Shown: in pieces, positions 1 to 43,885 of the stretch
Numbering within the stretch: position 1 is the first letter of the stretch
How the letters are laid out: the number at the start of each line of letters is the position of its first letter
DNA from: a virus
Virus record (IMG/VR): IMGVR_UViG_3300046009_011120
Coordinates: 1 to 43,885 of that record
Reading direction: 5' to 3' (one strand)
Length of the DNA stretch: 43,885 nucleotides
Program-made: the position numbers and the translations under genes
Notes under the pieces: generated by a model
The model's input: the letters and a program-made list of their open reading frames with translations, nothing else
Database searches by the model: none
What the model was told of the DNA's origin: nothing

Positions 1-144
1 TCGAACAGTGTGTATTCCCAAGTATTAACTGTGCGAACAAATTTTGACATGGAAGAAGTGATGGTAAATTATTTACAAGAAAATGATTTTGTGTATAAAC
101 ACCAACGAGAGTTAGAATGCGATTACACTACGAAAGAGTGTTAA
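1..144 (+). CDS. C-terminal end of an unidentified gene (partial)
   Basis: An open frame enters from the left edge and stops at TAA 142-144, leaving 47 residues that end in ELECDYTTKEC. I do not recognise the family. In-frame ATGs at 49 and 61 exist, but no Shine-Dalgarno is convincing, so I read it as the tail of a longer protein whose start lies outside the window. Confidence 0.45.
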   Translation, partial: SNSVYSQVLTVRTNFDMEEVMVNYLQENDFVYKHQRELECDYTTKEC

Positions 145-158
145 AGAGTGAAAATGCT

Positions 159-293
159 ATGGTAGACGGTTATACGAAAGTAGACGGCTATTTTGGTCCA
201 TTTAGAATGAATAAATGTGTCGTGTATTATTCGCCATTTACGGGCGGCTATATAGCGGCAAAACTTGTATACAAAATTGAAGGAAAAAACTAA
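159..293 (+). CDS. Small hypothetical protein (44 aa)
   Basis: A short frame starts at ATG 159 and ends in TAA 291-293, whose last base is the first base of the next gene's ATG (TAATG). This translational coupling is the main support. The product is Tyr/Gly-rich (YFGPF, YYSPF, GGYIAAK) with no recognised domain. It could be a fragment of a longer ancestral gene shared with the partial frame upstream. Confidence 0.4.
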   Translation: MVDGYTKVDGYFGPFRMNKCVVYYSPFTGGYIAAKLVYKIEGKN

Positions 294-670
294 TGGCTTG
301 CAGATGTGATATTCACCCAAACCTATTTGAAGATGTGAAAACTTTTATGGACGGCGGGGAGCAAATTCCGAGTCCAGAATTGGTTAATCTATATAAAGAT
401 TTAATCGCTGAAGAATACTCGGAATTCATTGATGGTGTTAATAATAATGACCCGATTGAAACATTAGATGGTTTGGTTGATACTGTATGGGTTATTATTG
501 GATATTGCATCGCGGCGGGGTATGATTTTGACGGAGCTTGGAAAGAAGTTGCCGCATCAAACCTTAGCAAACTTGACCCAGAAACGGGCAAGGCTATTAA
601 AAACGCAGCTGGCAAAATAATGAAGCCAGAATCATATTTCAAACCTGATTTGACTAAATTCATAGGATAA
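293..670 (+). CDS. MazG/PRA-PH-like nucleotide pyrophosphohydrolase
   Basis: The 125-residue protein looks like a small all-alpha NTP pyrophosphohydrolase, enzymes that hydrolyse (d)NTPs or related nucleotides to monophosphate and pyrophosphate with Mg2+. The metal-binding pattern is visible: EEYSEF at residues 40-45 (E40, E41, E44), then D59 and D63 in LDGLVDTVW. Phage members are proposed to remove aberrant nucleotides or alter alarmone pools; the substrate cannot be read here. ATG 293 follows GAAGGAAAAAAC. The gene overlaps the preceding frame by one base and is followed closely by a 71-residue gene and a terminator, so it ends an operon. Confidence 0.65.
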   Translation: MACRCDIHPNLFEDVKTFMDGGEQIPSPELVNLYKDLIAEEYSEFIDGVNNNDPIETLDGLVDTVWVIIGYCIAAGYDFDGAWKEVAASNLSKLDPETGKAIKNAAGKIMKPESYFKPDLTKFIG

Positions 671-671
671 C

Positions 672-887
672 ATGCCAACAGCATATATGTCGAAAATATC
701 GAAAGATAAAAATATTCCAATCGCAAAGTTAGAGAAATATTGGGACAAAGCAAAGTCTCTAGCAAAAGATTCAGGGCATGAGGAAGAATTTGATTATATC
801 ACTGGAATCTTCAATAAAATGATTAAAGAGGACGAAGACCATACCATATCAAGGTATTCTGACTTCTTGGATAGTCAACCCAAATAA
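672..887 (+). CDS. Small hypothetical protein (71 aa), last gene of its operon
   Basis: It begins one base after the MazG-like stop and encodes a charged helical protein with a central KLEKYWDKAKSLA segment. Short phage proteins with an I-x-K-LEKYWD-A pattern exist, but I cannot give a function. The stop is seven bases before a strong terminator hairpin. The antisense frame over 313-765 is a shadow. Confidence 0.7.
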   Translation: MPTAYMSKISKDKNIPIAKLEKYWDKAKSLAKDSGHEEEFDYITGIFNKMIKEDEDHTISRYSDFLDSQPK

Positions 888-893
888 CCTAAC

Positions 894-918
894 AAAGCCG
901 GCACGAAGCCGGCTTTTT
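894..918 (+). terminator. Rho-independent terminator
   Basis: AAAGCCGGC (894-902) pairs perfectly with GCCGGCTTT (908-916) around the loop ACGAA, followed by T residues. It closes the leftmost operon and sits about 40 bp upstream of an early promoter, the stem-loop plus promoter arrangement of T4-type mobile regulatory cassettes. Confidence 0.9.
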
Positions 919-957
919 CACACCAAAAATTTATTTTAAAATAATTAAAAATAAAGC

Positions 958-985
958 TTTACTTTTGGAAAAAAGCGAGTATAAT
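958..985 (+). promoter_or_regulatory. Early promoter, class A
   Basis: TTTACT (958-963), 16-bp spacer, TATAAT (980-985), then GATCTTAATGAAGTTAACC. An AT-rich block (929-955) upstream resembles an UP element and recurs almost exactly near 42013 and 43574. Confidence 0.85.
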
Positions 986-1028
986 AGATCTTAATGAAGT
1001 TAACCTATAACGTATTGGAATGTGTATT

Positions 1029-1217
1029 ATGGCTATAAATGAATTGATTGAAAAAGCGGCGCTGGCTCTTGAAAAGGATAAGGTTAAATGTTATGGTTGG
1101 AACAAAGAAGAATTTAAAATCTGGTGCTACAGCGATACTCGTGGTAGACGTTCGTTTGCTGATTCAGTTAGAACTGCTAAAATTGTTTATAACATTATGA
1201 AAAAAGAAGCACAATAA
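1029..1217 (+). CDS. Small early hypothetical protein (62 aa)
   Basis: The product is MAINELIEKAALALE... with a basic C-terminus. A start at ATG 1020 is possible, but the conserved cassette spacing (GGAGTGTATTATG elsewhere, here GGAATGTGTATTATG) points to ATG 1029. No domain is recognised. It is the first gene behind the promoter at 958 and is followed by a second gene after one base. Confidence 0.7.
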   Translation: MAINELIEKAALALEKDKVKCYGWNKEEFKIWCYSDTRGRRSFADSVRTAKIVYNIMKKEAQ

Positions 1218-1218
1218 A

Positions 1219-1413
1219 ATGACCAACGAAGATTTGATTGCTGAAGTGATCGCTTATTATGAAGACCCTAATCATCCTTTCAGCTTACACATTGATGCTC
1301 TATTAAGACAAAGAGGAGAATCCAACGCCGAGTGGAAATCCTTAAGAAATGCGTACGCATCAGGAGAGTTCACTCCTGCTAATTGTGTATTTATGTGGAA
1401 TTTTGTAAAATAA
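1219..1413 (+). CDS. Small early hypothetical protein (64 aa)
   Basis: An acidic-to-neutral protein (MTNEDLIAEVIAYYED...) starts one base after the preceding stop, so the two are likely co-translated. It contains an LRNAYASGEF segment but no domain I can name. The next promoter's -35 starts 14 bp after its stop. Confidence 0.7.
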   Translation: MTNEDLIAEVIAYYEDPNHPFSLHIDALLRQRGESNAEWKSLRNAYASGEFTPANCVFMWNFVK

Positions 1414-1426
1414 TTTAAAAAAAAGC

Positions 1427-1454
1427 TTTACTTTTACAAAATTCCTAGTATAAT
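1427..1454 (+). promoter_or_regulatory. Early promoter, class A
   Basis: TTTACT (1427-1432), 16-bp spacer, TATAAT (1449-1454), followed by GATCT and TAATGAAGTTAAACCTTAAT. There is no terminator before it, so upstream transcription can read through. Confidence 0.85.
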
Positions 1455-1499
1455 AGATCTTAATGAAGTTAAACCTTAATGAATTATCTGGAGAGTGAA

Positions 1500-1775
1500 A
1501 TGTCTTATTTTAAAGGTACTGTTGAAAACGGTGGTATGTTCAATAACGGCTTTGCTAATTTTGAATACAGAGTTAGCGAAGGCAAAGCGGAAGGACAAGG
1601 CGCTTGGGGAATCGAAAACGGCTTCAAGTATGAAATAGCAATTTGTGATGGTTCTGTTAGATTCGCCAACGTGAAAAAAACTGTTGCCTATATCTGCATC
1701 GGTGAAGACGAATGCGGTAAGCCTATTATTGAAAAATGGAAAATAAAACATATCTGGTGCAATACCCAGCTATAA
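1500..1775 (+). CDS. Small early hypothetical protein (91 aa)
   Basis: ATG 1500 lies behind GGAGAGTGAA, as in other cassettes; the in-frame ATG at 1479 is less well placed. The protein is Gly-rich and beta-prone (MSYFKGTVENGG, GAWGIENGFKYE) and ends KPIIEKWKIKHIWC. No family is recognised. It is the only gene between two promoters. Confidence 0.7.
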   Translation: MSYFKGTVENGGMFNNGFANFEYRVSEGKAEGQGAWGIENGFKYEIAICDGSVRFANVKKTVAYICIGEDECGKPIIEKWKIKHIWCNTQL

Positions 1776-1803
1776 ATTTATTTTAAAAATAATTAAAAAA
1801 AGC

Positions 1804-1831
1804 TTTACTTTTGAAAAAAAGAGAGTATAAT
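1804..1831 (+). promoter_or_regulatory. Early promoter, class A
   Basis: TTTACT (1804-1809), 16-bp spacer, TATAAT (1826-1831), then GATCTTAATGAAGT. The leader diverges slightly (AATCAAGTTATCCC) before GGAGTG. Confidence 0.85.
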
Positions 1832-1882
1832 AGATCTTAATGAAGTAATCAAGTTATCCCTTAATTAAATTGGAGTGTTAAA

Positions 1883-2017
1883 ATGAAAGAATTATATGAA
1901 TCAATCTATAGTATGTACGTTGTTAGCGGTATGTCGGTTCGTGATATCGCTTTGGAAGAAGGACTGTCAACTAGCGAAGTTGAAAGTGTAATTGAATTTA
2001 TGTCAAACCTTGGTTAA
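1883..2017 (+). CDS. 44-aa protein with a possible helix-turn-helix
   Basis: This short gene starts at ATG 1883, nine bases after GGAG. Residues 15-41 (SGMSVRDIALEEGLSTSEVE) have the spacing of a resolvase/sigma-region-4-like helix-turn-helix, so it may bind DNA; this is inference from pattern only. It is first in an operon with the genes at 2033, 2267, 2475 and 2671. Confidence 0.65.
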   Translation: MKELYESIYSMYVVSGMSVRDIALEEGLSTSEVESVIEFMSNLG

Positions 2018-2032
2018 TTTGGAGCGTTGAAA

Positions 2033-2266
2033 ATGGTTAGCGTATTAGGAATGATGAAAAAAGATGTTGGTTCTGTTGTTGGTTTAACTGTATCGTATGA
2101 TTTTGGCGGTTCAAACCCAATTGTCGGTAAAGTAATATCAACCAAACAAAATAAAATCGAATCTATTATTGACGGCGAATTATCGGTTTGGTATTCTTAT
2201 GGAATATCATTTGGTGGTTGCTCGTATTATACCGTAGATAAATTGACTAAATTAGTTGGCGCTTAA
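2033..2266 (+). CDS. Small early hypothetical protein (77 aa)
   Basis: ATG 2033 follows TTGGAGCGTTGAAA. The product is beta-rich with two Gly patches (YDFGGSNP and SFGGCSYY), possibly a small SH3-like barrel, but no family is assigned. Its stop (TAA) is immediately followed by the next ATG (TAAATG). Confidence 0.65.
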   Translation: MVSVLGMMKKDVGSVVGLTVSYDFGGSNPIVGKVISTKQNKIESIIDGELSVWYSYGISFGGCSYYTVDKLTKLVGA

Positions 2267-2470
2267 ATGAAAAGAAATGACCTAATCGAAAAATTGGAAC
2301 GAATGAGTTCAACCGTGTTAGTTTGCGCTGATTCTTTACCTGAATCAAAAATGCTAAATCCTGATCAAGATAAGTTGGTTGAAGAACTCCAATACATTTT
2401 GTTTGATGCACATAAATTGATTGAAGAAAAAATTGCTGAGTATATTTTTAGAACTGTTAATGGAGAGTAA
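2267..2470 (+). CDS. Small early helical protein (67 aa)
   Basis: MKRNDLIEKLERMSS... is a charged helical protein without a recognised domain. It starts directly after the preceding stop. Its end (GGAGAGTAATG) supplies the ribosome binding site for the following gene. Confidence 0.65.
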   Translation: MKRNDLIEKLERMSSTVLVCADSLPESKMLNPDQDKLVEELQYILFDAHKLIEEKIAEYIFRTVNGE

Positions 2471-2474
2471 TGAA

Positions 2475-2657
2475 ATGTCAATACATAAGGCGGCGTTCTT
2501 TTGGGACGATAAAAAGGGTAAAAACGTGGTGACCGTTTGCGGCGTGGCTAATTATAATCAAACCATCACCAAAGTCCAAAACTGGGATAATGTCACTTGC
2601 AAACGCTGTTTACTCGACAAAAAGGCGTTTGAAATTAGTTCAGTGAATTTAAAATAA
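2475..2657 (+). CDS. Small putative zinc-binding protein (60 aa)
   Basis: ATG 2475 (MSIHKAAFFWDD) follows GGAGAGTAATGAA. One His and three Cys (H4, the C in VTVCGV, and CKRC) are spaced as in small phage zinc-ribbon proteins of unknown role. A longer in-frame reading from 2421 would overlap the upstream gene and has no good ribosome binding site. Single-metal binding is inferred. Confidence 0.65.
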   Translation: MSIHKAAFFWDDKKGKNVVTVCGVANYNQTITKVQNWDNVTCKRCLLDKKAFEISSVNLK

Positions 2658-2670
2658 TTGGAGTTGTATC

Positions 2671-2865
2671 ATGGCTGTTAATTGGAACGCATTAAAAAAC
2701 TTTGAAGTCAAATTTGAAAAATATGATTATTTTTTCGCTAAGGATATCGTTGTTGGGTACGATAACATTTTAGCAGAAAATGAAGAAGATGCTGTAAGAC
2801 GTGCTATCTTCAAACACGGCGACGGCATCAGTATCCTAGCGGTAAACGAAGAAATCGAAGAATAA
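2671..2865 (+). CDS. Small early hypothetical protein (64 aa)
   Basis: MAVNWNALKNFEVKFEKYD... is an acidic protein. The segment ILAENEEDAVRRAIFKHGD resembles short proteins in which a damaged-Ala/Glu helix follows two strands, but no function follows from it. It starts behind TTGGAGTTGTATC and ends its operon just before another promoter. Confidence 0.7.
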   Translation: MAVNWNALKNFEVKFEKYDYFFAKDIVVGYDNILAENEEDAVRRAIFKHGDGISILAVNEEIEE

Positions 2866-2873
2866 AATAAAGC

Positions 2874-2901
2874 TTTACTTTTACAAATTTAATAGTATAA
2901 T
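2874..2901 (+). promoter_or_regulatory. Early promoter, class A
   Basis: TTTACT (2874-2879), 16-bp spacer, TATAAT (2896-2901), then GATTGTAATGAAGTTAAACC. Confidence 0.85.
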
Positions 2902-2943
2902 AGATTGTAATGAAGTTAAACCTTAAATTATTTGGAGAGTAAA

Positions 2944-3141
2944 ATGAAAAAGAAAATGTATTTTTTCCAGTTGAATGGTTCTAAAGCTACCTTGATTGAT
3001 TCTGAAAATGGGCAGACTTTGACCATTATTGATTATTCTGATTCAGACATTAGCATTGACTATATTATTGCTAATTCGTATTTGTTCAGAAAGGTAAAAC
3101 GCCACTCAGTTACTATGAATATGCTTTCTGTTTCGTTTTAA
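2944..3141 (+). CDS. Small early hypothetical protein (65 aa)
   Basis: ATG 2944 follows TTGGAGAGTAAA. The product MKKKMYFFQLNGSKATLI... is strand-rich and not recognised. It is followed ten bases later by the 150-residue gene. Confidence 0.65.
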   Translation: MKKKMYFFQLNGSKATLIDSENGQTLTIIDYSDSDISIDYIIANSYLFRKVKRHSVTMNMLSVSF

Positions 3142-3151
3142 GGGTATTATT

Positions 3152-3604
3152 ATGAATAAAGAAGAATTGAGACTCAAAAAGGCGCTATTATTGGCGCAGT
3201 TAGAAGATATTGAATCAGAATTAAATGCTGTTTCGTATTGGGAACCTAAAGGTGGGGAGTGGTTTATTAACCAATGTGATGATGAAGTTGAATATTGGAA
3301 AATGAGCACCGAAGCAACAAAACTTGCTGGATTAGAACGCCAAACTAAAGAACAAGCCGAACGCGCAGCAGTTGAGATGCGTAGGTTTAATCGGTTACTG
3401 GCTCTAAGGGATGAGTTGTGTAGTGGTCAAATGAATTGGGAAGATAAAAATAGCAAAAAATATTATGTGTATTTTGATAACTCTACTGAAAGGTGGGACT
3501 GGGCATTTGACGGATTTTTACAAAAAATAGCGCCTTACTTTACTACGCAACAATCAGTAGAACGGGCGTGTCTTATGCTTAACAGCGGAGAAGTTAAGTT
3601 ATGA
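3152..3604 (+). CDS. Hypothetical early protein with N-terminal coiled coil (150 aa)
   Basis: Residues 1-28 are a Leu/Glu-rich predicted coiled coil; the middle and end hold aromatic pairs (KYYVYFDNSTERWDWAF). The layout resembles widely spread phage proteins of unknown function. It overlaps the next gene by four bases (ATGA at 3601), so the two are translationally coupled. Confidence 0.75.
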   Translation: MNKEELRLKKALLLAQLEDIESELNAVSYWEPKGGEWFINQCDDEVEYWKMSTEATKLAGLERQTKEQAERAAVEMRRFNRLLALRDELCSGQMNWEDKNSKKYYVYFDNSTERWDWAFDGFLQKIAPYFTTQQSVERACLMLNSGEVKL

Positions 3605-3792
3605 GCCTTCAATACAAGAACAAAAATGGTGATGTTTACTTACTTGAAACCGCGTGTCTTGTAAAAATTGGCGATGACTGGGTTGAAGGTATCGCTTATT
3701 TTAATGCAAATAAACTTCGTCAAATGTTTGTTACAACTAAAGATGATTTTTTTAATTCTTTTGAGGAAATTATTGATGAGGTTGAGTTATGA
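3601..3792 (+). CDS. Small early hypothetical protein (63 aa)
   Basis: MSLQYKNKNGDVYLLETACLV... looks beta-rich. It is coupled by ATGA overlaps to the genes on both sides (3601 and 3789). No domain is recognised. Confidence 0.7.
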   Translation: MSLQYKNKNGDVYLLETACLVKIGDDWVEGIAYFNANKLRQMFVTTKDDFFNSFEEIIDEVEL

Positions 3793-4088
3793 CGGTCACA
3801 CCAACCAACGCTATAAATGACGTTCATGAAGCATTGCGTTCAGTTAAATTGGCATTAAAGAATGCTGGTGAAAATGGTACAGTTGGGTTTTTACACCATT
3901 GTGAATTAGCAAAGGAAAACCTAGAACTTGCCTGGGAACAGTCATACAAGGGGCATACCGCTAAGAAAGCAAGGTTAATGGCAAAATATTCTGCTTGTTG
4001 CTCAGAAGAATATATAGACACTATTATTTTTTGTGGTATTACTGATGATGAGATTGACGATAAAATTTTAAAATATTATATGGGATAA
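3789..4088 (+). CDS. Small early hypothetical protein (99 aa)
   Basis: An alpha-helical protein (EALRSVKLALKNAGENG...) starting in a four-base overlap with the preceding gene and ending EIDDKILKYYMG. No recognised domain. The antisense frame at 3824-4021 is a shadow. Confidence 0.7.
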   Translation: MTVTPTNAINDVHEALRSVKLALKNAGENGTVGFLHHCELAKENLELAWEQSYKGHTAKKARLMAKYSACCSEEYIDTIIFCGITDDEIDDKILKYYMG

Positions 4089-4093
4089 CAAAA

Positions 4094-4261
4094 ATGACTG
4101 AACGCGCTTATGTTATGCTGAATCGTGAGGATGTATTTAAAATATTAGCCTTGTTTGAGTTTGAAGTAGAAAGCGCCGGCTCGTTAACCTGCTATGCTAA
4201 ATTGACTTATGAGCAACTTGACGTTTTAGACAAAAACAATTTTGGATACACTATATTATGA
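4094..4261 (+). CDS. Small early hypothetical protein (55 aa)
   Basis: The gene runs from ATG 4094 to TGA 4259-4261 and overlaps the following ATG by four bases (ATGA), which supports it. The product MTERAYVMLNREDVFKILA... has the look of a short alpha/beta protein. No function is assigned. Confidence 0.6.
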   Translation: MTERAYVMLNREDVFKILALFEFEVESAGSLTCYAKLTYEQLDVLDKNNFGYTIL

Positions 4262-4533
4262 AAACACTACAATTTGAAGAACTAAAGCCTTATCTAAACG
4301 CCTACCCGATGGATGATGAAACTAATGGTAGACGATATAGATGCACTCCTATATTGTACCATTCTATTGTTATTCGACATAACGGACATAGCATTGATGT
4401 AGGCTATATTGACGAACATGTTGATGCTGACGGTGAATGGAGTTTGATAATTTGTGACGATTTAGGGGATACCTTTATAACTTATCTTGACTCTTTTGAT
4501 GTATCGATATATAAAACTGAACAAATATTTTAA
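4258..4533 (+). CDS. Small early hypothetical protein (91 aa)
   Basis: MKTLQFEELKPYLNAYPMDD... is acidic, coupled by ATGA to the gene upstream, and the last gene of the operon that begins at 2944. No family is recognised. Confidence 0.7.
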   Translation: MKTLQFEELKPYLNAYPMDDETNGRRYRCTPILYHSIVIRHNGHSIDVGYIDEHVDADGEWSLIICDDLGDTFITYLDSFDVSIYKTEQIF

Positions 4534-4541
4534 AATAAAGC

Positions 4542-4569
4542 TTTACTTTTGCGAAAAAGAGAGTATAAT
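4542..4569 (+). promoter_or_regulatory. Early promoter, class A
   Basis: TTTACT (4542-4547), 16-bp spacer, TATAAT (4564-4569), followed by GATCT and TAATGAAGTTAAACCTTAAT; the tiny frame in the leader is closed at once by TAA. Confidence 0.85.
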
Positions 4570-4617
4570 AGATCTTAATGAAGTTAAACCTTAATTAAAT
4601 TATTCGGAGTGTATATT

Positions 4618-5115
4618 ATGTCAAATTCTACCTTATTTCAAGAAAAAGCCGGCGCTGATATTTACTGGGCAGAAAAAGGCAAACACCAAGCTGAGTTGAA
4701 TCGTATTAATGCGTTGGTTCCAGATTCTGGTCCAGCTGAAACCTTAGAAGGTGAGTTGCTCCGTTCTGTTACCAGATTGTATTATGACTACTACAACAAC
4801 GGTATGTGTAATAATACTTCAGGCGCGGTTAATTTCTTAACCAAATACAACGGCAAAATAGGCTTAGGTATTGGTAAAGAACTTGACGCGGTTTATGAAA
4901 GTAGCGTTTCAGGCGGATACGGTTATGTTAACCTAGAAGTTGAATTAGAAAAAATTGTTGACTCTGTAATAGTGTATATTGCTTCTGTTAAAGACTATAC
5001 CGTTAACACCGAAAATCTATTCGATTTTTCTGACGATACTGTTTATGAAGACGAAGATGATGATGATGATTATTTTGATCAATACGATCAGTATGATGAC
5101 GAAGACGAAGAATAA
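4618..5115 (+). CDS. Early protein with a strongly acidic tail (165 aa)
   Basis: ATG 4618 sits at the standard distance from GGAGTGTATATT. The first ~135 residues form a mixed domain I do not recognise. The last ~27 residues are almost entirely Asp, Glu, Tyr and Gln (EDEDDDDDYFDQYDQYDDE). Such tails occur in DNA-mimic or host-protein-binding phage early proteins, but nothing proves that role here. It is first in an operon reaching to 6500. Confidence 0.75.
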   Translation: MSNSTLFQEKAGADIYWAEKGKHQAELNRINALVPDSGPAETLEGELLRSVTRLYYDYYNNGMCNNTSGAVNFLTKYNGKIGLGIGKELDAVYESSVSGGYGYVNLEVELEKIVDSVIVYIASVKDYTVNTENLFDFSDDTVYEDEDDDDDYFDQYDQYDDEDEE

Positions 5116-5129
5116 TTGAGGAATTTATT

Positions 5130-5519
5130 ATGTTAAAAAGCAACCCAATGATTACAGAAGATGAACTTCAAGAAGGAGTTTATATTAGTCAATACAGTTT
5201 CCAGTTGCATAAGTGCCATAATTCAAATTTGTATATTAACGACCCAGATTTTAGACCAAATGATGCTGCGTGGTATTACGGCGTATGCGATGGAATTGAG
5301 AATCTGATTGATGTTATTCCAGAATTACTATCTCCTGACCGTGAATTTTTAGTGCTATTGACTGAAATTACTAAACATGATCAACCACGAGATTATGGCT
5401 GGAGATGGCATAAATGGGGCGATTATATCGGAACCCAAACGCCTACTACAGAATACATTTATGATGAACCGGAAATTGACCTTGTTTACTGCTACCATAT
5501 TTACGAGAAAAAACAATGA
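5130..5519 (+). CDS. Hypothetical early protein (129 aa)
   Basis: MLKSNPMITEDELQEGVYIS... is rich in Trp and Tyr, with RDYGWRWHKWGDYIG near residues 92-106. It starts after TTGAGGAATTTATT and overlaps the next gene by ATGA at 5516. I cannot assign a family. Confidence 0.75.
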   Translation: MLKSNPMITEDELQEGVYISQYSFQLHKCHNSNLYINDPDFRPNDAAWYYGVCDGIENLIDVIPELLSPDREFLVLLTEITKHDQPRDYGWRWHKWGDYIGTQTPTTEYIYDEPEIDLVYCYHIYEKKQ

Positions 5520-5707
5520 TTGAATGGGTAAAATCTAATAAGGGTTTAGCGGCTTGTTGCGTTTTAGGTTTTATCGCCAGCCTGCCGTTTGTTTTAGGCG
5601 GTATCGGAATTTTTATCGTCAGATTGATTAGCGAGATTGTTCTACCAATATGCTTAGTGGTTGGAATTTTAATGTGGTTTGAAAAGGGGAAAGCTAATGA
5701 CAAATAG
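5516..5707 (+). CDS. Small inner-membrane protein (63 aa)
   Basis: Two hydrophobic segments are visible (about residues 11-32 and 35-54, separated by one Arg), with a positively charged C-terminus, indicating a small two-pass membrane protein. Translational coupling to both neighbours (ATGA at 5516; overlap at 5697) supports it. Function unknown. Confidence 0.7.
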   Translation: MIEWVKSNKGLAACCVLGFIASLPFVLGGIGIFIVRLISEIVLPICLVVGILMWFEKGKANDK

Positions 5708-5885
5708 ATTTACACCACACAAACATGCTGATATGTTGAAAAAATATGCCGAAGTAGCGGCTTACCGTAACGACCCTTGGGTTGAGTTTCAGATACTAAG
5801 CAAAGATGGTATATGGATAAATTTCAACAACAATATTGCGTTTGTTGAAGCCTTTGATTATCGTTGGATTGGAGATTGGAGATGA
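5697..5885 (+). CDS. Short HA...DPW...YRW-domain protein (62 aa)
   Basis: It carries the pattern HADMLKKYAEVAAYRNDPWVEF then YRWIG, a version of a small domain widespread in phages (HAxxI-x-ADGxx...W...YR-K-P). ATG 5697 lies inside the end of the upstream gene. The next gene has the same domain at its C-terminus, so the two are likely paralogues. Function unknown. Confidence 0.7.
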   Translation: MTNRFTPHKHADMLKKYAEVAAYRNDPWVEFQILSKDGIWINFNNNIAFVEAFDYRWIGDWR

Positions 5886-6301
5886 GTCTTTTAACAAATG
5901 AGCAAATATCTGAAATTGTAAATTTATTCAGTTTATCTACAAGTAAGCGAGATTTCCTAGTAGAGTTAACTATTTGGAATGAGATGCAACAGGTTAAATT
6001 TGAACCAGATTGGGATACTGCTCCAATAAATGCTATAGAAGCAAGGGTAATAATTCATTGGATAGATAAAACATATAATTGTATTAAAACAGAGACAGCA
6101 GAATCTATTCCTCGTCCAGTTAAACCTCATCCTCATGCCAAATTAATCGTTAAGTACGGTGAAGTTGCTGGTCGCCGTGAAGATCCTTGGGCAGAATTTG
6201 AGCAGTACGATCCATATGATGGTCAATGGAGAAAAGCAGTTCAACCAATATGTTTTCACTGGGATATAAATTATAGATGGATAGACGATGAGACCAATTA
6301 A
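5882..6301 (+). CDS. Hypothetical protein with C-terminal HA...DPW...YRW domain (139 aa)
   Basis: Residues 1-75 form a helical N-terminal part. From about residue 85 the segment PHPHAKLIVKYGEVAGRRED, then DPWAEF and NYRWID, repeats the domain of the preceding 62-residue gene. ATG 5882 overlaps that gene's stop (ATGA). The arrangement suggests tandem duplication followed by fusion to a new N-terminus. Confidence 0.7.
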   Translation: MSLLTNEQISEIVNLFSLSTSKRDFLVELTIWNEMQQVKFEPDWDTAPINAIEARVIIHWIDKTYNCIKTETAESIPRPVKPHPHAKLIVKYGEVAGRREDPWAEFEQYDPYDGQWRKAVQPICFHWDINYRWIDDETN

Positions 6302-6500
6302 AAATTTCAGCATATTCTGGTTCTACACAATACTTTTATTTTTCGGGTTCGGTTGCGCGGTCATAATCTTGCCGCTGAAATTGATTTTTACTCCAAATTC
6401 CTTTAGGATACCTAAGGAGGAAAAGCTTAAAAGAATCAATTTGTTTTTATCTAAGTTTACTGCCCATTTAAATGAATGGGTTTCTACTCATTGGGAATGA
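6288..6500 (+). CDS. Small membrane protein (70 aa)
   Basis: One long hydrophobic stretch covers about residues 8-33 (FWFYTILLFFGFGCAVIILP), followed by a basic, likely cytoplasmic or periplasmic, tail. It overlaps the previous gene by 14 bases and is the last gene before a terminator. Confidence 0.65.
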   Translation: MRPIKNFSIFWFYTILLFFGFGCAVIILPLKLIFTPNSFRIPKEEKLKRINLFLSKFTAHLNEWVSTHWE

Positions 6501-6504
6501 TTTT

Positions 6505-6528
6505 AGCCGGCGCGTTGCCGGCTTTTTC
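6505..6528 (+). terminator. Rho-independent terminator
   Basis: AGCCGGC (6505-6511) pairs with GCCGGCT (6517-6523) around GCGTT and is followed by Ts. It ends the operon starting at 4618 and precedes the next promoter cassette by about 30 bp. Confidence 0.9.
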
Positions 6529-6554
6529 ACGTCAAAAATATTTTAAAATAAAGC

Positions 6555-6582
6555 TTTACTTTTACAAATAATCAAGTATAAT
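6555..6582 (+). promoter_or_regulatory. Early promoter, class A
   Basis: TTTACT (6555-6560), 16-bp spacer, TATAAT (6577-6582), then GATCTTAATGAAGTAATGAATT, a shorter version of the leader. Confidence 0.85.
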
Positions 6583-6621
6583 AGATCTTAATGAAGTAAT
6601 GAATTATTTGGAGTGTGTGAA

Positions 6622-7002
6622 ATGACATTAAAGGTATTACCAATTGAATATTGGATGGAACTACATGATAGCGACGAATTACCTGAAATCGCGCCTATAT
6701 TAAACAGAGACGGATATTTTTATGAAACTGTTTCTAAACGTTGTTGGTTTGAATTTAACGGTAAAGCATTTGATTTAGAAAAAAACACTCAATTTTTATT
6801 TGAGTTGGAACTATTGAATCACAAACCATTATCTACTGAAGAAATTAATGCGTTAAAGGTTTTGACTAAGCACAAGTTAATTTCTAAAAAGCAACGTCAT
6901 TTATTATGGATCGATTCTTTGGTAAAAGAAATTAGATTAGACGCTTTAGAATCGAAAAAATTTGTAAAAAAACTTAAACAGGAAAAAATTAAAAATGGTT
7001 AG
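6622..7002 (+). CDS. Hypothetical early protein (126 aa)
   Basis: ATG 6622 follows TTGGAGTGTGTGAA. The protein (MTLKVLPIEYWMELHDSDEL...) has an acidic N-terminal half and a very basic helical C-terminus (KKFVKKLKQEKIKNG). It overlaps the next gene by eight bases. No recognised family. Confidence 0.7.
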   Translation: MTLKVLPIEYWMELHDSDELPEIAPILNRDGYFYETVSKRCWFEFNGKAFDLEKNTQFLFELELLNHKPLSTEEINALKVLTKHKLISKKQRHLLWIDSLVKEIRLDALESKKFVKKLKQEKIKNG

Positions 7003-7183
7003 CATAATTATTTGGTTTGTTTGTAGCGCGGTTTGGTTTAATTTGTGTTTGATTACTGAATCATATACTTTGTTGAAATTTATATCTACTTTAGTATTTT
7101 TATTAAGTTTAATTATAGAAATGTTTTGGGTTGCTAAATATGTTATTAACAGTCCAGATTTATTGAGTTTTTTATTACCTTAA
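6995..7183 (+). CDS. Small membrane protein (62 aa)
   Basis: Two hydrophobic helices are evident (about residues 3-20 and 25-48). It starts within the preceding gene. Function unknown; the coupling suggests it works with, or is simply co-expressed with, its neighbour. Confidence 0.65.
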   Translation: MVSIIIWFVCSAVWFNLCLITESYTLLKFISTLVFLLSLIIEMFWVAKYVINSPDLLSFLLP

Positions 7184-7190
7184 AAATGTG

Positions 7191-7439
7191 ATGAGAGATA
7201 GAAATCCGGCGCTACCTTCTAAGGTGTGCCCAAAATGTTGTAAACTTGGGTTTAGGTTGTACATAACTATGTTCTTTATTGAACATTATGGTGCATACTG
7301 TACAGAATGTAAGTACAAAACAGAACCAAGTCCAGGAGAAATATCTGGTTGTGCTGAATGGGTTAACGCCGGTATTTTCTATTGTCCAGATATTCCATTA
7401 CCAGTAATCGAGGAGATTGAAAATGAAAAACGAATTTAA
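7191..7439 (+). CDS. Zinc-ribbon-like phage protein (82 aa)
   Basis: Two CxxC pairs (CPKC at about residue 13 and CTEC at about residue 37) around an aromatic strand suggest a zinc ribbon. Phage genomes often carry such small zinc-binding proteins, sometimes called restriction-alleviation (Lar-like); the match here is only to the Cys pattern. A GTG at 7188 is an alternative start; ATG 7191 is chosen. Confidence 0.65.
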   Translation: MRDRNPALPSKVCPKCCKLGFRLYITMFFIEHYGAYCTECKYKTEPSPGEISGCAEWVNAGIFYCPDIPLPVIEEIENEKRI

Positions 7440-7743
7440 TTTTGATTTAGAGAAAATGAAAACAGCCGTTGAATCGCCACGGGTTAGCCTATACCCAACT
7501 AACAGTTTTGAGGAGTTTGATAAAATGATGCAAGCGGATAACAAAGATATTATGATTGATAATATGTTCGCAAAGTTTACGAATTCAGCTAAGGAACGAT
7601 CTAAAAGGGCGTTAGCAGGCGATGGGGACGTATGTTATCCCTTTTTAGTAGGTTATTACGAATCAGGTATCCTAGACCTCCTGAAGCGCTTGGATTTATC
7701 TGACGCTCAAATGAAAATTCTTTTCGATAAATTTGACCTATAA
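7423..7743 (+). CDS. Hypothetical protein (106 aa)
   Basis: MKNEFNFDLEKMKTAVESPR... is a helical acidic protein starting within the end of the zinc-ribbon gene, with GAGGAGATT as ribosome binding site. The terminal codons overlap the late promoter motif TATAAATA at 7739. No domain is recognised. Confidence 0.7.
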   Translation: MKNEFNFDLEKMKTAVESPRVSLYPTNSFEEFDKMMQADNKDIMIDNMFAKFTNSAKERSKRALAGDGDVCYPFLVGYYESGILDLLKRLDLSDAQMKILFDKFDL

Positions 7744-7746
7744 ATA
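7739..7746 (+). promoter_or_regulatory. T4-type late promoter (TATAAATA)
   Basis: An exact TATAAATA, the gp55-dependent late promoter consensus of T4, lies 24 bp before ATG 7770 and overlaps the stop codon of the preceding gene. A gp55-like factor is encoded at 17721 and the gene downstream has an internal-protein-like N-terminus, which makes a real late promoter likely. Confidence 0.7.
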
Positions 7747-7769
7747 TTCTATTTACAAGGAATATTAAA

Positions 7770-7952
7770 ATGAGTTTTGCTGAATTTAAAAAAGCAGTAT
7801 TAGAAGATGTTGTAGCTGCTGGAGTTGCCGCTAATACAACCGCCGGCGTTACGAATACAGAACTCCCAATAGGCGCTAAACGTAAAAAAGCCAATAAAAC
7901 AGAAATTGAGAAAAGGGTTAATGATGACGAAACTCCAATCGCAGTTAAGTAG
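7770..7952 (+). CDS. Putative small virion internal protein (60 aa)
   Basis: The N-terminus MSFAEFKKAVLED resembles the capsid-targeting sequence of T4 internal proteins (MKTYQEFIAEA) in its F-x-EF core. The rest is Ala/Thr-rich then Lys-rich, fitting a small basic protein packed with DNA. Expression from the TATAAATA motif at 7739 fits a structural role. No clear gp21-type LxE cleavage site follows, so the assignment is tentative. It overlaps the next gene. Confidence 0.55.
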   Translation: MSFAEFKKAVLEDVVAAGVAANTTAGVTNTELPIGAKRKKANKTEIEKRVNDDETPIAVK

Positions 7953-8148
7953 ATTCAAAAAGGGCGATAAGGTTATATACACAGGCAAGGATGTAAAATA
8001 CCCAATTGTTTTGTATTTTGACAGTGCGGACTATAACGTTGAAATGAATCGTTGGGACTATTACCTTAAATTGTCACCAAAAGAAAAGCTAACAGGGTAT
8101 GTTGGAACAGACTCTAACGTTATGCTATTTGATATGAAGCCAGCCTAA
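7921..8148 (+). CDS. Hypothetical protein (75 aa)
   Basis: ATGATG at 7921/7924 inside the preceding gene gives two possible starts. The product contains RFKKGDKVIYTGKDVKYPIV, an SH3/KOW-like beta pattern. Its stop codon lies in the loop of a terminator hairpin. Confidence 0.65.
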   Translation: MMTKLQSQLSRFKKGDKVIYTGKDVKYPIVLYFDSADYNVEMNRWDYYLKLSPKEKLTGYVGTDSNVMLFDMKPA

Positions 8149-8164
8149 TCCGCTGGCTTTTTCA
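8137..8164 (+). terminator. Rho-independent terminator overlapping a stop codon
   Basis: AAGCCAGC (8137-8144) pairs with GCTGGCTT (8152-8159) around CTAATCC, followed by Ts. The TAA stop of the gene ending at 8148 lies in the loop. Confidence 0.88.
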
Positions 8165-8186
8165 TATAAATTATTTAAAATAATGC

Positions 8187-8214
8187 TTTACTTTTGGTAA
8201 AAAATAGGTATAAT
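8187..8214 (+). promoter_or_regulatory. Early promoter (class A spacing, different leader)
   Basis: TTTACT (8187-8192), 16-bp spacer, TATAAT (8209-8214). The leader lacks the TAATGAAG block. A TATAAATT at 8220-8227 resembles a late promoter, so the gene at 8247 might be expressed both early and late; the late element is weak evidence. Confidence 0.75.
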
Positions 8215-8246
8215 AGAATTATAAATTTAACAAAGGACAAACCAAA

Positions 8247-9158
8247 ATGAAAACGTTTCGCGAATTTAGAGCAGAATCTGTTCAAATTACTCCTAAACAA
8301 ATTCCGTCTAACTTTACCCTAACTCTAGACTCATTAAGCCTAAGAAATAAAGATAAGTTTGATTCTGCTTTATTGACGCTAAGAACTGCTATGGAAGAAG
8401 GCAGTGTTCGTAAGGCTGATTTAGACGGTGTAAAATCAATCTTGAATACTGCTTGTGAATCTACTTGGGAAAAACATTACGTCAAAGCTTACCTAGATCA
8501 ATCTCGTGAAGAAAGAGATTCTGCTACGCATGCGACGGAAGAAGAAGACCTTTATTATAAAAATAAAGGATTTGTGAATATGGACGGTATCATTAAGAAA
8601 TATTCTAAGTTAGCCGGTAAATCTAAATTGATAGCAGTAGCAATCCAAATTGCGTCTGAGTATGCTCCGTTCAAAGGTATAATTGACCAGTTAAAATCAA
8701 ACGTCACTAAAGGTAGAGCACCATCTTTAAATGTTAAACCGGTTAACCCTAATCAAGTTAGAGGAACTTGTGGTTGGTGTTTGCGCGATATCTCTGTCGA
8801 CAAAACTGGACTTATGTCTCACCACGGGTTCACTAGACCTGGAACCGGATACCAAACTCAGTCTTGCGCCGGCGTAAATTTTAAAAATTTAGAAGTGTCT
8901 CTTGATGGTTTGAATGCTAGAATTGAAGCTACCGAAAAAGAAAAGGCAAATTTAGAATTACGCCTAAAACAACTTCCTAATGCTATCAGTCTTAATATTC
9001 GTAAAACAGGAAGTCGTGACGTTATCGCCATAGGAAAAGATGATCCAAACTGGGAAAAGGCTTTACAAACAAATAAAGTTAACCTAGAGTCAGAGATTAA
9101 AGCTATATCGAATGAGCTGAATGACCTTCATAAAGTTTTATTGAAATGGCAAAAATAA
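8247..9158 (+). CDS. Putative virion internal protein with Cys/His motif (303 aa)
   Basis: The N-terminus MKTFREFRAES is very close to the T4 capsid-targeting sequence MKTYQEFIAEA, suggesting packaging into the head with prohead-protease removal of the leader (possible cut after RAE). A Cys/His-rich domain lies around residues 174-210: C175, C178, H192, H193, C207, within CGWCLRDI and HGFTRPGTGYQTQSCAG. Similar CxxC...HG-RPG-G segments occur in unassigned phage and plasmid proteins. Residues 215-300 are coiled-coil-like. Function after ejection or in the head is unknown. Confidence 0.65.
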   Translation: MKTFREFRAESVQITPKQIPSNFTLTLDSLSLRNKDKFDSALLTLRTAMEEGSVRKADLDGVKSILNTACESTWEKHYVKAYLDQSREERDSATHATEEEDLYYKNKGFVNMDGIIKKYSKLAGKSKLIAVAIQIASEYAPFKGIIDQLKSNVTKGRAPSLNVKPVNPNQVRGTCGWCLRDISVDKTGLMSHHGFTRPGTGYQTQSCAGVNFKNLEVSLDGLNARIEATEKEKANLELRLKQLPNAISLNIRKTGSRDVIAIGKDDPNWEKALQTNKVNLESEIKAISNELNDLHKVLLKWQK

Positions 9159-9161
9159 TGC

Positions 9162-9189
9162 TTTACTTTTGATAAAAAATAGGTATAAT
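9162..9189 (+). promoter_or_regulatory. Early promoter, class A
   Basis: TTTACT (9162-9167), 16-bp spacer, TATAAT (9184-9189), leader GAGTGTAATGAAACCTTAAT. The -35 begins three bases after the preceding stop codon. Confidence 0.85.
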
Positions 9190-9226
9190 AGAGTGTAATG
9201 AAACCTTAATCAATTCGGAGAGTAAA

Positions 9227-9472
9227 ATGAGCAACTTCCAACCGTCACCGCCAGTCGATACCCTACTCGACCTTGCTGATGAAAATAACTTAAACAGATT
9301 GCAGTTAGCTGAAGCGCTCAATATTTCTGACGATTACCTTACGAACATTATAGATGGAATTTACCCTATAACCTTTATTGCCGATAATATCGTTGCTAGA
9401 TTTGGAGGTTCTGTTGAGTTTTGGTATAACAGACAATTAAATTACGTCAAAGCTATGCTTGACTACGAGTAG
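9227..9472 (+). CDS. HigA-like Xre-family helix-turn-helix protein (81 aa)
   Basis: Residues 20-45 (NRLQLAEALNISDDYLTNII) fit a Cro/C1 helix-turn-helix, and the following FIADNIVARFGGSVEFWYNRQ is typical of the HigA antitoxin subgroup, which binds operator DNA and neutralises HigB RNase. No higB-like gene is adjacent, so this is an orphan: either an anti-toxin that protects against a host system or a phage regulator. It stands alone between a promoter and a terminator. Confidence 0.75.
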   Translation: MSNFQPSPPVDTLLDLADENNLNRLQLAEALNISDDYLTNIIDGIYPITFIADNIVARFGGSVEFWYNRQLNYVKAMLDYE

Positions 9473-9482
9473 ATGTAAACGA

Positions 9483-9506
9483 CCCAGCCGCTGTGCTGGG
9501 TTTTTT
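9483..9506 (+). terminator. Rho-independent terminator
   Basis: CCCAGC (9483-9488) pairs with GCTGGG (9495-9500) around CGCTGT, followed by six Ts. It ends the HigA-like transcript. Confidence 0.9.
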
Positions 9507-9523
9507 ATGCCTGAAAATAAAAC

Positions 9524-9552
9524 TTTACTTTTTACTCCTAGACGAGTATAAT
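9524..9552 (+). promoter_or_regulatory. Early promoter, class B (17-bp spacer)
   Basis: TTTACT (9524-9529), 17-bp spacer, TATAAT (9547-9552). It is followed by a leader different from class A, shared only with the promoter at 24240. Confidence 0.8.
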
Positions 9553-9556
9553 AGCT

Positions 9557-9579
9557 TAGTCGGGCGTGAATTGAGGTTA
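9557..9579 (+). repeat. 23-bp leader repeat, copy 1
   Basis: A TA-flanked AGTCGGGCGTGAATTGAGG element, identical over 23 bp to 24273-24295. Both copies lie immediately downstream of a -10 box, so the element is at or just after the transcription start. Here it leads into the membrane-protein gene at 9594. Confidence 0.85.
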
Positions 9580-9593
9580 TGAGGTTAAAATAA

Positions 9594-9857
9594 ATGTTAT
9601 TATTATTTGGTTCTAGTTTTCTTATTATTATGCTATTAGGCTTTCAAAGTCAACTAGTGAAAAATAAAGAAGTTATTCCTTCCTTTGTTACGTCATTAAT
9701 GGTTGGGTCGCTTCAAATATTTTTATACAAAAATACACCAAACGCCGGCTTATATGAGTCTATTGCTTATGTTATGGGTGGTTCTTTTGGTATTGCCAGT
9801 TCAATTTATGTACACAATTTTTGGTTAAAACTTACTAAACAAGAGGATGAATTATGA
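9594..9857 (+). CDS. Three-pass membrane protein (87 aa)
   Basis: Hydrophobic segments at about residues 1-17, 29-45 and 56-73 suggest a small multi-pass membrane protein. Holin-like size and topology are possible, but no lysis gene is adjacent and the promoter is of the early type, so I do not call it a holin. It overlaps the next gene by ATGA. Confidence 0.65.
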   Translation: MLLLFGSSFLIIMLLGFQSQLVKNKEVIPSFVTSLMVGSLQIFLYKNTPNAGLYESIAYVMGGSFGIASSIYVHNFWLKLTKQEDEL

Positions 9858-10252
9858 TTAACGCTAGAAATGAACTTCAAGAACAATTAGTATCAATACC
9901 AGCTAAACTAGAATGTGCCGATATTACCCGTGAAATTTATGATTTTGTTAAAAAACAATATTTTGAAATTGAGATTAGATTACCGGTAGGGTATTCTGAA
10001 GAAGAATTTACCGCGTTTTTAACTGCGTTAAATTTTGATTATGATGATGGTTACGGTACACAAGAACTATATGGTACGATTTGGTTTGATGATGGCACAT
10101 GGTTAGAACGTGACGAATATGACGGTAGCGAATGGTGGGCGTTTAAGCAATACCCTGTAATTCCAGAATACCTTTCACCAGAAAAGTCTGAACTCGATGA
10201 AAACTTCCAACAAGGTTTAGTTGATAACTTCAAACAATTCGTTAAGGCTTAA
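9854..10252 (+). CDS. Hypothetical protein (132 aa)
   Basis: An acidic alpha/beta protein with aromatic-rich centre (GTIWFDDGTWLERDEYDGSE) and helical C-terminus. It is coupled to the membrane protein upstream. Many phages carry such E/W-rich early proteins; no function is assigned. Confidence 0.7.
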   Translation: MINARNELQEQLVSIPAKLECADITREIYDFVKKQYFEIEIRLPVGYSEEEFTAFLTALNFDYDDGYGTQELYGTIWFDDGTWLERDEYDGSEWWAFKQYPVIPEYLSPEKSELDENFQQGLVDNFKQFVKA

Positions 10253-10254
10253 CT

Positions 10255-10503
10255 ATGATATTACAAGATTTACGAAAACGAAATCTAAAATTGTTTTACT
10301 CGCGACGCAAGTCTCGATTTATGAATACGCGATATAATGCGTTAGGGTTTATCACTAGATATAGGGAAACAAGATACGAGCAGATTTCTAGCGAAGCTGC
10401 CGATAGGCTTGTAGTTAATATGCTACATATGCCTAAAATTAACAAAATGCGTAAACGGTATAATTTGATTGATTATTGGAGAAAATATGCTAACAAAATT
10501 TAG
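10255..10503 (+). CDS. Small basic protein (82 aa)
   Basis: Very rich in Arg, Lys and Tyr (LRKRNLKLFYSRRKSRFMNT), suggesting nucleic-acid or acidic-protein binding. It begins two bases after the previous stop and overlaps the next gene by 17 bases. No domain recognised. Confidence 0.65.
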   Translation: MILQDLRKRNLKLFYSRRKSRFMNTRYNALGFITRYRETRYEQISSEAADRLVVNMLHMPKINKMRKRYNLIDYWRKYANKI

Positions 10504-10672
10504 GAATCTATTTAAGTCAGTGAATTCATCTGAGGAAGCGGCAGAGGTGTATATGAATTATGTTGAGGATAAAAACAAACAGGTAGAAGAAGCGGCTTAT
10601 TACCTTTGGCTCAACGGTTCTACTGATGCTGAATCTAACTGGAAAGATGCGGAGAAACAGATTAATGGATAA
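10487..10672 (+). CDS. Small hypothetical protein (61 aa)
   Basis: ATG 10487 follows TTGGAGAAAAT. The product MLTKFRNLFKSVNSSEEAAE... is an acidic helical protein. It overlaps both neighbours, supporting translation as part of the 9594-10886 operon. Confidence 0.6.
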   Translation: MLTKFRNLFKSVNSSEEAAEVYMNYVEDKNKQVEEAAYYLWLNGSTDAESNWKDAEKQING

Positions 10673-10739
10673 TATTTTACTTTTGTCATTTTCAGTTACA
10701 TTTGTGGCGTTGATTCCGTTTCTTTATTTACCAAAATAG
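10665..10739 (+). CDS. Tiny membrane peptide (24 aa)
   Basis: A 24-codon frame overlaps the preceding stop by eight bases and its TAG is followed at once by the next ATG. It encodes essentially one hydrophobic helix (LLLSFSVTFVALIPFLYL). It may be real, but length alone gives little support. Confidence 0.4.
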   Translation: MDNILLLSFSVTFVALIPFLYLPK

Positions 10740-10886
10740 ATGTTTGGTTCTGGTAGAATTTATTTCATGATTGAAAAACACGTTGGGGTAGGCGTTAGGT
10801 GGGATAATGACGTTTACCCTTTTGAGTTACATATCATTGTGTTATGCTTCAGTATTTCTATAGGATTTGGCAAACGCCGGTGGTAA
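10740..10886 (+). CDS. Small hypothetical protein (48 aa)
   Basis: The frame runs from ATG 10740 (or ATG 10767) to TAA 10884-10886. The product has KHVGVGVRWDNDVYPFELHI and a hydrophobic end, like short phage proteins of unknown role. It ends the operon just before the next promoter. Confidence 0.5.
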   Translation: MFGSGRIYFMIEKHVGVGVRWDNDVYPFELHIIVLCFSISIGFGKRRW

Positions 10887-10904
10887 AATAATTTAAAAAA
10901 AAGC

Positions 10905-10932
10905 TTTACTTTTCATAAAAAGAGAGTATAAT
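10905..10932 (+). promoter_or_regulatory. Early promoter, class A
   Basis: TTTACT (10905-10910), 16-bp spacer, TATAAT (10927-10932), leader GATCGTAATGAAGTTAAACC. Confidence 0.85.
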
Positions 10933-10974
10933 AGATCGTAATGAAGTTAAACCTTAAATTATTCGGAGTGTGAT

Positions 10975-11136
10975 ATGTTAGTTGAAGATAGAGTAACCGG
11001 TGAAATGTACGATCCTCAAGTTGAGTTCGAAAAATTGCTTCAAGACCCTGAAGTAATTGATCAAATGGTTCGTATGAAAGAAGAACGTGGTCGCGGTTGG
11101 CCAATTCGTTCAAGTCAAGACTGTGGAGGTAACTGA
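10975..11136 (+). CDS. Small early hypothetical protein (53 aa)
   Basis: ATG 10975 follows CGGAGTGTGAT. The product MLVEDRVTGEMYDPQVEFEK... is acidic with a short basic segment (KEERGRGWPIR). The final A of its TGA is the first base of the next ATG. Confidence 0.65.
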   Translation: MLVEDRVTGEMYDPQVEFEKLLQDPEVIDQMVRMKEERGRGWPIRSSQDCGGN

Positions 11137-11345
11137 TGTCAAATGTTATCACCAAACTTACTGAAATTTCAAGAATTTCAAACGATCCTATTGTTTACCT
11201 TAGAATGCGTAATCTTCTTGCGCATTATGAAATGCTAGAAAATAATCCGGCGGCTGAAGCTATGTTAGATGTTGTTGATAAATTCTATATGTTTTGTTCT
11301 TTGCTTGAAGATAACAGCGTTGTTCGTAAAAATAATTTAAAATAA
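11136..11345 (+). CDS. Small early hypothetical protein (69 aa)
   Basis: A helical protein (MSNVITKLTEISRISNDPIV...) overlapping the upstream stop by one base. The next promoter's -35 begins four bases after its stop. Confidence 0.7.
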   Translation: MSNVITKLTEISRISNDPIVYLRMRNLLAHYEMLENNPAAEAMLDVVDKFYMFCSLLEDNSVVRKNNLK

Positions 11346-11348
11346 AGC

Positions 11349-11376
11349 TTTACTTTTGGTAAAAACAGAGTATAAT
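11349..11376 (+). promoter_or_regulatory. Early promoter, class A
   Basis: TTTACT (11349-11354), 16-bp spacer, TATAAT (11371-11376), leader GATCTTAATGAAGTTAAACC. Confidence 0.85.
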
Positions 11377-11420
11377 AGATCTTAATGAAGTTAAACCCTT
11401 GTTAATTTGGAGCGTATATT

Positions 11421-12080
11421 ATGAGCAATATTTGTTTAGTTCGTGGTTGTAAAAATGAAAGAACATCTGCCGGTACAAATAAAAAGACTGGTGCACCAAT
11501 TTTACGCAGTTACTGCTTACCGCATTACAAAGATTATCAAAATGAAGTAGCGTATTATGAAGGATTTGAAGACCATGCGGATAAAGTGCGCCAGTCTGAA
11601 GAAGCAAAAGCAATTAAAGCTGGGTTTCCCAGCGCGGCGGCTTTAAAACTACATAAACAAAACGAAAAAGCAAAAACAAATGGTTTTCATAGTGCGGCTG
11701 CGCAAAAACTACATAAACAAGATGAAAAGGCAAAAATCGCCGGTTACGCTGACCGGTTTGAACAATCTAATGCTAAAAGTGGTCACCGCCAACATTTAAA
11801 TACCTACTGCGAAAATGTTGATGGTAGATTAGGCTTTCGTTGTACCAGTACTATTTTGAAAACATCTCAACTTGAAGCAGACCATGTTTACCCTAAGAAA
11901 AGAGCTTTCGCAAACGGCTGGGCTGAGGAACAAGTTAATGCTAAATCAAATATTCAAACTTTATGTGCTTGCTGCCACAAATACAAAACACTTGAGTACA
12001 AAGATTATTCTATGAAATTAGATGTTGAAACTGAAGCTTTATTGAATAAACTGATTAAATTTATTGCAAACAAAAACTGA
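11421..12080 (+). CDS. HNH nuclease with Cys-rich N-terminus and internal repeats (219 aa)
   Basis: The C-terminal domain (about residues 135-195) has the HNH pattern: CTSTILKTSQLEADHVYPKK gives the DH pair, then NIQTLCACCHKYKTLEYKD gives N and the last H, with CxxC metal ligands. The N-terminus has a CLVRGCKNERTS Cys motif and CLPH. Residues ~67-110 hold two near repeats (GFPSAAALKLHKQNEKAKTN and GFHSAAAQKLHKQDEKAKIA) likely involved in DNA binding. It could be a free-standing homing endonuclease or an early nuclease acting on host DNA; it sits in a normal early operon on the same strand as its neighbours. Confidence 0.75.
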   Translation: MSNICLVRGCKNERTSAGTNKKTGAPILRSYCLPHYKDYQNEVAYYEGFEDHADKVRQSEEAKAIKAGFPSAAALKLHKQNEKAKTNGFHSAAAQKLHKQDEKAKIAGYADRFEQSNAKSGHRQHLNTYCENVDGRLGFRCTSTILKTSQLEADHVYPKKRAFANGWAEEQVNAKSNIQTLCACCHKYKTLEYKDYSMKLDVETEALLNKLIKFIANKN

Positions 12081-12089
12081 GGAAATACT

Positions 12090-12410
12090 ATGTTCGGATT
12101 CAAAAGTGAAAAAGATGTGTTGATTGAAAGTTATGAAACTATCATTGATAGAAAAAATAAAGAGATTGCTGAGTTAACTAAGGCGCGTGCCGCTGAATTG
12201 TCTACCGCCGATTTTGAAATTGATTTTGAGTTGTTGAACCCATTTTCTATTGAAAGATGTATGGACAACGGGAAACCTATAACTTCTCTAGGATACTTTG
12301 ATTCAAAAGGTGACACTCGTGAATGGCTTTTGTGTTGTTCTTTAGCAACTCACCAAAGGTTAGCTGCTGATTTTAGAGAGTTCCTATTTAACAAATACTA
12401 CGAGGAATAA
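12090..12410 (+). CDS. MxxF coiled-coil protein (106 aa)
   Basis: It starts MFGFKSEKDVLIESYET and continues as a coiled coil to about residue 38, then a mixed domain with a Cys pair (LLCCSLA). The start resembles the proteins at 14779 (MGWFNRDKDK) and 15797 (MALFGKNKSE): a short aromatic head, a basic patch, then a coiled coil. Function unknown. Confidence 0.65.
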   Translation: MFGFKSEKDVLIESYETIIDRKNKEIAELTKARAAELSTADFEIDFELLNPFSIERCMDNGKPITSLGYFDSKGDTREWLLCCSLATHQRLAADFREFLFNKYYEE

Positions 12411-12411
12411 T

Positions 12412-12909
12412 ATGGGTTGTTATGATTCGTTTTATGTTAATAAAGTTGAAATTCAAACGAAGGAGTTGACCTGTACTTTGAATAGTTACCGGTTAGGCGA
12501 TACGGTCATTACTGATGATGGCGCAACTAATTTTTACATAATTGAAGAAGATCCGGAACTAGGGTTTGTTGGGTTAATTGTTCTGAACGGGATATATGCC
12601 AGTTATAGCATAAATAAAAGCAAAGACGGTTGTAAATTTTTCGCTGAGTGGTGTTTCCAACACCACTTTGAAAAAGGAAATGATACGTCAAGAATGTTTG
12701 CTAATTTGATTAAAGATAGTATCAACCCAAGGCTATACCAAGCTGAGAAAAAGTTAAGTGAAATTCAGCAGGCAATTACAACGCATGAAGCCTATTTGAA
12801 AAATCCTGAGTCAAATTCGATTTTCTCATTTTTGAAATTCTGGGATAACTTTAAAGCCGGTGAGTCTGTATCATGTGTTATCAAAAATATAATGGAGGGA
12901 AATAAATGA
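12412..12909 (+). CDS. Hypothetical protein (165 aa)
   Basis: The first half is beta-rich (YRLGDTVITDDGATNFYIIE), the second half helical with a likely coiled coil (RLYQAEKKLSEIQQAI). It overlaps the HAD gene by ATGA at 12906, suggesting coordinated expression. No family recognised. Confidence 0.7.
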   Translation: MGCYDSFYVNKVEIQTKELTCTLNSYRLGDTVITDDGATNFYIIEEDPELGFVGLIVLNGIYASYSINKSKDGCKFFAEWCFQHHFEKGNDTSRMFANLIKDSINPRLYQAEKKLSEIQQAITTHEAYLKNPESNSIFSFLKFWDNFKAGESVSCVIKNIMEGNK

Positions 12910-13406
12910 TAAATGTCTATTTAGATTTAGATGGGGTTATGGCTAATTTTGACGGTGGGGTTGATGCTTTATTTAATCAGCCAACAAAACAATTTTTTGC
13001 TGAGTTAGGCGCTTTTAAAGCATGGGCAAAACTAGCAGAAGTTGATCATTTGTTTTTAAATCTTGACCCATTACCTAATTACAAAACTTTGTTCTCACAT
13101 CTTAAACGATTACATGATGATGGTACAATTAATTTAGAAATCTTAACAAGCTTACCTATACCCAGTGGAAAATTGGTTACCGCTAAAGCCGACAAAATTG
13201 CTTGGGTTAAGAAATACCTAGATAAAGATATCAAAGTGAATACAGTAATTGGTGGCGCTAAAAAGGCAAAATACATCAAATCTCCTACAGACGTTTTGAT
13301 TGACGATTTACCTAGAAACATTACAGCTTGGAAAGACGCCGGCGGTACTGGTATTCTGTTTAAAAATAATGCTGAAACTGTGATACAATTATCAAAAATA
13401 ATTTAA
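12906..13406 (+). CDS. HAD-superfamily 5'(3')-deoxyribonucleotidase-like protein
   Basis: The HAD motif I is clear at residues 6-10 (DLDGV in VYLDLDGVMANFDGG); motif II is near LEILTSLP, and motif IV is LIDDLPRN at about 132-139. The small size and the GIL-F ending resemble 5'(3')-deoxyribonucleotidases, which dephosphorylate dNMPs and adjust nucleotide pools. The closely coupled gene upstream gives no further clue. A different phosphomonoester substrate is possible. Confidence 0.75.
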   Translation: MINVYLDLDGVMANFDGGVDALFNQPTKQFFAELGAFKAWAKLAEVDHLFLNLDPLPNYKTLFSHLKRLHDDGTINLEILTSLPIPSGKLVTAKADKIAWVKKYLDKDIKVNTVIGGAKKAKYIKSPTDVLIDDLPRNITAWKDAGGTGILFKNNAETVIQLSKII

Positions 13407-13413
13407 AAAAAGC

Positions 13414-13441
13414 TTTACTTTTCATAAAAACAGAGTATAAT
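13414..13441 (+). promoter_or_regulatory. Early promoter, class A (DNA ligase operon)
   Basis: TTTACT (13414-13419), 16-bp spacer, TATAAT (13436-13441), leader GATCTTAATGAAGTTAAACC. Confidence 0.85.
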
Positions 13442-13483
13442 AGATCTTAATGAAGTTAAACCGTAATTAAATTGGAGTTTGAA

Positions 13484-14767
13484 ATGTCTGTTATATCTAT
13501 CGTTGAAGAATTAAAATCTACTAATTCTAGACTTGAAAAAGAAGCTATCCTTAAAAAGCATGTTGATAATTCATTGTTGAAATCTGTTTTGATTCGTACG
13601 TTAGCGTCACATATCCAGTATTACCAACGCAAAATCCCTGCGTATGTTACTAATGGTAAAAACGTTGAATTGATTGAAGCCTTAGAACGTATGAATGATT
13701 TGGCTGACCGTAAAGTTACCGGCAACAAAGCTATCGAATTTTTATCTAATATCCTTTCTGACGTATCTGCTGATGACGCTAAGGTAATCCAGTTAATCAT
13801 TAAAAAAGATTTAGATTGCGGCGTTTCTACTCCTACCGTGAATAAAATTTGGAAAGATTTGATTCCAACTTTTGACACTATGTTATGTACTCCTATGAAC
13901 GATAAAGTGCTGGCTAAAATGGTTTATCCAGCTATCGCTCAAAAAAAGCTTGACGGCTTGCGTTGTAATGTTGTGGTTAAAGGTGATACTGTTACTTTCT
14001 ATTCAAGAAACGGTAAAACCTTTGACCTATTAGGCAACCTTGAAAAAGAATTTATTGACGCGGCTAAAGGCGCTGATGTGGTATTTGATGGTGAGTTATT
14101 GGTATCAGAAAATGGCGTAGAGCTTGACCGTCAAACTGGTAACGGCATTTTGAATAAAGCTAACAAAGGCACTATCTCTGAAGCTGAAGCGGCTAAAATT
14201 ACTATGACCGTTTGGGATATTATTAACTACGATAGCTGGGTTGACCAAAAACAGTCTACTCCTTATATTGAAAGATTTGACTATTTATCTACTTTAGGGT
14301 TAACCGGTAAACTATCGCTTGTTCCTAGTTTTATCGTTAACTCTTTAGATGAAGCCAGAGCAATTTATGAAGATTATTACGCGCAAGGTTTTGAGGGAAT
14401 TATCCTTAAAGCTATGAACGCTATCTGGGAACCAAAACGTTCTGCTTCTCAAATTAAATTTAAAGGTGAAGAAACTACTTCATTACGAGTAGTCGCTATT
14501 CAAGGCGGCGCTATCGGTTCTAAATACGAAGGTCAAATTGGTGCGTTGTTATGTGAGTCTGAAGACGGTAAAGTAAAGGTATCAGTAGGTTCAGGCTTAA
14601 ACGATGACGATAGAAAAAATGGTGACTTTTTAGGTAAAATTATCGAGGTTAAGTATAACACCAAAATTAAATCTAAAGGTTCTGATACATATTCACTATT
14701 CCTACCAAGATACCTTGAAGTAAGAATAGACCGTGATGAAGCTGATGTGCTTGACCACATTAAATAA
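13484..14767 (+). CDS. 30: ATP-dependent DNA ligase, T4 gp30-like (427 aa)
   Basis: It seals nicks in duplex DNA through a covalent lysyl-AMP intermediate. Motif I is KLDG with nucleophile K155 in AQKKLDGLRCNV; downstream are FYSRNGKTFD (motif Ia-like), VFDGELLV (motif III), GFEGIILK (motif IV) and the motif V region near IKFKGEE. Residues 1-140 form the helical DNA-binding N-terminal domain, and the OB-fold follows motif V. The length is slightly below T4 gp30 (487 aa). ATG 13484 follows TTGGAGTTTGAA; an in-frame ATG at 13472 is less well spaced. It is the first gene of the operon reaching to 17100. Confidence 0.93.
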   Translation: MSVISIVEELKSTNSRLEKEAILKKHVDNSLLKSVLIRTLASHIQYYQRKIPAYVTNGKNVELIEALERMNDLADRKVTGNKAIEFLSNILSDVSADDAKVIQLIIKKDLDCGVSTPTVNKIWKDLIPTFDTMLCTPMNDKVLAKMVYPAIAQKKLDGLRCNVVVKGDTVTFYSRNGKTFDLLGNLEKEFIDAAKGADVVFDGELLVSENGVELDRQTGNGILNKANKGTISEAEAAKITMTVWDIINYDSWVDQKQSTPYIERFDYLSTLGLTGKLSLVPSFIVNSLDEARAIYEDYYAQGFEGIILKAMNAIWEPKRSASQIKFKGEETTSLRVVAIQGGAIGSKYEGQIGALLCESEDGKVKVSVGSGLNDDDRKNGDFLGKIIEVKYNTKIKSKGSDTYSLFLPRYLEVRIDRDEADVLDHIK

Positions 14768-14778
14768 GGAGAATTATT

Positions 14779-15117
14779 ATGGGATGGTTTAATAGAGATA
14801 AAGATAAAATTGAAGAATTGCGTATTCTAATTACAGAACAAAACCGTACGATTAAAATGTTACAAGATAAAATTGATTTGTTAGAGGGAAACCCTAAACC
14901 AGAAGAACCTGTATCTACTTATAGACGACCAAAAAATCGTCCGGTTACAATTTCATCTGAAGACGATTATTTTCCTTCAGCGGTATCTGCAATCACTGCT
15001 ATATATGACGATAGTTCTTCTAGTTCATATAGTAGCGCTTCATCTTATTCTAGTTCTTGTGATAGCAGTTCGTCATACTCAAGTGATTCTAGCAGTTCTT
15101 CTTCAAGTTGCGATTAG
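14779..15117 (+). CDS. Coiled-coil protein with Ser-rich tail (112 aa)
   Basis: Residues 1-45 are MGWFNRDKDKIEELR... with a coiled coil (LITEQNRTIKMLQDKIDLL). The final ~35 residues are almost only Ser with Tyr, Cys and Asp (SSSSSYSSASSYSSSC). Low-complexity Ser tails of this kind occur in phage proteins of unknown role. The serine codons mix TCT, TCA, AGT and AGC, so the tract is not a simple DNA microsatellite. Confidence 0.7.
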   Translation: MGWFNRDKDKIEELRILITEQNRTIKMLQDKIDLLEGNPKPEEPVSTYRRPKNRPVTISSEDDYFPSAVSAITAIYDDSSSSSYSSASSYSSSCDSSSSYSSDSSSSSSSCD

Positions 15118-15126
15118 GATATTATA

Positions 15127-15717
15127 ATGAAAGAGTTAAACATTGAAATCTCAGGCGCAGCCGGCGCGGGTAAATCTAGTCTTGCTATTTTTTTGTCAGA
15201 CTTGTTAGAACAGAATGAGTTTGAGGTAGATTTAAAATTAAATGATTGTAATGAGTCTAATCTTAGAAAATCTGCTTATTGTATTATTACAAGTCTGTGT
15301 AGAGACACTAAGATTAATATCATAGAAAAACAAACATCACGAGAAGATAATCCGTTGTACCCATTTTCTTATACAAATTCTTGTAACGGAAAATACATAA
15401 ACATAATCAAAAAGAACGGTATGATTATGTTAAATTCAAAACATTTGAGTTTGTTTATTTCAATGTTAAAGGTACATATCGGCGATAAACTTTTGCTTTC
15501 TGATGTAGTATCTACAAAAAAATATAACGTATTACAACGTGATTCAAATAATACTATTATCCATAGAACTTGTAACGGTGAGTGGGATTCAAAATACGCT
15601 ATTACTAAGAAAGAAGAAGGTTTTTGTACTTTATACGGGTTAGATGATGGTGATAATATTAAAGTGGAAAAAGCATATATCCCAAGAATGATTAAAGAAT
15701 TGGAGTCAATGTTATGA
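15127..15717 (+). CDS. P-loop NTPase/kinase-like protein (196 aa)
   Basis: A perfect Walker A sits at the N-terminus (GAAGAGKSS, residues 10-18, following a beta strand IEIS), as in small nucleoside or adenylate-kinase-like enzymes. The remainder (many Lys and Asn, no evident lid motif) does not let me name the substrate. The next gene's ATG overlaps its stop. It may be a diverged kinase or a small ATPase. Confidence 0.6.
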   Translation: MKELNIEISGAAGAGKSSLAIFLSDLLEQNEFEVDLKLNDCNESNLRKSAYCIITSLCRDTKINIIEKQTSREDNPLYPFSYTNSCNGKYINIIKKNGMIMLNSKHLSLFISMLKVHIGDKLLLSDVVSTKKYNVLQRDSNNTIIHRTCNGEWDSKYAITKKEEGFCTLYGLDDGDNIKVEKAYIPRMIKELESML

Positions 15718-15797
15718 TTATTTTAATTGCTGTGGTGAGCGGTATTTTGATTGGAAGTTGGTTTTGGTTAACGATTCATAAATTGAGAGAACTATAA
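15714..15797 (+). CDS. Tiny single-pass membrane protein (27 aa)
   Basis: This frame overlaps both neighbours (ATGA at 15714 and TAATG at 15795). It encodes one hydrophobic helix (IILIAVVSGILIGSWFWLTI) and a short basic end. Perfect coupling on both sides makes translation likely despite its size. Confidence 0.6.
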   Translation: MIILIAVVSGILIGSWFWLTIHKLREL

Positions 15798-16048
15798 TGG
15801 CATTATTCGGTAAAAATAAAAGTGAAAGAATTAGAGATTTAGAAAATGATGTTGCTAACGTGCACGTCAAATTTGATAATCTGAAACGTAAAAATGTTAT
15901 TTTGGAGCAACAGGTTGAAGCGCTTCAAACTACCATTAAAGAATTAGCAGGTGCACAAGAAACACCAGAACGTATTAGTACGTGGGGAAATGCTAAAACT
16001 ATCCCAATTCAGCATAAAACTTACGCATTAGTGGGCGCAAATAAATGA
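15797..16048 (+). CDS. MxxF coiled-coil protein (83 aa)
   Basis: MALFGKNKSERIRDLENDV... continues as a coiled coil to about residue 53 and ends in a short extended segment. It resembles the heads of the proteins at 12090 and 14779. It overlaps the secreted protein gene by ATGA at 16045. Function unknown. Confidence 0.65.
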   Translation: MALFGKNKSERIRDLENDVANVHVKFDNLKRKNVILEQQVEALQTTIKELAGAQETPERISTWGNAKTIPIQHKTYALVGANK

Positions 16049-16506
16049 AAAAACTATTATTAGTTGCATTATTGCTACCGTCACTTGCTATTGCTGATGG
16101 TTTACCAAACGCTAAATTAACCGCCGGCGCGTTAAACCCAAACGTCACCACTGGTAATATCAAATCAACTGTTTGTGTCCCTAATTATACTGCTACGATT
16201 AGACCTCCTTCTTATTACACCAACAAATTAAAGTTGAAGCAAATTAAAGAATATGGTTATGTCGATAAAGACCCTAAGCATTATGAGGAAGACCATCTTA
16301 TTCCATTATCGGTAGGCGGCGCTCCTTCTGACCCAGCTAACCTTTGGCCAGAGCCTAGATACGGTGTAAACCACGCGACTAAAAAAGATGTGTTAGAATC
16401 TTGGGCACATAGGGCGGTTTGTAAAGGTACACTTAATTTGAAAACTGCCCAAGATATGTTTGCTACTGATTGGGTTGCTGGTTATAACAAATACATTAAA
16501 AAATAG
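16045..16506 (+). CDS. Secreted HNH-type nuclease-like protein (153 aa)
   Basis: A Sec signal peptide is evident (MKKLLLVALLLPSLAIA, cut likely before D18), so the product is exported to the periplasm. The mature part has YEEDHLIPLSVGGAPSDPAN followed by LWPEPR, the H-N pattern of a set of small HNH-like proteins, and two Cys (in TVCVPN and AVCKGT) that could form a disulfide. A periplasmic nuclease could attack incoming DNA of competing phages; this is inference. It lies next to the endolysin gene. Confidence 0.65.
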   Translation: MKKLLLVALLLPSLAIADGLPNAKLTAGALNPNVTTGNIKSTVCVPNYTATIRPPSYYTNKLKLKQIKEYGYVDKDPKHYEEDHLIPLSVGGAPSDPANLWPEPRYGVNHATKKDVLESWAHRAVCKGTLNLKTAQDMFATDWVAGYNKYIKK

Positions 16507-16514
16507 GATAAACT

Positions 16515-16934
16515 ATGATTAACAGCAGAGATTTGAACGACTTACATCCAAAAGTTAAAGCAATGGCTGAAAAGTTTTTAGCTAAATGTAAAGAACACGG
16601 GTTGGATATTTTAATCACATCAACATATCGTGATAATGAAAGCCAAAACGCCTTATACGCGCAAGGTAGAACCACAGCGGGTAAAAAAGTGACTAATGCT
16701 AAAGGTGGTCAATCTTGGCATAATTATAAGTTGGCATTAGATTTCGTTCCTATTGTTAATGGTAAAGCTCAATGGGCAGACACGGCGGCGTTTACTAAAG
16801 CCGGTCATATTGCCAAAGAAGTAGGGTTTGAATGGGCGGGTGATTGGGTTAAGTTTAAAGAACTGGCGCATATTCAGTTCACTAACGGGTTAACCTTAAA
16901 GGATTTACAAGCTGGGAAAACTATTGATGGCTGA
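16515..16934 (+). CDS. Endolysin, M15-family L-Ala-D-Glu endopeptidase-like (139 aa)
   Basis: It cleaves peptidoglycan cross-bridge peptides for lysis. M15 zinc ligands are visible: H69 and D76 in SWHNYKLALDF, and H119 in ELAHIQF, with the STYR...QNALYAQGR block upstream (about residues 36-52), as in T5 endolysin and CwlK-like enzymes. There is no signal peptide, so it needs a holin or other export. No convincing holin is adjacent, although the 27-residue membrane peptide at 15714 lies close. It overlaps the following small gene by eight bases. Confidence 0.88.
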   Translation: MINSRDLNDLHPKVKAMAEKFLAKCKEHGLDILITSTYRDNESQNALYAQGRTTAGKKVTNAKGGQSWHNYKLALDFVPIVNGKAQWADTAAFTKAGHIAKEVGFEWAGDWVKFKELAHIQFTNGLTLKDLQAGKTIDG

Positions 16935-17100
16935 TACGCTAATCGGCAAACAGGCATATATTAAATCGTCAGATAATCCGGTAACAATTGTTTCTGAGCC
17001 AATACCATCGCCGACAGGTGTGAAAGTCGTCATTGTGTTTCAAGATTTGAAAATGGATACTATTGACGTTTCCGCATTAATACTAGCCAAACCGTTTTAA
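16927..17100 (+). CDS. Small hypothetical protein (57 aa)
   Basis: ATG 16927 lies within the last codons of the endolysin gene. The product MADTLIGKQAYIKSSDNPVT... is beta-rich and ends AKPF. It is the last gene before the terminator. No family recognised. Confidence 0.6.
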   Translation: MADTLIGKQAYIKSSDNPVTIVSEPIPSPTGVKVVIVFQDLKMDTIDVSALILAKPF

Positions 17101-17105
17101 CTATT

Positions 17106-17132
17106 AAAGCCAGCCTAACAAGCTGGCTTTTG
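17106..17132 (+). terminator. Rho-independent terminator
   Basis: AAAGCCAGC (17106-17114) pairs with GCTGGCTTT (17122-17130) around CTAACAA. It ends the ligase-endolysin operon. Confidence 0.88.
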
Positions 17133-17160
17133 CATTTGTCAAAATTATTAAAAATAAAGC

Positions 17161-17189
17161 TTTACTTTTAGATCCTAATAGGTTATAAT
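17161..17189 (+). promoter_or_regulatory. Early promoter, class B (17-bp spacer)
   Basis: TTTACT (17161-17166), 17-bp spacer, TATAAT (17184-17189), no class A leader. It drives the HD, gp55, gp47 and gp46 genes. Confidence 0.8.
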
Positions 17190-17217
17190 TAGTTGAATTT
17201 AAAAATTGGAGGTTAAA

Positions 17218-17724
17218 ATGTGTATCGTTGAAATGGCTTTAGAATTTGCTACTGCTAAACACTATGGTCAAACAAGAAAGGTAACTGGAAATCCTTATAT
17301 ATCTCACCCTATCCACGTTGCGGCGTTATTACCTAAATACAAAACATCAAAGCGTATCGACGAATTAAAAGTAGTTTGTTTGTTACACGATACAGTTGAG
17401 GATACAGATACTACATTATCTGAAATAACTTCATTATTTGGTGGCTTTGTTGCGAGTCTTGTTGCTGAATTAACTTCTGACGATAAAGAAATTAAGAAGG
17501 TAGGCAAAGTTGTTTATTTGAAAAACAAAATGGTTGGAATGTCAAGCTACGGGTTGACATTAAAATTGTTGGATAGATTATCTAACATTAGTGATGCGCC
17601 AAAAGCTTCTTATGTAGAAGACACGGTAGATATGATGAATTTCATATTTGAAAATAGAAAAATCAATGCGACGCAAGCTAAAATTATGAATGATATTTTA
17701 ACAATATGTGAAGGAACATTATGA
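17218..17724 (+). CDS. HD-domain phosphohydrolase, SpoT/MESH1-like (168 aa)
   Basis: The sequence has the RelA/SpoT-type HD fold: YGQTRKVTGNPYISHPIHVA (H30/H33), LLHDTVEDT (H57, D58, E61, D62) and KLLDRLSNI (D119). Enzymes of this small class hydrolyse (p)ppGpp or related nucleotides with Mn2+. No synthetase domain is present. ATG 17218 follows TTGGAGGTTAAA. It overlaps the gp55 gene by ATGA, so an alarmone hydrolase is made together with the late sigma factor. Hydrolysis of another nucleotide remains possible. Confidence 0.82.
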   Translation: MCIVEMALEFATAKHYGQTRKVTGNPYISHPIHVAALLPKYKTSKRIDELKVVCLLHDTVEDTDTTLSEITSLFGGFVASLVAELTSDDKEIKKVGKVVYLKNKMVGMSSYGLTLKLLDRLSNISDAPKASYVEDTVDMMNFIFENRKINATQAKIMNDILTICEGTL

Positions 17725-18314
17725 CAGCGAAAAATAATTATGTAGACAATGTAAAATTCTATGAAGAAATTGTCAAGCGGAAATCCGCATTAAAAGAAGC
17801 CGAAGAAAAGGGTTTACCTAAACCAAAAATCAATGATTATCTTGGAAAATGTATAACCGATATTGCCACCAACTTTGCTAAAAGACCTTTATACTACGGG
17901 CGCTCTTATAAAGATGAAATGATACAAGATGCTATAGTTAACTGTATCAGATATTTCGATACGTTTGATCCTGAGCGAACCCAAAATCCATTTTCATATT
18001 TTTCTCAGTGCTGTTACTATTCATTCCTTGCTACAATCGTAAAGGAACGCGACCAAGCCTATACTCGTAGCCAAATGGCAAAAAATATTAATGTTGAAAA
18101 GTATTCTAGCCAAGAACACGATAATAAAGAAGTTGTGAACGAATATCTTGAATATCTAAACTCTTTACAAAAATCAGATTATTCAAAATATTATGAAAAG
18201 AAACCTAAGTTAAAACGTGAACACATTAATGAATTAGCAAAATTTATGGAAGCAGATATTGATTTATTTGATGTAGTTGATGACATTAATGAACCCGAAA
18301 ATCTTATAGGTTAA
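17721..18314 (+). CDS. 55: Late-transcription sigma factor, gp55-like (197 aa)
   Basis: It should bind host RNA polymerase core and recognise TATAAATA late promoters together with a sliding-clamp co-activator. The sigma region 2-like block is visible at about residues 52-118: RPLYYGRSYKDEMIQDAIVN, then FDTFDPERTQNPFSYFSQCC, the conserved sequence of T4-type gp55. Length is close to T4 gp55 (185 aa). The C-terminus (DLFDVVDDI) is acidic and may carry the clamp-binding end. It precedes gp47, as in T4-type genomes. Confidence 0.88.
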   Translation: MTAKNNYVDNVKFYEEIVKRKSALKEAEEKGLPKPKINDYLGKCITDIATNFAKRPLYYGRSYKDEMIQDAIVNCIRYFDTFDPERTQNPFSYFSQCCYYSFLATIVKERDQAYTRSQMAKNINVEKYSSQEHDNKEVVNEYLEYLNSLQKSDYSKYYEKKPKLKREHINELAKFMEADIDLFDVVDDINEPENLIG

Positions 18315-18316
18315 AC

Positions 18317-19372
18317 ATGAAAATATGCTGGCTAGGTGACGTTCACGTAGGCGTTAGAAATAACTCCACGAATTTCCATAAACACTCTGAAAAATTCTTT
18401 TCAAAGGTGTTCTTTCCATACCTGAAGGAACACAATATATCCACCATTATTCAGCTTGGTGACTTATTTGATAGCAGAAAAGCGATTAACCTGCTATCAT
18501 TATACGAAGCCAAACGGGTTATTTTTGACCCAATGAAAGCTAATGGAATGACGTTCTATACCTTACTAGGAAATCACGATATTTATTATAGAGAATCTCT
18601 TCAGGTTAACTCTACGGCTTTACTGCTTAATGAATATTCTAACGTGTATATATTTGACCAACCGAAAGCAGTTCAATTCGCCGGCTTAAATATCGACTTT
18701 ATCCCATGGGTGTGTAACGACAATAAGGAAGAAGTTGCGTCATTTGTTTCTAATTCAAAATCAGATTATTGCGTAGGACATTTTGGGTTTACCGGCTTTC
18801 AAATGTATAAGGGAGTTGACGCTCACGATGGGTATCCTGTTGAGATGTACTCCAAATACAAATTAGTCGTATCAGGTCATTACCATACAAAATCGGTTAA
18901 AGGTAATATTCTATACACAGGAACGCCTTACGATACTACATGGTCTGACTTCAACGATCCTAAAGGCTTTTGGATATTCGATACAGATACCGGTGAAACT
19001 GAGTTTATTCAGAACCCTTATACTATATTCGAGAAACTTGAATATGATGATACATCAACAGATTATTCTAAATTTGATGTGTCTACGTTAACCGATAAAT
19101 ATGTAAAATTGGTTATCGTGAACAAAAATGACTTATTTGGTTATGATAACTTTTTGAAGCGGTTATATAGCGCCGGCTGTTATGACATAAAAATTATCGA
19201 AGATATGTCTGAGTTTTCTAACGGTAATATTGATGAAAAGATTGACCTAGCTGACACCAAACAAATACTATCAGATTACATAGATAATGTTGATACCGAT
19301 ATGGATAAAGAAAGCGTGAAAAATTTGATGAGTAGTTTGTTTTTAGAAGCTGTTAATGTTTCGTTAACATAG
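18317..19372 (+). CDS. 47: Recombination nuclease subunit gp47 (SbcD/Mre11-like, 351 aa)
   Basis: A metallophosphoesterase nuclease that with gp46 resects DNA ends for recombination-dependent replication and degrades host DNA. Motifs: DVHVG (D8, H10), GDLFDSRK (48-55), GNHD (85-88), GHFGFTG and SGHYHTK near 155-195. Length matches T4 gp47 (339 aa). It begins two bases after gp55 and is followed by gp46 with a nine-base gap. Confidence 0.95.
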   Translation: MKICWLGDVHVGVRNNSTNFHKHSEKFFSKVFFPYLKEHNISTIIQLGDLFDSRKAINLLSLYEAKRVIFDPMKANGMTFYTLLGNHDIYYRESLQVNSTALLLNEYSNVYIFDQPKAVQFAGLNIDFIPWVCNDNKEEVASFVSNSKSDYCVGHFGFTGFQMYKGVDAHDGYPVEMYSKYKLVVSGHYHTKSVKGNILYTGTPYDTTWSDFNDPKGFWIFDTDTGETEFIQNPYTIFEKLEYDDTSTDYSKFDVSTLTDKYVKLVIVNKNDLFGYDNFLKRLYSAGCYDIKIIEDMSEFSNGNIDEKIDLADTKQILSDYIDNVDTDMDKESVKNLMSSLFLEAVNVSLT

Positions 19373-19380
19373 GAGATAAG

Positions 19381-21096
19381 ATGCTTAATTTTAAGACAAT
19401 AAGATGGAGAAACTTCTTATCAACTGGTAACCAATTTAATGAAATTAGATTAGATACGGGTAAGCAAACATTAATCGTAGGCGGCAACGGAAACGGCAAA
19501 TCATCTGTACTTTGTGCTTTAACCTTTGCTCTATTTGGTAAACCATTTAGAAACATCAGTAAGGGCGGTTTGGTTAATAGTATTAATCAGAAAAACTGTG
19601 TCGTTGAGATTGAGTTTGAGGAAGGCGGCGCTAACTATAAAGTCATTCGTGGTATTAAGCCTAACATTTTCGAAATATATCGTAACGAAGAACTAATCAA
19701 TCAGGATTCTGCTGTTAAGGATTATCAAGTTGTTTTAGAACAACAGATTCTTAAAATGAATATGAAAACGTTTACGCAGGTCGTTATTCTTGGTTCAGCT
19801 ACGTTTACGCCGTTTATGAAAATGGGTTCGTCTCAGCGTAGGGAGATTATTGAGGATATCCTAGATATTCGTATCTTTTCTATAATGAATCAACTATTAA
19901 AAGAGCGGCTATCTAAAACCAAAGAAGAATTGACTTACATCGAGTCAGCGTTAAAAATTGCTAAAAATAAGGTTGAATCTCAGCAAAGAATTATCGCACA
20001 TTTAGAGGTTAATAAGCAGGCTGAGGTTGATTCTATTAAAGCTAATATCGCGGAAGATACCTCTACGGTAGAAAACCGGCATGCAAAAATAGCGGCGGCT
20101 CAGGATATTGTTGATAAGTTAACTCCTTCAGTTTTAGAGAAAGACGCGGTTAACGCTAAACTGAAAAGTCTTAACAATACTATGCGAAAGGTCAAGCATG
20201 AAATTGATACCTTAGATAAATCGATTGTGTTTTTTAATGAAAACGCAAGCTGTCCTTCTTGTCAGCAAAATATTCCACATACACATTCCGGCGGGGTATT
20301 AAGCGATTTAGAATCCAGTAAAAAGGATATGAATGATTTATTCATTCAGTCTGGCACTGAATATAAAGAACAGGAAAAAAGGTTAGCTGATATAACAGAA
20401 ACTGAACAGCATATTGTTTCAGCTAAAAATGATATCAGAGGGTTACAGTCTGAGATAAATGTAATTCAAAATAGGCTAACCAAACTGAATCAAACATTAG
20501 TTGAATCTGTTAGTTCTACTCAAAATATTGAAGCCGAAAAAAATACCCTTAAAGATTTGGTTGATGAAGCTATTAGACTAATAAACCGCAAAAAAATATT
20601 GGTTGAACAAAAGGGCGTTGAAGACGTTGGTGTATTATTACTTAAAGATGGTGGCATTAAAACCGCAATCATCCGTGAGTATTTACCGTTGATGAATACC
20701 TTAATTAACAAATATCTTGCTGTTATGGATTTCTACTGTGACTTTAACCTAGACGAACAATTTAATGAAGTCATCAAATCCAGATATAGAGATACGATGA
20801 CGTATGATAATTTCTCTGAGGGTGAAAAGTCAAGAATTGATTTAGCGCTTTTATTTGCTTGGAGGGAGGTTGCTAAACTGAAAAATTCAGCTAACACTAA
20901 TCTACTAATATTAGATGAAATATTAGATGGAAGTTTGGATTTTGAGGGTAGCGATAGTTCATTCAAACTGATTGAAAATTTAAAGGGCGTATCGGTATTC
21001 GTTATTTCACATAATGAAGCCAACCGTGAAAGGTTTACTTCTACGCTAAAAATTGAAAAACAGAATGACTTCTCTGTTATAGTAGAAAACGATTAA
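19381..21096 (+). CDS. 46: Recombination ATPase subunit gp46 (SbcC/Rad50-like, 571 aa)
   Basis: SMC-like ATPase partner of gp47. Walker A is GGNGNGKSS (34-42). A long coiled coil runs through about 170-420 with a zinc hook CPSC (C291, C294) at its apex. The signature FSEGEKSRIDLALLF is near 480 and Walker B LLILDEILDG near 510, then an H-loop ISHNEANRERF. Length fits T4 gp46 (560 aa). It is the last gene before a convergent terminator. Confidence 0.95.
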   Translation: MLNFKTIRWRNFLSTGNQFNEIRLDTGKQTLIVGGNGNGKSSVLCALTFALFGKPFRNISKGGLVNSINQKNCVVEIEFEEGGANYKVIRGIKPNIFEIYRNEELINQDSAVKDYQVVLEQQILKMNMKTFTQVVILGSATFTPFMKMGSSQRREIIEDILDIRIFSIMNQLLKERLSKTKEELTYIESALKIAKNKVESQQRIIAHLEVNKQAEVDSIKANIAEDTSTVENRHAKIAAAQDIVDKLTPSVLEKDAVNAKLKSLNNTMRKVKHEIDTLDKSIVFFNENASCPSCQQNIPHTHSGGVLSDLESSKKDMNDLFIQSGTEYKEQEKRLADITETEQHIVSAKNDIRGLQSEINVIQNRLTKLNQTLVESVSSTQNIEAEKNTLKDLVDEAIRLINRKKILVEQKGVEDVGVLLLKDGGIKTAIIREYLPLMNTLINKYLAVMDFYCDFNLDEQFNEVIKSRYRDTMTYDNFSEGEKSRIDLALLFAWREVAKLKNSANTNLLILDEILDGSLDFEGSDSSFKLIENLKGVSVFVISHNEANRERFTSTLKIEKQNDFSVIVEND

Positions 21097-21103
21097 AATG
21101 ATG

Positions 21104-21137
21104 ACGCCCAGAACCTTAATTGGAACTGGGCGTTTTA
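21104..21137. terminator. Bidirectional terminator between convergent genes
   Basis: ACGCCCAG (21104-21111) pairs perfectly with CTGGGCGT (21126-21133). A T-run follows on the + strand; on the minus strand the hairpin lies just beyond the stop of the 484-residue gene. It separates gp46 transcription from the oppositely oriented terminase operon. Confidence 0.85.
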
Positions 21138-21140
21138 TTA

Positions 21141-22595
21141 TCAGCTTTTTATGTAATCAATTTCTTGGGTTATTTTTGTCGTTGTAGCGCCTTTAATCAT
21201 CATACCAACAACCAATTTTGCTAAATCTGTTGAGTCATTTATAATCTTTAAATAAGACATATCAATTTTGTCAATAGCATTAGCGTTCCAATCCTTAATA
21301 TAATCCATCAAATCTTTATGAGAAGCGTTGCTTAAATTTTCGAGGGTGACAGTTTCATCATTTTTAAGTTTGGTATAATCCTTATTAAGTACGGTATCAA
21401 TCAATTCAATAAACTCCATACCGGTAAATACAGCCTGACAAGGTTCAGCAGGGTGTATAATACCATCAGCACGTCTATCAACAAATCCCGCGTAACCTAG
21501 TTTGCGTAACAAACTTCCCCATTGTCTGGAGCCGGCTTTTATTTCTGATGTATCTAAAGTAGGCGCTTGAAGTTTTTTACCGTGAGCATCTTTAGATAAT
21601 AGAACATCACTAATGAATCTTCTAAGTCCAGGATTTATTCCATAATTAGATAACCAGCGAGTTACATTCCAAAAACATGTTGCTGGAGATGGGTTTCTAG
21701 TTTGTTCCGTGGCGGCGTTAATTACATCATCAACATCAAATAAAGAATTGTTGTATGCGTCTTGAAGTGGTTTTAGTTCCCTATAAATAGCCGGCTTGTT
21801 TACGTTTATTTCCCATGTTTTATATTTACCAGAGTTGCTAATGGCATCTTTAATTTCAAACTCAAGACCATCTTGACTAACCATTAAAAATAAACCACGA
21901 CGCGGTGGTTCAATATGGTACATTTCGAATTTCTTACTGAACTTATCCCAATTTGCGTCAGATTTATCTTTGATGTAAGCGCTACCGGCTTTCAATATAT
22001 CATCAAAAATAGGCTTTGTTCTTGGACTTTGTGCTACATCGCTATGTCTAGTTAAACCGCGACCAAATGTTGTGCCCAGAATGTTTTCTAGACTTACAAC
22101 TTTCCCTTCTTCAAAATCATCAGGAACTTCAAGTTTATGCTTAAACACACCTTTCACTAAAGCGTTCCATGCTTTACTCGTATCAGTTTTAGACTGGATA
22201 TCCTTATAGATTGTTCTCAACTTACGCATATCAGAATCATAATCTGCGCTCGTATAATCCTTTTTTAAATCGCTGACTAATTTACCTTTGCCGTTCCATT
22301 TGAATAATTGAATATAGGCTCTATCAGAACCAAATGGTAACACAGATAAAGATTTTGCTTTATCCACTTTATATAAATTCCAAACTTGTTTTAGCGGGTA
22401 AGCGTATACACCGACTGGAGTTTCAAATCCAGATAACGGGTTAACGCCAAGTTTGTTCAAATTGGTAAAATGTATAAAGGCGTTATCGTCATCTTTATAC
22501 GGTAACAAAGCTTCATATGCCGAGACTTTAGGGTTCATCTCAGGGTTCTTTCTGGCTTCGTCGAGCTGTTCTCTAAACTGTTTAAACTTAATCAT
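21141..22595 (-). CDS. Putative Alt-like virion ADP-ribosyltransferase (484 aa)
   Basis: The N-terminus MIKFKQFREQLDEARKNP resembles T4 capsid-targeting leaders, and LDE|A fits a gp21 prohead-protease site. Three elements fit an H-Y-E type ADP-ribosyltransferase: FIHFTN (H42, T44), GVYAYPL (Y64), and a late GYAGF ... AEPCQAVF block (367-389, E384). T4 Alt is likewise an internal protein with this leader that is injected and ADP-ribosylates host RNA polymerase. The gene follows terminase on the minus strand with RBS AGGAAAG and no early promoter, consistent with late expression. The fold is inferred from motifs only; another virion role is possible. Confidence 0.5.
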   Translation of the reverse strand: MIKFKQFREQLDEARKNPEMNPKVSAYEALLPYKDDDNAFIHFTNLNKLGVNPLSGFETPVGVYAYPLKQVWNLYKVDKAKSLSVLPFGSDRAYIQLFKWNGKGKLVSDLKKDYTSADYDSDMRKLRTIYKDIQSKTDTSKAWNALVKGVFKHKLEVPDDFEEGKVVSLENILGTTFGRGLTRHSDVAQSPRTKPIFDDILKAGSAYIKDKSDANWDKFSKKFEMYHIEPPRRGLFLMVSQDGLEFEIKDAISNSGKYKTWEINVNKPAIYRELKPLQDAYNNSLFDVDDVINAATEQTRNPSPATCFWNVTRWLSNYGINPGLRRFISDVLLSKDAHGKKLQAPTLDTSEIKAGSRQWGSLLRKLGYAGFVDRRADGIIHPAEPCQAVFTGMEFIELIDTVLNKDYTKLKNDETVTLENLSNASHKDLMDYIKDWNANAIDKIDMSYLKIINDSTDLAKLVVGMMIKGATTTKITQEIDYIKS

Positions 22596-22602
22596 ATCTT
22601 TC

Positions 22603-24192
22603 CTAAAAATTTACATATTGTGGTTGCTCTGTGCCATCAACTAACCATCCAACCGGTAGCATAGATGATTCAATCATATCCATATGCGCAGAATATAATT
22701 CTTTTCTTGTATCCATATTAGTCATATCTTTGAAGTATTCACTTGAAGTTAACCAGCCAAATAATACTAAGCACATAACCAAATCATCATGAGCGCCAGA
22801 ATCTCCGGCAAATGAACCATTCTTTTCGATAAAGGTGGTGAACTCACCAATCACATCTGTATCAAAAACCAATAATTTCTTTTCTTCCATCAAAGATTTT
22901 AAGGCTTGACATCCTTGACGTTTAACTTTTTTATCGGTGGTGACGCCTAATAAGCCTTTGCTATACCCACCATCAACCGGCACTTGTCCCTTTGCTCCGC
23001 GCTTTACTGATATCATATTCTCGTATTCGTATTCATCATATAAAATCATAGCGACTTCTTGGGACTTATTAATCTCAATTAGGACGTAGGCGCTATTATA
23101 TTCTAATGCAACCTTGTGGATAACGTTAGGATATAACATAGGACTAATCTTATTGTTTTTATACTTAGCCACTAATTTAAAGGGATAAACTGTAATATCA
23201 ATAAGAACGAAGGCTGAGAAGTCCCCACCGACTCCCTCAGAGGTATCTGCCACTAAAGCGTAGAAATGGTTAATTATAGGCTTTTCTAGAATATCTAAGC
23301 CGTCAGGCGTTGAGTACACAAACGGCTTAGGTGATAATGAACCTAATGTCGTAGCGTCAATTAAAGTGTTAGCAGAACCGAGGAAATGGCATAATACTTC
23401 TTGATTAAATTTAACTTCACCAAGAAACGCCTTTTGTTCCGCCGCCCATTTTTCATCACGTTCAGGATGTTCGTGCCATTCAGCCTTAAAGGGTAAAAAG
23501 CCGTTGATTCCATTTTCAGCTTCGTTCCAAACTTTCCACCAATAATTGTAACCAATTGGTGTAGACGTCATTAAGATTTTGGTATCTTTACCAGAAGAAA
23601 TAACGGGGTAAGTTGAAGTGAAAAACTCTTCAGCAATAGTGTTTTGAATTGATGAGATTTCATCAATGTATAGCATGTTAACAGATTTACCACGAATACC
23701 AGATCCTGTCGTAGCAGATGTGAAAATCTTAGATCCGTTTTCTAATTCAATATCACCTTTATTCCACGTAGCAATTCCTTGTTGTAGCCACATAGGTAAG
23801 GCTTCAAACATCAACTGAATTCTGCTCATCACCTCACGGGCGGCGGCGCTTTTATTGGCTAAAATAGCAACAGTTTTATAATGGTTAAATGTGACGTAAT
23901 GTAATATGTACGCGGCAGATGTTGTCGTTTTACCTTGTTGACGACTAAACATTCCAGCTACCTTTCTATTGTTATGAATAGCAGTAATGAATCTTTCTTG
24001 GTAGTCGTACAAGTCAAAATTAACAAAACCTCTATCTAATGAAACAACCTTGCAGTATGTTCTTATAAAGTAGACAGGATCGTTCATACATTTAACATAT
24101 TCTTCAATTTGGTCTGGAGCGTATTCAATTGGCAATCCAATTCGTTTCAAATTTCGGTTGCCGTTGTATCCAGTATTATTATTTAAATCCAT
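22603..24192 (-). CDS. 17: Terminase large subunit, gp17-like (529 aa)
   Basis: The DNA packaging motor: N-terminal ATPase and C-terminal RNase H-like nuclease. Walker A is SRQQGKTT (83-90), Walker B LYIDE (174-178), and the coupling motif MTSTP lies near 207-211. The nuclease part begins with ALVADTSEGVGGDFSAFVL near 310 and continues to DDLVMCLVLFGWL near 480. Length is a little below T4 gp17 (610 aa), mainly because the N-terminus is shorter. It is transcribed leftward, opposite to almost everything else here. No exact TATAAATA was found upstream. Confidence 0.95.
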   Translation of the reverse strand: MDLNNNTGYNGNRNLKRIGLPIEYAPDQIEEYVKCMNDPVYFIRTYCKVVSLDRGFVNFDLYDYQERFITAIHNNRKVAGMFSRQQGKTTTSAAYILHYVTFNHYKTVAILANKSAAAREVMSRIQLMFEALPMWLQQGIATWNKGDIELENGSKIFTSATTGSGIRGKSVNMLYIDEISSIQNTIAEEFFTSTYPVISSGKDTKILMTSTPIGYNYWWKVWNEAENGINGFLPFKAEWHEHPERDEKWAAEQKAFLGEVKFNQEVLCHFLGSANTLIDATTLGSLSPKPFVYSTPDGLDILEKPIINHFYALVADTSEGVGGDFSAFVLIDITVYPFKLVAKYKNNKISPMLYPNVIHKVALEYNSAYVLIEINKSQEVAMILYDEYEYENMISVKRGAKGQVPVDGGYSKGLLGVTTDKKVKRQGCQALKSLMEEKKLLVFDTDVIGEFTTFIEKNGSFAGDSGAHDDLVMCLVLFGWLTSSEYFKDMTNMDTRKELYSAHMDMIESSMLPVGWLVDGTEQPQYVNF

Positions 24193-24239
24193 AAATCCTC
24201 AATATAAATTGCTATAGAATTATTTAATGAAAATAGAAC

Positions 24240-24268
24240 TTTACTTTTTGCCCTAATTAGCCTATAAT
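24240..24268 (+). promoter_or_regulatory. Class B early promoter without an obvious gene
   Basis: TTTACT (24240-24245), 17-bp spacer, TATAAT (24263-24268), followed by the 23-bp leader shared with 9557. No reading frame follows before the next promoter at 24332. Confidence 0.75.
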
Positions 24269-24272
24269 AGCA

Positions 24273-24304
24273 TAGTCGGGCGTGAATTGAGGTTAAGCGC
24301 TTAA
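24273..24304 (+). repeat. 23-bp leader repeat (copy 2) and 12-bp palindrome
   Basis: 24273-24295 is identical to 9557-9579. It runs into TTAAGCGCTTAA (24293-24304), a perfect palindrome. Unlike copy 1, no gene follows, so this may be the relic of a lost gene or the start of a small RNA. Confidence 0.8.
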
Positions 24305-24331
24305 AAATATTATTTGGCTATAAAATAAAGC

Positions 24332-24359
24332 TTTACTTTTGAGTCAATTAAGGTATAAT
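24332..24359 (+). promoter_or_regulatory. Early promoter, class A
   Basis: TTTACT (24332-24337), 16-bp spacer, TATAAT (24354-24359); the leader is altered (GATTGTAAGTTAAAGTTAACC). Confidence 0.82.
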
Positions 24360-24398
24360 AGATTGTAAGTTAAAGTTAACCGTAAATTGGAGTGTATT

Positions 24399-24797
24399 AT
24401 GAAATCTGCATTTGATGTAGCGTTAGGCTTAGTCGCTAGTTTAGACCAACCAAAAAGCAATTCTGAAACCATGAGTTTGACCAATCAGTATTATAAACAA
24501 AATAATCCTAATTCGTGGGATCAACCATTTGCTGATAAAGATATACAATTCACAAAATTATTTGAATTGGTTGAATTGACTCAGCGTGAAAAGGATATAA
24601 TGTATGCTAGTAATTTCTTTCATTCGTCATATACAATTCTTCATGTTAAAATTTTAACATTAGGTGATGAGCCTTCTCCTGCTGATATTTATGAATTAAA
24701 ACGTACATTTTCTGCTTTGACTAGGTTAGGCGCTTTAGATACTTTATTGAACGGCAAAATTACTGAATATAAATTTCTATCACTTTTAGGCGAATAA
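24399..24797 (+). CDS. Hypothetical early protein (132 aa)
   Basis: ATG 24399 follows TTGGAGTGTATT. A helical protein (MKSAFDVALGLVASLDQPKS...) without recognised motifs. The next gene begins one base after its stop. In-frame ATG 24387 upstream is possible but ill-spaced. Confidence 0.7.
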   Translation: MKSAFDVALGLVASLDQPKSNSETMSLTNQYYKQNNPNSWDQPFADKDIQFTKLFELVELTQREKDIMYASNFFHSSYTILHVKILTLGDEPSPADIYELKRTFSALTRLGALDTLLNGKITEYKFLSLLGE

Positions 24798-24798
24798 T

Positions 24799-25359
24799 AT
24801 GAATATTTTTTATCTTGATTACGACCAATCTATCTGCGCTAGATATCATGTTGATAAGCATGTCGTCAAAATGATACTGGAATATTCCCAGTTATTATCT
24901 ACCGCTCATCGTGTTCTAGACGGCGTTGAAACTGCTGGTGTTTCTGCTTCAGGTCGTAAGAAAAAAGTCTGGAAACTTAACAATTCATATGAAGATATTT
25001 TGTATGCTGCTACTCATATTAACCACCCGTCAGCTATTTGGGCGCGGAACGGTTTTGAAAATTATCAGTGGTTACATTCTCTGCTTGTTGAATTATGTAA
25101 AGAATATACCTATCGTTATGGTAAAATTCATAAATGTGAACGTATAGGCTTAGTTGATAAATTACAGTATGCTCCATTTAATATTTCCACTAAATTATTC
25201 ACCGAACCAACGCCGGCTATGCCCGTAGAATATGTTGTACCAGGTGACTCGCTCCAGTCATACCGTAACTATTATGCTAAATCTAAAATTAACTTACACA
25301 ACTGGAAACAAGTTGATCCTCCTCCTTTCATCCGTGAAATAAATTCAAAAATAAATTAA
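24799..25359 (+). CDS. Conserved phage protein of unknown function (186 aa)
   Basis: It begins MNIFYLDYDQSICARYHVDK and has many His, Trp and Tyr, with HVVKMILEYSQLLSTAHR and HPSAIWARNGFENYQWL near residues 18-35 and 75-92. Similar proteins are common in large phages and have been loosely called DNA-repair related, but I see no catalytic motif that I can name. The conserved polar residues suggest an enzyme. Confidence 0.7.
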   Translation: MNIFYLDYDQSICARYHVDKHVVKMILEYSQLLSTAHRVLDGVETAGVSASGRKKKVWKLNNSYEDILYAATHINHPSAIWARNGFENYQWLHSLLVELCKEYTYRYGKIHKCERIGLVDKLQYAPFNISTKLFTEPTPAMPVEYVVPGDSLQSYRNYYAKSKINLHNWKQVDPPPFIREINSKIN

Positions 25360-25366
25360 AAAAAGC

Positions 25367-25394
25367 TTTACTTTTGAAAATAATCAAGTATAAT
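25367..25394 (+). promoter_or_regulatory. Early promoter, class A
   Basis: TTTACT (25367-25372), 16-bp spacer, TATAAT (25389-25394), leader GAGTCTAATGAAGTTAAACC. Confidence 0.85.
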
Positions 25395-25442
25395 AGAGTC
25401 TAATGAAGTTAAACCTTAATTAAATTATTCGGAGTGTATATT

Positions 25443-25832
25443 ATGTCTACAAATTCTTCTATAGCGGTTTTATGTGATGACGGTTCTATTATCCAAGTGT
25501 TCTGCCACTGGGATGGCTCAGTTGAGCACAACGGCAGATTGTTGTTTGAAAACTATAACAATCGTGCATTAGCTGAAGAACTTGCTATGAAAGGTGATTT
25601 ATTTTCATTAGGCGCTACGTTAGAAGAATGCCGATTCCAAGACGCTTTAGGTTTCACGGGTTATAACCATTTCGAAAATTATGAATCGTATTACGAAACT
25701 TCACTTGAAGCAGATTTTAATCAAGAATTCAACTATTACTTTGATGAACACGGTATTTGGAATGTTCGTGAAAAAGACAATAACCATTTTTATTGGTTAG
25801 AATGGCAATTAATCCCTGAAGGAGACAAATAA
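25443..25832 (+). CDS. Hypothetical early protein (129 aa)
   Basis: ATG 25443 follows CGGAGTGTATATT. The protein has VFCHWDGSVEHNGRLLFENY near the N-terminus and an acidic aromatic C-terminal half. Phage proteins with the IIQVFCHWDG start recur, always without known function. Its stop shares a base with the next ATG (TAATG). Confidence 0.75.
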   Translation: MSTNSSIAVLCDDGSIIQVFCHWDGSVEHNGRLLFENYNNRALAEELAMKGDLFSLGATLEECRFQDALGFTGYNHFENYESYYETSLEADFNQEFNYYFDEHGIWNVREKDNNHFYWLEWQLIPEGDK

Positions 25833-26140
25833 TGATTACGGCTAAAGAAGCAGGAAAAAAATCAAATAATGCTATTAAGCAACGTGAAGCAGAAATGCAA
25901 CAATTGATTGACCAATGTATCCCTACTATTGAGGTGGCTATTAATAACGCCGCTGAAAATGGCTTAATTTCTTTAGATATTGAGCATTATAAATTTCCTA
26001 TTGCGTTATCTTTAGAATTGATTCACTCATTATGTGATATGTTGAGGCATAACGGTTATGTCGTTTCGGTTTGTCCTATTCAAGAAATTATTACAATATC
26101 TTGGCACAAAGAAAGTCAAATTTATACTAAACGACTCTAA
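25832..26140 (+). CDS. Hypothetical protein (102 aa)
   Basis: A helix then alpha/beta layout (MITAKEAGKKSNNAIKQREA..., later LRHNGYVVSVCPIQEIITIS). It is coupled to the previous gene. No domain named. Confidence 0.7.
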   Translation: MITAKEAGKKSNNAIKQREAEMQQLIDQCIPTIEVAINNAAENGLISLDIEHYKFPIALSLELIHSLCDMLRHNGYVVSVCPIQEIITISWHKESQIYTKRL

Positions 26141-26153
26141 GGCTTTACTTTCA

Positions 26154-26471
26154 ATGAAAAAAGTATTATTATTGCTATTGTTGACAGGAAACGTATTTGC
26201 TGATGATACGGTTTACCCTGATATTGAATATGATATTCCAAAATCTAAGTGGGAAAAAGCGCCTACATTTTATTCATCTGGTAAATGTAAAGATCCTATG
26301 AATCTTATGGAATTATGTAAATCTAAAAAACTACTTGAAGTTGAAGCCAAGCAAAAGCTTTTTTATGCTACACATAAAAAGTGTTCCTATTTGAGATATG
26401 TTAAACTCAACGAGAGTTGTGACGTTAAACCGGTTAAGGCGGCTAAGAAATGGAAAAAGACGAATCATTAA
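26154..26471 (+). CDS. Secreted hypothetical protein (105 aa)
   Basis: A signal peptide (MKKVLLLLLLTGNVFA, cut before D17/D18) predicts export to the periplasm. The mature part has four Cys (GKCKDP, LCKSKK, KKCSYL, ESCDVK), likely two disulfides, and a basic tail. The role is unknown; periplasmic early proteins may act in superinfection exclusion, but nothing here shows it. It overlaps the next gene by 22 bases. Confidence 0.65.
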   Translation: MKKVLLLLLLTGNVFADDTVYPDIEYDIPKSKWEKAPTFYSSGKCKDPMNLMELCKSKKLLEVEAKQKLFYATHKKCSYLRYVKLNESCDVKPVKAAKKWKKTNH

Positions 26472-26689
26472 TACCGGCGGGTGACTATTGTTATTCGTTT
26501 ACCGGTGAAAAAACTGAAAATGGGTTATTAGCGATTAATGCTTGTCCTTATTGGAGTTACCATGAAGATAAAAATTATGAGGAAAATGGGTATTGTTCTT
26601 TTCTCAACGTTGGCGACTGGATGGACAATGAGCAGATAACAATGTTATTTGACCAACAAAAAATATGTGGAATAAACGAAGATGAGTGA
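26450..26689 (+). CDS. Hypothetical protein (79 aa)
   Basis: An acidic Cys-containing protein (YCYSFTG, NACPYWSYH, GYCSFL, KICGIN). The phrase IPAGDYCYSFTGEK and later CPYWS are found in small phage zinc-ribbon-like proteins. Its end overlaps the ATG at 26682. Confidence 0.65.
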   Translation: MEKDESLIPAGDYCYSFTGEKTENGLLAINACPYWSYHEDKNYEENGYCSFLNVGDWMDNEQITMLFDQQKICGINEDE

Positions 26690-26825
26690 CGATGAAATGA
26701 AGTTAATCTATAACGAAATGGTAAAGATGTTTAAGGAACTGCCTAATCATAAGCAAGAACCTATCAGATTTGCTCATTTCGTTAGGCTTTATAAGTATTA
26801 CAAAGATAAGGATTCCAATGAGTGA
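26682..26825 (+). CDS. Small hypothetical protein (47 aa)
   Basis: The frame MSDDEMKLIYNEMVKMFKEL... overlaps its neighbours on both sides by eight bases each (ATGAGTGA at both ends), which argues for real translation. A charged helical protein with no assigned role. Confidence 0.55.
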   Translation: MSDDEMKLIYNEMVKMFKELPNHKQEPIRFAHFVRLYKYYKDKDSNE

Positions 26826-27147
26826 ATATAATCCAGATAAATGGGTCATAATTAAAATCATAACACCGCAATATACTATTAGAAAAGTATTAGGTTCATG
26901 GTGTGGTGGGTTTTACGGTGGTGATTCTTACAGGTTAAGTAGCGGCATTACAAAAATCGTTGACAATGCCAATTTTTACGAAATACATAATGAGTCTGGT
27001 AGCATTTATTTCTGTGGTAAAGAATCTTATGGTATGAGTATGTTTACTTCAGGTGTATATGCTAGTCTACTTAAAGATATTCCTGAAGAAGTTTGTATGT
27101 ATGTTGAAGCTAATGAAGAAAAGTTTGGAGAAAATGATGGGAATTAA
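26818..27147 (+). CDS. Hypothetical protein (109 aa)
   Basis: A beta-rich protein with GSWCGGFYGGDSYRLSSGI (about residues 26-44) and GSIYFCGKESYGMS. The same CGG-GDS-RLSSGI theme occurs in small phage proteins of unknown function. ATG 26818 lies inside the preceding gene. Confidence 0.65.
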   Translation: MSEYNPDKWVIIKIITPQYTIRKVLGSWCGGFYGGDSYRLSSGITKIVDNANFYEIHNESGSIYFCGKESYGMSMFTSGVYASLLKDIPEEVCMYVEANEEKFGENDGN

Positions 27148-27367
27148 ATCTGAAGTTGAAACAGTTGTTAATGATTTTGTAGTTACATATCCTTGTCTTG
27201 GTATTTATCAAGAAACGGGCGCTATAGTTTTATTCATAAACAAAACCTATGGGACGTTATTAAAATCTGGCTTAGGTGGAACATTAAGTATTGGTACAAC
27301 CAATTCTAACTATTCTCCAGATTGGTTACCGTTTACGGGTAAGCTAACACTATCAAACGAGGATTAA
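27137..27367 (+). CDS. Hypothetical protein (76-77 aa)
   Basis: Starts at ATG 27137 (or 27134) behind GGAG at 27127. Beta-rich (KTYGTLLKSGLGGTLSIGTT). It overlaps the preceding gene and is followed one base later by the next. Confidence 0.6.
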   Translation: MGIKSEVETVVNDFVVTYPCLGIYQETGAIVLFINKTYGTLLKSGLGGTLSIGTTNSNYSPDWLPFTGKLTLSNED

Positions 27368-27368
27368 T

Positions 27369-27638
27369 ATGGCTGAAATAACTCAAGAAGAATTTAAAGA
27401 AAAGTATGCTGATGTTAGGGTTAAATTTGCGTCATATTATAAATACAGCTTTACATATATTGGTTATGTTGAAAATGGAACTATGATATCTGTTGATTGT
27501 GGTGGAGATGCTGGTCTCATTTATCGGTTTGAGGTAGGCGCTGATGATTCGTTTGTATTAGGAAAAACTGCTAGAACATTAAGAAGCGGCGTGGCTAAAT
27601 TGAATGGTGAAGAAATTGACGAATTTTGGGATTTTTAA
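27369..27638 (+). CDS. Hypothetical protein (89 aa)
   Basis: MAEITQEEFKEKYADVRVKF... has an initial helix, then strands with VDCGGDAGLIYRFEVG. Not recognised. It ends ten bases before the lipoprotein gene. Confidence 0.65.
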   Translation: MAEITQEEFKEKYADVRVKFASYYKYSFTYIGYVENGTMISVDCGGDAGLIYRFEVGADDSFVLGKTARTLRSGVAKLNGEEIDEFWDF

Positions 27639-27648
27639 AGGAGAAACT

Positions 27649-28227
27649 ATGAAAAAACTGGCGATAGTATTATTACTTTTTGGATTAACTGCTTGTGGTG
27701 AATCTGAAGAAGAAAAGCAAAAAAAGATTATTGCGCAACAGCAACAACAAATTGCTGAGCAACGACAAGATTTACAAAATGCTATTCAACAACAGCAACA
27801 AGTTCAACAGCAATATGCACCGCAACCTATTCAACAACCTGCCGCTCCTGTAATTATTCAACAGCCGGCGGCAGCGCAACAACCTATCGTTCAGCATGAT
27901 AATACTATGACGAATATGTTAGTAGGCGGGTTAATTGGTCATGCTATAGCAAATTCTGGTAGTAGTTCAAATAACGACCATAGTCCTAGTTACAATAGAG
28001 ATTATGCTAGCAGTTCTAGAAATGTAACTAATGTAACAAAAAACATTACGATTAATCAAACAGCACCTACTCCAGCACCTACTTCTGCCCCAGTAACACC
28101 AGCGCCGGTAACTTCTACTAAAAACTATATGGATACGAGCAAATTTAACTCGACCAGTTCATATAAACCTAGCGTGCCTGCGAGTAGACCAAGTTCTATG
28201 AATATGTCTAAATTATCTAGAAAATAA
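27649..28227 (+). CDS. Phage-encoded lipoprotein with Gln-rich region (192 aa)
   Basis: The N-terminus MKKLAIVLLLFGLTAC has a lipobox (LTAC, C16), so the protein should be diacylated and anchored to a membrane; GES after the Cys does not give the strong inner-membrane Asp signal. Residues 22-95 are Gln-rich, mostly coiled-coil-like (QQQQQIAEQRQDLQNAIQQQ), followed by a short Gly/Met stretch (MLVGGLIGHAIANSG) and a Pro/Thr/Ser-rich tail. It resembles glycine-zipper-like envelope lipoproteins. A surface-exclusion role is possible but unproven. ATG 27649 has a strong AAAGGAG. Confidence 0.75.
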   Translation: MKKLAIVLLLFGLTACGESEEEKQKKIIAQQQQQIAEQRQDLQNAIQQQQQVQQQYAPQPIQQPAAPVIIQQPAAAQQPIVQHDNTMTNMLVGGLIGHAIANSGSSSNNDHSPSYNRDYASSSRNVTNVTKNITINQTAPTPAPTSAPVTPAPVTSTKNYMDTSKFNSTSSYKPSVPASRPSSMNMSKLSRK

Positions 28228-28229
28228 GC

Positions 28230-28258
28230 TTTACTTTTTACCTCTTCCATAGTATAAT
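28230..28258 (+). promoter_or_regulatory. Early promoter, class B
   Basis: TTTACT (28230-28235), 17-bp spacer, TATAAT (28253-28258); the -35 starts two bases after the lipoprotein stop codon. Confidence 0.78.
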
Positions 28259-28293
28259 TTTATTATGGCATTTAACTTTTATAGGATTTAATT

Positions 28294-28548
28294 ATGACAA
28301 GTAAACTAAGAATTTTCACTAAAGACGGGCGCGATATCTTAATCAATAAACAACATATCATTTTTATGGTTGTTGAAAAACATAAATCTGAAGATGGCGA
28401 TTTCAAAAAAGATTATCATGTTCTAGAAATTATTTTAACTGCAGGATCTATTTATTTTCATAGCGACCAAAATGATCTTGACTGTGGAGATTATTTAGAT
28501 AATTCTACGATATGGGAAATCCATAATACATGGGCAACTGACGAGTAA
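28294..28548 (+). CDS. Hypothetical protein (84 aa)
   Basis: MTSKLRIFTKDGRDILINKQ... is a beta-rich protein with an acidic C-terminal half. ATG 28294 follows ATAGGATTTAATT. No domain recognised. Confidence 0.7.
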   Translation: MTSKLRIFTKDGRDILINKQHIIFMVVEKHKSEDGDFKKDYHVLEIILTAGSIYFHSDQNDLDCGDYLDNSTIWEIHNTWATDE

Positions 28549-28551
28549 TTT

Positions 28552-29034
28552 ATGCATAAACATGTACCATTTGATGAATGTATAGAGTTAGCCGGTGAAG
28601 AGCCGGCTGAGGTTGAACCTATATTAAATTGGGTTTGTTCTATAAACGGTCAACTCACTTCTTTCGATTCAAAGGCGGCGGCTGAAGCTCATGGAGGAAT
28701 AATTAATGAAGTTGTAATGAACGAACTTGAACTTGAAAAATATAAAGAGCTATATAAACAATATGCTGGAAAAATTCATGAAATTTGGTTCGAAAACTTG
28801 TATAAGGAATTTGAGCAATACGGGTTGAATGATTCTTTCTGGGATATTTATCAATACATTGAATCTGAGCATGAATATCATTTAGACCAAATAGATCCTG
28901 ATGAAATTTATATTTCAATGTTAAAAATGGTAGAAATTGTTTTAGCGCCGTTTACAGAAAACGTCCTTAGACAGGTATCAACAACAAGAAACGCCTTTTA
29001 TTTTAAAACGTCAAATGGTTACACCAAACTGTAA
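28552..29034 (+). CDS. Hypothetical acidic protein (160 aa)
   Basis: Helical and rich in Glu and Tyr, with LNWVCSINGQLTSFDSKAAA near residues 25-44. Three bases separate it from the gene upstream, and nine from the next. Function unknown. Confidence 0.7.
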   Translation: MHKHVPFDECIELAGEEPAEVEPILNWVCSINGQLTSFDSKAAAEAHGGIINEVVMNELELEKYKELYKQYAGKIHEIWFENLYKEFEQYGLNDSFWDIYQYIESEHEYHLDQIDPDEIYISMLKMVEIVLAPFTENVLRQVSTTRNAFYFKTSNGYTKL

Positions 29035-29043
29035 GGAAACAAA

Positions 29044-29373
29044 ATGTCAACATTCCAAGAATTTAAAGAAGCGGTATTAGAAGAAGCTTTGAACGAAGCT
29101 AAAAAAGATACAAGCATTTTACATCACTCAACATATACTTCAGCAGTTCAACACGCTCAAGCGCAGGCTAACGCTAAAGGTTACACCATTTCTGATGATG
29201 AATGGCACAACAAAATTACTGTTGGTCCAGGTAAGCCTAAAGCCGGTGACACTACTCGCCACTCATTAGCGCTTGAAAAAGACGGCAAACCAAGCAAAAA
29301 AGCTTTACACATTCAAGTTTATAATCGCGATACAAATACTAATCCTTACGAATTAAATCATTATATCAACTAA
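29044..29373 (+). CDS. Putative capsid-associated/internal protein (109 aa)
   Basis: The start MSTFQEFKEAVLEEALNEAK matches the T4 internal-protein leader pattern (F-x-EF) and has LEE|A and LNE|A sites fitting the gp21 prohead-protease consensus. The body, with YTSAVQHAQAQANAKGYTIS, then WHNKITVGPGKPKAGDTTRH and LHIQVYNRD, matches a recurring domain in structural or scaffold-associated proteins of large phages. An ejected or head-packaged role is the best guess. Confidence 0.6.
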   Translation: MSTFQEFKEAVLEEALNEAKKDTSILHHSTYTSAVQHAQAQANAKGYTISDDEWHNKITVGPGKPKAGDTTRHSLALEKDGKPSKKALHIQVYNRDTNTNPYELNHYIN

Positions 29374-29379
29374 GGCAAT

Positions 29380-29592
29380 ATGAATAATAAACCACACTGG
29401 AATGATGCGCCTGATTGGGCAAATTATTTGGCAAATGATATTTACGGCGCGGGTGTCGAATGGTGGTGGTTCGAAGATGAACCCTTTAAAACAGAAACAG
29501 GATATGACGTGAAAAGTGGAAAATACCAAAAAGCAATAGATTCAACTTTGCCAAGTTTGGTACTTGAAAGTAGACCTTTACTTTATAAGTGA
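29380..29592 (+). CDS. Trp-rich small phage protein (70 aa)
   Basis: HWNDAPDWANYLANDIYGAG followed by VEWWWFEDEP is a recognisable theme of small phage proteins (W-x-x-WA...LA.D..G.WWW.E) with no known function. The promoter for uvsX begins within its last codons. Confidence 0.7.
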   Translation: MNNKPHWNDAPDWANYLANDIYGAGVEWWWFEDEPFKTETGYDVKSGKYQKAIDSTLPSLVLESRPLLYK

Positions 29593-29605
29593 AATCATTT
29601 ATAAT
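29577..29605 (+). promoter_or_regulatory. Class B promoter of uvsX
   Basis: TTTACT (29577-29582), 17-bp spacer, TATAAT (29600-29605). The -35 box lies inside the upstream coding sequence. Confidence 0.75.
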
Positions 29606-29628
29606 TGTATTTTTGATTAAGGAACATT

Positions 29629-30699
29629 ATGAGTATATTAGAAAAACTGAAAAAGAATTCCACTATTAAAGAAACCGCTATCCTAAGTGAATCCAAATTC
29701 TTCACTAAAGCGGATATGGTTCAAACCACAGTTCCAGCATTAAATATCGCCTTGAGTGGTTCATTAGACGGCGGGTTAACTCCATCTCTATTCGTTATAG
29801 CCGGTAAATCTAAACACTTTAAAACATCATTCTCGTTAGTGATGGCTAAGAGTTATCTGGACAAATATCCGGAATCAGTCCTATTATTTTATGATTCAGA
29901 GTTTGGTTCTCCTCAGGCTTATTTTAGTTCGTTCGGTATTGATACCAGCCGTGTTCTTCATACACCTATTATGGACGTTGAAGAACTTAAATTCGATATT
30001 ATGGCTCAAATGAAAAATATCGAACGTAATGATAAGGTTATTATCATTATTGACTCCATAGGTAACTTAGCATCTAAAAAGGAAGTAGAAGATGCTATGA
30101 ATGAAAAATCTGTGGCAGATATGTCTCGTGCTAAACAATTAAAATCTTTATTCCGTATGGTTACTCCATATTTGACCACTAAAGATATCCCGTTAATTGC
30201 CATCAATCATACTTATGATACACAAGAAATGTATAGTAAGGCGGTTGTATCAGGTGGAACGGGTATTTACTATTCAGCGTCTACAATTTGGATTATTGGT
30301 CGTCAGCAAGAAAAAGATGGTACTGAAGTCGTAGGCTATAACTTTGTCATTAATGTTGAAAAGTCACGGTTCGTTAAAGAAAAATCTAAGATTCCTATTA
30401 ATGTTTCTTGGGATGGTGGTATTTCAACTTGGTCTGGTTTATTAGATATTGCTTTAGAGTCAGGCGCGGTTATTAAGCCTAGCAACGGCTGGTATCAAAA
30501 AGTTGATTTAGAAACAGGCGTGTTAGAAGAAAAGAAATATCGTGCTAAAGAAACTAACAACAAAGAGTTTTGGTTACCGGTATTGAAGCAGGCTAAATTT
30601 AGATCTTGGGTAGAAGATACCTATAAAATTGCTTGTGGACAAATGATATCAGATGATAGTATAGTTGATGAATTAGAAGATATCGATACTGAAATTTAA
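29629..30699 (+). CDS. uvsX: UvsX-like RecA-family recombinase (356 aa)
   Basis: It polymerises on single-stranded DNA and catalyses strand exchange for recombination-dependent replication and repair. The P-loop is the UvsX variant AGKSKHFKTS (58-67), as in T4 UvsX where Phe replaces the last Gly. Walker B IIIIDSIGNL is near 136-145; the loop GGTGIYYSASTIWII lies near 205-220. The C-terminus is acidic (DELEDIDTEI), as in T4-type UvsX. Length is close to T4 UvsX (391 aa). It precedes a small gene and the gp41 helicase, matching T4 order uvsX-40-41. Confidence 0.95.
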   Translation: MSILEKLKKNSTIKETAILSESKFFTKADMVQTTVPALNIALSGSLDGGLTPSLFVIAGKSKHFKTSFSLVMAKSYLDKYPESVLLFYDSEFGSPQAYFSSFGIDTSRVLHTPIMDVEELKFDIMAQMKNIERNDKVIIIIDSIGNLASKKEVEDAMNEKSVADMSRAKQLKSLFRMVTPYLTTKDIPLIAINHTYDTQEMYSKAVVSGGTGIYYSASTIWIIGRQQEKDGTEVVGYNFVINVEKSRFVKEKSKIPINVSWDGGISTWSGLLDIALESGAVIKPSNGWYQKVDLETGVLEEKKYRAKETNNKEFWLPVLKQAKFRSWVEDTYKIACGQMISDDSIVDELEDIDTEI

Positions 30700-30701
30700 A
30701 T

Positions 30702-30730
30702 TTTACTTTTGACTATGAAAGGCGTATAAT
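30702..30730 (+). promoter_or_regulatory. Class B promoter overlapping a terminator
   Basis: TTTACT (30702-30707), 17-bp spacer, TATAAT (30725-30730). The -10 box forms most of the left arm of the hairpin at 30722-30747. Confidence 0.78.
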
Positions 30731-30753
30731 GTTAATTCGTTATACGCTTTTTT
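30722..30753 (+). terminator. uvsX terminator sharing bases with the next promoter
   Basis: GCGTATAA (30722-30729) pairs with TTATACGC (30740-30747) across a 10-base loop and is followed by six Ts. Transcripts from uvsX make the full hairpin; transcripts starting from the -10 inside it begin near 30737 and lack the left arm, so only upstream readthrough is terminated. Confidence 0.8.
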
Positions 30754-30771
30754 CATTTATAGGAAACAATT

Positions 30772-31053
30772 ATGATAAACTATGTGCCCATTTTATATAT
30801 CGACAAAACCGGCGCTGAAGTAGCGGCAGTAGAATTTGACTTCTTAACTGAATCAGAATCTATCTATTGTGTGCTTACATACGATGATGTTAAGTTTGTT
30901 GAGATACCGGATGAGGAGGGTGGCATGTTAGAGTTCAATTACATTTTACAAGAAGGGGTTATCCCTGATGATGATTTGATGACGTTTAAAAAATTAACTG
31001 GTGATATTTTGGTCGATATTATTACCCAAGGAATTGAAACCGTTAAAGCCTAA
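30772..31053 (+). CDS. Hypothetical protein in T4 gene 40 position (93 aa)
   Basis: An acidic beta-rich protein (MINYVPILYIDKTGAEVAAV...) lying between uvsX and the helicase, where T4 has gene 40 (a prohead-assembly helper). I see no clear similarity to gp40, so the link is positional only. It ends ten bases before the helicase start. Confidence 0.65.
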   Translation: MINYVPILYIDKTGAEVAAVEFDFLTESESIYCVLTYDDVKFVEIPDEEGGMLEFNYILQEGVIPDDDLMTFKKLTGDILVDIITQGIETVKA

Positions 31054-31063
31054 TAGGATTGAT

Positions 31064-32857
31064 ATGCGAATTGAAGATATTATTATTTCTAATCTAATTT
31101 ACAATGAAGAGTTTACTAGAAAAACCTTACCATTCATCAAAAAAGAATATTTTTCTGACAGAATGGAGTCTATTCTAGTCAACGAAATTGGTGACTACTT
31201 TAACAAGTTCAATAAGATTATTACGCCGCAAATTCTTGATATTGAAATCAGAAACAGAACTGACATAAATGATAAAGAATTAACTGATTTAACGGCGCTT
31301 GTATCTAAAATTGAAAATACAGATATTAATGATGAATGGTTGTTACTTGAAACTGAAAAATTCTGTAAGGATAAAGCAGTTTATGGTGCTATATTACATT
31401 CCATTAAGATTATTGAGGGGAAGGATAAACAGTTCCGTGAAGACGCTATTCCTTCCATTTTATCTGAAGCATTAGCGATATCTTTTGATACAAATGTTGG
31501 TCATGATTATATTTTGGATTATTCTGAACGATACGACCATTACCATAATGTTGAAACTAAGATACCGTTTGATTTAGAGCTAATGAATAAAATTACCGGC
31601 GGCGGGTTAAGTCTTAAAACCTTAAACTGTTTCTTAGCAGGTTGCGTTCACCCTGATACGCCTGTTGAAGTTAAAATTACCAGTAAGCAAGGTTGGGTTG
31701 CTGAAAAGCATATTGTCATCGGTGACGTTAAAGAGTTGCTATTAGATTATAAAATCGAGGTAACATCTCCAGATGGCTGGGTTAACGTATCGAATTTTGT
31801 TAATAAAGGATTTTGGGATGAGTATGTCCTTACGTTAGCTAATGGTGATACAGTTAGATGTAATGAAATTCATTTGTTTGAAACCAGAACTGGCTGGCAG
31901 TATGCTAAAGATATCGTAGATCTTACCTTAGAATTCCTTACACCAAATGGTTGGGTTAGCGGTTATGTCGTAGATACTGGTGAGTTGATTCCTATCGTTG
32001 ATATTACGGTTGACCATGATAATCATAGGTACTATACGAATGGTGTTTCTTCTCATAACACAGGTGTTGGTAAATCGTTAGCGATGTGTCATATTGCGGC
32101 GGCTACTATGGCTCAGGGTAAAAATGTTCTATACATTACGATGGAAATGTCTGAAGAACGTATCGCTGAACGTATTGATGCTAATTTACTGAATATCCCT
32201 ATCACAGAGTTGAAAACTGTTGAACGACCTGTATTTGAAACTAGAATTCAAAGGTTGATGGAAAAGACTACGGGTAAGCTAATCATTAAAGAGTATCCTA
32301 CGTCATCAGCTCATGCCGGTCATTTTAGAGTTTTGCTTGAGGAGTTAAAGGGTAAAAAGAACTTCAAGCCTGACCTTATCTGTATTGACTATTTGAATAT
32401 CTGTGCTTCGCAAAGAATGAAGTACGGTAGCGGCGTTAATTCTTATATGCTGATTAAGTCTATCGCTGAGGAGTTGCGCGGGTTAGCGGTTGAATACAAT
32501 GTGCCTGTTGTTACCGCGACTCAGCCTAATCGTGAGGGGCAAACTTCTACGGATATGGATTTGACCAATGTAAGTGAGTCTATCGGTATTGCCCATACGT
32601 TAGATTTATTCATAGGCTTAATGTCTACTGAAGAGTTGGAAGAAATGGGTCAGATTATGGTTAAGCAGTTGAAAAATAGATACAATGACATTTCTTATTA
32701 TAAGCGGTTCACTATCGGTATAGATAGAAGTAAGATGAGATTGTTTGACGTTGAAAGCTCCGCCCAGCATAATATATCAGGTGCCGGCACCGTTGATACT
32801 AATAACGGCTTTCAATCTAAAACTAAGAAAATTGAAACAAATGGCTTCAAATTTTAG
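31064..32857 (+). CDS. 41: gp41-like DnaB-family replicative helicase precursor with intein (598 aa)
   Basis: A hexameric 5'-3' helicase of the replisome. Residues 1-165 are the N-terminal collar, then the RecA-like motor. The Walker A is split: LAG (191-193) is followed by an intein (194-332) and then TGVGKS (333-338). After splicing the sequence reads AGTGVGKS, a proper P-loop. Downstream motifs include NVLYITMEMSEERIAERI (H1a), LICIDYLNI (Walker B) and VVTATQPNREG (H3). The spliced length, 459 residues, matches T4 gp41 (475). ATG 31064 follows TAATAGGATTGAT; an upstream start would overlap the previous gene. Confidence 0.93.
   Translation: MRIEDIIISNLIYNEEFTRKTLPFIKKEYFSDRMESILVNEIGDYFNKFNKIITPQILDIEIRNRTDINDKELTDLTALVSKIENTDINDEWLLLETEKFCKDKAVYGAILHSIKIIEGKDKQFREDAIPSILSEALAISFDTNVGHDYILDYSERYDHYHNVETKIPFDLELMNKITGGGLSLKTLNCFLAGCVHPDTPVEVKITSKQGWVAEKHIVIGDVKELLLDYKIEVTSPDGWVNVSNFVNKGFWDEYVLTLANGDTVRCNEIHLFETRTGWQYAKDIVDLTLEFLTPNGWVSGYVVDTGELIPIVDITVDHDNHRYYTNGVSSHNTGVGKSLAMCHIAAATMAQGKNVLYITMEMSEERIAERIDANLLNIPITELKTVERPVFETRIQRLMEKTTGKLIIKEYPTSSAHAGHFRVLLEELKGKKNFKPDLICIDYLNICASQRMKYGSGVNSYMLIKSIAEELRGLAVEYNVPVVTATQPNREGQTSTDMDLTNVSESIGIAHTLDLFIGLMSTEELEEMGQIMVKQLKNRYNDISYYKRFTIGIDRSKMRLFDVESSAQHNISGAGTVDTNNGFQSKTKKIETNGFKF
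31643..32059 (+). other. Mini-intein in the helicase P-loop (139 aa, no homing endonuclease)
   Basis: Intein landmarks are all present: Cys1 with block A CVHPDTPVEVK; block B ANGDTVRCNEIHLFET with the catalytic His (the usual TxxH Thr is Asn here, NEIH); block F IPIVDITVDHDNHRYYTNGV; and the C-terminal His-Asn pair (331-332) followed by Thr as +1 nucleophile. No endonuclease blocks or insertion fit in 139 residues, so it is a mini-intein. Without splicing the ATPase cannot form its P-loop. Confidence 0.93.
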
Positions 32858-32867
32858 TCTAAATATC

Positions 32868-32896
32868 TTTACTTTGGCGTCCGTTTAAAGTATAAT
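32868..32896 (+). promoter_or_regulatory. Class B promoter of the modification island
   Basis: TTTACT (32868-32873), 17-bp spacer, TATAAT (32891-32896), then an A/T leader to ATG 32924. Confidence 0.78.
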
Positions 32897-32923
32897 TATT
32901 TTTTTATAAGAGGAATTTGAATT

Positions 32924-34330
32924 ATGGTTAATGTTATTGTTGCTAAATCTAAATTAGATTGTGAGCACCTATTAGGTAGATTTCTTGATGAATCTCATTT
33001 TGATATTTTGGTTCAAGAAGATACCGACTGTTACATGCCTGCTGTGTGTGATTTATCAACTCAAGTAGATTGTCAGTCAGAATGTAATACATGCGATAAA
33101 GGTCAAGATGAACTTCGTATAGCCTTTAAGTTTAGAAAAAACTTTTTCTCTAAACAAGAGCACGACTGGGCGTATGAAGGATTAAGAGATGCTGCTACAT
33201 TATCTAATAACAGAGGTCTTGCCGCTGGTACTTTTCAGGATACAGGTAATGTTGATGGGGTGTTTAGCGATAACTCTGGTCGTATTAGGGTTAAGCCTAA
33301 AGAACATGCTATTCTTGATTATTTCATTAATCCTATCGATGATTTGTATAACGAAGGTGATGAGTTTGACAAAATCAAAAATGCTCATTATGTTGATAAC
33401 GAAATTCGTTGTCAGGTTTGGTTACCTTCTAAATTGCCTGAAGGGTTTAACTTTGATGAGTGGGCAGAAGCAACTTCTAAGTTACCTCGCGACGCGGCTA
33501 AAGCTGAAGCTGAAATGGTTGCTAAAGAGTTTATCTCTAGTACAAACTATGCCGTTCCATGTAATTCTGGTGTAGCGGGTTGGTTTGACAGATATCCTAG
33601 AATACCTTATGGTCGCCCAACATCATATACGAATTATCAGTTCCAAAAGTTTTCTAAATGTTTCCCTTTTATTCAATCGTTGAATAACGGCTTTAAAACC
33701 TTATTGCCATGGCGCTGGGGTAATCAAAAAGCGGCGGCTGATAAAATTGATGAAAAGTTTTTGGTTCCAGGCACGGTGTTTACTACGTTAACAGTGAATA
33801 ATACCTTTAGAACTGCGGCTCATTACGATGCTGGCGATTTAAATGACGGCTTATCTAATTTGCTAGTGTTATCTGTTAATGATAACTATTCAGGTGGCTA
33901 TCTAGTATTTCCAGAATACAGAGTAGCGGTTAACGTTAGACCTCTTGATTTATTGTTGGTTAATAATCATGAAGTTATGCATGGTAATACGCCTATCTTT
34001 AAACATGATGAATTGGCTGAGCGTGTTTCTATTATTTGTTACTTCAGAGAAAATATGCTAAATTTAGGTTCATATGATTACGAAGATTGCCGGTTCAATT
34101 TTGTTGAATCGAGAAAAAATGACCCAGACCATAAAGACCAACGGTTTAGATGGAACGGTATTACTCCAGGAATGTGGGCTGACCATGAATCTAAAGAAGG
34201 CGATTATTCTAAGGCTAAAGAATGGTACGACTATCTTAAAAAACAGCCTAATGGTGATGAGTGGTTAGATAAGTATCACCCTTGGCTTAAAAACGCCTAT
34301 GAAAGTACATCACTAGAGGAATTCTTTTAA
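32924..34330 (+). CDS. TET/JBP-family 2-oxoglutarate/Fe(II) dioxygenase (468 aa)
   Basis: It should hydroxylate the methyl group of thymine or 5-methylcytosine in DNA using Fe(II), O2 and 2-oxoglutarate. The double-stranded beta-helix core is at about 285-380: H300-x-D302 (AHYDAGDLNDG), then GGYLVFPEYRVAVNVRPLDL, the distal H353 (EVMHGNTPI) and R367 (ERVSIICYFRENM) for 2-oxoglutarate. The GRPTSYT segment near 230 and the LVFPEY-VAV-RP-D run are typical of phage TET/JBP proteins. A Cys-rich patch (C47-C57) in the ~200-residue N-terminal region is unexplained. It overlaps the glycosyltransferase gene by one base. Confidence 0.82.
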   Translation: MVNVIVAKSKLDCEHLLGRFLDESHFDILVQEDTDCYMPAVCDLSTQVDCQSECNTCDKGQDELRIAFKFRKNFFSKQEHDWAYEGLRDAATLSNNRGLAAGTFQDTGNVDGVFSDNSGRIRVKPKEHAILDYFINPIDDLYNEGDEFDKIKNAHYVDNEIRCQVWLPSKLPEGFNFDEWAEATSKLPRDAAKAEAEMVAKEFISSTNYAVPCNSGVAGWFDRYPRIPYGRPTSYTNYQFQKFSKCFPFIQSLNNGFKTLLPWRWGNQKAAADKIDEKFLVPGTVFTTLTVNNTFRTAAHYDAGDLNDGLSNLLVLSVNDNYSGGYLVFPEYRVAVNVRPLDLLLVNNHEVMHGNTPIFKHDELAERVSIICYFRENMLNLGSYDYEDCRFNFVESRKNDPDHKDQRFRWNGITPGMWADHESKEGDYSKAKEWYDYLKKQPNGDEWLDKYHPWLKNAYESTSLEEFF

Positions 34331-35469
34331 TGAAAGTTTTGAACGTACATTCTTCTCCGTTTGGTATATTTTCAAAAACGGGATCGTTTATGGGCGGGAT
34401 AGAAAAGGTTGTAGTTGATACACATAATTTATTAAGGTCAACGTTTGACATTAAAAGTTTTTGTTCTGTTTCTGATAATTTGGAGGGTGATGAATGGATT
34501 CCCATTCTACCCTCTGAGGGTTTAGAATATTGGACTAAAAATAAAAAACAGTTGTATCAAGATATTATTCAAAAAATAAAGTCTGAATCTCCTGATGTTA
34601 TTATTAATCACGGTTCAGAAAAAATACTGAAATTATCAAATTCTCTTGGGATACCGTCATTATTTATTGACCATAGATCTAATCAGCTTCATAAACTATA
34701 TCATGAAGGATTTTTTACAAACTTAGCGTTCAAAACTCAAGAAATAGGCGGTAAGGTTTACGCCGTATCTAACTATTCAAAAAACTGTAAAGAACTTGAG
34801 ATTAAAAAGTTATGGGATTCTGAATTTAAATTTGATGGGTGGATAAACTTTCAGTATGTTGAATCTGTCGATTCGTTAATTGAAACACCTAACAAAAAAT
34901 GTGTTACAATTGGTAGACCAGAAGATAATAAATCTCCACATCGTATTGAAACTTTTAGAAAAAAATTCAACATAGAATATAACCTAGTAACTTCTATTCC
35001 GGATAACCCTAAAAAGGATACAAAAAAATATTTTACAGAAAGATTAGAAAGCAATCAAAATATTGTTGATAGGATGCACTTAAATATTTCTAGAGAAAAA
35101 ACTTTAGAAATATTAAAGCAATCCAGTTTGTATTATTCAACATCTGCTATTGAATCGGCGGGTATAACCGCATTTGAGAGTTTCAGCTATGGTGTTCCTG
35201 TTATACTTCACGCACCCACCGGTATACATGCTTCTACAATGTATATGCCAAATGGTAAAGGTACTGCCTGGGAATACTATACCACAAAAAATATTGACGA
35301 AATTAGGGCGTTTATTGATAAATGTATAAATTACACATATGACGATCGGCTAAGTATTCAAAATGAATTAGTAAAAAATAATTCAAAGGAAGTTGCTCTA
35401 AATAATTTAAGTGATATTATTAGATCTATACATCCTGTTGCTGTACATAATCTTGAGGAGTTTATGTGA
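34330..35469 (+). CDS. GT4-like (GT-B) glycosyltransferase (379 aa)
   Basis: It probably moves a sugar from a nucleotide donor to hydroxymethylated DNA or another acceptor. The N-terminus has a GT-B glycine turn (SFMGGIEKVVVDTHNLL, about 17-34). The C-terminal donor site has the GT4 E-x7-E pattern in SAIESAGITAFESFSYGVPV (about 275-294), followed by a Pro-Gly turn region. It overlaps the dioxygenase stop by one base and the next gene by four, so it belongs to the modification operon. Confidence 0.75.
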   Translation: MKVLNVHSSPFGIFSKTGSFMGGIEKVVVDTHNLLRSTFDIKSFCSVSDNLEGDEWIPILPSEGLEYWTKNKKQLYQDIIQKIKSESPDVIINHGSEKILKLSNSLGIPSLFIDHRSNQLHKLYHEGFFTNLAFKTQEIGGKVYAVSNYSKNCKELEIKKLWDSEFKFDGWINFQYVESVDSLIETPNKKCVTIGRPEDNKSPHRIETFRKKFNIEYNLVTSIPDNPKKDTKKYFTERLESNQNIVDRMHLNISREKTLEILKQSSLYYSTSAIESAGITAFESFSYGVPVILHAPTGIHASTMYMPNGKGTAWEYYTTKNIDEIRAFIDKCINYTYDDRLSIQNELVKNNSKEVALNNLSDIIRSIHPVAVHNLEEFM

Positions 35470-36638
35470 AATATATACATAAAGATGAAAAAAATAAACC
35501 ATATGTTGATTGGCGAGAACCTGAATTCAGGATAGAAGGATTTTTACGATGGTTAAAATGGAGAATGCGTTGGGGTGATTTAGACCATTATGTTTGTAAC
35601 AACGCATATAGAGATGCTACCGGTATAATGTCGCCTACTGGTTTACCAATGACTAAAGAGCAACAATATTGGTTTTCTTTAATATTTGGTATGACGTATC
35701 AGTCTGAAATGGCATGGGTTATTTACTGGAATTTTCCTAATTTTTGGGATATTGACTTTGATAAACTTACAGAGTGGAATCTTAGCAATATGGAAATCCA
35801 AAAATATGCTAAAGATACAAAATACAATAAAGGAAGAATTGTAGAGCAAGTTAAATCATTGAGAGAAATCATAGCGCCTTACGGTACTATTGAAAATTTT
35901 TTCAATAACGATTTAAGTGGAGATCCTAGTAAAGATTTTTATCTTACATTTAATAAGTGTTTATCTTTCTATAAATATGGTAGAATGACAGCATGGATAA
36001 CTTGTCAAACACTATTCGAAACGGCTGGCTTATATATTAAACCAGAATCTGTATTAGCTACCGATCCTTCTTGTTGGTCTGTGCGAAAAGGGTTATTATA
36101 TTTGTACAATAAGGTTGATGATGCATACGAAGATACCGCTAAATTAACTGAAGAAGAAATTATATGGATCAAAGAAAAAGAAAAAGAGTTGTACGATTTA
36201 TCGCTAAATTATATTGATGATGATAATCGTGAAATATTTTCTAATTTTTTGTTAGAATCTCATTTATGCCAGTATAAAAAATTGGTATTAGGCGGGGATT
36301 ATGCTGGACACAGTAGTGGTGATCATGTTTCTAGGGCGTTATGGCTAAAAGAAAGATGGGAACATGTTAATTTTGATGCGTTTTTTACTATAGCGGTTAA
36401 AAGTCATTCTCCGTTAGTCTCTGGTAACAGGGAATCTAAACCATTAAGAGATTTGTGTAAATTAACCGGTCAGATGATTAACTTACATGAAGATTTTGAT
36501 GATATGCCAAATATGTATAATGAATTAGATATTGACCCAAGTTGGTTAAAAACTTCTGATTTTGATAAAATTATACTTAAAAAGATTGATGATTATATCA
36601 ATCAATCTTATGATGTATTTGATGAGTTTTTTGTTTAA
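35466..36638 (+). CDS. aGPT-PPlase-like (amino acid:DNA transferase clade) protein (390 aa)
   Basis: An all-helical, Trp-rich protein. FLRWLKWRMRWGDLDHYVCN near residues 27-46 and FGMTYQSEMAWVIYWNFP near 74-91, together with GGDYAGHSSGDHVSRAL (about 278-294), are as I recall the alpha-glutamyl/putrescinyl-thymine pyrophosphorylase clade, which displaces (pyro)phosphate from activated 5-hydroxymethyl bases and attaches an amine or amino acid. The identification rests on recall of the family plus context (dioxygenase, kinase and glycosyltransferases beside it). It overlaps the glycosyltransferase by four bases. Confidence 0.6.
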   Translation: MKYIHKDEKNKPYVDWREPEFRIEGFLRWLKWRMRWGDLDHYVCNNAYRDATGIMSPTGLPMTKEQQYWFSLIFGMTYQSEMAWVIYWNFPNFWDIDFDKLTEWNLSNMEIQKYAKDTKYNKGRIVEQVKSLREIIAPYGTIENFFNNDLSGDPSKDFYLTFNKCLSFYKYGRMTAWITCQTLFETAGLYIKPESVLATDPSCWSVRKGLLYLYNKVDDAYEDTAKLTEEEIIWIKEKEKELYDLSLNYIDDDNREIFSNFLLESHLCQYKKLVLGGDYAGHSSGDHVSRALWLKERWEHVNFDAFFTIAVKSHSPLVSGNRESKPLRDLCKLTGQMINLHEDFDDMPNMYNELDIDPSWLKTSDFDKIILKKIDDYINQSYDVFDEFFV

Positions 36639-36646
36639 TAAAGCGC

Positions 36647-36675
36647 TTTACTTTTACACTAAAACTCATTATAAT
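36647..36675 (+). promoter_or_regulatory. Class B promoter reading into a structured region
   Basis: TTTACT (36647-36652), 17-bp spacer, TATAAT (36670-36675). No + strand gene follows for 800 bp; the transcript would be antisense to the homing endonuclease gene. Confidence 0.72.
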
Positions 36676-36688
36676 ATAATTTAGTTTT

Positions 36689-36722
36689 GGGCAGCTACCT
36701 CTAACGAGCCAAATTTCTGCCC
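36689..36722 (+). other. Stem-loop at the start of the 36670 transcript
   Basis: GGGCAG (36689-36694) pairs with CTGCCC (36717-36722) across a 22-base loop, beginning about seven bases after the expected transcription start. No poly-T follows, so it is not a simple terminator. It may be the 5' end of a non-coding RNA. Confidence 0.5.
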
Positions 36723-36737
36723 TTAGTCTATTAAAAA

Positions 36738-37334
36738 CTATAAAACAACTGATACATGCATCGAAATAATCATTAATTTACAATTGTCAAAATGATATCG
36801 TTTCATATTATTTGCACCTCCAGTCTTACCACAATGTGGGCATGTAATTTGTGGATGTGGTTTACGTTTTGGACTTTGTGATTTAGGCTTACGCAGGTTA
36901 GCTTTATGTTCTTCTGACTTAGGTTTACGCAGTTTGGCTTTAGTTTCTTCTGTAAGGCGTTTATTTTTATGTGAATCAGACATTTTGGCTTTGGTTTCAT
37001 CTGTACATTTTCTGTCTTTCACACTTCCACCATGTAGCCCATTTTCTGGTATTTGATTTGCCCATTCTTTAGATTTGACGATATCGTTATCAGCAGAAAA
37101 CTGTAAGGCAATCTCGATGATAGATGTGTCATAGTATAGATCCGAAACCCATAAAGTTACGATATGTTCTTTACCGTGTTTATTAATGTGTTTGAGCCAA
37201 TATGTGCCAGATCCATTGTATGTGTATGGATTTGTTTTTGTAGTTTTACCAAAATATTTCTTTTTGGTGATGGAGTGTTGTTTGATGTACAGATAGGTGG
37301 GTGTGATGGGAGTATAAATACTTGTGCTGGTCAT
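36738..37334 (-). CDS. GIY-YIG homing endonuclease (198 aa)
   Basis: The GIY-YIG fold is recognisable at residues 14-50: YLYIKQHSITKKKYFGKTTK then YNGSGTYWLKHINKHG, with E (IIEIALQF) following. The middle is a NUMOD3-type repeat region (TDETKAKMSDSHKNKRLTEE, KAKLRKPKSEEHKANLRKPK) and the end a zinc finger (CPHCGKTGG...HFDNC). These match the Seg-type free-standing homing endonucleases of T4-like phages. It lies opposite to all flanking genes between the aGPT-PPlase-like and inositol-synthase genes, as expected for an invader. RBS AAAGGATCT precedes ATG. Confidence 0.85.
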   Translation of the reverse strand: MTSTSIYTPITPTYLYIKQHSITKKKYFGKTTKTNPYTYNGSGTYWLKHINKHGKEHIVTLWVSDLYYDTSIIEIALQFSADNDIVKSKEWANQIPENGLHGGSVKDRKCTDETKAKMSDSHKNKRLTEETKAKLRKPKSEEHKANLRKPKSQSPKRKPHPQITCPHCGKTGGANNMKRYHFDNCKLMIISMHVSVVL

Positions 37335-37366
37335 GATAGATCCTTTTTATCGATAGAATGATTAGT

Positions 37367-37404
37367 GCCACTGGGATGTAGGAGTCCGCGAGTGGCTTTT
37401 TTTG
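37367..37404 (+). terminator. Terminator upstream of the inositol-synthase promoter
   Basis: GCCACT (37367-37372) pairs with AGTGGC (37391-37396), possibly extended by an inner GGA/TCC pairing, followed by eight Ts. It would stop transcripts from the 36670 promoter just before the next promoter. Confidence 0.75.
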
Positions 37405-37431
37405 TACAAAATATTTAGTAAAAATAGAACT

Positions 37432-37459
37432 TTACTTTTTACAATAAATCATTTATAAT
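37432..37459 (+). promoter_or_regulatory. Promoter of the inositol-phosphate synthase gene
   Basis: TTTACT (37432-37437), 16-bp spacer, TATAAT (37454-37459), then a leader without the class A block; GAGGAATAACAA precedes ATG 37484. Confidence 0.78.
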
Positions 37460-37483
37460 ATTATTTTCATTGAGGAATAACAA

Positions 37484-38761
37484 ATGTCAAAAATACGAGT
37501 AGCATTGGTAGGTATCGGTTCTTGCGCTAAATCTTTAGTGGAAGGTGTTCAATATTACATAGAAAATCAAAACGATACAGTCGGTTTAATGTATCCAGAT
37601 ATCGGCGGTTATACCGTTAACAATATTGAATTTGTGTGTGGGTTTGATGTTGATATCCGCAAAGTTAACCTACCATTAAAAGAAGCATTAAGAGCAAATC
37701 CAAATTGCTCTATGGATCATGTATTAGAAATATCAGATGCATGTGTACCAAAGGGCGCTATCGTTTATTCTGGACCAGAGTTAGATGGTGTTGCTCCTCA
37801 TATGTTAGACTACCCAGAAAACGTTTCCTTTAGAACCGGCGCTATTCCAGCAGAATCTTTTCAACGTGTCGTTGAATTGTTAAAATACCATAAAGTTGAC
37901 GTTGTAGTCAACTATCTTCCAGTAGGTTCACATGAAGCAAGTAAATTCTATATTGATGCAGCAGTTCAAGCTGGGTGCCATTTTGTTAACTGTATCCCTA
38001 CATTCATTTCTACGGAAGAAGCTCAGATTGTCGAGCAAAAATTCATAGACGCGGGGTTAACTATTGTTGGTTCTGATATGCGTTCTGGTTTCGGTGCGTC
38101 ACGTTTATCTGAAATATTACAGGGTGGAATGCTTGACGCTGGGTTATTAGTTACCCAACATATCCAAATGAATATGGCGGCAGGTACAACTCAGGGACAA
38201 GAAAATATCCGTACCGGTAGAACGGCTAACACAGACTTCTTGAATATGGCTAAAACTGACCGATTAGAGTCTAAACATATTTCTAAAGAAAATGTTCTGA
38301 AAGGTCAAAATAGTGTAAGAAACACATCTATCGATGGTATGACTTTATATGCCGGACCATCGCTAACGGTTATTCAAAAACCAGGAGGAACTTATGTTGG
38401 TTCTGATAATAAAATAGCCAATATTGATATTGTAGCTTACGGGTTTGCCGGCGCTAGATATGAATTGACTGCTAGATTATCAGTTCAAGATTCTCCAAAC
38501 TCAGGTGCAGTTGTAGTGTCTGCTATTAGATTCTGTAAGGTGGCTTCAGAATTAGGTATCGTTGGGTTCTTACGCGGTGCTTCTCATATTACACAAAAAA
38601 CGCCGCCGGTTCAAATGAAAATTGAAGATGCTAAATTTGAGTGTGATGCGTTAGCAAGACGAATCATTACTCCTATGACTGAATCTCAATTAAAAGAAAA
38701 CAACCCGATCGCTAAAAAATTGCCGTACACATTTCAAAAGGCGGTTAACGACTATAACTAA
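37484..38761 (+). CDS. ino1: myo-Inositol-1-phosphate synthase (INO1-like, 425 aa)
   Basis: It converts glucose 6-phosphate to 1L-myo-inositol 1-phosphate through an NAD-dependent internal redox reaction. The NAD-binding Rossmann start is VALVGIGSCAKSLVEG (7-22); GLMYPDIGGY (34-43), GFDVD (53-57), and a conserved central part with SDMRSGFGASRLSEIL and HIQMNMAAGTTQGQENI follow; the C-terminal domain contains YGFAGARYELTARLSVQD. This is the shorter prokaryotic/archaeal type. Most Gammaproteobacteria do not make inositol, so a phage copy is striking and probably serves the surrounding DNA-modification genes. Confidence 0.9.
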   Translation: MSKIRVALVGIGSCAKSLVEGVQYYIENQNDTVGLMYPDIGGYTVNNIEFVCGFDVDIRKVNLPLKEALRANPNCSMDHVLEISDACVPKGAIVYSGPELDGVAPHMLDYPENVSFRTGAIPAESFQRVVELLKYHKVDVVVNYLPVGSHEASKFYIDAAVQAGCHFVNCIPTFISTEEAQIVEQKFIDAGLTIVGSDMRSGFGASRLSEILQGGMLDAGLLVTQHIQMNMAAGTTQGQENIRTGRTANTDFLNMAKTDRLESKHISKENVLKGQNSVRNTSIDGMTLYAGPSLTVIQKPGGTYVGSDNKIANIDIVAYGFAGARYELTARLSVQDSPNSGAVVVSAIRFCKVASELGIVGFLRGASHITQKTPPVQMKIEDAKFECDALARRIITPMTESQLKENNPIAKKLPYTFQKAVNDYN

Positions 38762-38775
38762 TTCTCCACTTATGT

Positions 38776-40050
38776 ATGGATACAAAATTAAAACTTGGAA
38801 TTATAATTACAATCGATCCTACCAATAAAGGTAGGATCCCCAGTGAAACATATTATTTTAATGCCCTATATCATCTACAGAAAACCTTTGTAGATGATTT
38901 TTCAATTGATATTATATGTATGACAAAACGCGGCGTTGATATTGTTGAAAAACTGTCAACACCAACATTAGATGAAACAGAATATCGTTTTTTTGATTTT
39001 CCTCATAACATAGTATTGGTTTCCGGTGATGAAAAAATTGAAGAAGCGGCTAAAAAATATGATGTTTTACTCTGTCAAAAAACATACGCTATGCCATTCG
39101 GTGGTAGGTTAGCCAAACGCTGTATTGACCAATATAAACTGATGTCGCTTTTTACCGGTAAATACAACAAACCAATTATGTTTAGAATCAGTGATTGTGA
39201 AGAAGATTATGTTGATTACCTAAAAATGGCGCAATTTAATATGCCGTCATTTGAGCGGAATTTAAAACCTAAAGATCCTGAACATTATGATTGTATTGAG
39301 CGTTTTACAACACAAGAATACATAAATTATGAAAATGTTTATTGGCTAGTTAACGGTTCATACAAATTTGATTGGTTGCCTGACGCTATGTTAAATAGAA
39401 AAACCGAAGGTCCTATCAAAGATTTAGTTTCAGAAGAAACTGTTCGTAAAAACACAATCCATTTATCTGACGATATTTTCTTTCTTGTTAAAGAAAATTA
39501 TGAAAAATATTCTTATTTGAATGGAACAGCGCCTACGGTTAACTCTTTTTGTTTTATAGGGTTTTTGAATTGGATTAATAAACATCGCGTCACCGTATTC
39601 AAAAAATTGTTTAAAGAATTTCCTGAAGGCACTCCACCTATACATTTATTTGGTGAAATTGATACAGACAAATTCAAAACAGATAATCCTAACGTTACAA
39701 TTGAAAAGGGATTTATTCCAGGAAATTCAAAGGAATATTTCGAATTCCTTAACAGATACATTGCTTATGTTTTTATAGGTAAGGGTAGAGAAAACATAGC
39801 GTATGTTGGAAAAACTTGTTATGATGCAATGGTCGCTAGAACACCAATTGTTGTTTATTCACAATGTGACGTGAATCAAGTTTTATTTCCTGATAATCCT
39901 GAATTTTATTTTGATGATATTAAAGGATTATCAGCTATATTTCAAACACTACAAGATAATGATGTACGATCTAAATGGGTGGACATTCAAACTGAAATTA
40001 TATTTAGAGAATTTGATATTGAAAATGCTAATTTTTTTAAGCTAAAATAA
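38776..40050 (+). CDS. GT-B-like glycosyltransferase (424 aa)
   Basis: Two Rossmann-like halves are suggested: N-terminal LKLGIIITIDPTNKGRIPSE, and a C-terminal donor-binding part with FIPGNSKEYFEFLNRYIAYV and YVGKTCYDAMVARTPIVVYS (about 345-365) ending near DNPEFYFDDI. It is likely a sugar or polyol transferase. The position directly after the inositol synthase suggests that it uses inositol or inositol phosphate as donor or acceptor; this is inference. It is followed by a class B promoter. Confidence 0.6.
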   Translation: MDTKLKLGIIITIDPTNKGRIPSETYYFNALYHLQKTFVDDFSIDIICMTKRGVDIVEKLSTPTLDETEYRFFDFPHNIVLVSGDEKIEEAAKKYDVLLCQKTYAMPFGGRLAKRCIDQYKLMSLFTGKYNKPIMFRISDCEEDYVDYLKMAQFNMPSFERNLKPKDPEHYDCIERFTTQEYINYENVYWLVNGSYKFDWLPDAMLNRKTEGPIKDLVSEETVRKNTIHLSDDIFFLVKENYEKYSYLNGTAPTVNSFCFIGFLNWINKHRVTVFKKLFKEFPEGTPPIHLFGEIDTDKFKTDNPNVTIEKGFIPGNSKEYFEFLNRYIAYVFIGKGRENIAYVGKTCYDAMVARTPIVVYSQCDVNQVLFPDNPEFYFDDIKGLSAIFQTLQDNDVRSKWVDIQTEIIFREFDIENANFFKLK

Positions 40051-40053
40051 TTC

Positions 40054-40082
40054 TTTACTTTTTTATGATAACAGAGTATAAT
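40054..40082 (+). promoter_or_regulatory. Class B promoter
   Basis: TTTACT (40054-40059), 17-bp spacer, TATAAT (40077-40082), upstream of the HAD-like and kinase genes. Confidence 0.78.
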
Positions 40083-40110
40083 TGAATTTTTTGAGTTAAG
40101 GGTAATACAA

Positions 40111-40491
40111 ATGCAAATAAACACTTTTGATATTGATGGCGTTATTTATATGGGGAAAGGGTTACGCGGCGTTCGTCCTGACCCAGATGATATTATTATA
40201 ACCGGTAGATCTATAGAAGAAGCAAAAGCAACGCTAACTATGTTGTATCAGCAAGGTATTTTTAACCAAGTGTTCTTTAATCCTATTAAGTATAATGAAA
40301 AGACACGTGCCAGTTCCGGCTTACATAAAGCTAGAACGATAGAAATGCTGATAGAGTCTGGGTATGATATTATGTTCCATTTTGAGGACGACCCGATTCA
40401 AATTGAATTGATAAAAAAATACTGTAAGAAAGTGCATGTTATTGCTATTGATTCCCCTACTGAAAAAGAAAACGTGAGAGCTGAATTATGA
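40111..40491 (+). CDS. HAD-like small phosphatase-related protein (126 aa)
   Basis: It begins MQINTFDIDGVIYMGKG, a HAD motif I (DIDG, 7-10), then IIITGRSIEEAKATL (motif II-like Thr-Gly-Arg) and FHFEDDPIQIELI (motif IV, DD). The small cap-free form resembles the phosphatase half of polynucleotide kinase/phosphatase-type or trehalose-phosphatase-like proteins. In this island it could dephosphorylate inositol phosphate or an activated base. It overlaps the kinase by four bases. Confidence 0.65.
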   Translation: MQINTFDIDGVIYMGKGLRGVRPDPDDIIITGRSIEEAKATLTMLYQQGIFNQVFFNPIKYNEKTRASSGLHKARTIEMLIESGYDIMFHFEDDPIQIELIKKYCKKVHVIAIDSPTEKENVRAEL

Positions 40492-41033
40492 GAAAAATTA
40501 TTGCGGTCTGCGGTGTGCCTGGAACGGGTAAAACTACTTTGTTCCGTGAGTTTATGAAGAATCATACATGGGAACGACGCGAAGAAGCTAAACTGGTTTC
40601 TTCAGAATATTCTAAGGATTTGAATTTACATATCCTAGGCAAATACGATGAGGGTGAAGTATTCGCAGGAACAGACAAGTTGAGTCTTGCTGTCCAACCT
40701 GAATTTATAAAATGGTTAGAATCTTCAGATACAAATGTTTTATGGGAGGGAGATAGGTTAACTAGCGCAAAACTTTTTGAATTCTGCGCTAATATGAAAG
40801 GTGTAGATTTTGAAATTATAGTCTTAAAATGCCCTGATGAAACTTTAAAAGAAAGATATGGTGAGCGCGGTTCTGAACAATCAGAAACGTTTTTAGCTGG
40901 TAGGTACACTAAGATATCTAATATTGAATCTAATTTTGATTTGATGCCAAACGTAACAGTCTATAAAAATTCGTCTAAAGAAGAACAAGCTGTACTTTTA
41001 AGTAAATTAAATTCTTCCTTTGTTAATCTATAA
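40488..41033 (+). CDS. P-loop kinase, 5-hydroxymethyl-dU DNA kinase-like (181 aa)
   Basis: Walker A GVPGTGKTT (9-17) lies at the N-terminus. The following HILGKYDEGEVFAGTDKLSL and AVQPEFIKWL (about 48-80) are characteristic of the phage kinases that phosphorylate 5-hydroxymethyl-dU in DNA, the activating step before hypermodification. LWEGDRLTSAKLF and a C-terminal LKERYGERGSEQ complete the fold. It is ATGA-coupled to the HAD-like gene. Its last 73 bases overlap the convergent homing endonuclease gene. Confidence 0.75.
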   Translation: MRKIIAVCGVPGTGKTTLFREFMKNHTWERREEAKLVSSEYSKDLNLHILGKYDEGEVFAGTDKLSLAVQPEFIKWLESSDTNVLWEGDRLTSAKLFEFCANMKGVDFEIIVLKCPDETLKERYGERGSEQSETFLAGRYTKISNIESNFDLMPNVTVYKNSSKEEQAVLLSKLNSSFVNL

Positions 41034-41875
41034 AAATCTGGCTTATTGGGATTAGCAAGCGCTTTTCCTACGTTTATTTTTATGTTATTGTTTTTATACC
41101 ATAAACCGGCTGCTGAAATTGATTCAAATACCATACCTTGACAATAGACCGGTTTTTTTGACGCATCAATTGCAACGTTTATACTGTAGTCAATTTGTTC
41201 CTTTGTGCGACGCTTATTTGCTTCAGCAACAGCTTTTTTCTGTTTATCTGATGTAGGTATTCCTAACCTAGCAACTCTTGACTTTTCTATATGTTCTTTT
41301 GTCTGCGTTTTTCCTTTATTGGGACTTGGTTTTTGTACCCAAGTCCCATTTAGCACATTTGGGTCATTTTTATCTACTCTACCCAAATATTCTCCAGTTT
41401 TAGCGTCTAATGCTAATATTTTACCCAATAATGCTTCTTTACGTTTTATTTTAACACTTTCTTTTTTTGATGGATTATTTTCTGTCATTTGTTTAGAAGT
41501 GCGAATAGAATTATCTAATTTTAATTTTTCATAAATTTTTGAATTTATACGGGTGTAATTTCTATTTTGATTTGAAGAACCAGCATTATTCATTTTCACA
41601 AATCCTTTTATTTGGCTTCCACCATACGCTTTCCATAATATCCAATGTAACAAATAATGCTGTCTAGCTGTGACTATCAATTTATTCCACGTAAACATTT
41701 TTAAATTTGCATATTCAGGAAAAAGATCTTTTGCTTTAGGGCAAATATGGTGGTTTTCTGTGTAAACAAAATCATCAATTTTCTGCGTTTTAAGTGATTC
41801 AACTAAAGTGTAGTATCTATTGATGTAGTGTTGTGAATGTGGCTTTGACTGTAAAACCGCTAAAATATCTATCAT
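40961..41875 (-). CDS. HNH homing endonuclease with NUMOD-type tail (304 aa)
   Basis: The HNH site is near residues 38-90: YTENHHICPKAKDLFPEYAN, then LIVTARQHYLLHWILWKAYG, like T4-type HNH endonucleases. A basic linker with NUMOD3-like repeats (KKESVKIKRKEALLGK, TKEHIEKSRVARLGIPTSDK) follows, and a NUMOD1-like DNA-binding segment (KPVYCQGMVFESISAAGLWY) lies near 240-260. It is convergent with, and overlaps, the kinase gene by 73 bp, so its insertion probably remodelled the kinase C-terminus. No early promoter precedes it on the minus strand. Confidence 0.82.
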   Translation of the reverse strand: MIDILAVLQSKPHSQHYINRYYTLVESLKTQKIDDFVYTENHHICPKAKDLFPEYANLKMFTWNKLIVTARQHYLLHWILWKAYGGSQIKGFVKMNNAGSSNQNRNYTRINSKIYEKLKLDNSIRTSKQMTENNPSKKESVKIKRKEALLGKILALDAKTGEYLGRVDKNDPNVLNGTWVQKPSPNKGKTQTKEHIEKSRVARLGIPTSDKQKKAVAEANKRRTKEQIDYSINVAIDASKKPVYCQGMVFESISAAGLWYKNNNIKINVGKALANPNKPDFYRLTKEEFNLLKSTACSSLDEFL

Positions 41876-41979
41876 TGCATAATCTCTATTGTTTAAAATA
41901 TTATTTAGTTGTAATTATCTATGACTGTTTAACCAGAAAAAAATATTAGACTTTATTAATTGCAAACTCGTATGATTAT

Positions 41980-42003
41980 AAGCCGACTATATGTCGGCTT
42001 TTT
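41980..42003 (+). terminator. Rho-independent terminator
   Basis: AAGCCGAC (41980-41987) pairs with GTCGGCTT (41993-42000) around TATAT, followed by Ts. It precedes an early cassette by about 40 bp. The 100 bp before it (41876-41979), upstream of the endonuclease gene, shows no further feature. Confidence 0.9.
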
Positions 42004-42106
42004 CACGCCAAAAATTTATTTTAAAATAATTAAAAATAAAGCTTTACTTTTAAAAATAATCGAGTATAATAGAGTCTAATGAAGTTAAACCTTAATGATA
42101 AACCGG
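42004..42106 (+). repeat. Extended early-cassette repeat (representative copy)
   Basis: This stretch matches the block after the terminator at 894 nearly base for base: a TTTTCAC-CCAAAA linker, AATTTATTTTAAAATAATTA, the promoter, and TAATGAAGTTAAACC. A third copy of the AT block and promoter is at 43574-43660. Cassettes of this length (about 90 bp) could support homologous exchange between early operons. Confidence 0.8.
42043..42070 (+). promoter_or_regulatory. Early promoter, class A
   Basis: TTTACT (42043-42048), 16-bp spacer, TATAAT (42065-42070), leader GAGTCTAATGAAGTTAAACC. Confidence 0.85.
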
Positions 42107-42113
42107 AGAGAAA

Positions 42114-42266
42114 ATGGAAAACTTTACGACCGCGATGCTTATGAATGGTGTTGAACTGCCCCACCAAGTTCTTAGTCACGACGAAATGATCCTTGCGCTT
42201 TTTGCTGTTACTACATGTGCCGTGGTGACATTAATTGCTATATTTGTTGCACGTTTTGGAAAATAA
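42114..42266 (+). CDS. Small single-pass membrane protein (50 aa)
   Basis: ATG 42114 follows CCGGAGAGAAA. Residues 26-46 form a hydrophobic helix (ILALFAVTTCAVVTLIAIFV) with a short basic end. The following gene starts one base after its stop. Function unknown. Confidence 0.65.
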   Translation: MENFTTAMLMNGVELPHQVLSHDEMILALFAVTTCAVVTLIAIFVARFGK

Positions 42267-42267
42267 A

Positions 42268-42462
42268 ATGAAACTACAAACTGGAAGTTCGTATAGAACA
42301 AGAGACGGCGAACAAATCGTTACTATTAAACGGGCGCGGGAAAACGGGACAAATTATGTTTTTTGTAACGCGAACGAACCTTACCATACCTATCTTGAGT
42401 CTGGATATTATTTAACACACTGCTGTGACCATGAGCTAGATTTGGTCGAAAAAATAAATTAA
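42268..42462 (+). CDS. Small early hypothetical protein (64 aa)
   Basis: MKLQTGSSYRTRDGEQIVTI... is a beta-rich protein with an LTHCCDHELDL motif. It resembles short phage proteins that start with a KxGxxYxTRDG strand pair. No function assigned. Confidence 0.7.
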   Translation: MKLQTGSSYRTRDGEQIVTIKRARENGTNYVFCNANEPYHTYLESGYYLTHCCDHELDLVEKIN

Positions 42463-42471
42463 AAATAAAGC

Positions 42472-42499
42472 TTTACTTTTAAAAATAATCGAGTATAAT
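42472..42499 (+). promoter_or_regulatory. Early promoter, class A
   Basis: TTTACT (42472-42477), 16-bp spacer, TATAAT (42494-42499). Its leader runs in frame into the next gene (MKLNLNDKPERK before MTV). Confidence 0.85.
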
Positions 42500-42543
42500 A
42501 GATCGTAATGAAGTTAAACCTTAATGATAAACCGGAGAGAAAA

Positions 42544-42717
42544 ATGACTGTTAATGAATTGATTGAAAAATTGAATCAAATTGAAAATAAAGAATTAGAA
42601 GTGGTAATGGATGTTAATGGTGATAATGATTTGCGTGTTAGTGATGTGATATTTAATGAATGGCCATATGGCGATAAATTAGTTTATTTGGTAGATTTGG
42701 TCGAAAATGGAAAATAA
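42544..42717 (+). CDS. Small early acidic protein (57 aa)
   Basis: The start is placed at ATG 42544 behind CCGGAGAGAAA. The protein MTVNELIEKLNQIENKELEV ... has the helix-strand pattern of small phage proteins with an EVVMDVNGDNDLRVSDV core. Initiation at the leader ATG (42508) would add 12 residues, but the conserved ribosome binding site favours 42544. Confidence 0.7.
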   Translation: MTVNELIEKLNQIENKELEVVMDVNGDNDLRVSDVIFNEWPYGDKLVYLVDLVENGK

Positions 42718-42730
42718 ATTAAAATAAAGC

Positions 42731-42758
42731 TTTACTTTTACAAAAAACAGAGTATAAT
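42731..42758 (+). promoter_or_regulatory. Early promoter, class A
   Basis: TTTACT (42731-42736), 16-bp spacer, TATAAT (42753-42758), leader GATATTAATGAAGTTATCCC. Confidence 0.85.
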
Positions 42759-42801
42759 AGATATTAATGAAGTTATCCCTAAAATTATTGGAGTGTGTAA
42801 A

Positions 42802-42969
42802 ATGATTAGATTTACTATTGGCTTTTTGGTTATGTTAGGCGCGGCAAGTTTGACTGACGTTGAACCAACGGTTTCTTTGTTAAACGTTTTTGGGTTAGCG
42901 GTACTCGGTATCTCGTTAATGGCAAGCGGGACTATTGCCCTTCGTAAAAAAGAATTTGAAAAATATTAA
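42802..42969 (+). CDS. Small two-pass membrane protein (55 aa)
   Basis: ATG 42802 follows TTGGAGTGTGTAAA. Two hydrophobic segments (about 4-17 and 27-46) flank an acidic turn (TDVEPT), with a basic end (RKKEFEKY). Not recognised. Confidence 0.65.
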   Translation: MIRFTIGFLVMLGAASLTDVEPTVSLLNVFGLAVLGISLMASGTIALRKKEFEKY

Positions 42970-42977
42970 AATAAAGC

Positions 42978-43005
42978 TTTACTTTTGCGAAAAAGAGAGT
43001 ATAAT
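42978..43005 (+). promoter_or_regulatory. Early promoter, class A
   Basis: TTTACT (42978-42983), 16-bp spacer, TATAAT (43000-43005), then GATCT and TAATGAAGTTAAACCTTAAT. Confidence 0.85.
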
Positions 43006-43052
43006 AGATCTTAATGAAGTTAAACCTTAATGAATTATCTGGAGTGTCTAAA

Positions 43053-43223
43053 ATGAAAAAATTTAATAAAACCAAAGTAAAAGTCTGGGTTACAAGAAAC
43101 GCAGTCTGGTTCGAACAACGCGATCCTGAAACCAATCAAACCTACTTTGTAAGCAATACTGGTCGTGAAGTTACATTTGGTGGGTTATTCAAAAATTACA
43201 GTCCAGTCCCATTTTCTATCTAA
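43053..43223 (+). CDS. Small early basic protein (56 aa)
   Basis: ATG 43053 follows CTGGAGTGTCTAAA. MKKFNKTKVKVWVTRNAVWF ... is a basic beta-type protein. An in-frame leader ATG (43014) would add 13 residues, but the ribosome binding site supports 43053. Confidence 0.7.
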   Translation: MKKFNKTKVKVWVTRNAVWFEQRDPETNQTYFVSNTGREVTFGGLFKNYSPVPFSI

Positions 43224-43236
43224 TCGGAGCGCCTAA

Positions 43237-43575
43237 ATGTCAAACGAAAAAATTAAATTGGCTGAAGTAGTGGCGTTAATTACCGCTGAGTTCAAAGAAA
43301 AAGCGACTGAAGAAGTTATCAAAAACCAATTCAACTCTGACCATAAAGCGATTAGAAAATTGGTCGAAGATACCTATTCTGTATCAGAAGATATTTCCTA
43401 CACTTTACTACAAGTCGCCTACGGGTTTTATGGTAAAGAACATTATATTGAACGCCAAGCAAACGCTGAGCAAAGACTAAAGTATGCCGATACTTACCAA
43501 GCCGGTACTCGTGACAGAGAAGATATTAAGTATTACTCTGATATTAACCACTTTTTGAAACACAAAGTCCAGTAA
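43237..43575 (+). CDS. Hypothetical early protein (112 aa)
   Basis: A charged helical protein (MSNEKIKLAEVVALITAEFK...) with ribosome binding site ATCGGAGCGCCTAA. No domain recognised. It ends just before the next cassette. Confidence 0.7.
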   Translation: MSNEKIKLAEVVALITAEFKEKATEEVIKNQFNSDHKAIRKLVEDTYSVSEDISYTLLQVAYGFYGKEHYIERQANAEQRLKYADTYQAGTRDREDIKYYSDINHFLKHKVQ

Positions 43576-43604
43576 ATTTATTTTAAAATAATTAAAAATA
43601 AAGC

Positions 43605-43632
43605 TTTACTTTTGGTAAAAAAAGAGTATAAT
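43605..43632 (+). promoter_or_regulatory. Early promoter, class A
   Basis: TTTACT (43605-43610), 16-bp spacer, TATAAT (43627-43632), preceded by the full AT-rich block and followed by GATCTTAATGAAGTTAAACC. Confidence 0.85.
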
Positions 43633-43680
43633 AGATCTTAATGAAGTTAAACCCTTGTTAATTATTTTGGAGTGTATATT

Positions 43681-43863
43681 ATGACCGCATCAGTTATCAA
43701 TGAATTAAAATCTATCAACGCCCGTTTGCTTGAATTGCGTAATTTATTACCAGAAAATGATGTGAATGGATTGATTGATTCTGCTGATTATTCCTTCGAC
43801 GGCGCTATAGATAGTGTGTATGAAGCTATTTCTTTTCTTGAAAAATATTCAAAAATAAATTAA
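43681..43863 (+). CDS. Small early acidic protein (60 aa)
   Basis: ATG 43681 follows TTTGGAGTGTATATT. MTASVINELKSINARLLELR ... is helical, probably a short coiled coil, ending FLEKYSKIN. Not recognised. Confidence 0.7.
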   Translation: MTASVINELKSINARLLELRNLLPENDVNGLIDSADYSFDGAIDSVYEAISFLEKYSKIN

Positions 43864-43871
43864 AATAAAGC

Positions 43872-43885
43872 TTTACTTTTACGAA
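43872..43885 (+). promoter_or_regulatory. Truncated early promoter (-35 only)
   Basis: TTTACT (43872-43877) within AAAGCTTTACTTTT; the -10 box lies beyond the window edge. Confidence 0.6.

What the first reader, a model, noticed from the sequence alone, without database searches (positions are those of the whole stretch)
31643..32059. Mini-intein splitting the Walker A loop of the replicative helicase
The 139-residue insert has Cys1, block B His, block F and His-Asn/Thr ends, and removing it restores AGTGVGKS. It has no endonuclease. Block B has Asn where Thr is usual (NEIH). Placement in the P-loop makes helicase activity, and so replication, strictly dependent on splicing; it could act as a conditional switch (redox via Cys1, temperature). 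Two free-standing homing endonucleases lie within 10 kb and might once have mobilised such elements.
Basis: partly seen in the sequence, partly recalled or inferred. Interest (0 to 1): 0.75.

Follow-up and report, generated by a model that had tools for sequence, protein, structure and literature searches.

The report
Fused cousin of a split intein
A phage DNA helicase gene carries, inside its ATP-binding loop, a small self-removing protein segment (an intein); in most related phages that have it the segment is broken into two genes with a DNA-cutting enzyme gene in the break, and several relatives, probably including this one, look as if the two halves were joined again.

Summary
Window 31643-32059 (139 codons) is an in-frame insert in a T4 gp41-like helicase (31064-32857). 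It splits AG|TGVGKS and has Cys1, NEIH, a block F and His-Asn/Thr ends. All 69 empty-site loci examined have the uninterrupted loop. The insert is predicted with high confidence to fold as an intein; the closest solved structure is VidaL (TM 0.89, 1.5 A), a naturally split intein.

New context: 133 distinct IMG/VR sequences hold this intein family at the same site. 103 are split after about 16-18 residues, 15 are contiguous, 15 lack the N half on the contig. Of 90 breaks over 150 nt, 88 carry one HNH homing-endonuclease family. Contiguous members are scattered among split ones (one clade rejected, p 7e-8). In one pair the contiguous intein equals the split one minus stop codon, HNH gene and start codon (50/50 and 371/376 nt), although exteins are only about 76-80% identical. 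So split inteins here appear to be re-fused repeatedly. The window clade is probably re-fused too, but no fossil shows it.

Asn in block B is the family norm. Dependence of ATP binding on splicing is well inferred; a redox or temperature switch is not shown. New variant of a known kind.

The parts
31064..31642 (+). N-extein of gp41-like helicase (residues 1-193), ending in LAG
   Evidence: phrog_19
31637..31642 (+). first two codons (Ala-Gly) of the interrupted Walker A loop AG|TGVGKS
31643..32059 (+). contiguous mini-intein, 139 residues, Cys1 to Asn139
31688..31702 (+). linker (intein residues 16-20) at the place where 103 relatives are broken into two genes; no stop, no in-frame start codon, no endonuclease here
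31862..31873 (+). block B codons Asn-Glu-Ile-His (intein residues 74-77)
32060..32077 (+). rest of Walker A, Thr-Gly-Val-Gly-Lys-Ser; Thr is the +1 splicing residue
32060..32857 (+). C-extein of the helicase with stop codon (DnaB_C domain)
36738..37334 (-). free-standing GIY-YIG-like homing endonuclease (phrog_314); possible, unproven partner
40961..41875 (-). free-standing HNH homing endonuclease (phrog_655), same PHROG family as the break endonucleases of relatives; link unproven

Best explanation
It is a cis-splicing, class-1 mini-intein in the Walker A loop of a T4 gp41-like phage helicase. After translation Cys1, the block B and F histidines, His138, Asn139 and Thr+1 should carry out standard splicing, joining LAG to TGVGKS; only then can the helicase bind ATP (inferred from motifs, fold and relatives; splicing itself is not shown). 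It belongs to an intein family, close to the solved VidaL intein, that in most phages carrying it at this site is naturally split after about 16-18 residues, with an HNH homing endonuclease gene in the break. That two-piece cassette moves between phages. When the HNH gene is deleted the halves can stay apart or be fused in frame, and the family shows this more than once. The window intein is most likely such a re-fused, now immobile form, kept because its loss would have to be precise (this last part about 0.6).
For: Intein: no insert in 69 of 69 empty-site loci; Thr+1 and SHN in 133 of 133, Cys1 in 117 of 118, the exception L317 being a mis-set junction; model pLDDT 96.4; VidaL TM 0.89, rmsd 1.5, Z 21.1. 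Purifying selection: window against L082, intein dN 0.087, dS 0.85. Family: of 133 distinct members 103 split, 15 contiguous, 15 with N half not found; HNH family in 88 of 90 breaks over 150 nt. Mobility: of 162 pairs with C-parts at least 93% identical, 22 have C-exteins under 80% identical, lowest 41%. Re-fusion: contiguous members not one clade (AU p 7e-8); 11 state changes; L256 equals 50 nt of the split N part (50/50) plus 376 nt of the split C part of L269 (371/376), exteins 76-80% identical, stop TGA replaced by TGG and ATG lost. Remnants of the HNH region in short-gap loci such as L006 and L147.
Against: No splicing assay. For the window clade (window, L082, L100, L101) there is no near split sister and no fossil in the linker; the nearest split rows lie at tree path 1.2 to 1.4, and its sister by extein tree, L305, is contiguous too, so an old contiguous state in this lineage is possible. 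Deep forks of the C-part tree are weak (116-117 columns), and recombination inside the intein occurs, which can inflate counts of state changes. The distant outgroup L095 is contiguous.
Confidence: 0.85

Rival explanations
1. The window lineage kept an old contiguous intein; only other lineages were split, by insertion of HNH genes at one preferred spot, several times.
For: Window clade and its extein sister L305 are all contiguous; outgroup L095 is contiguous; break genes differ in kind and strand (80 antisense HNH, 8 sense HNH, one GIY-YIG-like, one other), which would fit repeated insertion; a model without contiguous-to-split change is 2.7 log units worse than the full one without the outgroup and 15.8 worse rooted on L095.
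Against: A model without re-fusion is 17.4 log units worse at its best root; contiguous members sit among split ones; the break is at one place in nearly all members; short-gap loci keep HNH remnants.
Confidence: 0.35
2. The intein is a conditional switch: splicing waits for a redox, temperature or DNA cue and so times phage replication.
For: P-loop inteins of M. smegmatis DnaB respond to oxidants and P. horikoshii RadA precursor lacks ATPase (PMC6195587 passages; PMC8529194 passages). The window intein has a second cysteine, Cys73, next to NEIH; the same position is Cys in 82 of 133 members.
Against: 46 of 133 members have Val there; sporadic presence and horizontal spread look like a mobile element, not a regulator; VidaL is described as fast (PMC13014065 passage); no assay.
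Confidence: 0.12
3. The segment is a dead intein or an ordinary inserted domain that stays in the helicase.
For: No splicing assay; standard HMMs barely see an intein.
Against: All motif residues kept; dN/dS about 0.1; empty sites; it would leave the phage's helicase without a Walker A loop.
Confidence: 0.03

Closest known systems
VidaL atypically split intein (PDB 6vgv)
   Same: Fold TM 0.89, rmsd 1.5, Z 21.1; sequence E 1.3e-11. VidaL is broken after beta strand 2 with a 16-residue N part (PMC13014065, passages), the place where relatives of the window intein are broken.
   Different: The window intein is one chain. VidaL is nearer (51%) to the P-loop intein of the UvsX-like protein of Salicola phage SCTP-2 than to this helicase intein (27-28%).
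gp41-1 split intein (PDB 6qaz, 6riz)
   Same: Named after the same host gene family; intein fold (Z 19.0).
   Different: Broken near the C end (88 + 37 residues, Ser+1; PMC11766414, passage); recalled to sit at another place in gp41.
Fractured genes with split inteins and free-standing endonucleases (Dassa et al. 2009, recalled; paper not held)
   Same: Relatives of the window have N half, endonuclease gene and C half in a row.
   Different: The endonuclease in the break is HNH (phrog_655) here; recalled as another family there. The window gene itself is not fractured.
Mycobacterial DnaBi1 P-loop mini-intein (PDB 6bs8)
   Same: Endonuclease-free intein in the Walker A loop of a replicative helicase (PMC6195587, passages).
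   Different: DnaBi1 is class 3 with the P-loop serine as +1; here Cys1 and Thr+1, earlier in the loop; only fold-level similarity (Z 17.4, 21% identity).

Membership tests
Intein (HINT protein-splicing domain) | HINT fold | tested here: met
   pLDDT 96.4; top structural matches are inteins
Intein (HINT protein-splicing domain) | Nucleophile at position 1, His-Asn end, Cys/Ser/Thr at +1 | tested here: met
   C...HN|T; conserved in the family
Intein (HINT protein-splicing domain) | Block B histidine | tested here: met
   His77 invariant in 42 aligned members; Asn instead of Thr at residue 74 is the family norm
Intein (HINT protein-splicing domain) | Removal restores the host protein; insert absent from relatives | tested here: met
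   69 of 69 empty-site loci without a junction gap
Intein (HINT protein-splicing domain) | Self-excision and ligation | not testable with these tools
   needs expression
Class 1 intein | Cys or Ser at position 1 acts first (recalled definition) | tested here: met
   Cys1 present; chemistry not tested
Mini-intein | No endonuclease domain | tested here: met
   139 aa, no Pfam family in the insert, whole length aligns to splicing domains
VidaL-type atypically split intein | Nearest by sequence and fold | tested here: met
VidaL-type atypically split intein | Two separate polypeptides with a short N part | tested here: not met
   one open frame in the window; met by 103 relatives at the same site. 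So it is a contiguous relative, not a split intein
Fractured-gene cassette | Endonuclease gene between the halves | tested here: not met
   absent in the window; HNH family in 88 of 90 long breaks of relatives
Conditional (regulated) intein | Splicing rate changes with a cue | not testable with these tools
   no assay

The most novel reading that the evidence does not exclude
Being split is a reversible state of the intein at this helicase site: an HNH gene in the break keeps the two halves apart and mobile, and after its loss the halves are fused again in frame. This has happened several times independently, and the window's mini-intein is a product of such a re-fusion, opposite to the usual view that splitting is one-way.
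Probability: 0.6. Interest if true: 0.7.

Novelty: new variant of a known kind. Interest (0 to 1): 0.57.

Why it matters
Split inteins are widely used ligation tools, and passages read here say they are believed to come from contiguous inteins. This site gives natural matched sets: near-identical inteins that are split with HNH, split without it, or contiguous. They allow direct tests of what splitting costs and gains, supply ready contiguous/split pairs of a VidaL-like type, and show a homing endonuclease moving a two-piece intein through distant phages. For the helicase, placement in Walker A means an unspliced precursor should be unable to bind ATP.

Tried and rejected
Ordinary insertion domain: rejected by empty sites and by split relatives. 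Standard HMM evidence alone: too weak (Pfam none in the insert, NCBIfam below cut-off). Members in bacterial or archaeal genomes: 10 pattern matches, none confirmed. Members at this site among 50,697 named phage records: none recognised in the rows listed (40 of 309 and 30 of 251 records shown; best hits were a UvsX-like protein, UvsX and terminases). I did not inspect the unlisted rows, nor separately the 16 records that cover 80% or more of the helicase query (60 of 2587 records listed). Source of the roughly 20 nt of filler in the L122 linker: no 14-base match outside L122 and its copies among the loci held. The window's own endonucleases as relocated break endonucleases: only weak similarity, though same PHROG families. 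TATTTATA, reverse complement of the T4 late promoter consensus (recalled), lies within 80 nt upstream of the C-half start in 69 of 90 long-break loci against 0 of 90 random gap stretches, but TATAAATA is not enriched in the window (6 against 9.7 expected), so its role is left open. Model fits gave very high rates because near-identical rows differ in state; I use only the ranking of models. A structure of the whole precursor was not run.

Full report
Observation. The insert at 31643-32059 is as described: 139 codons, in frame, residues 194-332 of a 597-residue helicase read from ATG 31064. The host protein matches phrog_19, DnaB-like replicative helicase, at E 9e-117; gp41 proteins of cyanophages cover it in two pieces, about 77% of the query in all, best listed 58% identical (Synechococcus phage DSL-LC02). 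In 69 of 69 intein-free loci that align through the site there is no gap at the junction, and 63 read ALAGTGVGKSLF. The insert therefore interrupts Walker A between AG and TGVGKS.

What it is. By sequence the best solved relative is VidaL (E 1.3e-11), then gp41-1. AlphaFold2 on an alignment of 42 family members gives mean pLDDT 96.4. Foldseek ranks VidaL first (TM 0.89, rmsd 1.5; the next inteins TM about 0.7 to 0.75), and VIA-align gives VidaL Z 21.1 against 19.0 for gp41-1. In the family Thr+1 and the SHN end are found in 133 of 133 members, Cys1 in 117 of 118 with an N part (the exception, L317, is a mis-set junction), and NxxH in 130 of 133. Asn in block B is thus the family norm. The frame is under purifying selection: against L082 the intein has dN 0.087 and dS 0.85, the N-extein 0.025 and 0.54, the C-extein 0.004 and 0.60.

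The site in other phages. Scans of IMG/VR with the helicase, the intein and four alignments (best 80 per scan kept, 301 relatives reported) gave 256 intein-bearing locus rows, 135 distinct. Two of these (L095, L096) are a distant helicase with the intein two codons further along the P-loop. Of the remaining 133, 103 are split, 15 contiguous, and 15 have no N part found on the contig. The break follows residue 16, 17 or 18 in 86 of 103, which in the window model lies near the turn between strands 7-13 and 19-25, the S1 position described for VidaL (PMC13014065, passages). Of 90 breaks longer than 150 nt, 88 match a profile of one HNH family, 80 antisense and 8 sense; L199 holds a GIY-YIG-like phrog_314 protein and L009 another protein. 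In these fractured genes Walker A could be rebuilt only by trans-splicing.

Mobility. Among 162 pairs with C-parts at least 93% identical, 22 have C-exteins under 80% identical, down to 41% (for example L163 and L166: 99% against 47%). The extein tree and the intein tree disagree accordingly. In the window clade there is no endonuclease in the gene, but segments inside the intein are exchanged: L082 and L100 are 94-96% identical over the 3' half of the intein while exteins and the intein 5' part are at 64-87%; L100 and L101 are 98-100% identical upstream and in the first part of the intein yet 53-81% in its centre.

Re-fusion. Contiguous members do not form one clade (AU p 7e-8, log-likelihood 277 lower) and need 11 state changes on the C-part tree; well-supported branches force at least 6 in the full tree and 4 in the thinned one. 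A model without split-to-contiguous change is 17.4 log units worse at its best root without the outgroup; a model without contiguous-to-split change is 2.7 worse without the outgroup and 15.8 worse when rooted on the distant contiguous L095, so both directions may occur. The clearest case is L256/L270 against L250/L269. The contiguous 426-nt intein is the first 50 nt of the split N part (50/50) followed at once by 376 nt of the split C part (371/376 with L269); the stop TGA reads TGG, the start ATG is lost and the 638-nt gap with the HNH gene is gone. Their exteins are only 76-80% identical over 300 nt each side, so the change is recent relative to the hosts. L209 carries a related intein with the HNH gene gone but still split. 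L164, L169, L161 and L147 carry near-identical split inteins with gaps of 689, 372, 37 and 19 nt; in L161 the C-half frame itself is open further upstream, so its stop-to-Met distance is longer. L006 keeps sequence like both ends of the HNH region of its relative L286, a deletion remnant. L122 is contiguous beside split L109 but has about 20 nt of unexplained filler.

The window itself. Its clade (window, L082, L100, L101) is contiguous and well supported, and its sister by extein tree, L305, is contiguous too. No near split sister and no remnant was found, and the linker has no in-frame start codon. I therefore hold re-fusion for the window at about 0.6 and retention of an old contiguous state at about 0.35.

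Mechanism. From established intein chemistry (recalled): N-S acyl shift at Cys1, transfer to Thr+1, Asn139 cyclisation, ligation of LAG to TGVGKS. Shown here: motifs, predicted fold, empty sites, selection. Not shown: splicing. That a P-loop intein blocks ATPase activity before splicing is reported for P. horikoshii RadA and assumed for mycobacterial DnaBi1 (PMC6195587, passages; PMC8529194, passages). Regulation remains an idea only.

Literature. [quoted passage not shown] Other papers were seen as search listings, or as passages on VidaL and atypical splits (PMC11766414, PMC13014065, PMC10189870). Ten searches listed no paper that I recognised as describing re-fusion of split inteins or this helicase site. 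The library lacks key subscription papers that I recall (Dassa 2009, Thiel 2014, Neugebauer 2017, Burton 2020), so absence from print is not established.

Noticed in passing
window 36738-37334 (-) and 40961-41875 (-): Free-standing homing endonucleases of phrog_314 and phrog_655, the same two PHROG families that occupy the intein break in relatives. A 66% relative of the first lies a few kb from the helicase in L083.
   Followed up: partly
window 35466-36638 (+): Amino acid:DNA transferase (Pfam ADDT, E 2e-13), suggesting hypermodified phage DNA; a P-loop kinase-like protein lies at 40488-41033 and a glycosyltransferase-like one at 34330-35469.
   Followed up: no
window 37484-38761 (+): Protein with a myo-inositol-1-phosphate synthase domain match (E 2.8e-8) in a phage.
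   Followed up: no
L002 from about 7558: What looks like the N part of a second, split intein in the same helicase, after TSTSE, ending GDLLKSC-stop; the C-extein match resumes at 8091.
   Followed up: no
L326 (Salicola phage SCTP-2, gene 204): RecA/UvsX-like protein annotated as hypothetical seems to carry two contiguous inteins, one in its P-loop and 51% identical to VidaL.
   Followed up: partly
L095 6001-6414: Contiguous intein in a helicase of a 327-kb viral contig, placed two codons further along the P-loop (GGSG|TGKS), 37% identical to the window intein.
   Followed up: partly
split loci, upstream of the C-half start: TATTTATA within 80 nt upstream in 69 of 90 long-break loci against 0 of 90 random gap stretches; reverse complement of the recalled T4 late promoter, perhaps serving the antisense HNH gene.
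   Followed up: partly
L100 and L101 intein centres: Mosaic exchange inside the intein: centre 53-81% identical where the upstream flank is 98-100%.
   Followed up: partly

Follow-up and report, generated by a model that had tools for sequence, protein, structure and literature searches.

A phage gene island combining a TET/JBP dioxygenase with inositol synthesis, a putative pathway of thymine hypermodification

What DNA base would be made by a phage locus in which a TET/JBP dioxygenase is encoded together with a kinase, a transferase, glycosyltransferases, and an inositol-phosphate synthase? The locus (positions 32924-41033) lies in a 43,885-nucleotide stretch, IMG/VR record IMGVR_UViG_3300046009_011120 (hereafter, the window), which is an incomplete, 44-kb fragment of the genome of a T4-like virus of bacteria that carries a hypermodification gene set. 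The island is a real set of DNA-hypermodification genes and not a chance assembly because the same enzyme combination was found again in Caulobacter phage Cr30 and in about 20 metagenomic contigs. The protein families and the relatives support the multi-step modified base inferred in a preliminary description of the window, the chemistry itself remaining an inference. Our preferred reading, which we hold with a probability of roughly 0.6, is that the pathway starts on thymine in finished DNA and ends in a glycosylated inositolyl-methyluracil.

The genes for TET/JBP, the GT4-type glycosyltransferase, the ADDT/aGPT-PPlase-like transferase, INO1, the second glycosyltransferase-like protein, the HAD phosphatase, and the kinase are all located on the plus strand where the preliminary description placed them, and the partial start/stop coupling that it claimed is seen as overlaps at 34330 (TAATG), 35466 (GTGA), and 40488 (ATGA). 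Plus-strand copies of a phage-type promoter, TTTACT-N17-TATAAT, precede TET (32868-32896), INO1 (37431-37459), and the HAD-kinase pair (40054-40082). A hexamer scan of the window detected 28 copies on this strand and none on the other; a strict 35-base pattern recovered only 3 sites. The inventory of pathway genes was confirmed, but two minus-strand homing endonucleases, both outside the modification pathway, had been overlooked. The first (36738-37334; NUMOD3 motif; phrog_314, 2.7e-11; phrog_655, 1.2e-9) is an insertion that splits ADDT from INO1; locus L008 lacks a NUMOD3-type homing endonuclease, and the ADDT-INO1 gap there is about 42 bp. The second (40961-41875; phrog_655, 5.1e-25) forms the right boundary of the island.

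The first gene of the island (32924-34330) encodes a 468-aa TET/JBP 2OG-Fe(II) dioxygenase that matches the Pfam Tet_JBP profile (PF12851) with an E-value of 3.8e-23 and 82 bits, against a curated cut-off of 34.9, and phrog_24024 with an E-value of 9.7e-137; a sequence search against the PDB gave no match. The HxD...H Fe(II) ligands and the 2OG-binding arginine noted previously (H300, D302, H353, and R367) are invariant (1.00) in 107 homologs. We predict that this protein is a thymine (5-methyl) hydroxylase working on DNA, the oxidation activity being inferred. The last gene (40488-41033) codes for a 181-aa P-loop kinase, predicted to be a DNA 5-hydroxymethylpyrimidine kinase (KIN; PF18751, 1.3e-6, 28.6 bits, cut-off 27), with Walker A, GTD, and EGDR blocks conserved in 92 homologs and with ADDT present at 91 of 105 KIN homolog loci. 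The helical-domain profile of HMUDK (PF18723) does not match KIN; it does match an alternative family, U2. The 390-aa ADDT (35466-36638) matches PF18724 (2e-13, 51.1 bits, cut-off 26.2). Its AF2 model is of high confidence (pLDDT 93.6), and the top three PDB matches, 8z2n/8z2m (PUGT; probability 1.00, TM 0.51-0.54 by target, E ~0.01), which are the only confident ones, correspond to the 5-PmdU glycinyltransferase of phage PaMx11; further, unrelated PDB matches have probabilities of at most 0.15. As modeled, ADDT thus has the expected all-helical fold of 5-phosphomethyl-dU glycinyltransferase. The 181-aa and 390-aa proteins had been called a kinase and an aGPT-PPlase-like protein, respectively, and their placement in unrelated families was to count as refutation. 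Both fall in the expected families, the former in a DNA-modification-linked P-loop kinase family, so this test, set beforehand, was passed.

The inositol branch consists of two proteins. INO1 (425 aa, 37484-38761) is an inositol-phosphate synthase by its matches to PF01658 (Inos-1-P_synth; 2.8e-8, 34.3 bits, cut-off 27) and to INO1 of Mycobacterium tuberculosis (PDB 1gr0, 2.8e-56). Among INO1 models, the mycothiol type resembles it most, with a score below the threshold of the TIGR03450 equivalog (219 against 638 bits). Four lysines (K264, K268, K310, and K372) are invariant (1.00) in 71 sequences and are presumably in the active site. INO1 is predicted to make inositol-3-phosphate out of glucose-6-phosphate; because it also resembles a five-membered-cyclitol phosphate synthase (6k96, 5e-30), the cyclitol could differ from inositol. 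The 126-aa HAD protein (40111-40491) was identified through PHROG 415 (1.7e-10), its score against the Pfam HAD profile (16.0 bits) being under the cut-off of 27. Its motifs, DxDGV, TGR, K, and DD, are conserved in 61 homologs (D7, D9, G32, R33, K73, D93, and D94 at 1.00 and T31 at 0.98), and we predict that it is an inositol-phosphate phosphatase.

The glycosyltransferases are less constant. The GT4-type (GT-B) enzyme (379 aa, 34330-35469; PF00534, 1.1e-7, 32.0 bits, cut-off 26.4) contains the E-x7-E site recognized previously (ESAGITAFE, residues 275-283) and is predicted to glycosylate the side chain; no match was found in the PDB by sequence or among other phages, so that this protein is known only from the phage in the window so far. 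The second GT-like gene (P5; 424 aa, 38776-40050) is present as described, but its assignment to GT-B is weakly supported. Profile searches revealed no family, and the AF2 model is of low confidence (pLDDT 49.6), remaining poor because relatives are limited to the same phage and three close contigs; in structural comparison, GT-B enzymes score best (E 2.6e-5, TM ~0.25), and the matches include MshA. A second GT-B glycosyltransferase is only probable. Cr30 and locus L088 encode a TAGT glycosyltransferase, an FkbM methyltransferase replaces the glycosyltransferase at L022, L023, and L057-type loci, and nothing lies between TET and ADDT at L037-L041.

INO1, HAD, and the glycosyltransferases might be auxiliary metabolic genes concerned with surface glycans or with lipids of the host, leaving only TET, KIN, and ADDT to act on DNA: INO1 and glycosyltransferases work on lipids and glycans in cells, and surface-sugar-type genes are present elsewhere in Cr30. 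The neighborhoods of viral INO1 genes make this very improbable. Among 88 such loci, HAD directly follows INO1 in 68, and base-modification genes representing three chemistries accompany INO1 in 86, including five loci with Dpd/Que genes. Several components at these loci never co-occur: KIN (29 loci) and HMUDK (41), ADDT (35) and U4 (39), and TET (24) and hydroxymethylase (27) show zero overlap. Within KIN loci, the INO1-HAD pair and the glutamine amidotransferase (GATase)/amidoligase module are likewise mutually exclusive. U4, which takes the place of ADDT at HMUDK-type INO1 loci and carries an invariant GDSH motif, was considered as a divergent ADDT and rejected, hhalign giving a probability of 1%. 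No paper among those searched connects inositol with phage DNA bases.

Which base is oxidized is an inference, and thymine is favored. TET could instead act on 5-methylcytosine supplied by a C5-methyltransferase of the host or of another part of the phage genome, with kinase and transferase building a hypermodified cytosine on 5hmC. Melnitz-type phages encode C5-methyltransferase, TET, and KIN, and in one class of inositol loci (class d) the genes accompanying INO1-HAD include a C5-methyltransferase and a dCMP hydroxymethylase of the T4 type. The preliminary description had argued for oxidation in the polymer from the lack of a hydroxymethylase or C5-methyltransferase in the window, and no C5-methyltransferase was detected there; the argument is weak for a 44-kb fragment, for which a C5-methyltransferase elsewhere in the genome cannot be excluded, but strong in the relatives. 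No cytosine-C5-methyltransferase is encoded at 76 window-type TET loci, and PF00145 is absent from the complete genomes of Cr30, DLP6, C48C1, and S-CBWM1 and from ten contigs of 68-172 kb with window-type TET, ADDT, and KIN; neither thymidylate synthase nor hydroxymethylase was found in any of these ten. In the other TET clade, C5-methyltransferase adjoins TET in 65 of 71 loci, and a 100/100 branch of length 3.88 sets the methyltransferase-linked TETs apart.

Gene replacement points in the same direction. At L101, L102, L106, and L108, a dUMP-hydroxymethylase-type protein occupies TET's place beside ADDT-INO1-HAD; its nearest relatives are in M6-, SPO1-, and ViI-like phages, it has the uracil-reading Asn at the base-reading position (read at the PYNI motif), and the ADDTs of these loci group with the TET-linked ones in the ADDT tree. 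Pairing of an INO1-clade ADDT with a uracil-type hydroxymethylase in class c speaks against cytosine, although class-c contigs are partial and their kinase is only distantly related (24%, E=3e-4). The kinase itself cannot tell uracil from cytosine because 27 of the 71 C5-methyltransferase-TET loci encode the same family, which ruled it out as a sign of a uracil substrate. Also ruled out was the notion that all inositol loci are uracil-based, the class-d hydroxymethylases being of the dCMP type, whose base-reading residue is Asp. The sequence evidence, from gene replacement and from the comparison of trees, supports thymine rather than 5-methylcytosine as the likely substrate, and we regard the cytosine route as improbable.

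The same two kinds of evidence support a putative role of inositol in the modification. On the ADDT tree, INO1-linked and GATase-linked cassettes are separated by a single change, as opposed to six changes on the KIN tree and eight of eight possible changes, the maximum, on the TET tree; we therefore infer that ADDT probably attaches the inositol-derived group. Alternatively, ADDT might transfer a common amino acid in the manner of M6 or ViI, with inositol entering later, for example, as an acceptor or as part of a glycosyl unit, via GT4, GT-B, or TAGT. The family is named after amino-acid transfer, the nearest relative with a solved structure is a glycinyltransferase, and, to our knowledge, the characterized ADDTs use amino acids, not inositol, as the nucleophile. 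The affinity of INO1 to the mycothiol-type model and the appearance of MshA, which glycosylates inositol phosphate, among the matches of the P5 model are also compatible with late entry. This alternative appears unlikely, given that the choice between INO1 and GATase is tracked exactly by the ADDT tree, but not by those of KIN and TET, and that the glycosyltransferases are inconstant. ADDT and INO1 are neighbors, however, so their shared history could partly reflect linkage.

In the thymine pathway that we propose, thymine would be converted to 5hmU, phosphomethyl-U, inositolyl-methyl-U, and a glycosylated product. TET/JBP would hydroxylate the methyl group of thymine in finished DNA, and the P-loop kinase would phosphorylate the hydroxyl of 5-hydroxymethyl-U to yield 5-phospho(pyrophospho)methyl-U. 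INO1 would convert glucose-6-phosphate to inositol-3-phosphate, from which HAD would remove the phosphate. ADDT is predicted to swap the (pyro)phosphate on the base for inositol or an inositol derivative, the use of this nucleophile being inferred; ViI-type phages, whose side chain is O-linked, set a precedent for attack by oxygen. GT4 and the probable GT-B would then glycosylate the inositol, a step at which relatives would employ the TAGT glycosyltransferase or the FkbM methyltransferase. The product may shield phage DNA against host nucleases.

Parts of this scheme resemble known systems. In base J synthesis, kinetoplastid JBP1/2 hydroxylate thymine in the polymer, and the J glucosyltransferase then glycosylates it; the phage pathway would share both steps, but, as a whole-operon system, it would place the kinase and transferase reactions, together with inositol synthesis, in between. 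Burke and colleagues reportedly described, in 2021, phage TET clusters acting on 5-methylcytosine. The combination of a TET/JBP dioxygenase with glycosyltransferases is common to both, TAGT being encoded by Cr30 and L088; in contrast, the window type lacks C5-methyltransferase, belongs to a different TET clade, and includes ADDT and INO1. Thymidine hypermodification in phages M6, ViI, and phiW-14 involves a dUMP hydroxymethylase, a 5-hmdU DNA kinase, and an aGPT-PPlase/ADDT-type transferase: a phosphate is added to 5-hydroxymethyl-U within DNA, and an enzyme with the ADDT/PUGT fold then displaces it, as we propose here (PMC6449724, PMC5977210). The window differs in that 5hmU would arise via TET/JBP in the polymer rather than as a dUMP precursor, no HMUDK helical domain is present in the kinase, and inositol synthesis replaces amino-acid tailoring.

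Among the relatives, the gp114-gp129 region of Cr30 contains TET, ADDT, INO1, HAD, and KIN, with TAGT (gp122) in place of GT4 and P5 and with several additional small genes; current annotations in this region include an SNF2 protein, a terminase small subunit, and hypothetical proteins. Menderavirus has the INO1-HAD pair adjoining the base-modification genes QueC/DpdA/QueE, between uvsX and gp41, but belongs to the 7-deazaguanine pathway, with no ADDT and no TET at the locus. A broader possibility, for which we would give slightly less than even odds, is that inositol is a general decoration of phage DNA bases, INO1-HAD being a portable supplier of side chains to three or more chemistries: 5hmU (arising through TET in the polymer or through dUMP hydroxymethylase), 5hmC (dCMP hydroxymethylase, HMUDK-type kinase, and U4), and 7-deazaguanine (DpdA/Que). 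The window would then represent the TET-fed thymine version and provide the first known example of a phage TET/JBP with thymine as substrate.

If the proposed pathway is correct, it would define an undescribed class of cyclitol-bearing DNA bases, and phage TET/JBP enzymes would include a thymine-oxidizing branch besides the known 5mC branch. The pathway would combine a constant front end (TET and kinase) with exchangeable side-chain modules, in which ADDT is paired either with INO1-HAD or with genes of the glutamine amidotransferase, amidoligase-like, and GNAT types, and this modular split would make the modification chemistry readable from sequence. The enzymes would also be new tools to label thymine in DNA. 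TET/JBP-made hydroxymethyl-pyrimidines have long been predicted to serve as starting points for further modification, a prediction that would now be testable in a cultured phage, Cr30 of the laboratory bacterium Caulobacter crescentus.

The source record, a linear viral IMG/VR sequence of 43,885 bases, was assigned to a T4-like phage on the basis of uvsX at 29629 and a gp41 helicase at 31001, the latter directly 5' of the island (32924-41033). Pfam searches identified in the island a Tet_JBP dioxygenase (TET; 468 aa, 3.8e-23), a GT4 glycosyltransferase (379 aa, 1.1e-7), an aGPT-PPlase-like transferase (ADDT; 390 aa, 2e-13), an inositol-phosphate synthase (INO1; 425 aa, 2.8e-8) and a Ploopntkinase3 kinase (KIN; 181 aa, 1.3e-6); the HAD phosphatase (126 aa) and P5, a probable GT-B protein (424 aa), fell below the cut-off or had no match in this search. 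The catalytic residues of the island enzymes are intact and conserved among homologues, and INO1 aligns over almost its full length with Mycobacterium tuberculosis INO1 (1gr0, 2.8e-56). That this is a DNA-hypermodification island is close to certain; to the complete reading, with thymine as substrate and inositol as side chain, we assign a probability of about 0.6.

A homing endonuclease gene (36738-37334, minus strand) separates ADDT from INO1, and a second one ends the island. Two near-identical phages, L008 (3202-6586) and L009 (4950-6648), match the window TET at 94% and 88%, have an ADDT unlike that of the window (25-28%), and lack GT4; in L008, the endonuclease is missing as well and the ADDT-INO1 spacing is ~42 bp. 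Mid-island genes are thus exchanged among close relatives. Both phages share with the window an intein of ~139 aa, too small to hold a homing endonuclease domain, whose insertion point in the gp41-type helicase (31001-32857) is the Walker A motif itself (LAG|C...HN|TGVGKS); gp41 copies of similar length occur in L049-L051, and no such intein was found in L010, L040 or L088. A promoter-like element, CTTTACTTTT-N-TATAAT, often followed 3' by a shared TAGATCTTAATGAAGTTAAACCT leader, occurs in 28 copies (958-43605), four of them in or at the island, all on the plus strand; a window-wide scan found none on the minus strand.

Under the proposed mechanism, TET would hydroxylate T in DNA, KIN would phosphorylate the 5-hydroxymethyluracil (5hmU), ADDT would displace the (pyro)phosphate, with inositol supplied by INO1 and HAD, and GT4 and the probable GT-B protein would glycosylate the product. 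Phages M6, ViI and phiW-14 phosphorylate 5hmdU within their DNA before substituting it (PMC6449724; PMC5977210), and the O-linked ViI side chain provides a precedent for a hydroxyl nucleophile. The tailoring position in relatives is occupied by TAGT (Cr30, L078, L088) or an FkbM methyltransferase (L022, L057), as would be expected for decoration of a polyhydroxyl side chain.

Caulobacter phage Cr30 (NC_025422, 51788-60681) encodes TET (gp129), ADDT (gp123), INO1 (gp121), HAD (53130-53519) and KIN (gp114) within a 9-kb stretch. Its TET is misannotated as "SNF2 DNA repair protein" and its KIN as "terminase small subunit"; INO1 is not among the misannotated genes, and the rest of the set is annotated as hypothetical. 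Alignment-based scans of viral contigs recovered 303 INO1 and at least 174 KIN relatives, the best 80 of each being kept, and profiles built in this analysis sorted the loci into five architectures: (a) TET-GATase (glutamine amidotransferase)-amidoligase-like-GNAT-ADDT-KIN; (b) the class of the window, TET-(GT4, TAGT, FkbM methyltransferase or nothing)-ADDT-INO1-HAD-KIN; (c) KIN-hydroxymethylase-TAGT-ADDT-INO1-HAD, without TET; (d) hydroxymethylase-INO1-HAD-HMUDK (5-hmdU DNA kinase type)-U4, also without TET; and (e) DpdA-INO1-HAD-QueC. Many T4-like phages (L123, L129, L130, L154, L160, L165 and others) carry class a, taken to represent another widespread hypermodification fed by TET, whose predicted side chain is an unknown amide or amine. 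In four further loci (L013, L014, L016, L018), the genes after TET encode GT4, an Anp1-like glycosyltransferase and a dNMP kinase, and both ADDT and KIN are absent; here, the hydroxymethyl base is apparently glycosylated directly.

TETs of the Melnitz clade are linked to a C5-methyltransferase in 65 of 71 loci, the TET being at the contig start in the other six, and in a maximum-likelihood tree the methyltransferase-linked TETs are separated from the window type by a branch with full support and a length of 3.88. No C5-methyltransferase was found in 76 window-type TET loci, in four complete genomes of relatives, or in ten contigs of 68-172 kb carrying TET, ADDT and KIN; PF00303 enzymes, whether hydroxymethylase or thymidylate synthase, are likewise absent from these ten contigs. 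The only such enzyme found in Cr30 is a canonical thymidylate synthase (373 bits) whose base-reading residue is Asn. Class c has a hydroxymethylase in place of TET. Its nearest phage relatives are enzymes of M6-like Pseudomonas phages (45%, 8e-79), a SPO1-like "deoxyuridylate hydroxymethyltransferase" (46.5%, 6e-44) and enzymes of ViI-like phages, and it has a uracil-type Asn at the position of Asp179 of T4 dCMP hydroxymethylase, a residue of described role (PMC6400193). The class-c ADDT clusters in the tree with TET-linked class-b ADDTs. A single transferase subfamily thus comes after TET in one phage and after a dUMP hydroxymethylase in another, which indicates 5hmU as the shared intermediate. 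Thymine is judged the likely substrate of the window-type pathway. The class-d hydroxymethylases are of the dCMP type (1b49, 9e-89; Asp at the base-reading position), and therefore inositol may decorate cytosine in that class as well. Melnitz-type phages (L030, 4010-8090; L192-L262) encode a C5-methyltransferase, TET, variable genes and a kinase of the KIN family, and no ADDT was found in these loci, which suggests a 5hmC kinase pathway with an unknown second step.

HAD directly follows INO1 in 68 of 88 viral INO1 loci, and P5 comes before HAD in four. Base-modification genes are present in 86 of the 88, the contigs of the other two stopping at or just past HAD; in a phage record collection, INO1 and HAD matched an identical set of 18 records, from Cr30 and Menderavirus. 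Within INO1 loci, KIN (29) and HMUDK (41), ADDT (35) and U4 (39), and TET (24) and hydroxymethylase (27) never overlap, and INO1 never accompanies the GATase module among the KIN loci examined. These counts are per contig, comprise non-independent events and cover the best-scoring relatives only. From gene content, inositol in viral INO1 loci is thus inferred to belong to base modification. The class-d loci (L035-L109) combine INO1-HAD-HMUDK-U4 with a dCMP hydroxymethylase; the uncharacterised U4 family shows a GDSH motif that is invariant, and in phrog_17781 it occurs as a fusion with a U2-like domain. INO1-HAD also lies beside or among DpdA/QueC 7-deazaguanine DNA-modification genes (L049, L050, L051, L055, L004), in loci from Menderavirus and metagenomic contigs.

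Cassettes with INO1 (I) or GATase (G) were mapped on the TET, KIN and ADDT trees. The TET tree, with 8 I among 35 labelled rows, requires eight changes, the maximum (shuffles give 7-8), and the KIN tree six, whereas the ADDT tree requires one, and there the branch that sets 13 I apart from all others has an SH-aLRT of 99. Given one change on the ADDT tree versus eight on the TET tree, ADDT, and not the earlier-acting TET, matches the side-chain supplier. The common history of ADDT and INO1 could partly reflect their physical linkage; KIN flanks the same module, yet co-segregates less cleanly. The only confident PDB matches of the ADDT model (pLDDT 93.6) are to the 5-phosphomethyl-dU glycinyltransferase of phage PaMx11; matches at noise level include DNA glycosylases. 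In a viral structure library the model matches ADDT proteins (best TM 0.82). Inositol is a likely constituent of the side chain.

Iyer et al. in 2013 reportedly predicted phages that build on TET/JBP-made hydroxymethyl-pyrimidines, and Burke et al. in 2021 are said to have characterised phage 5mC-TETs; the 5hmU kinase/transferase route is already known. As far as the literature searched shows, the inositol module and its portability across base chemistries are new, as are the evidence that one phage TET clade is of thymine type and the matching of ADDT with INO1.
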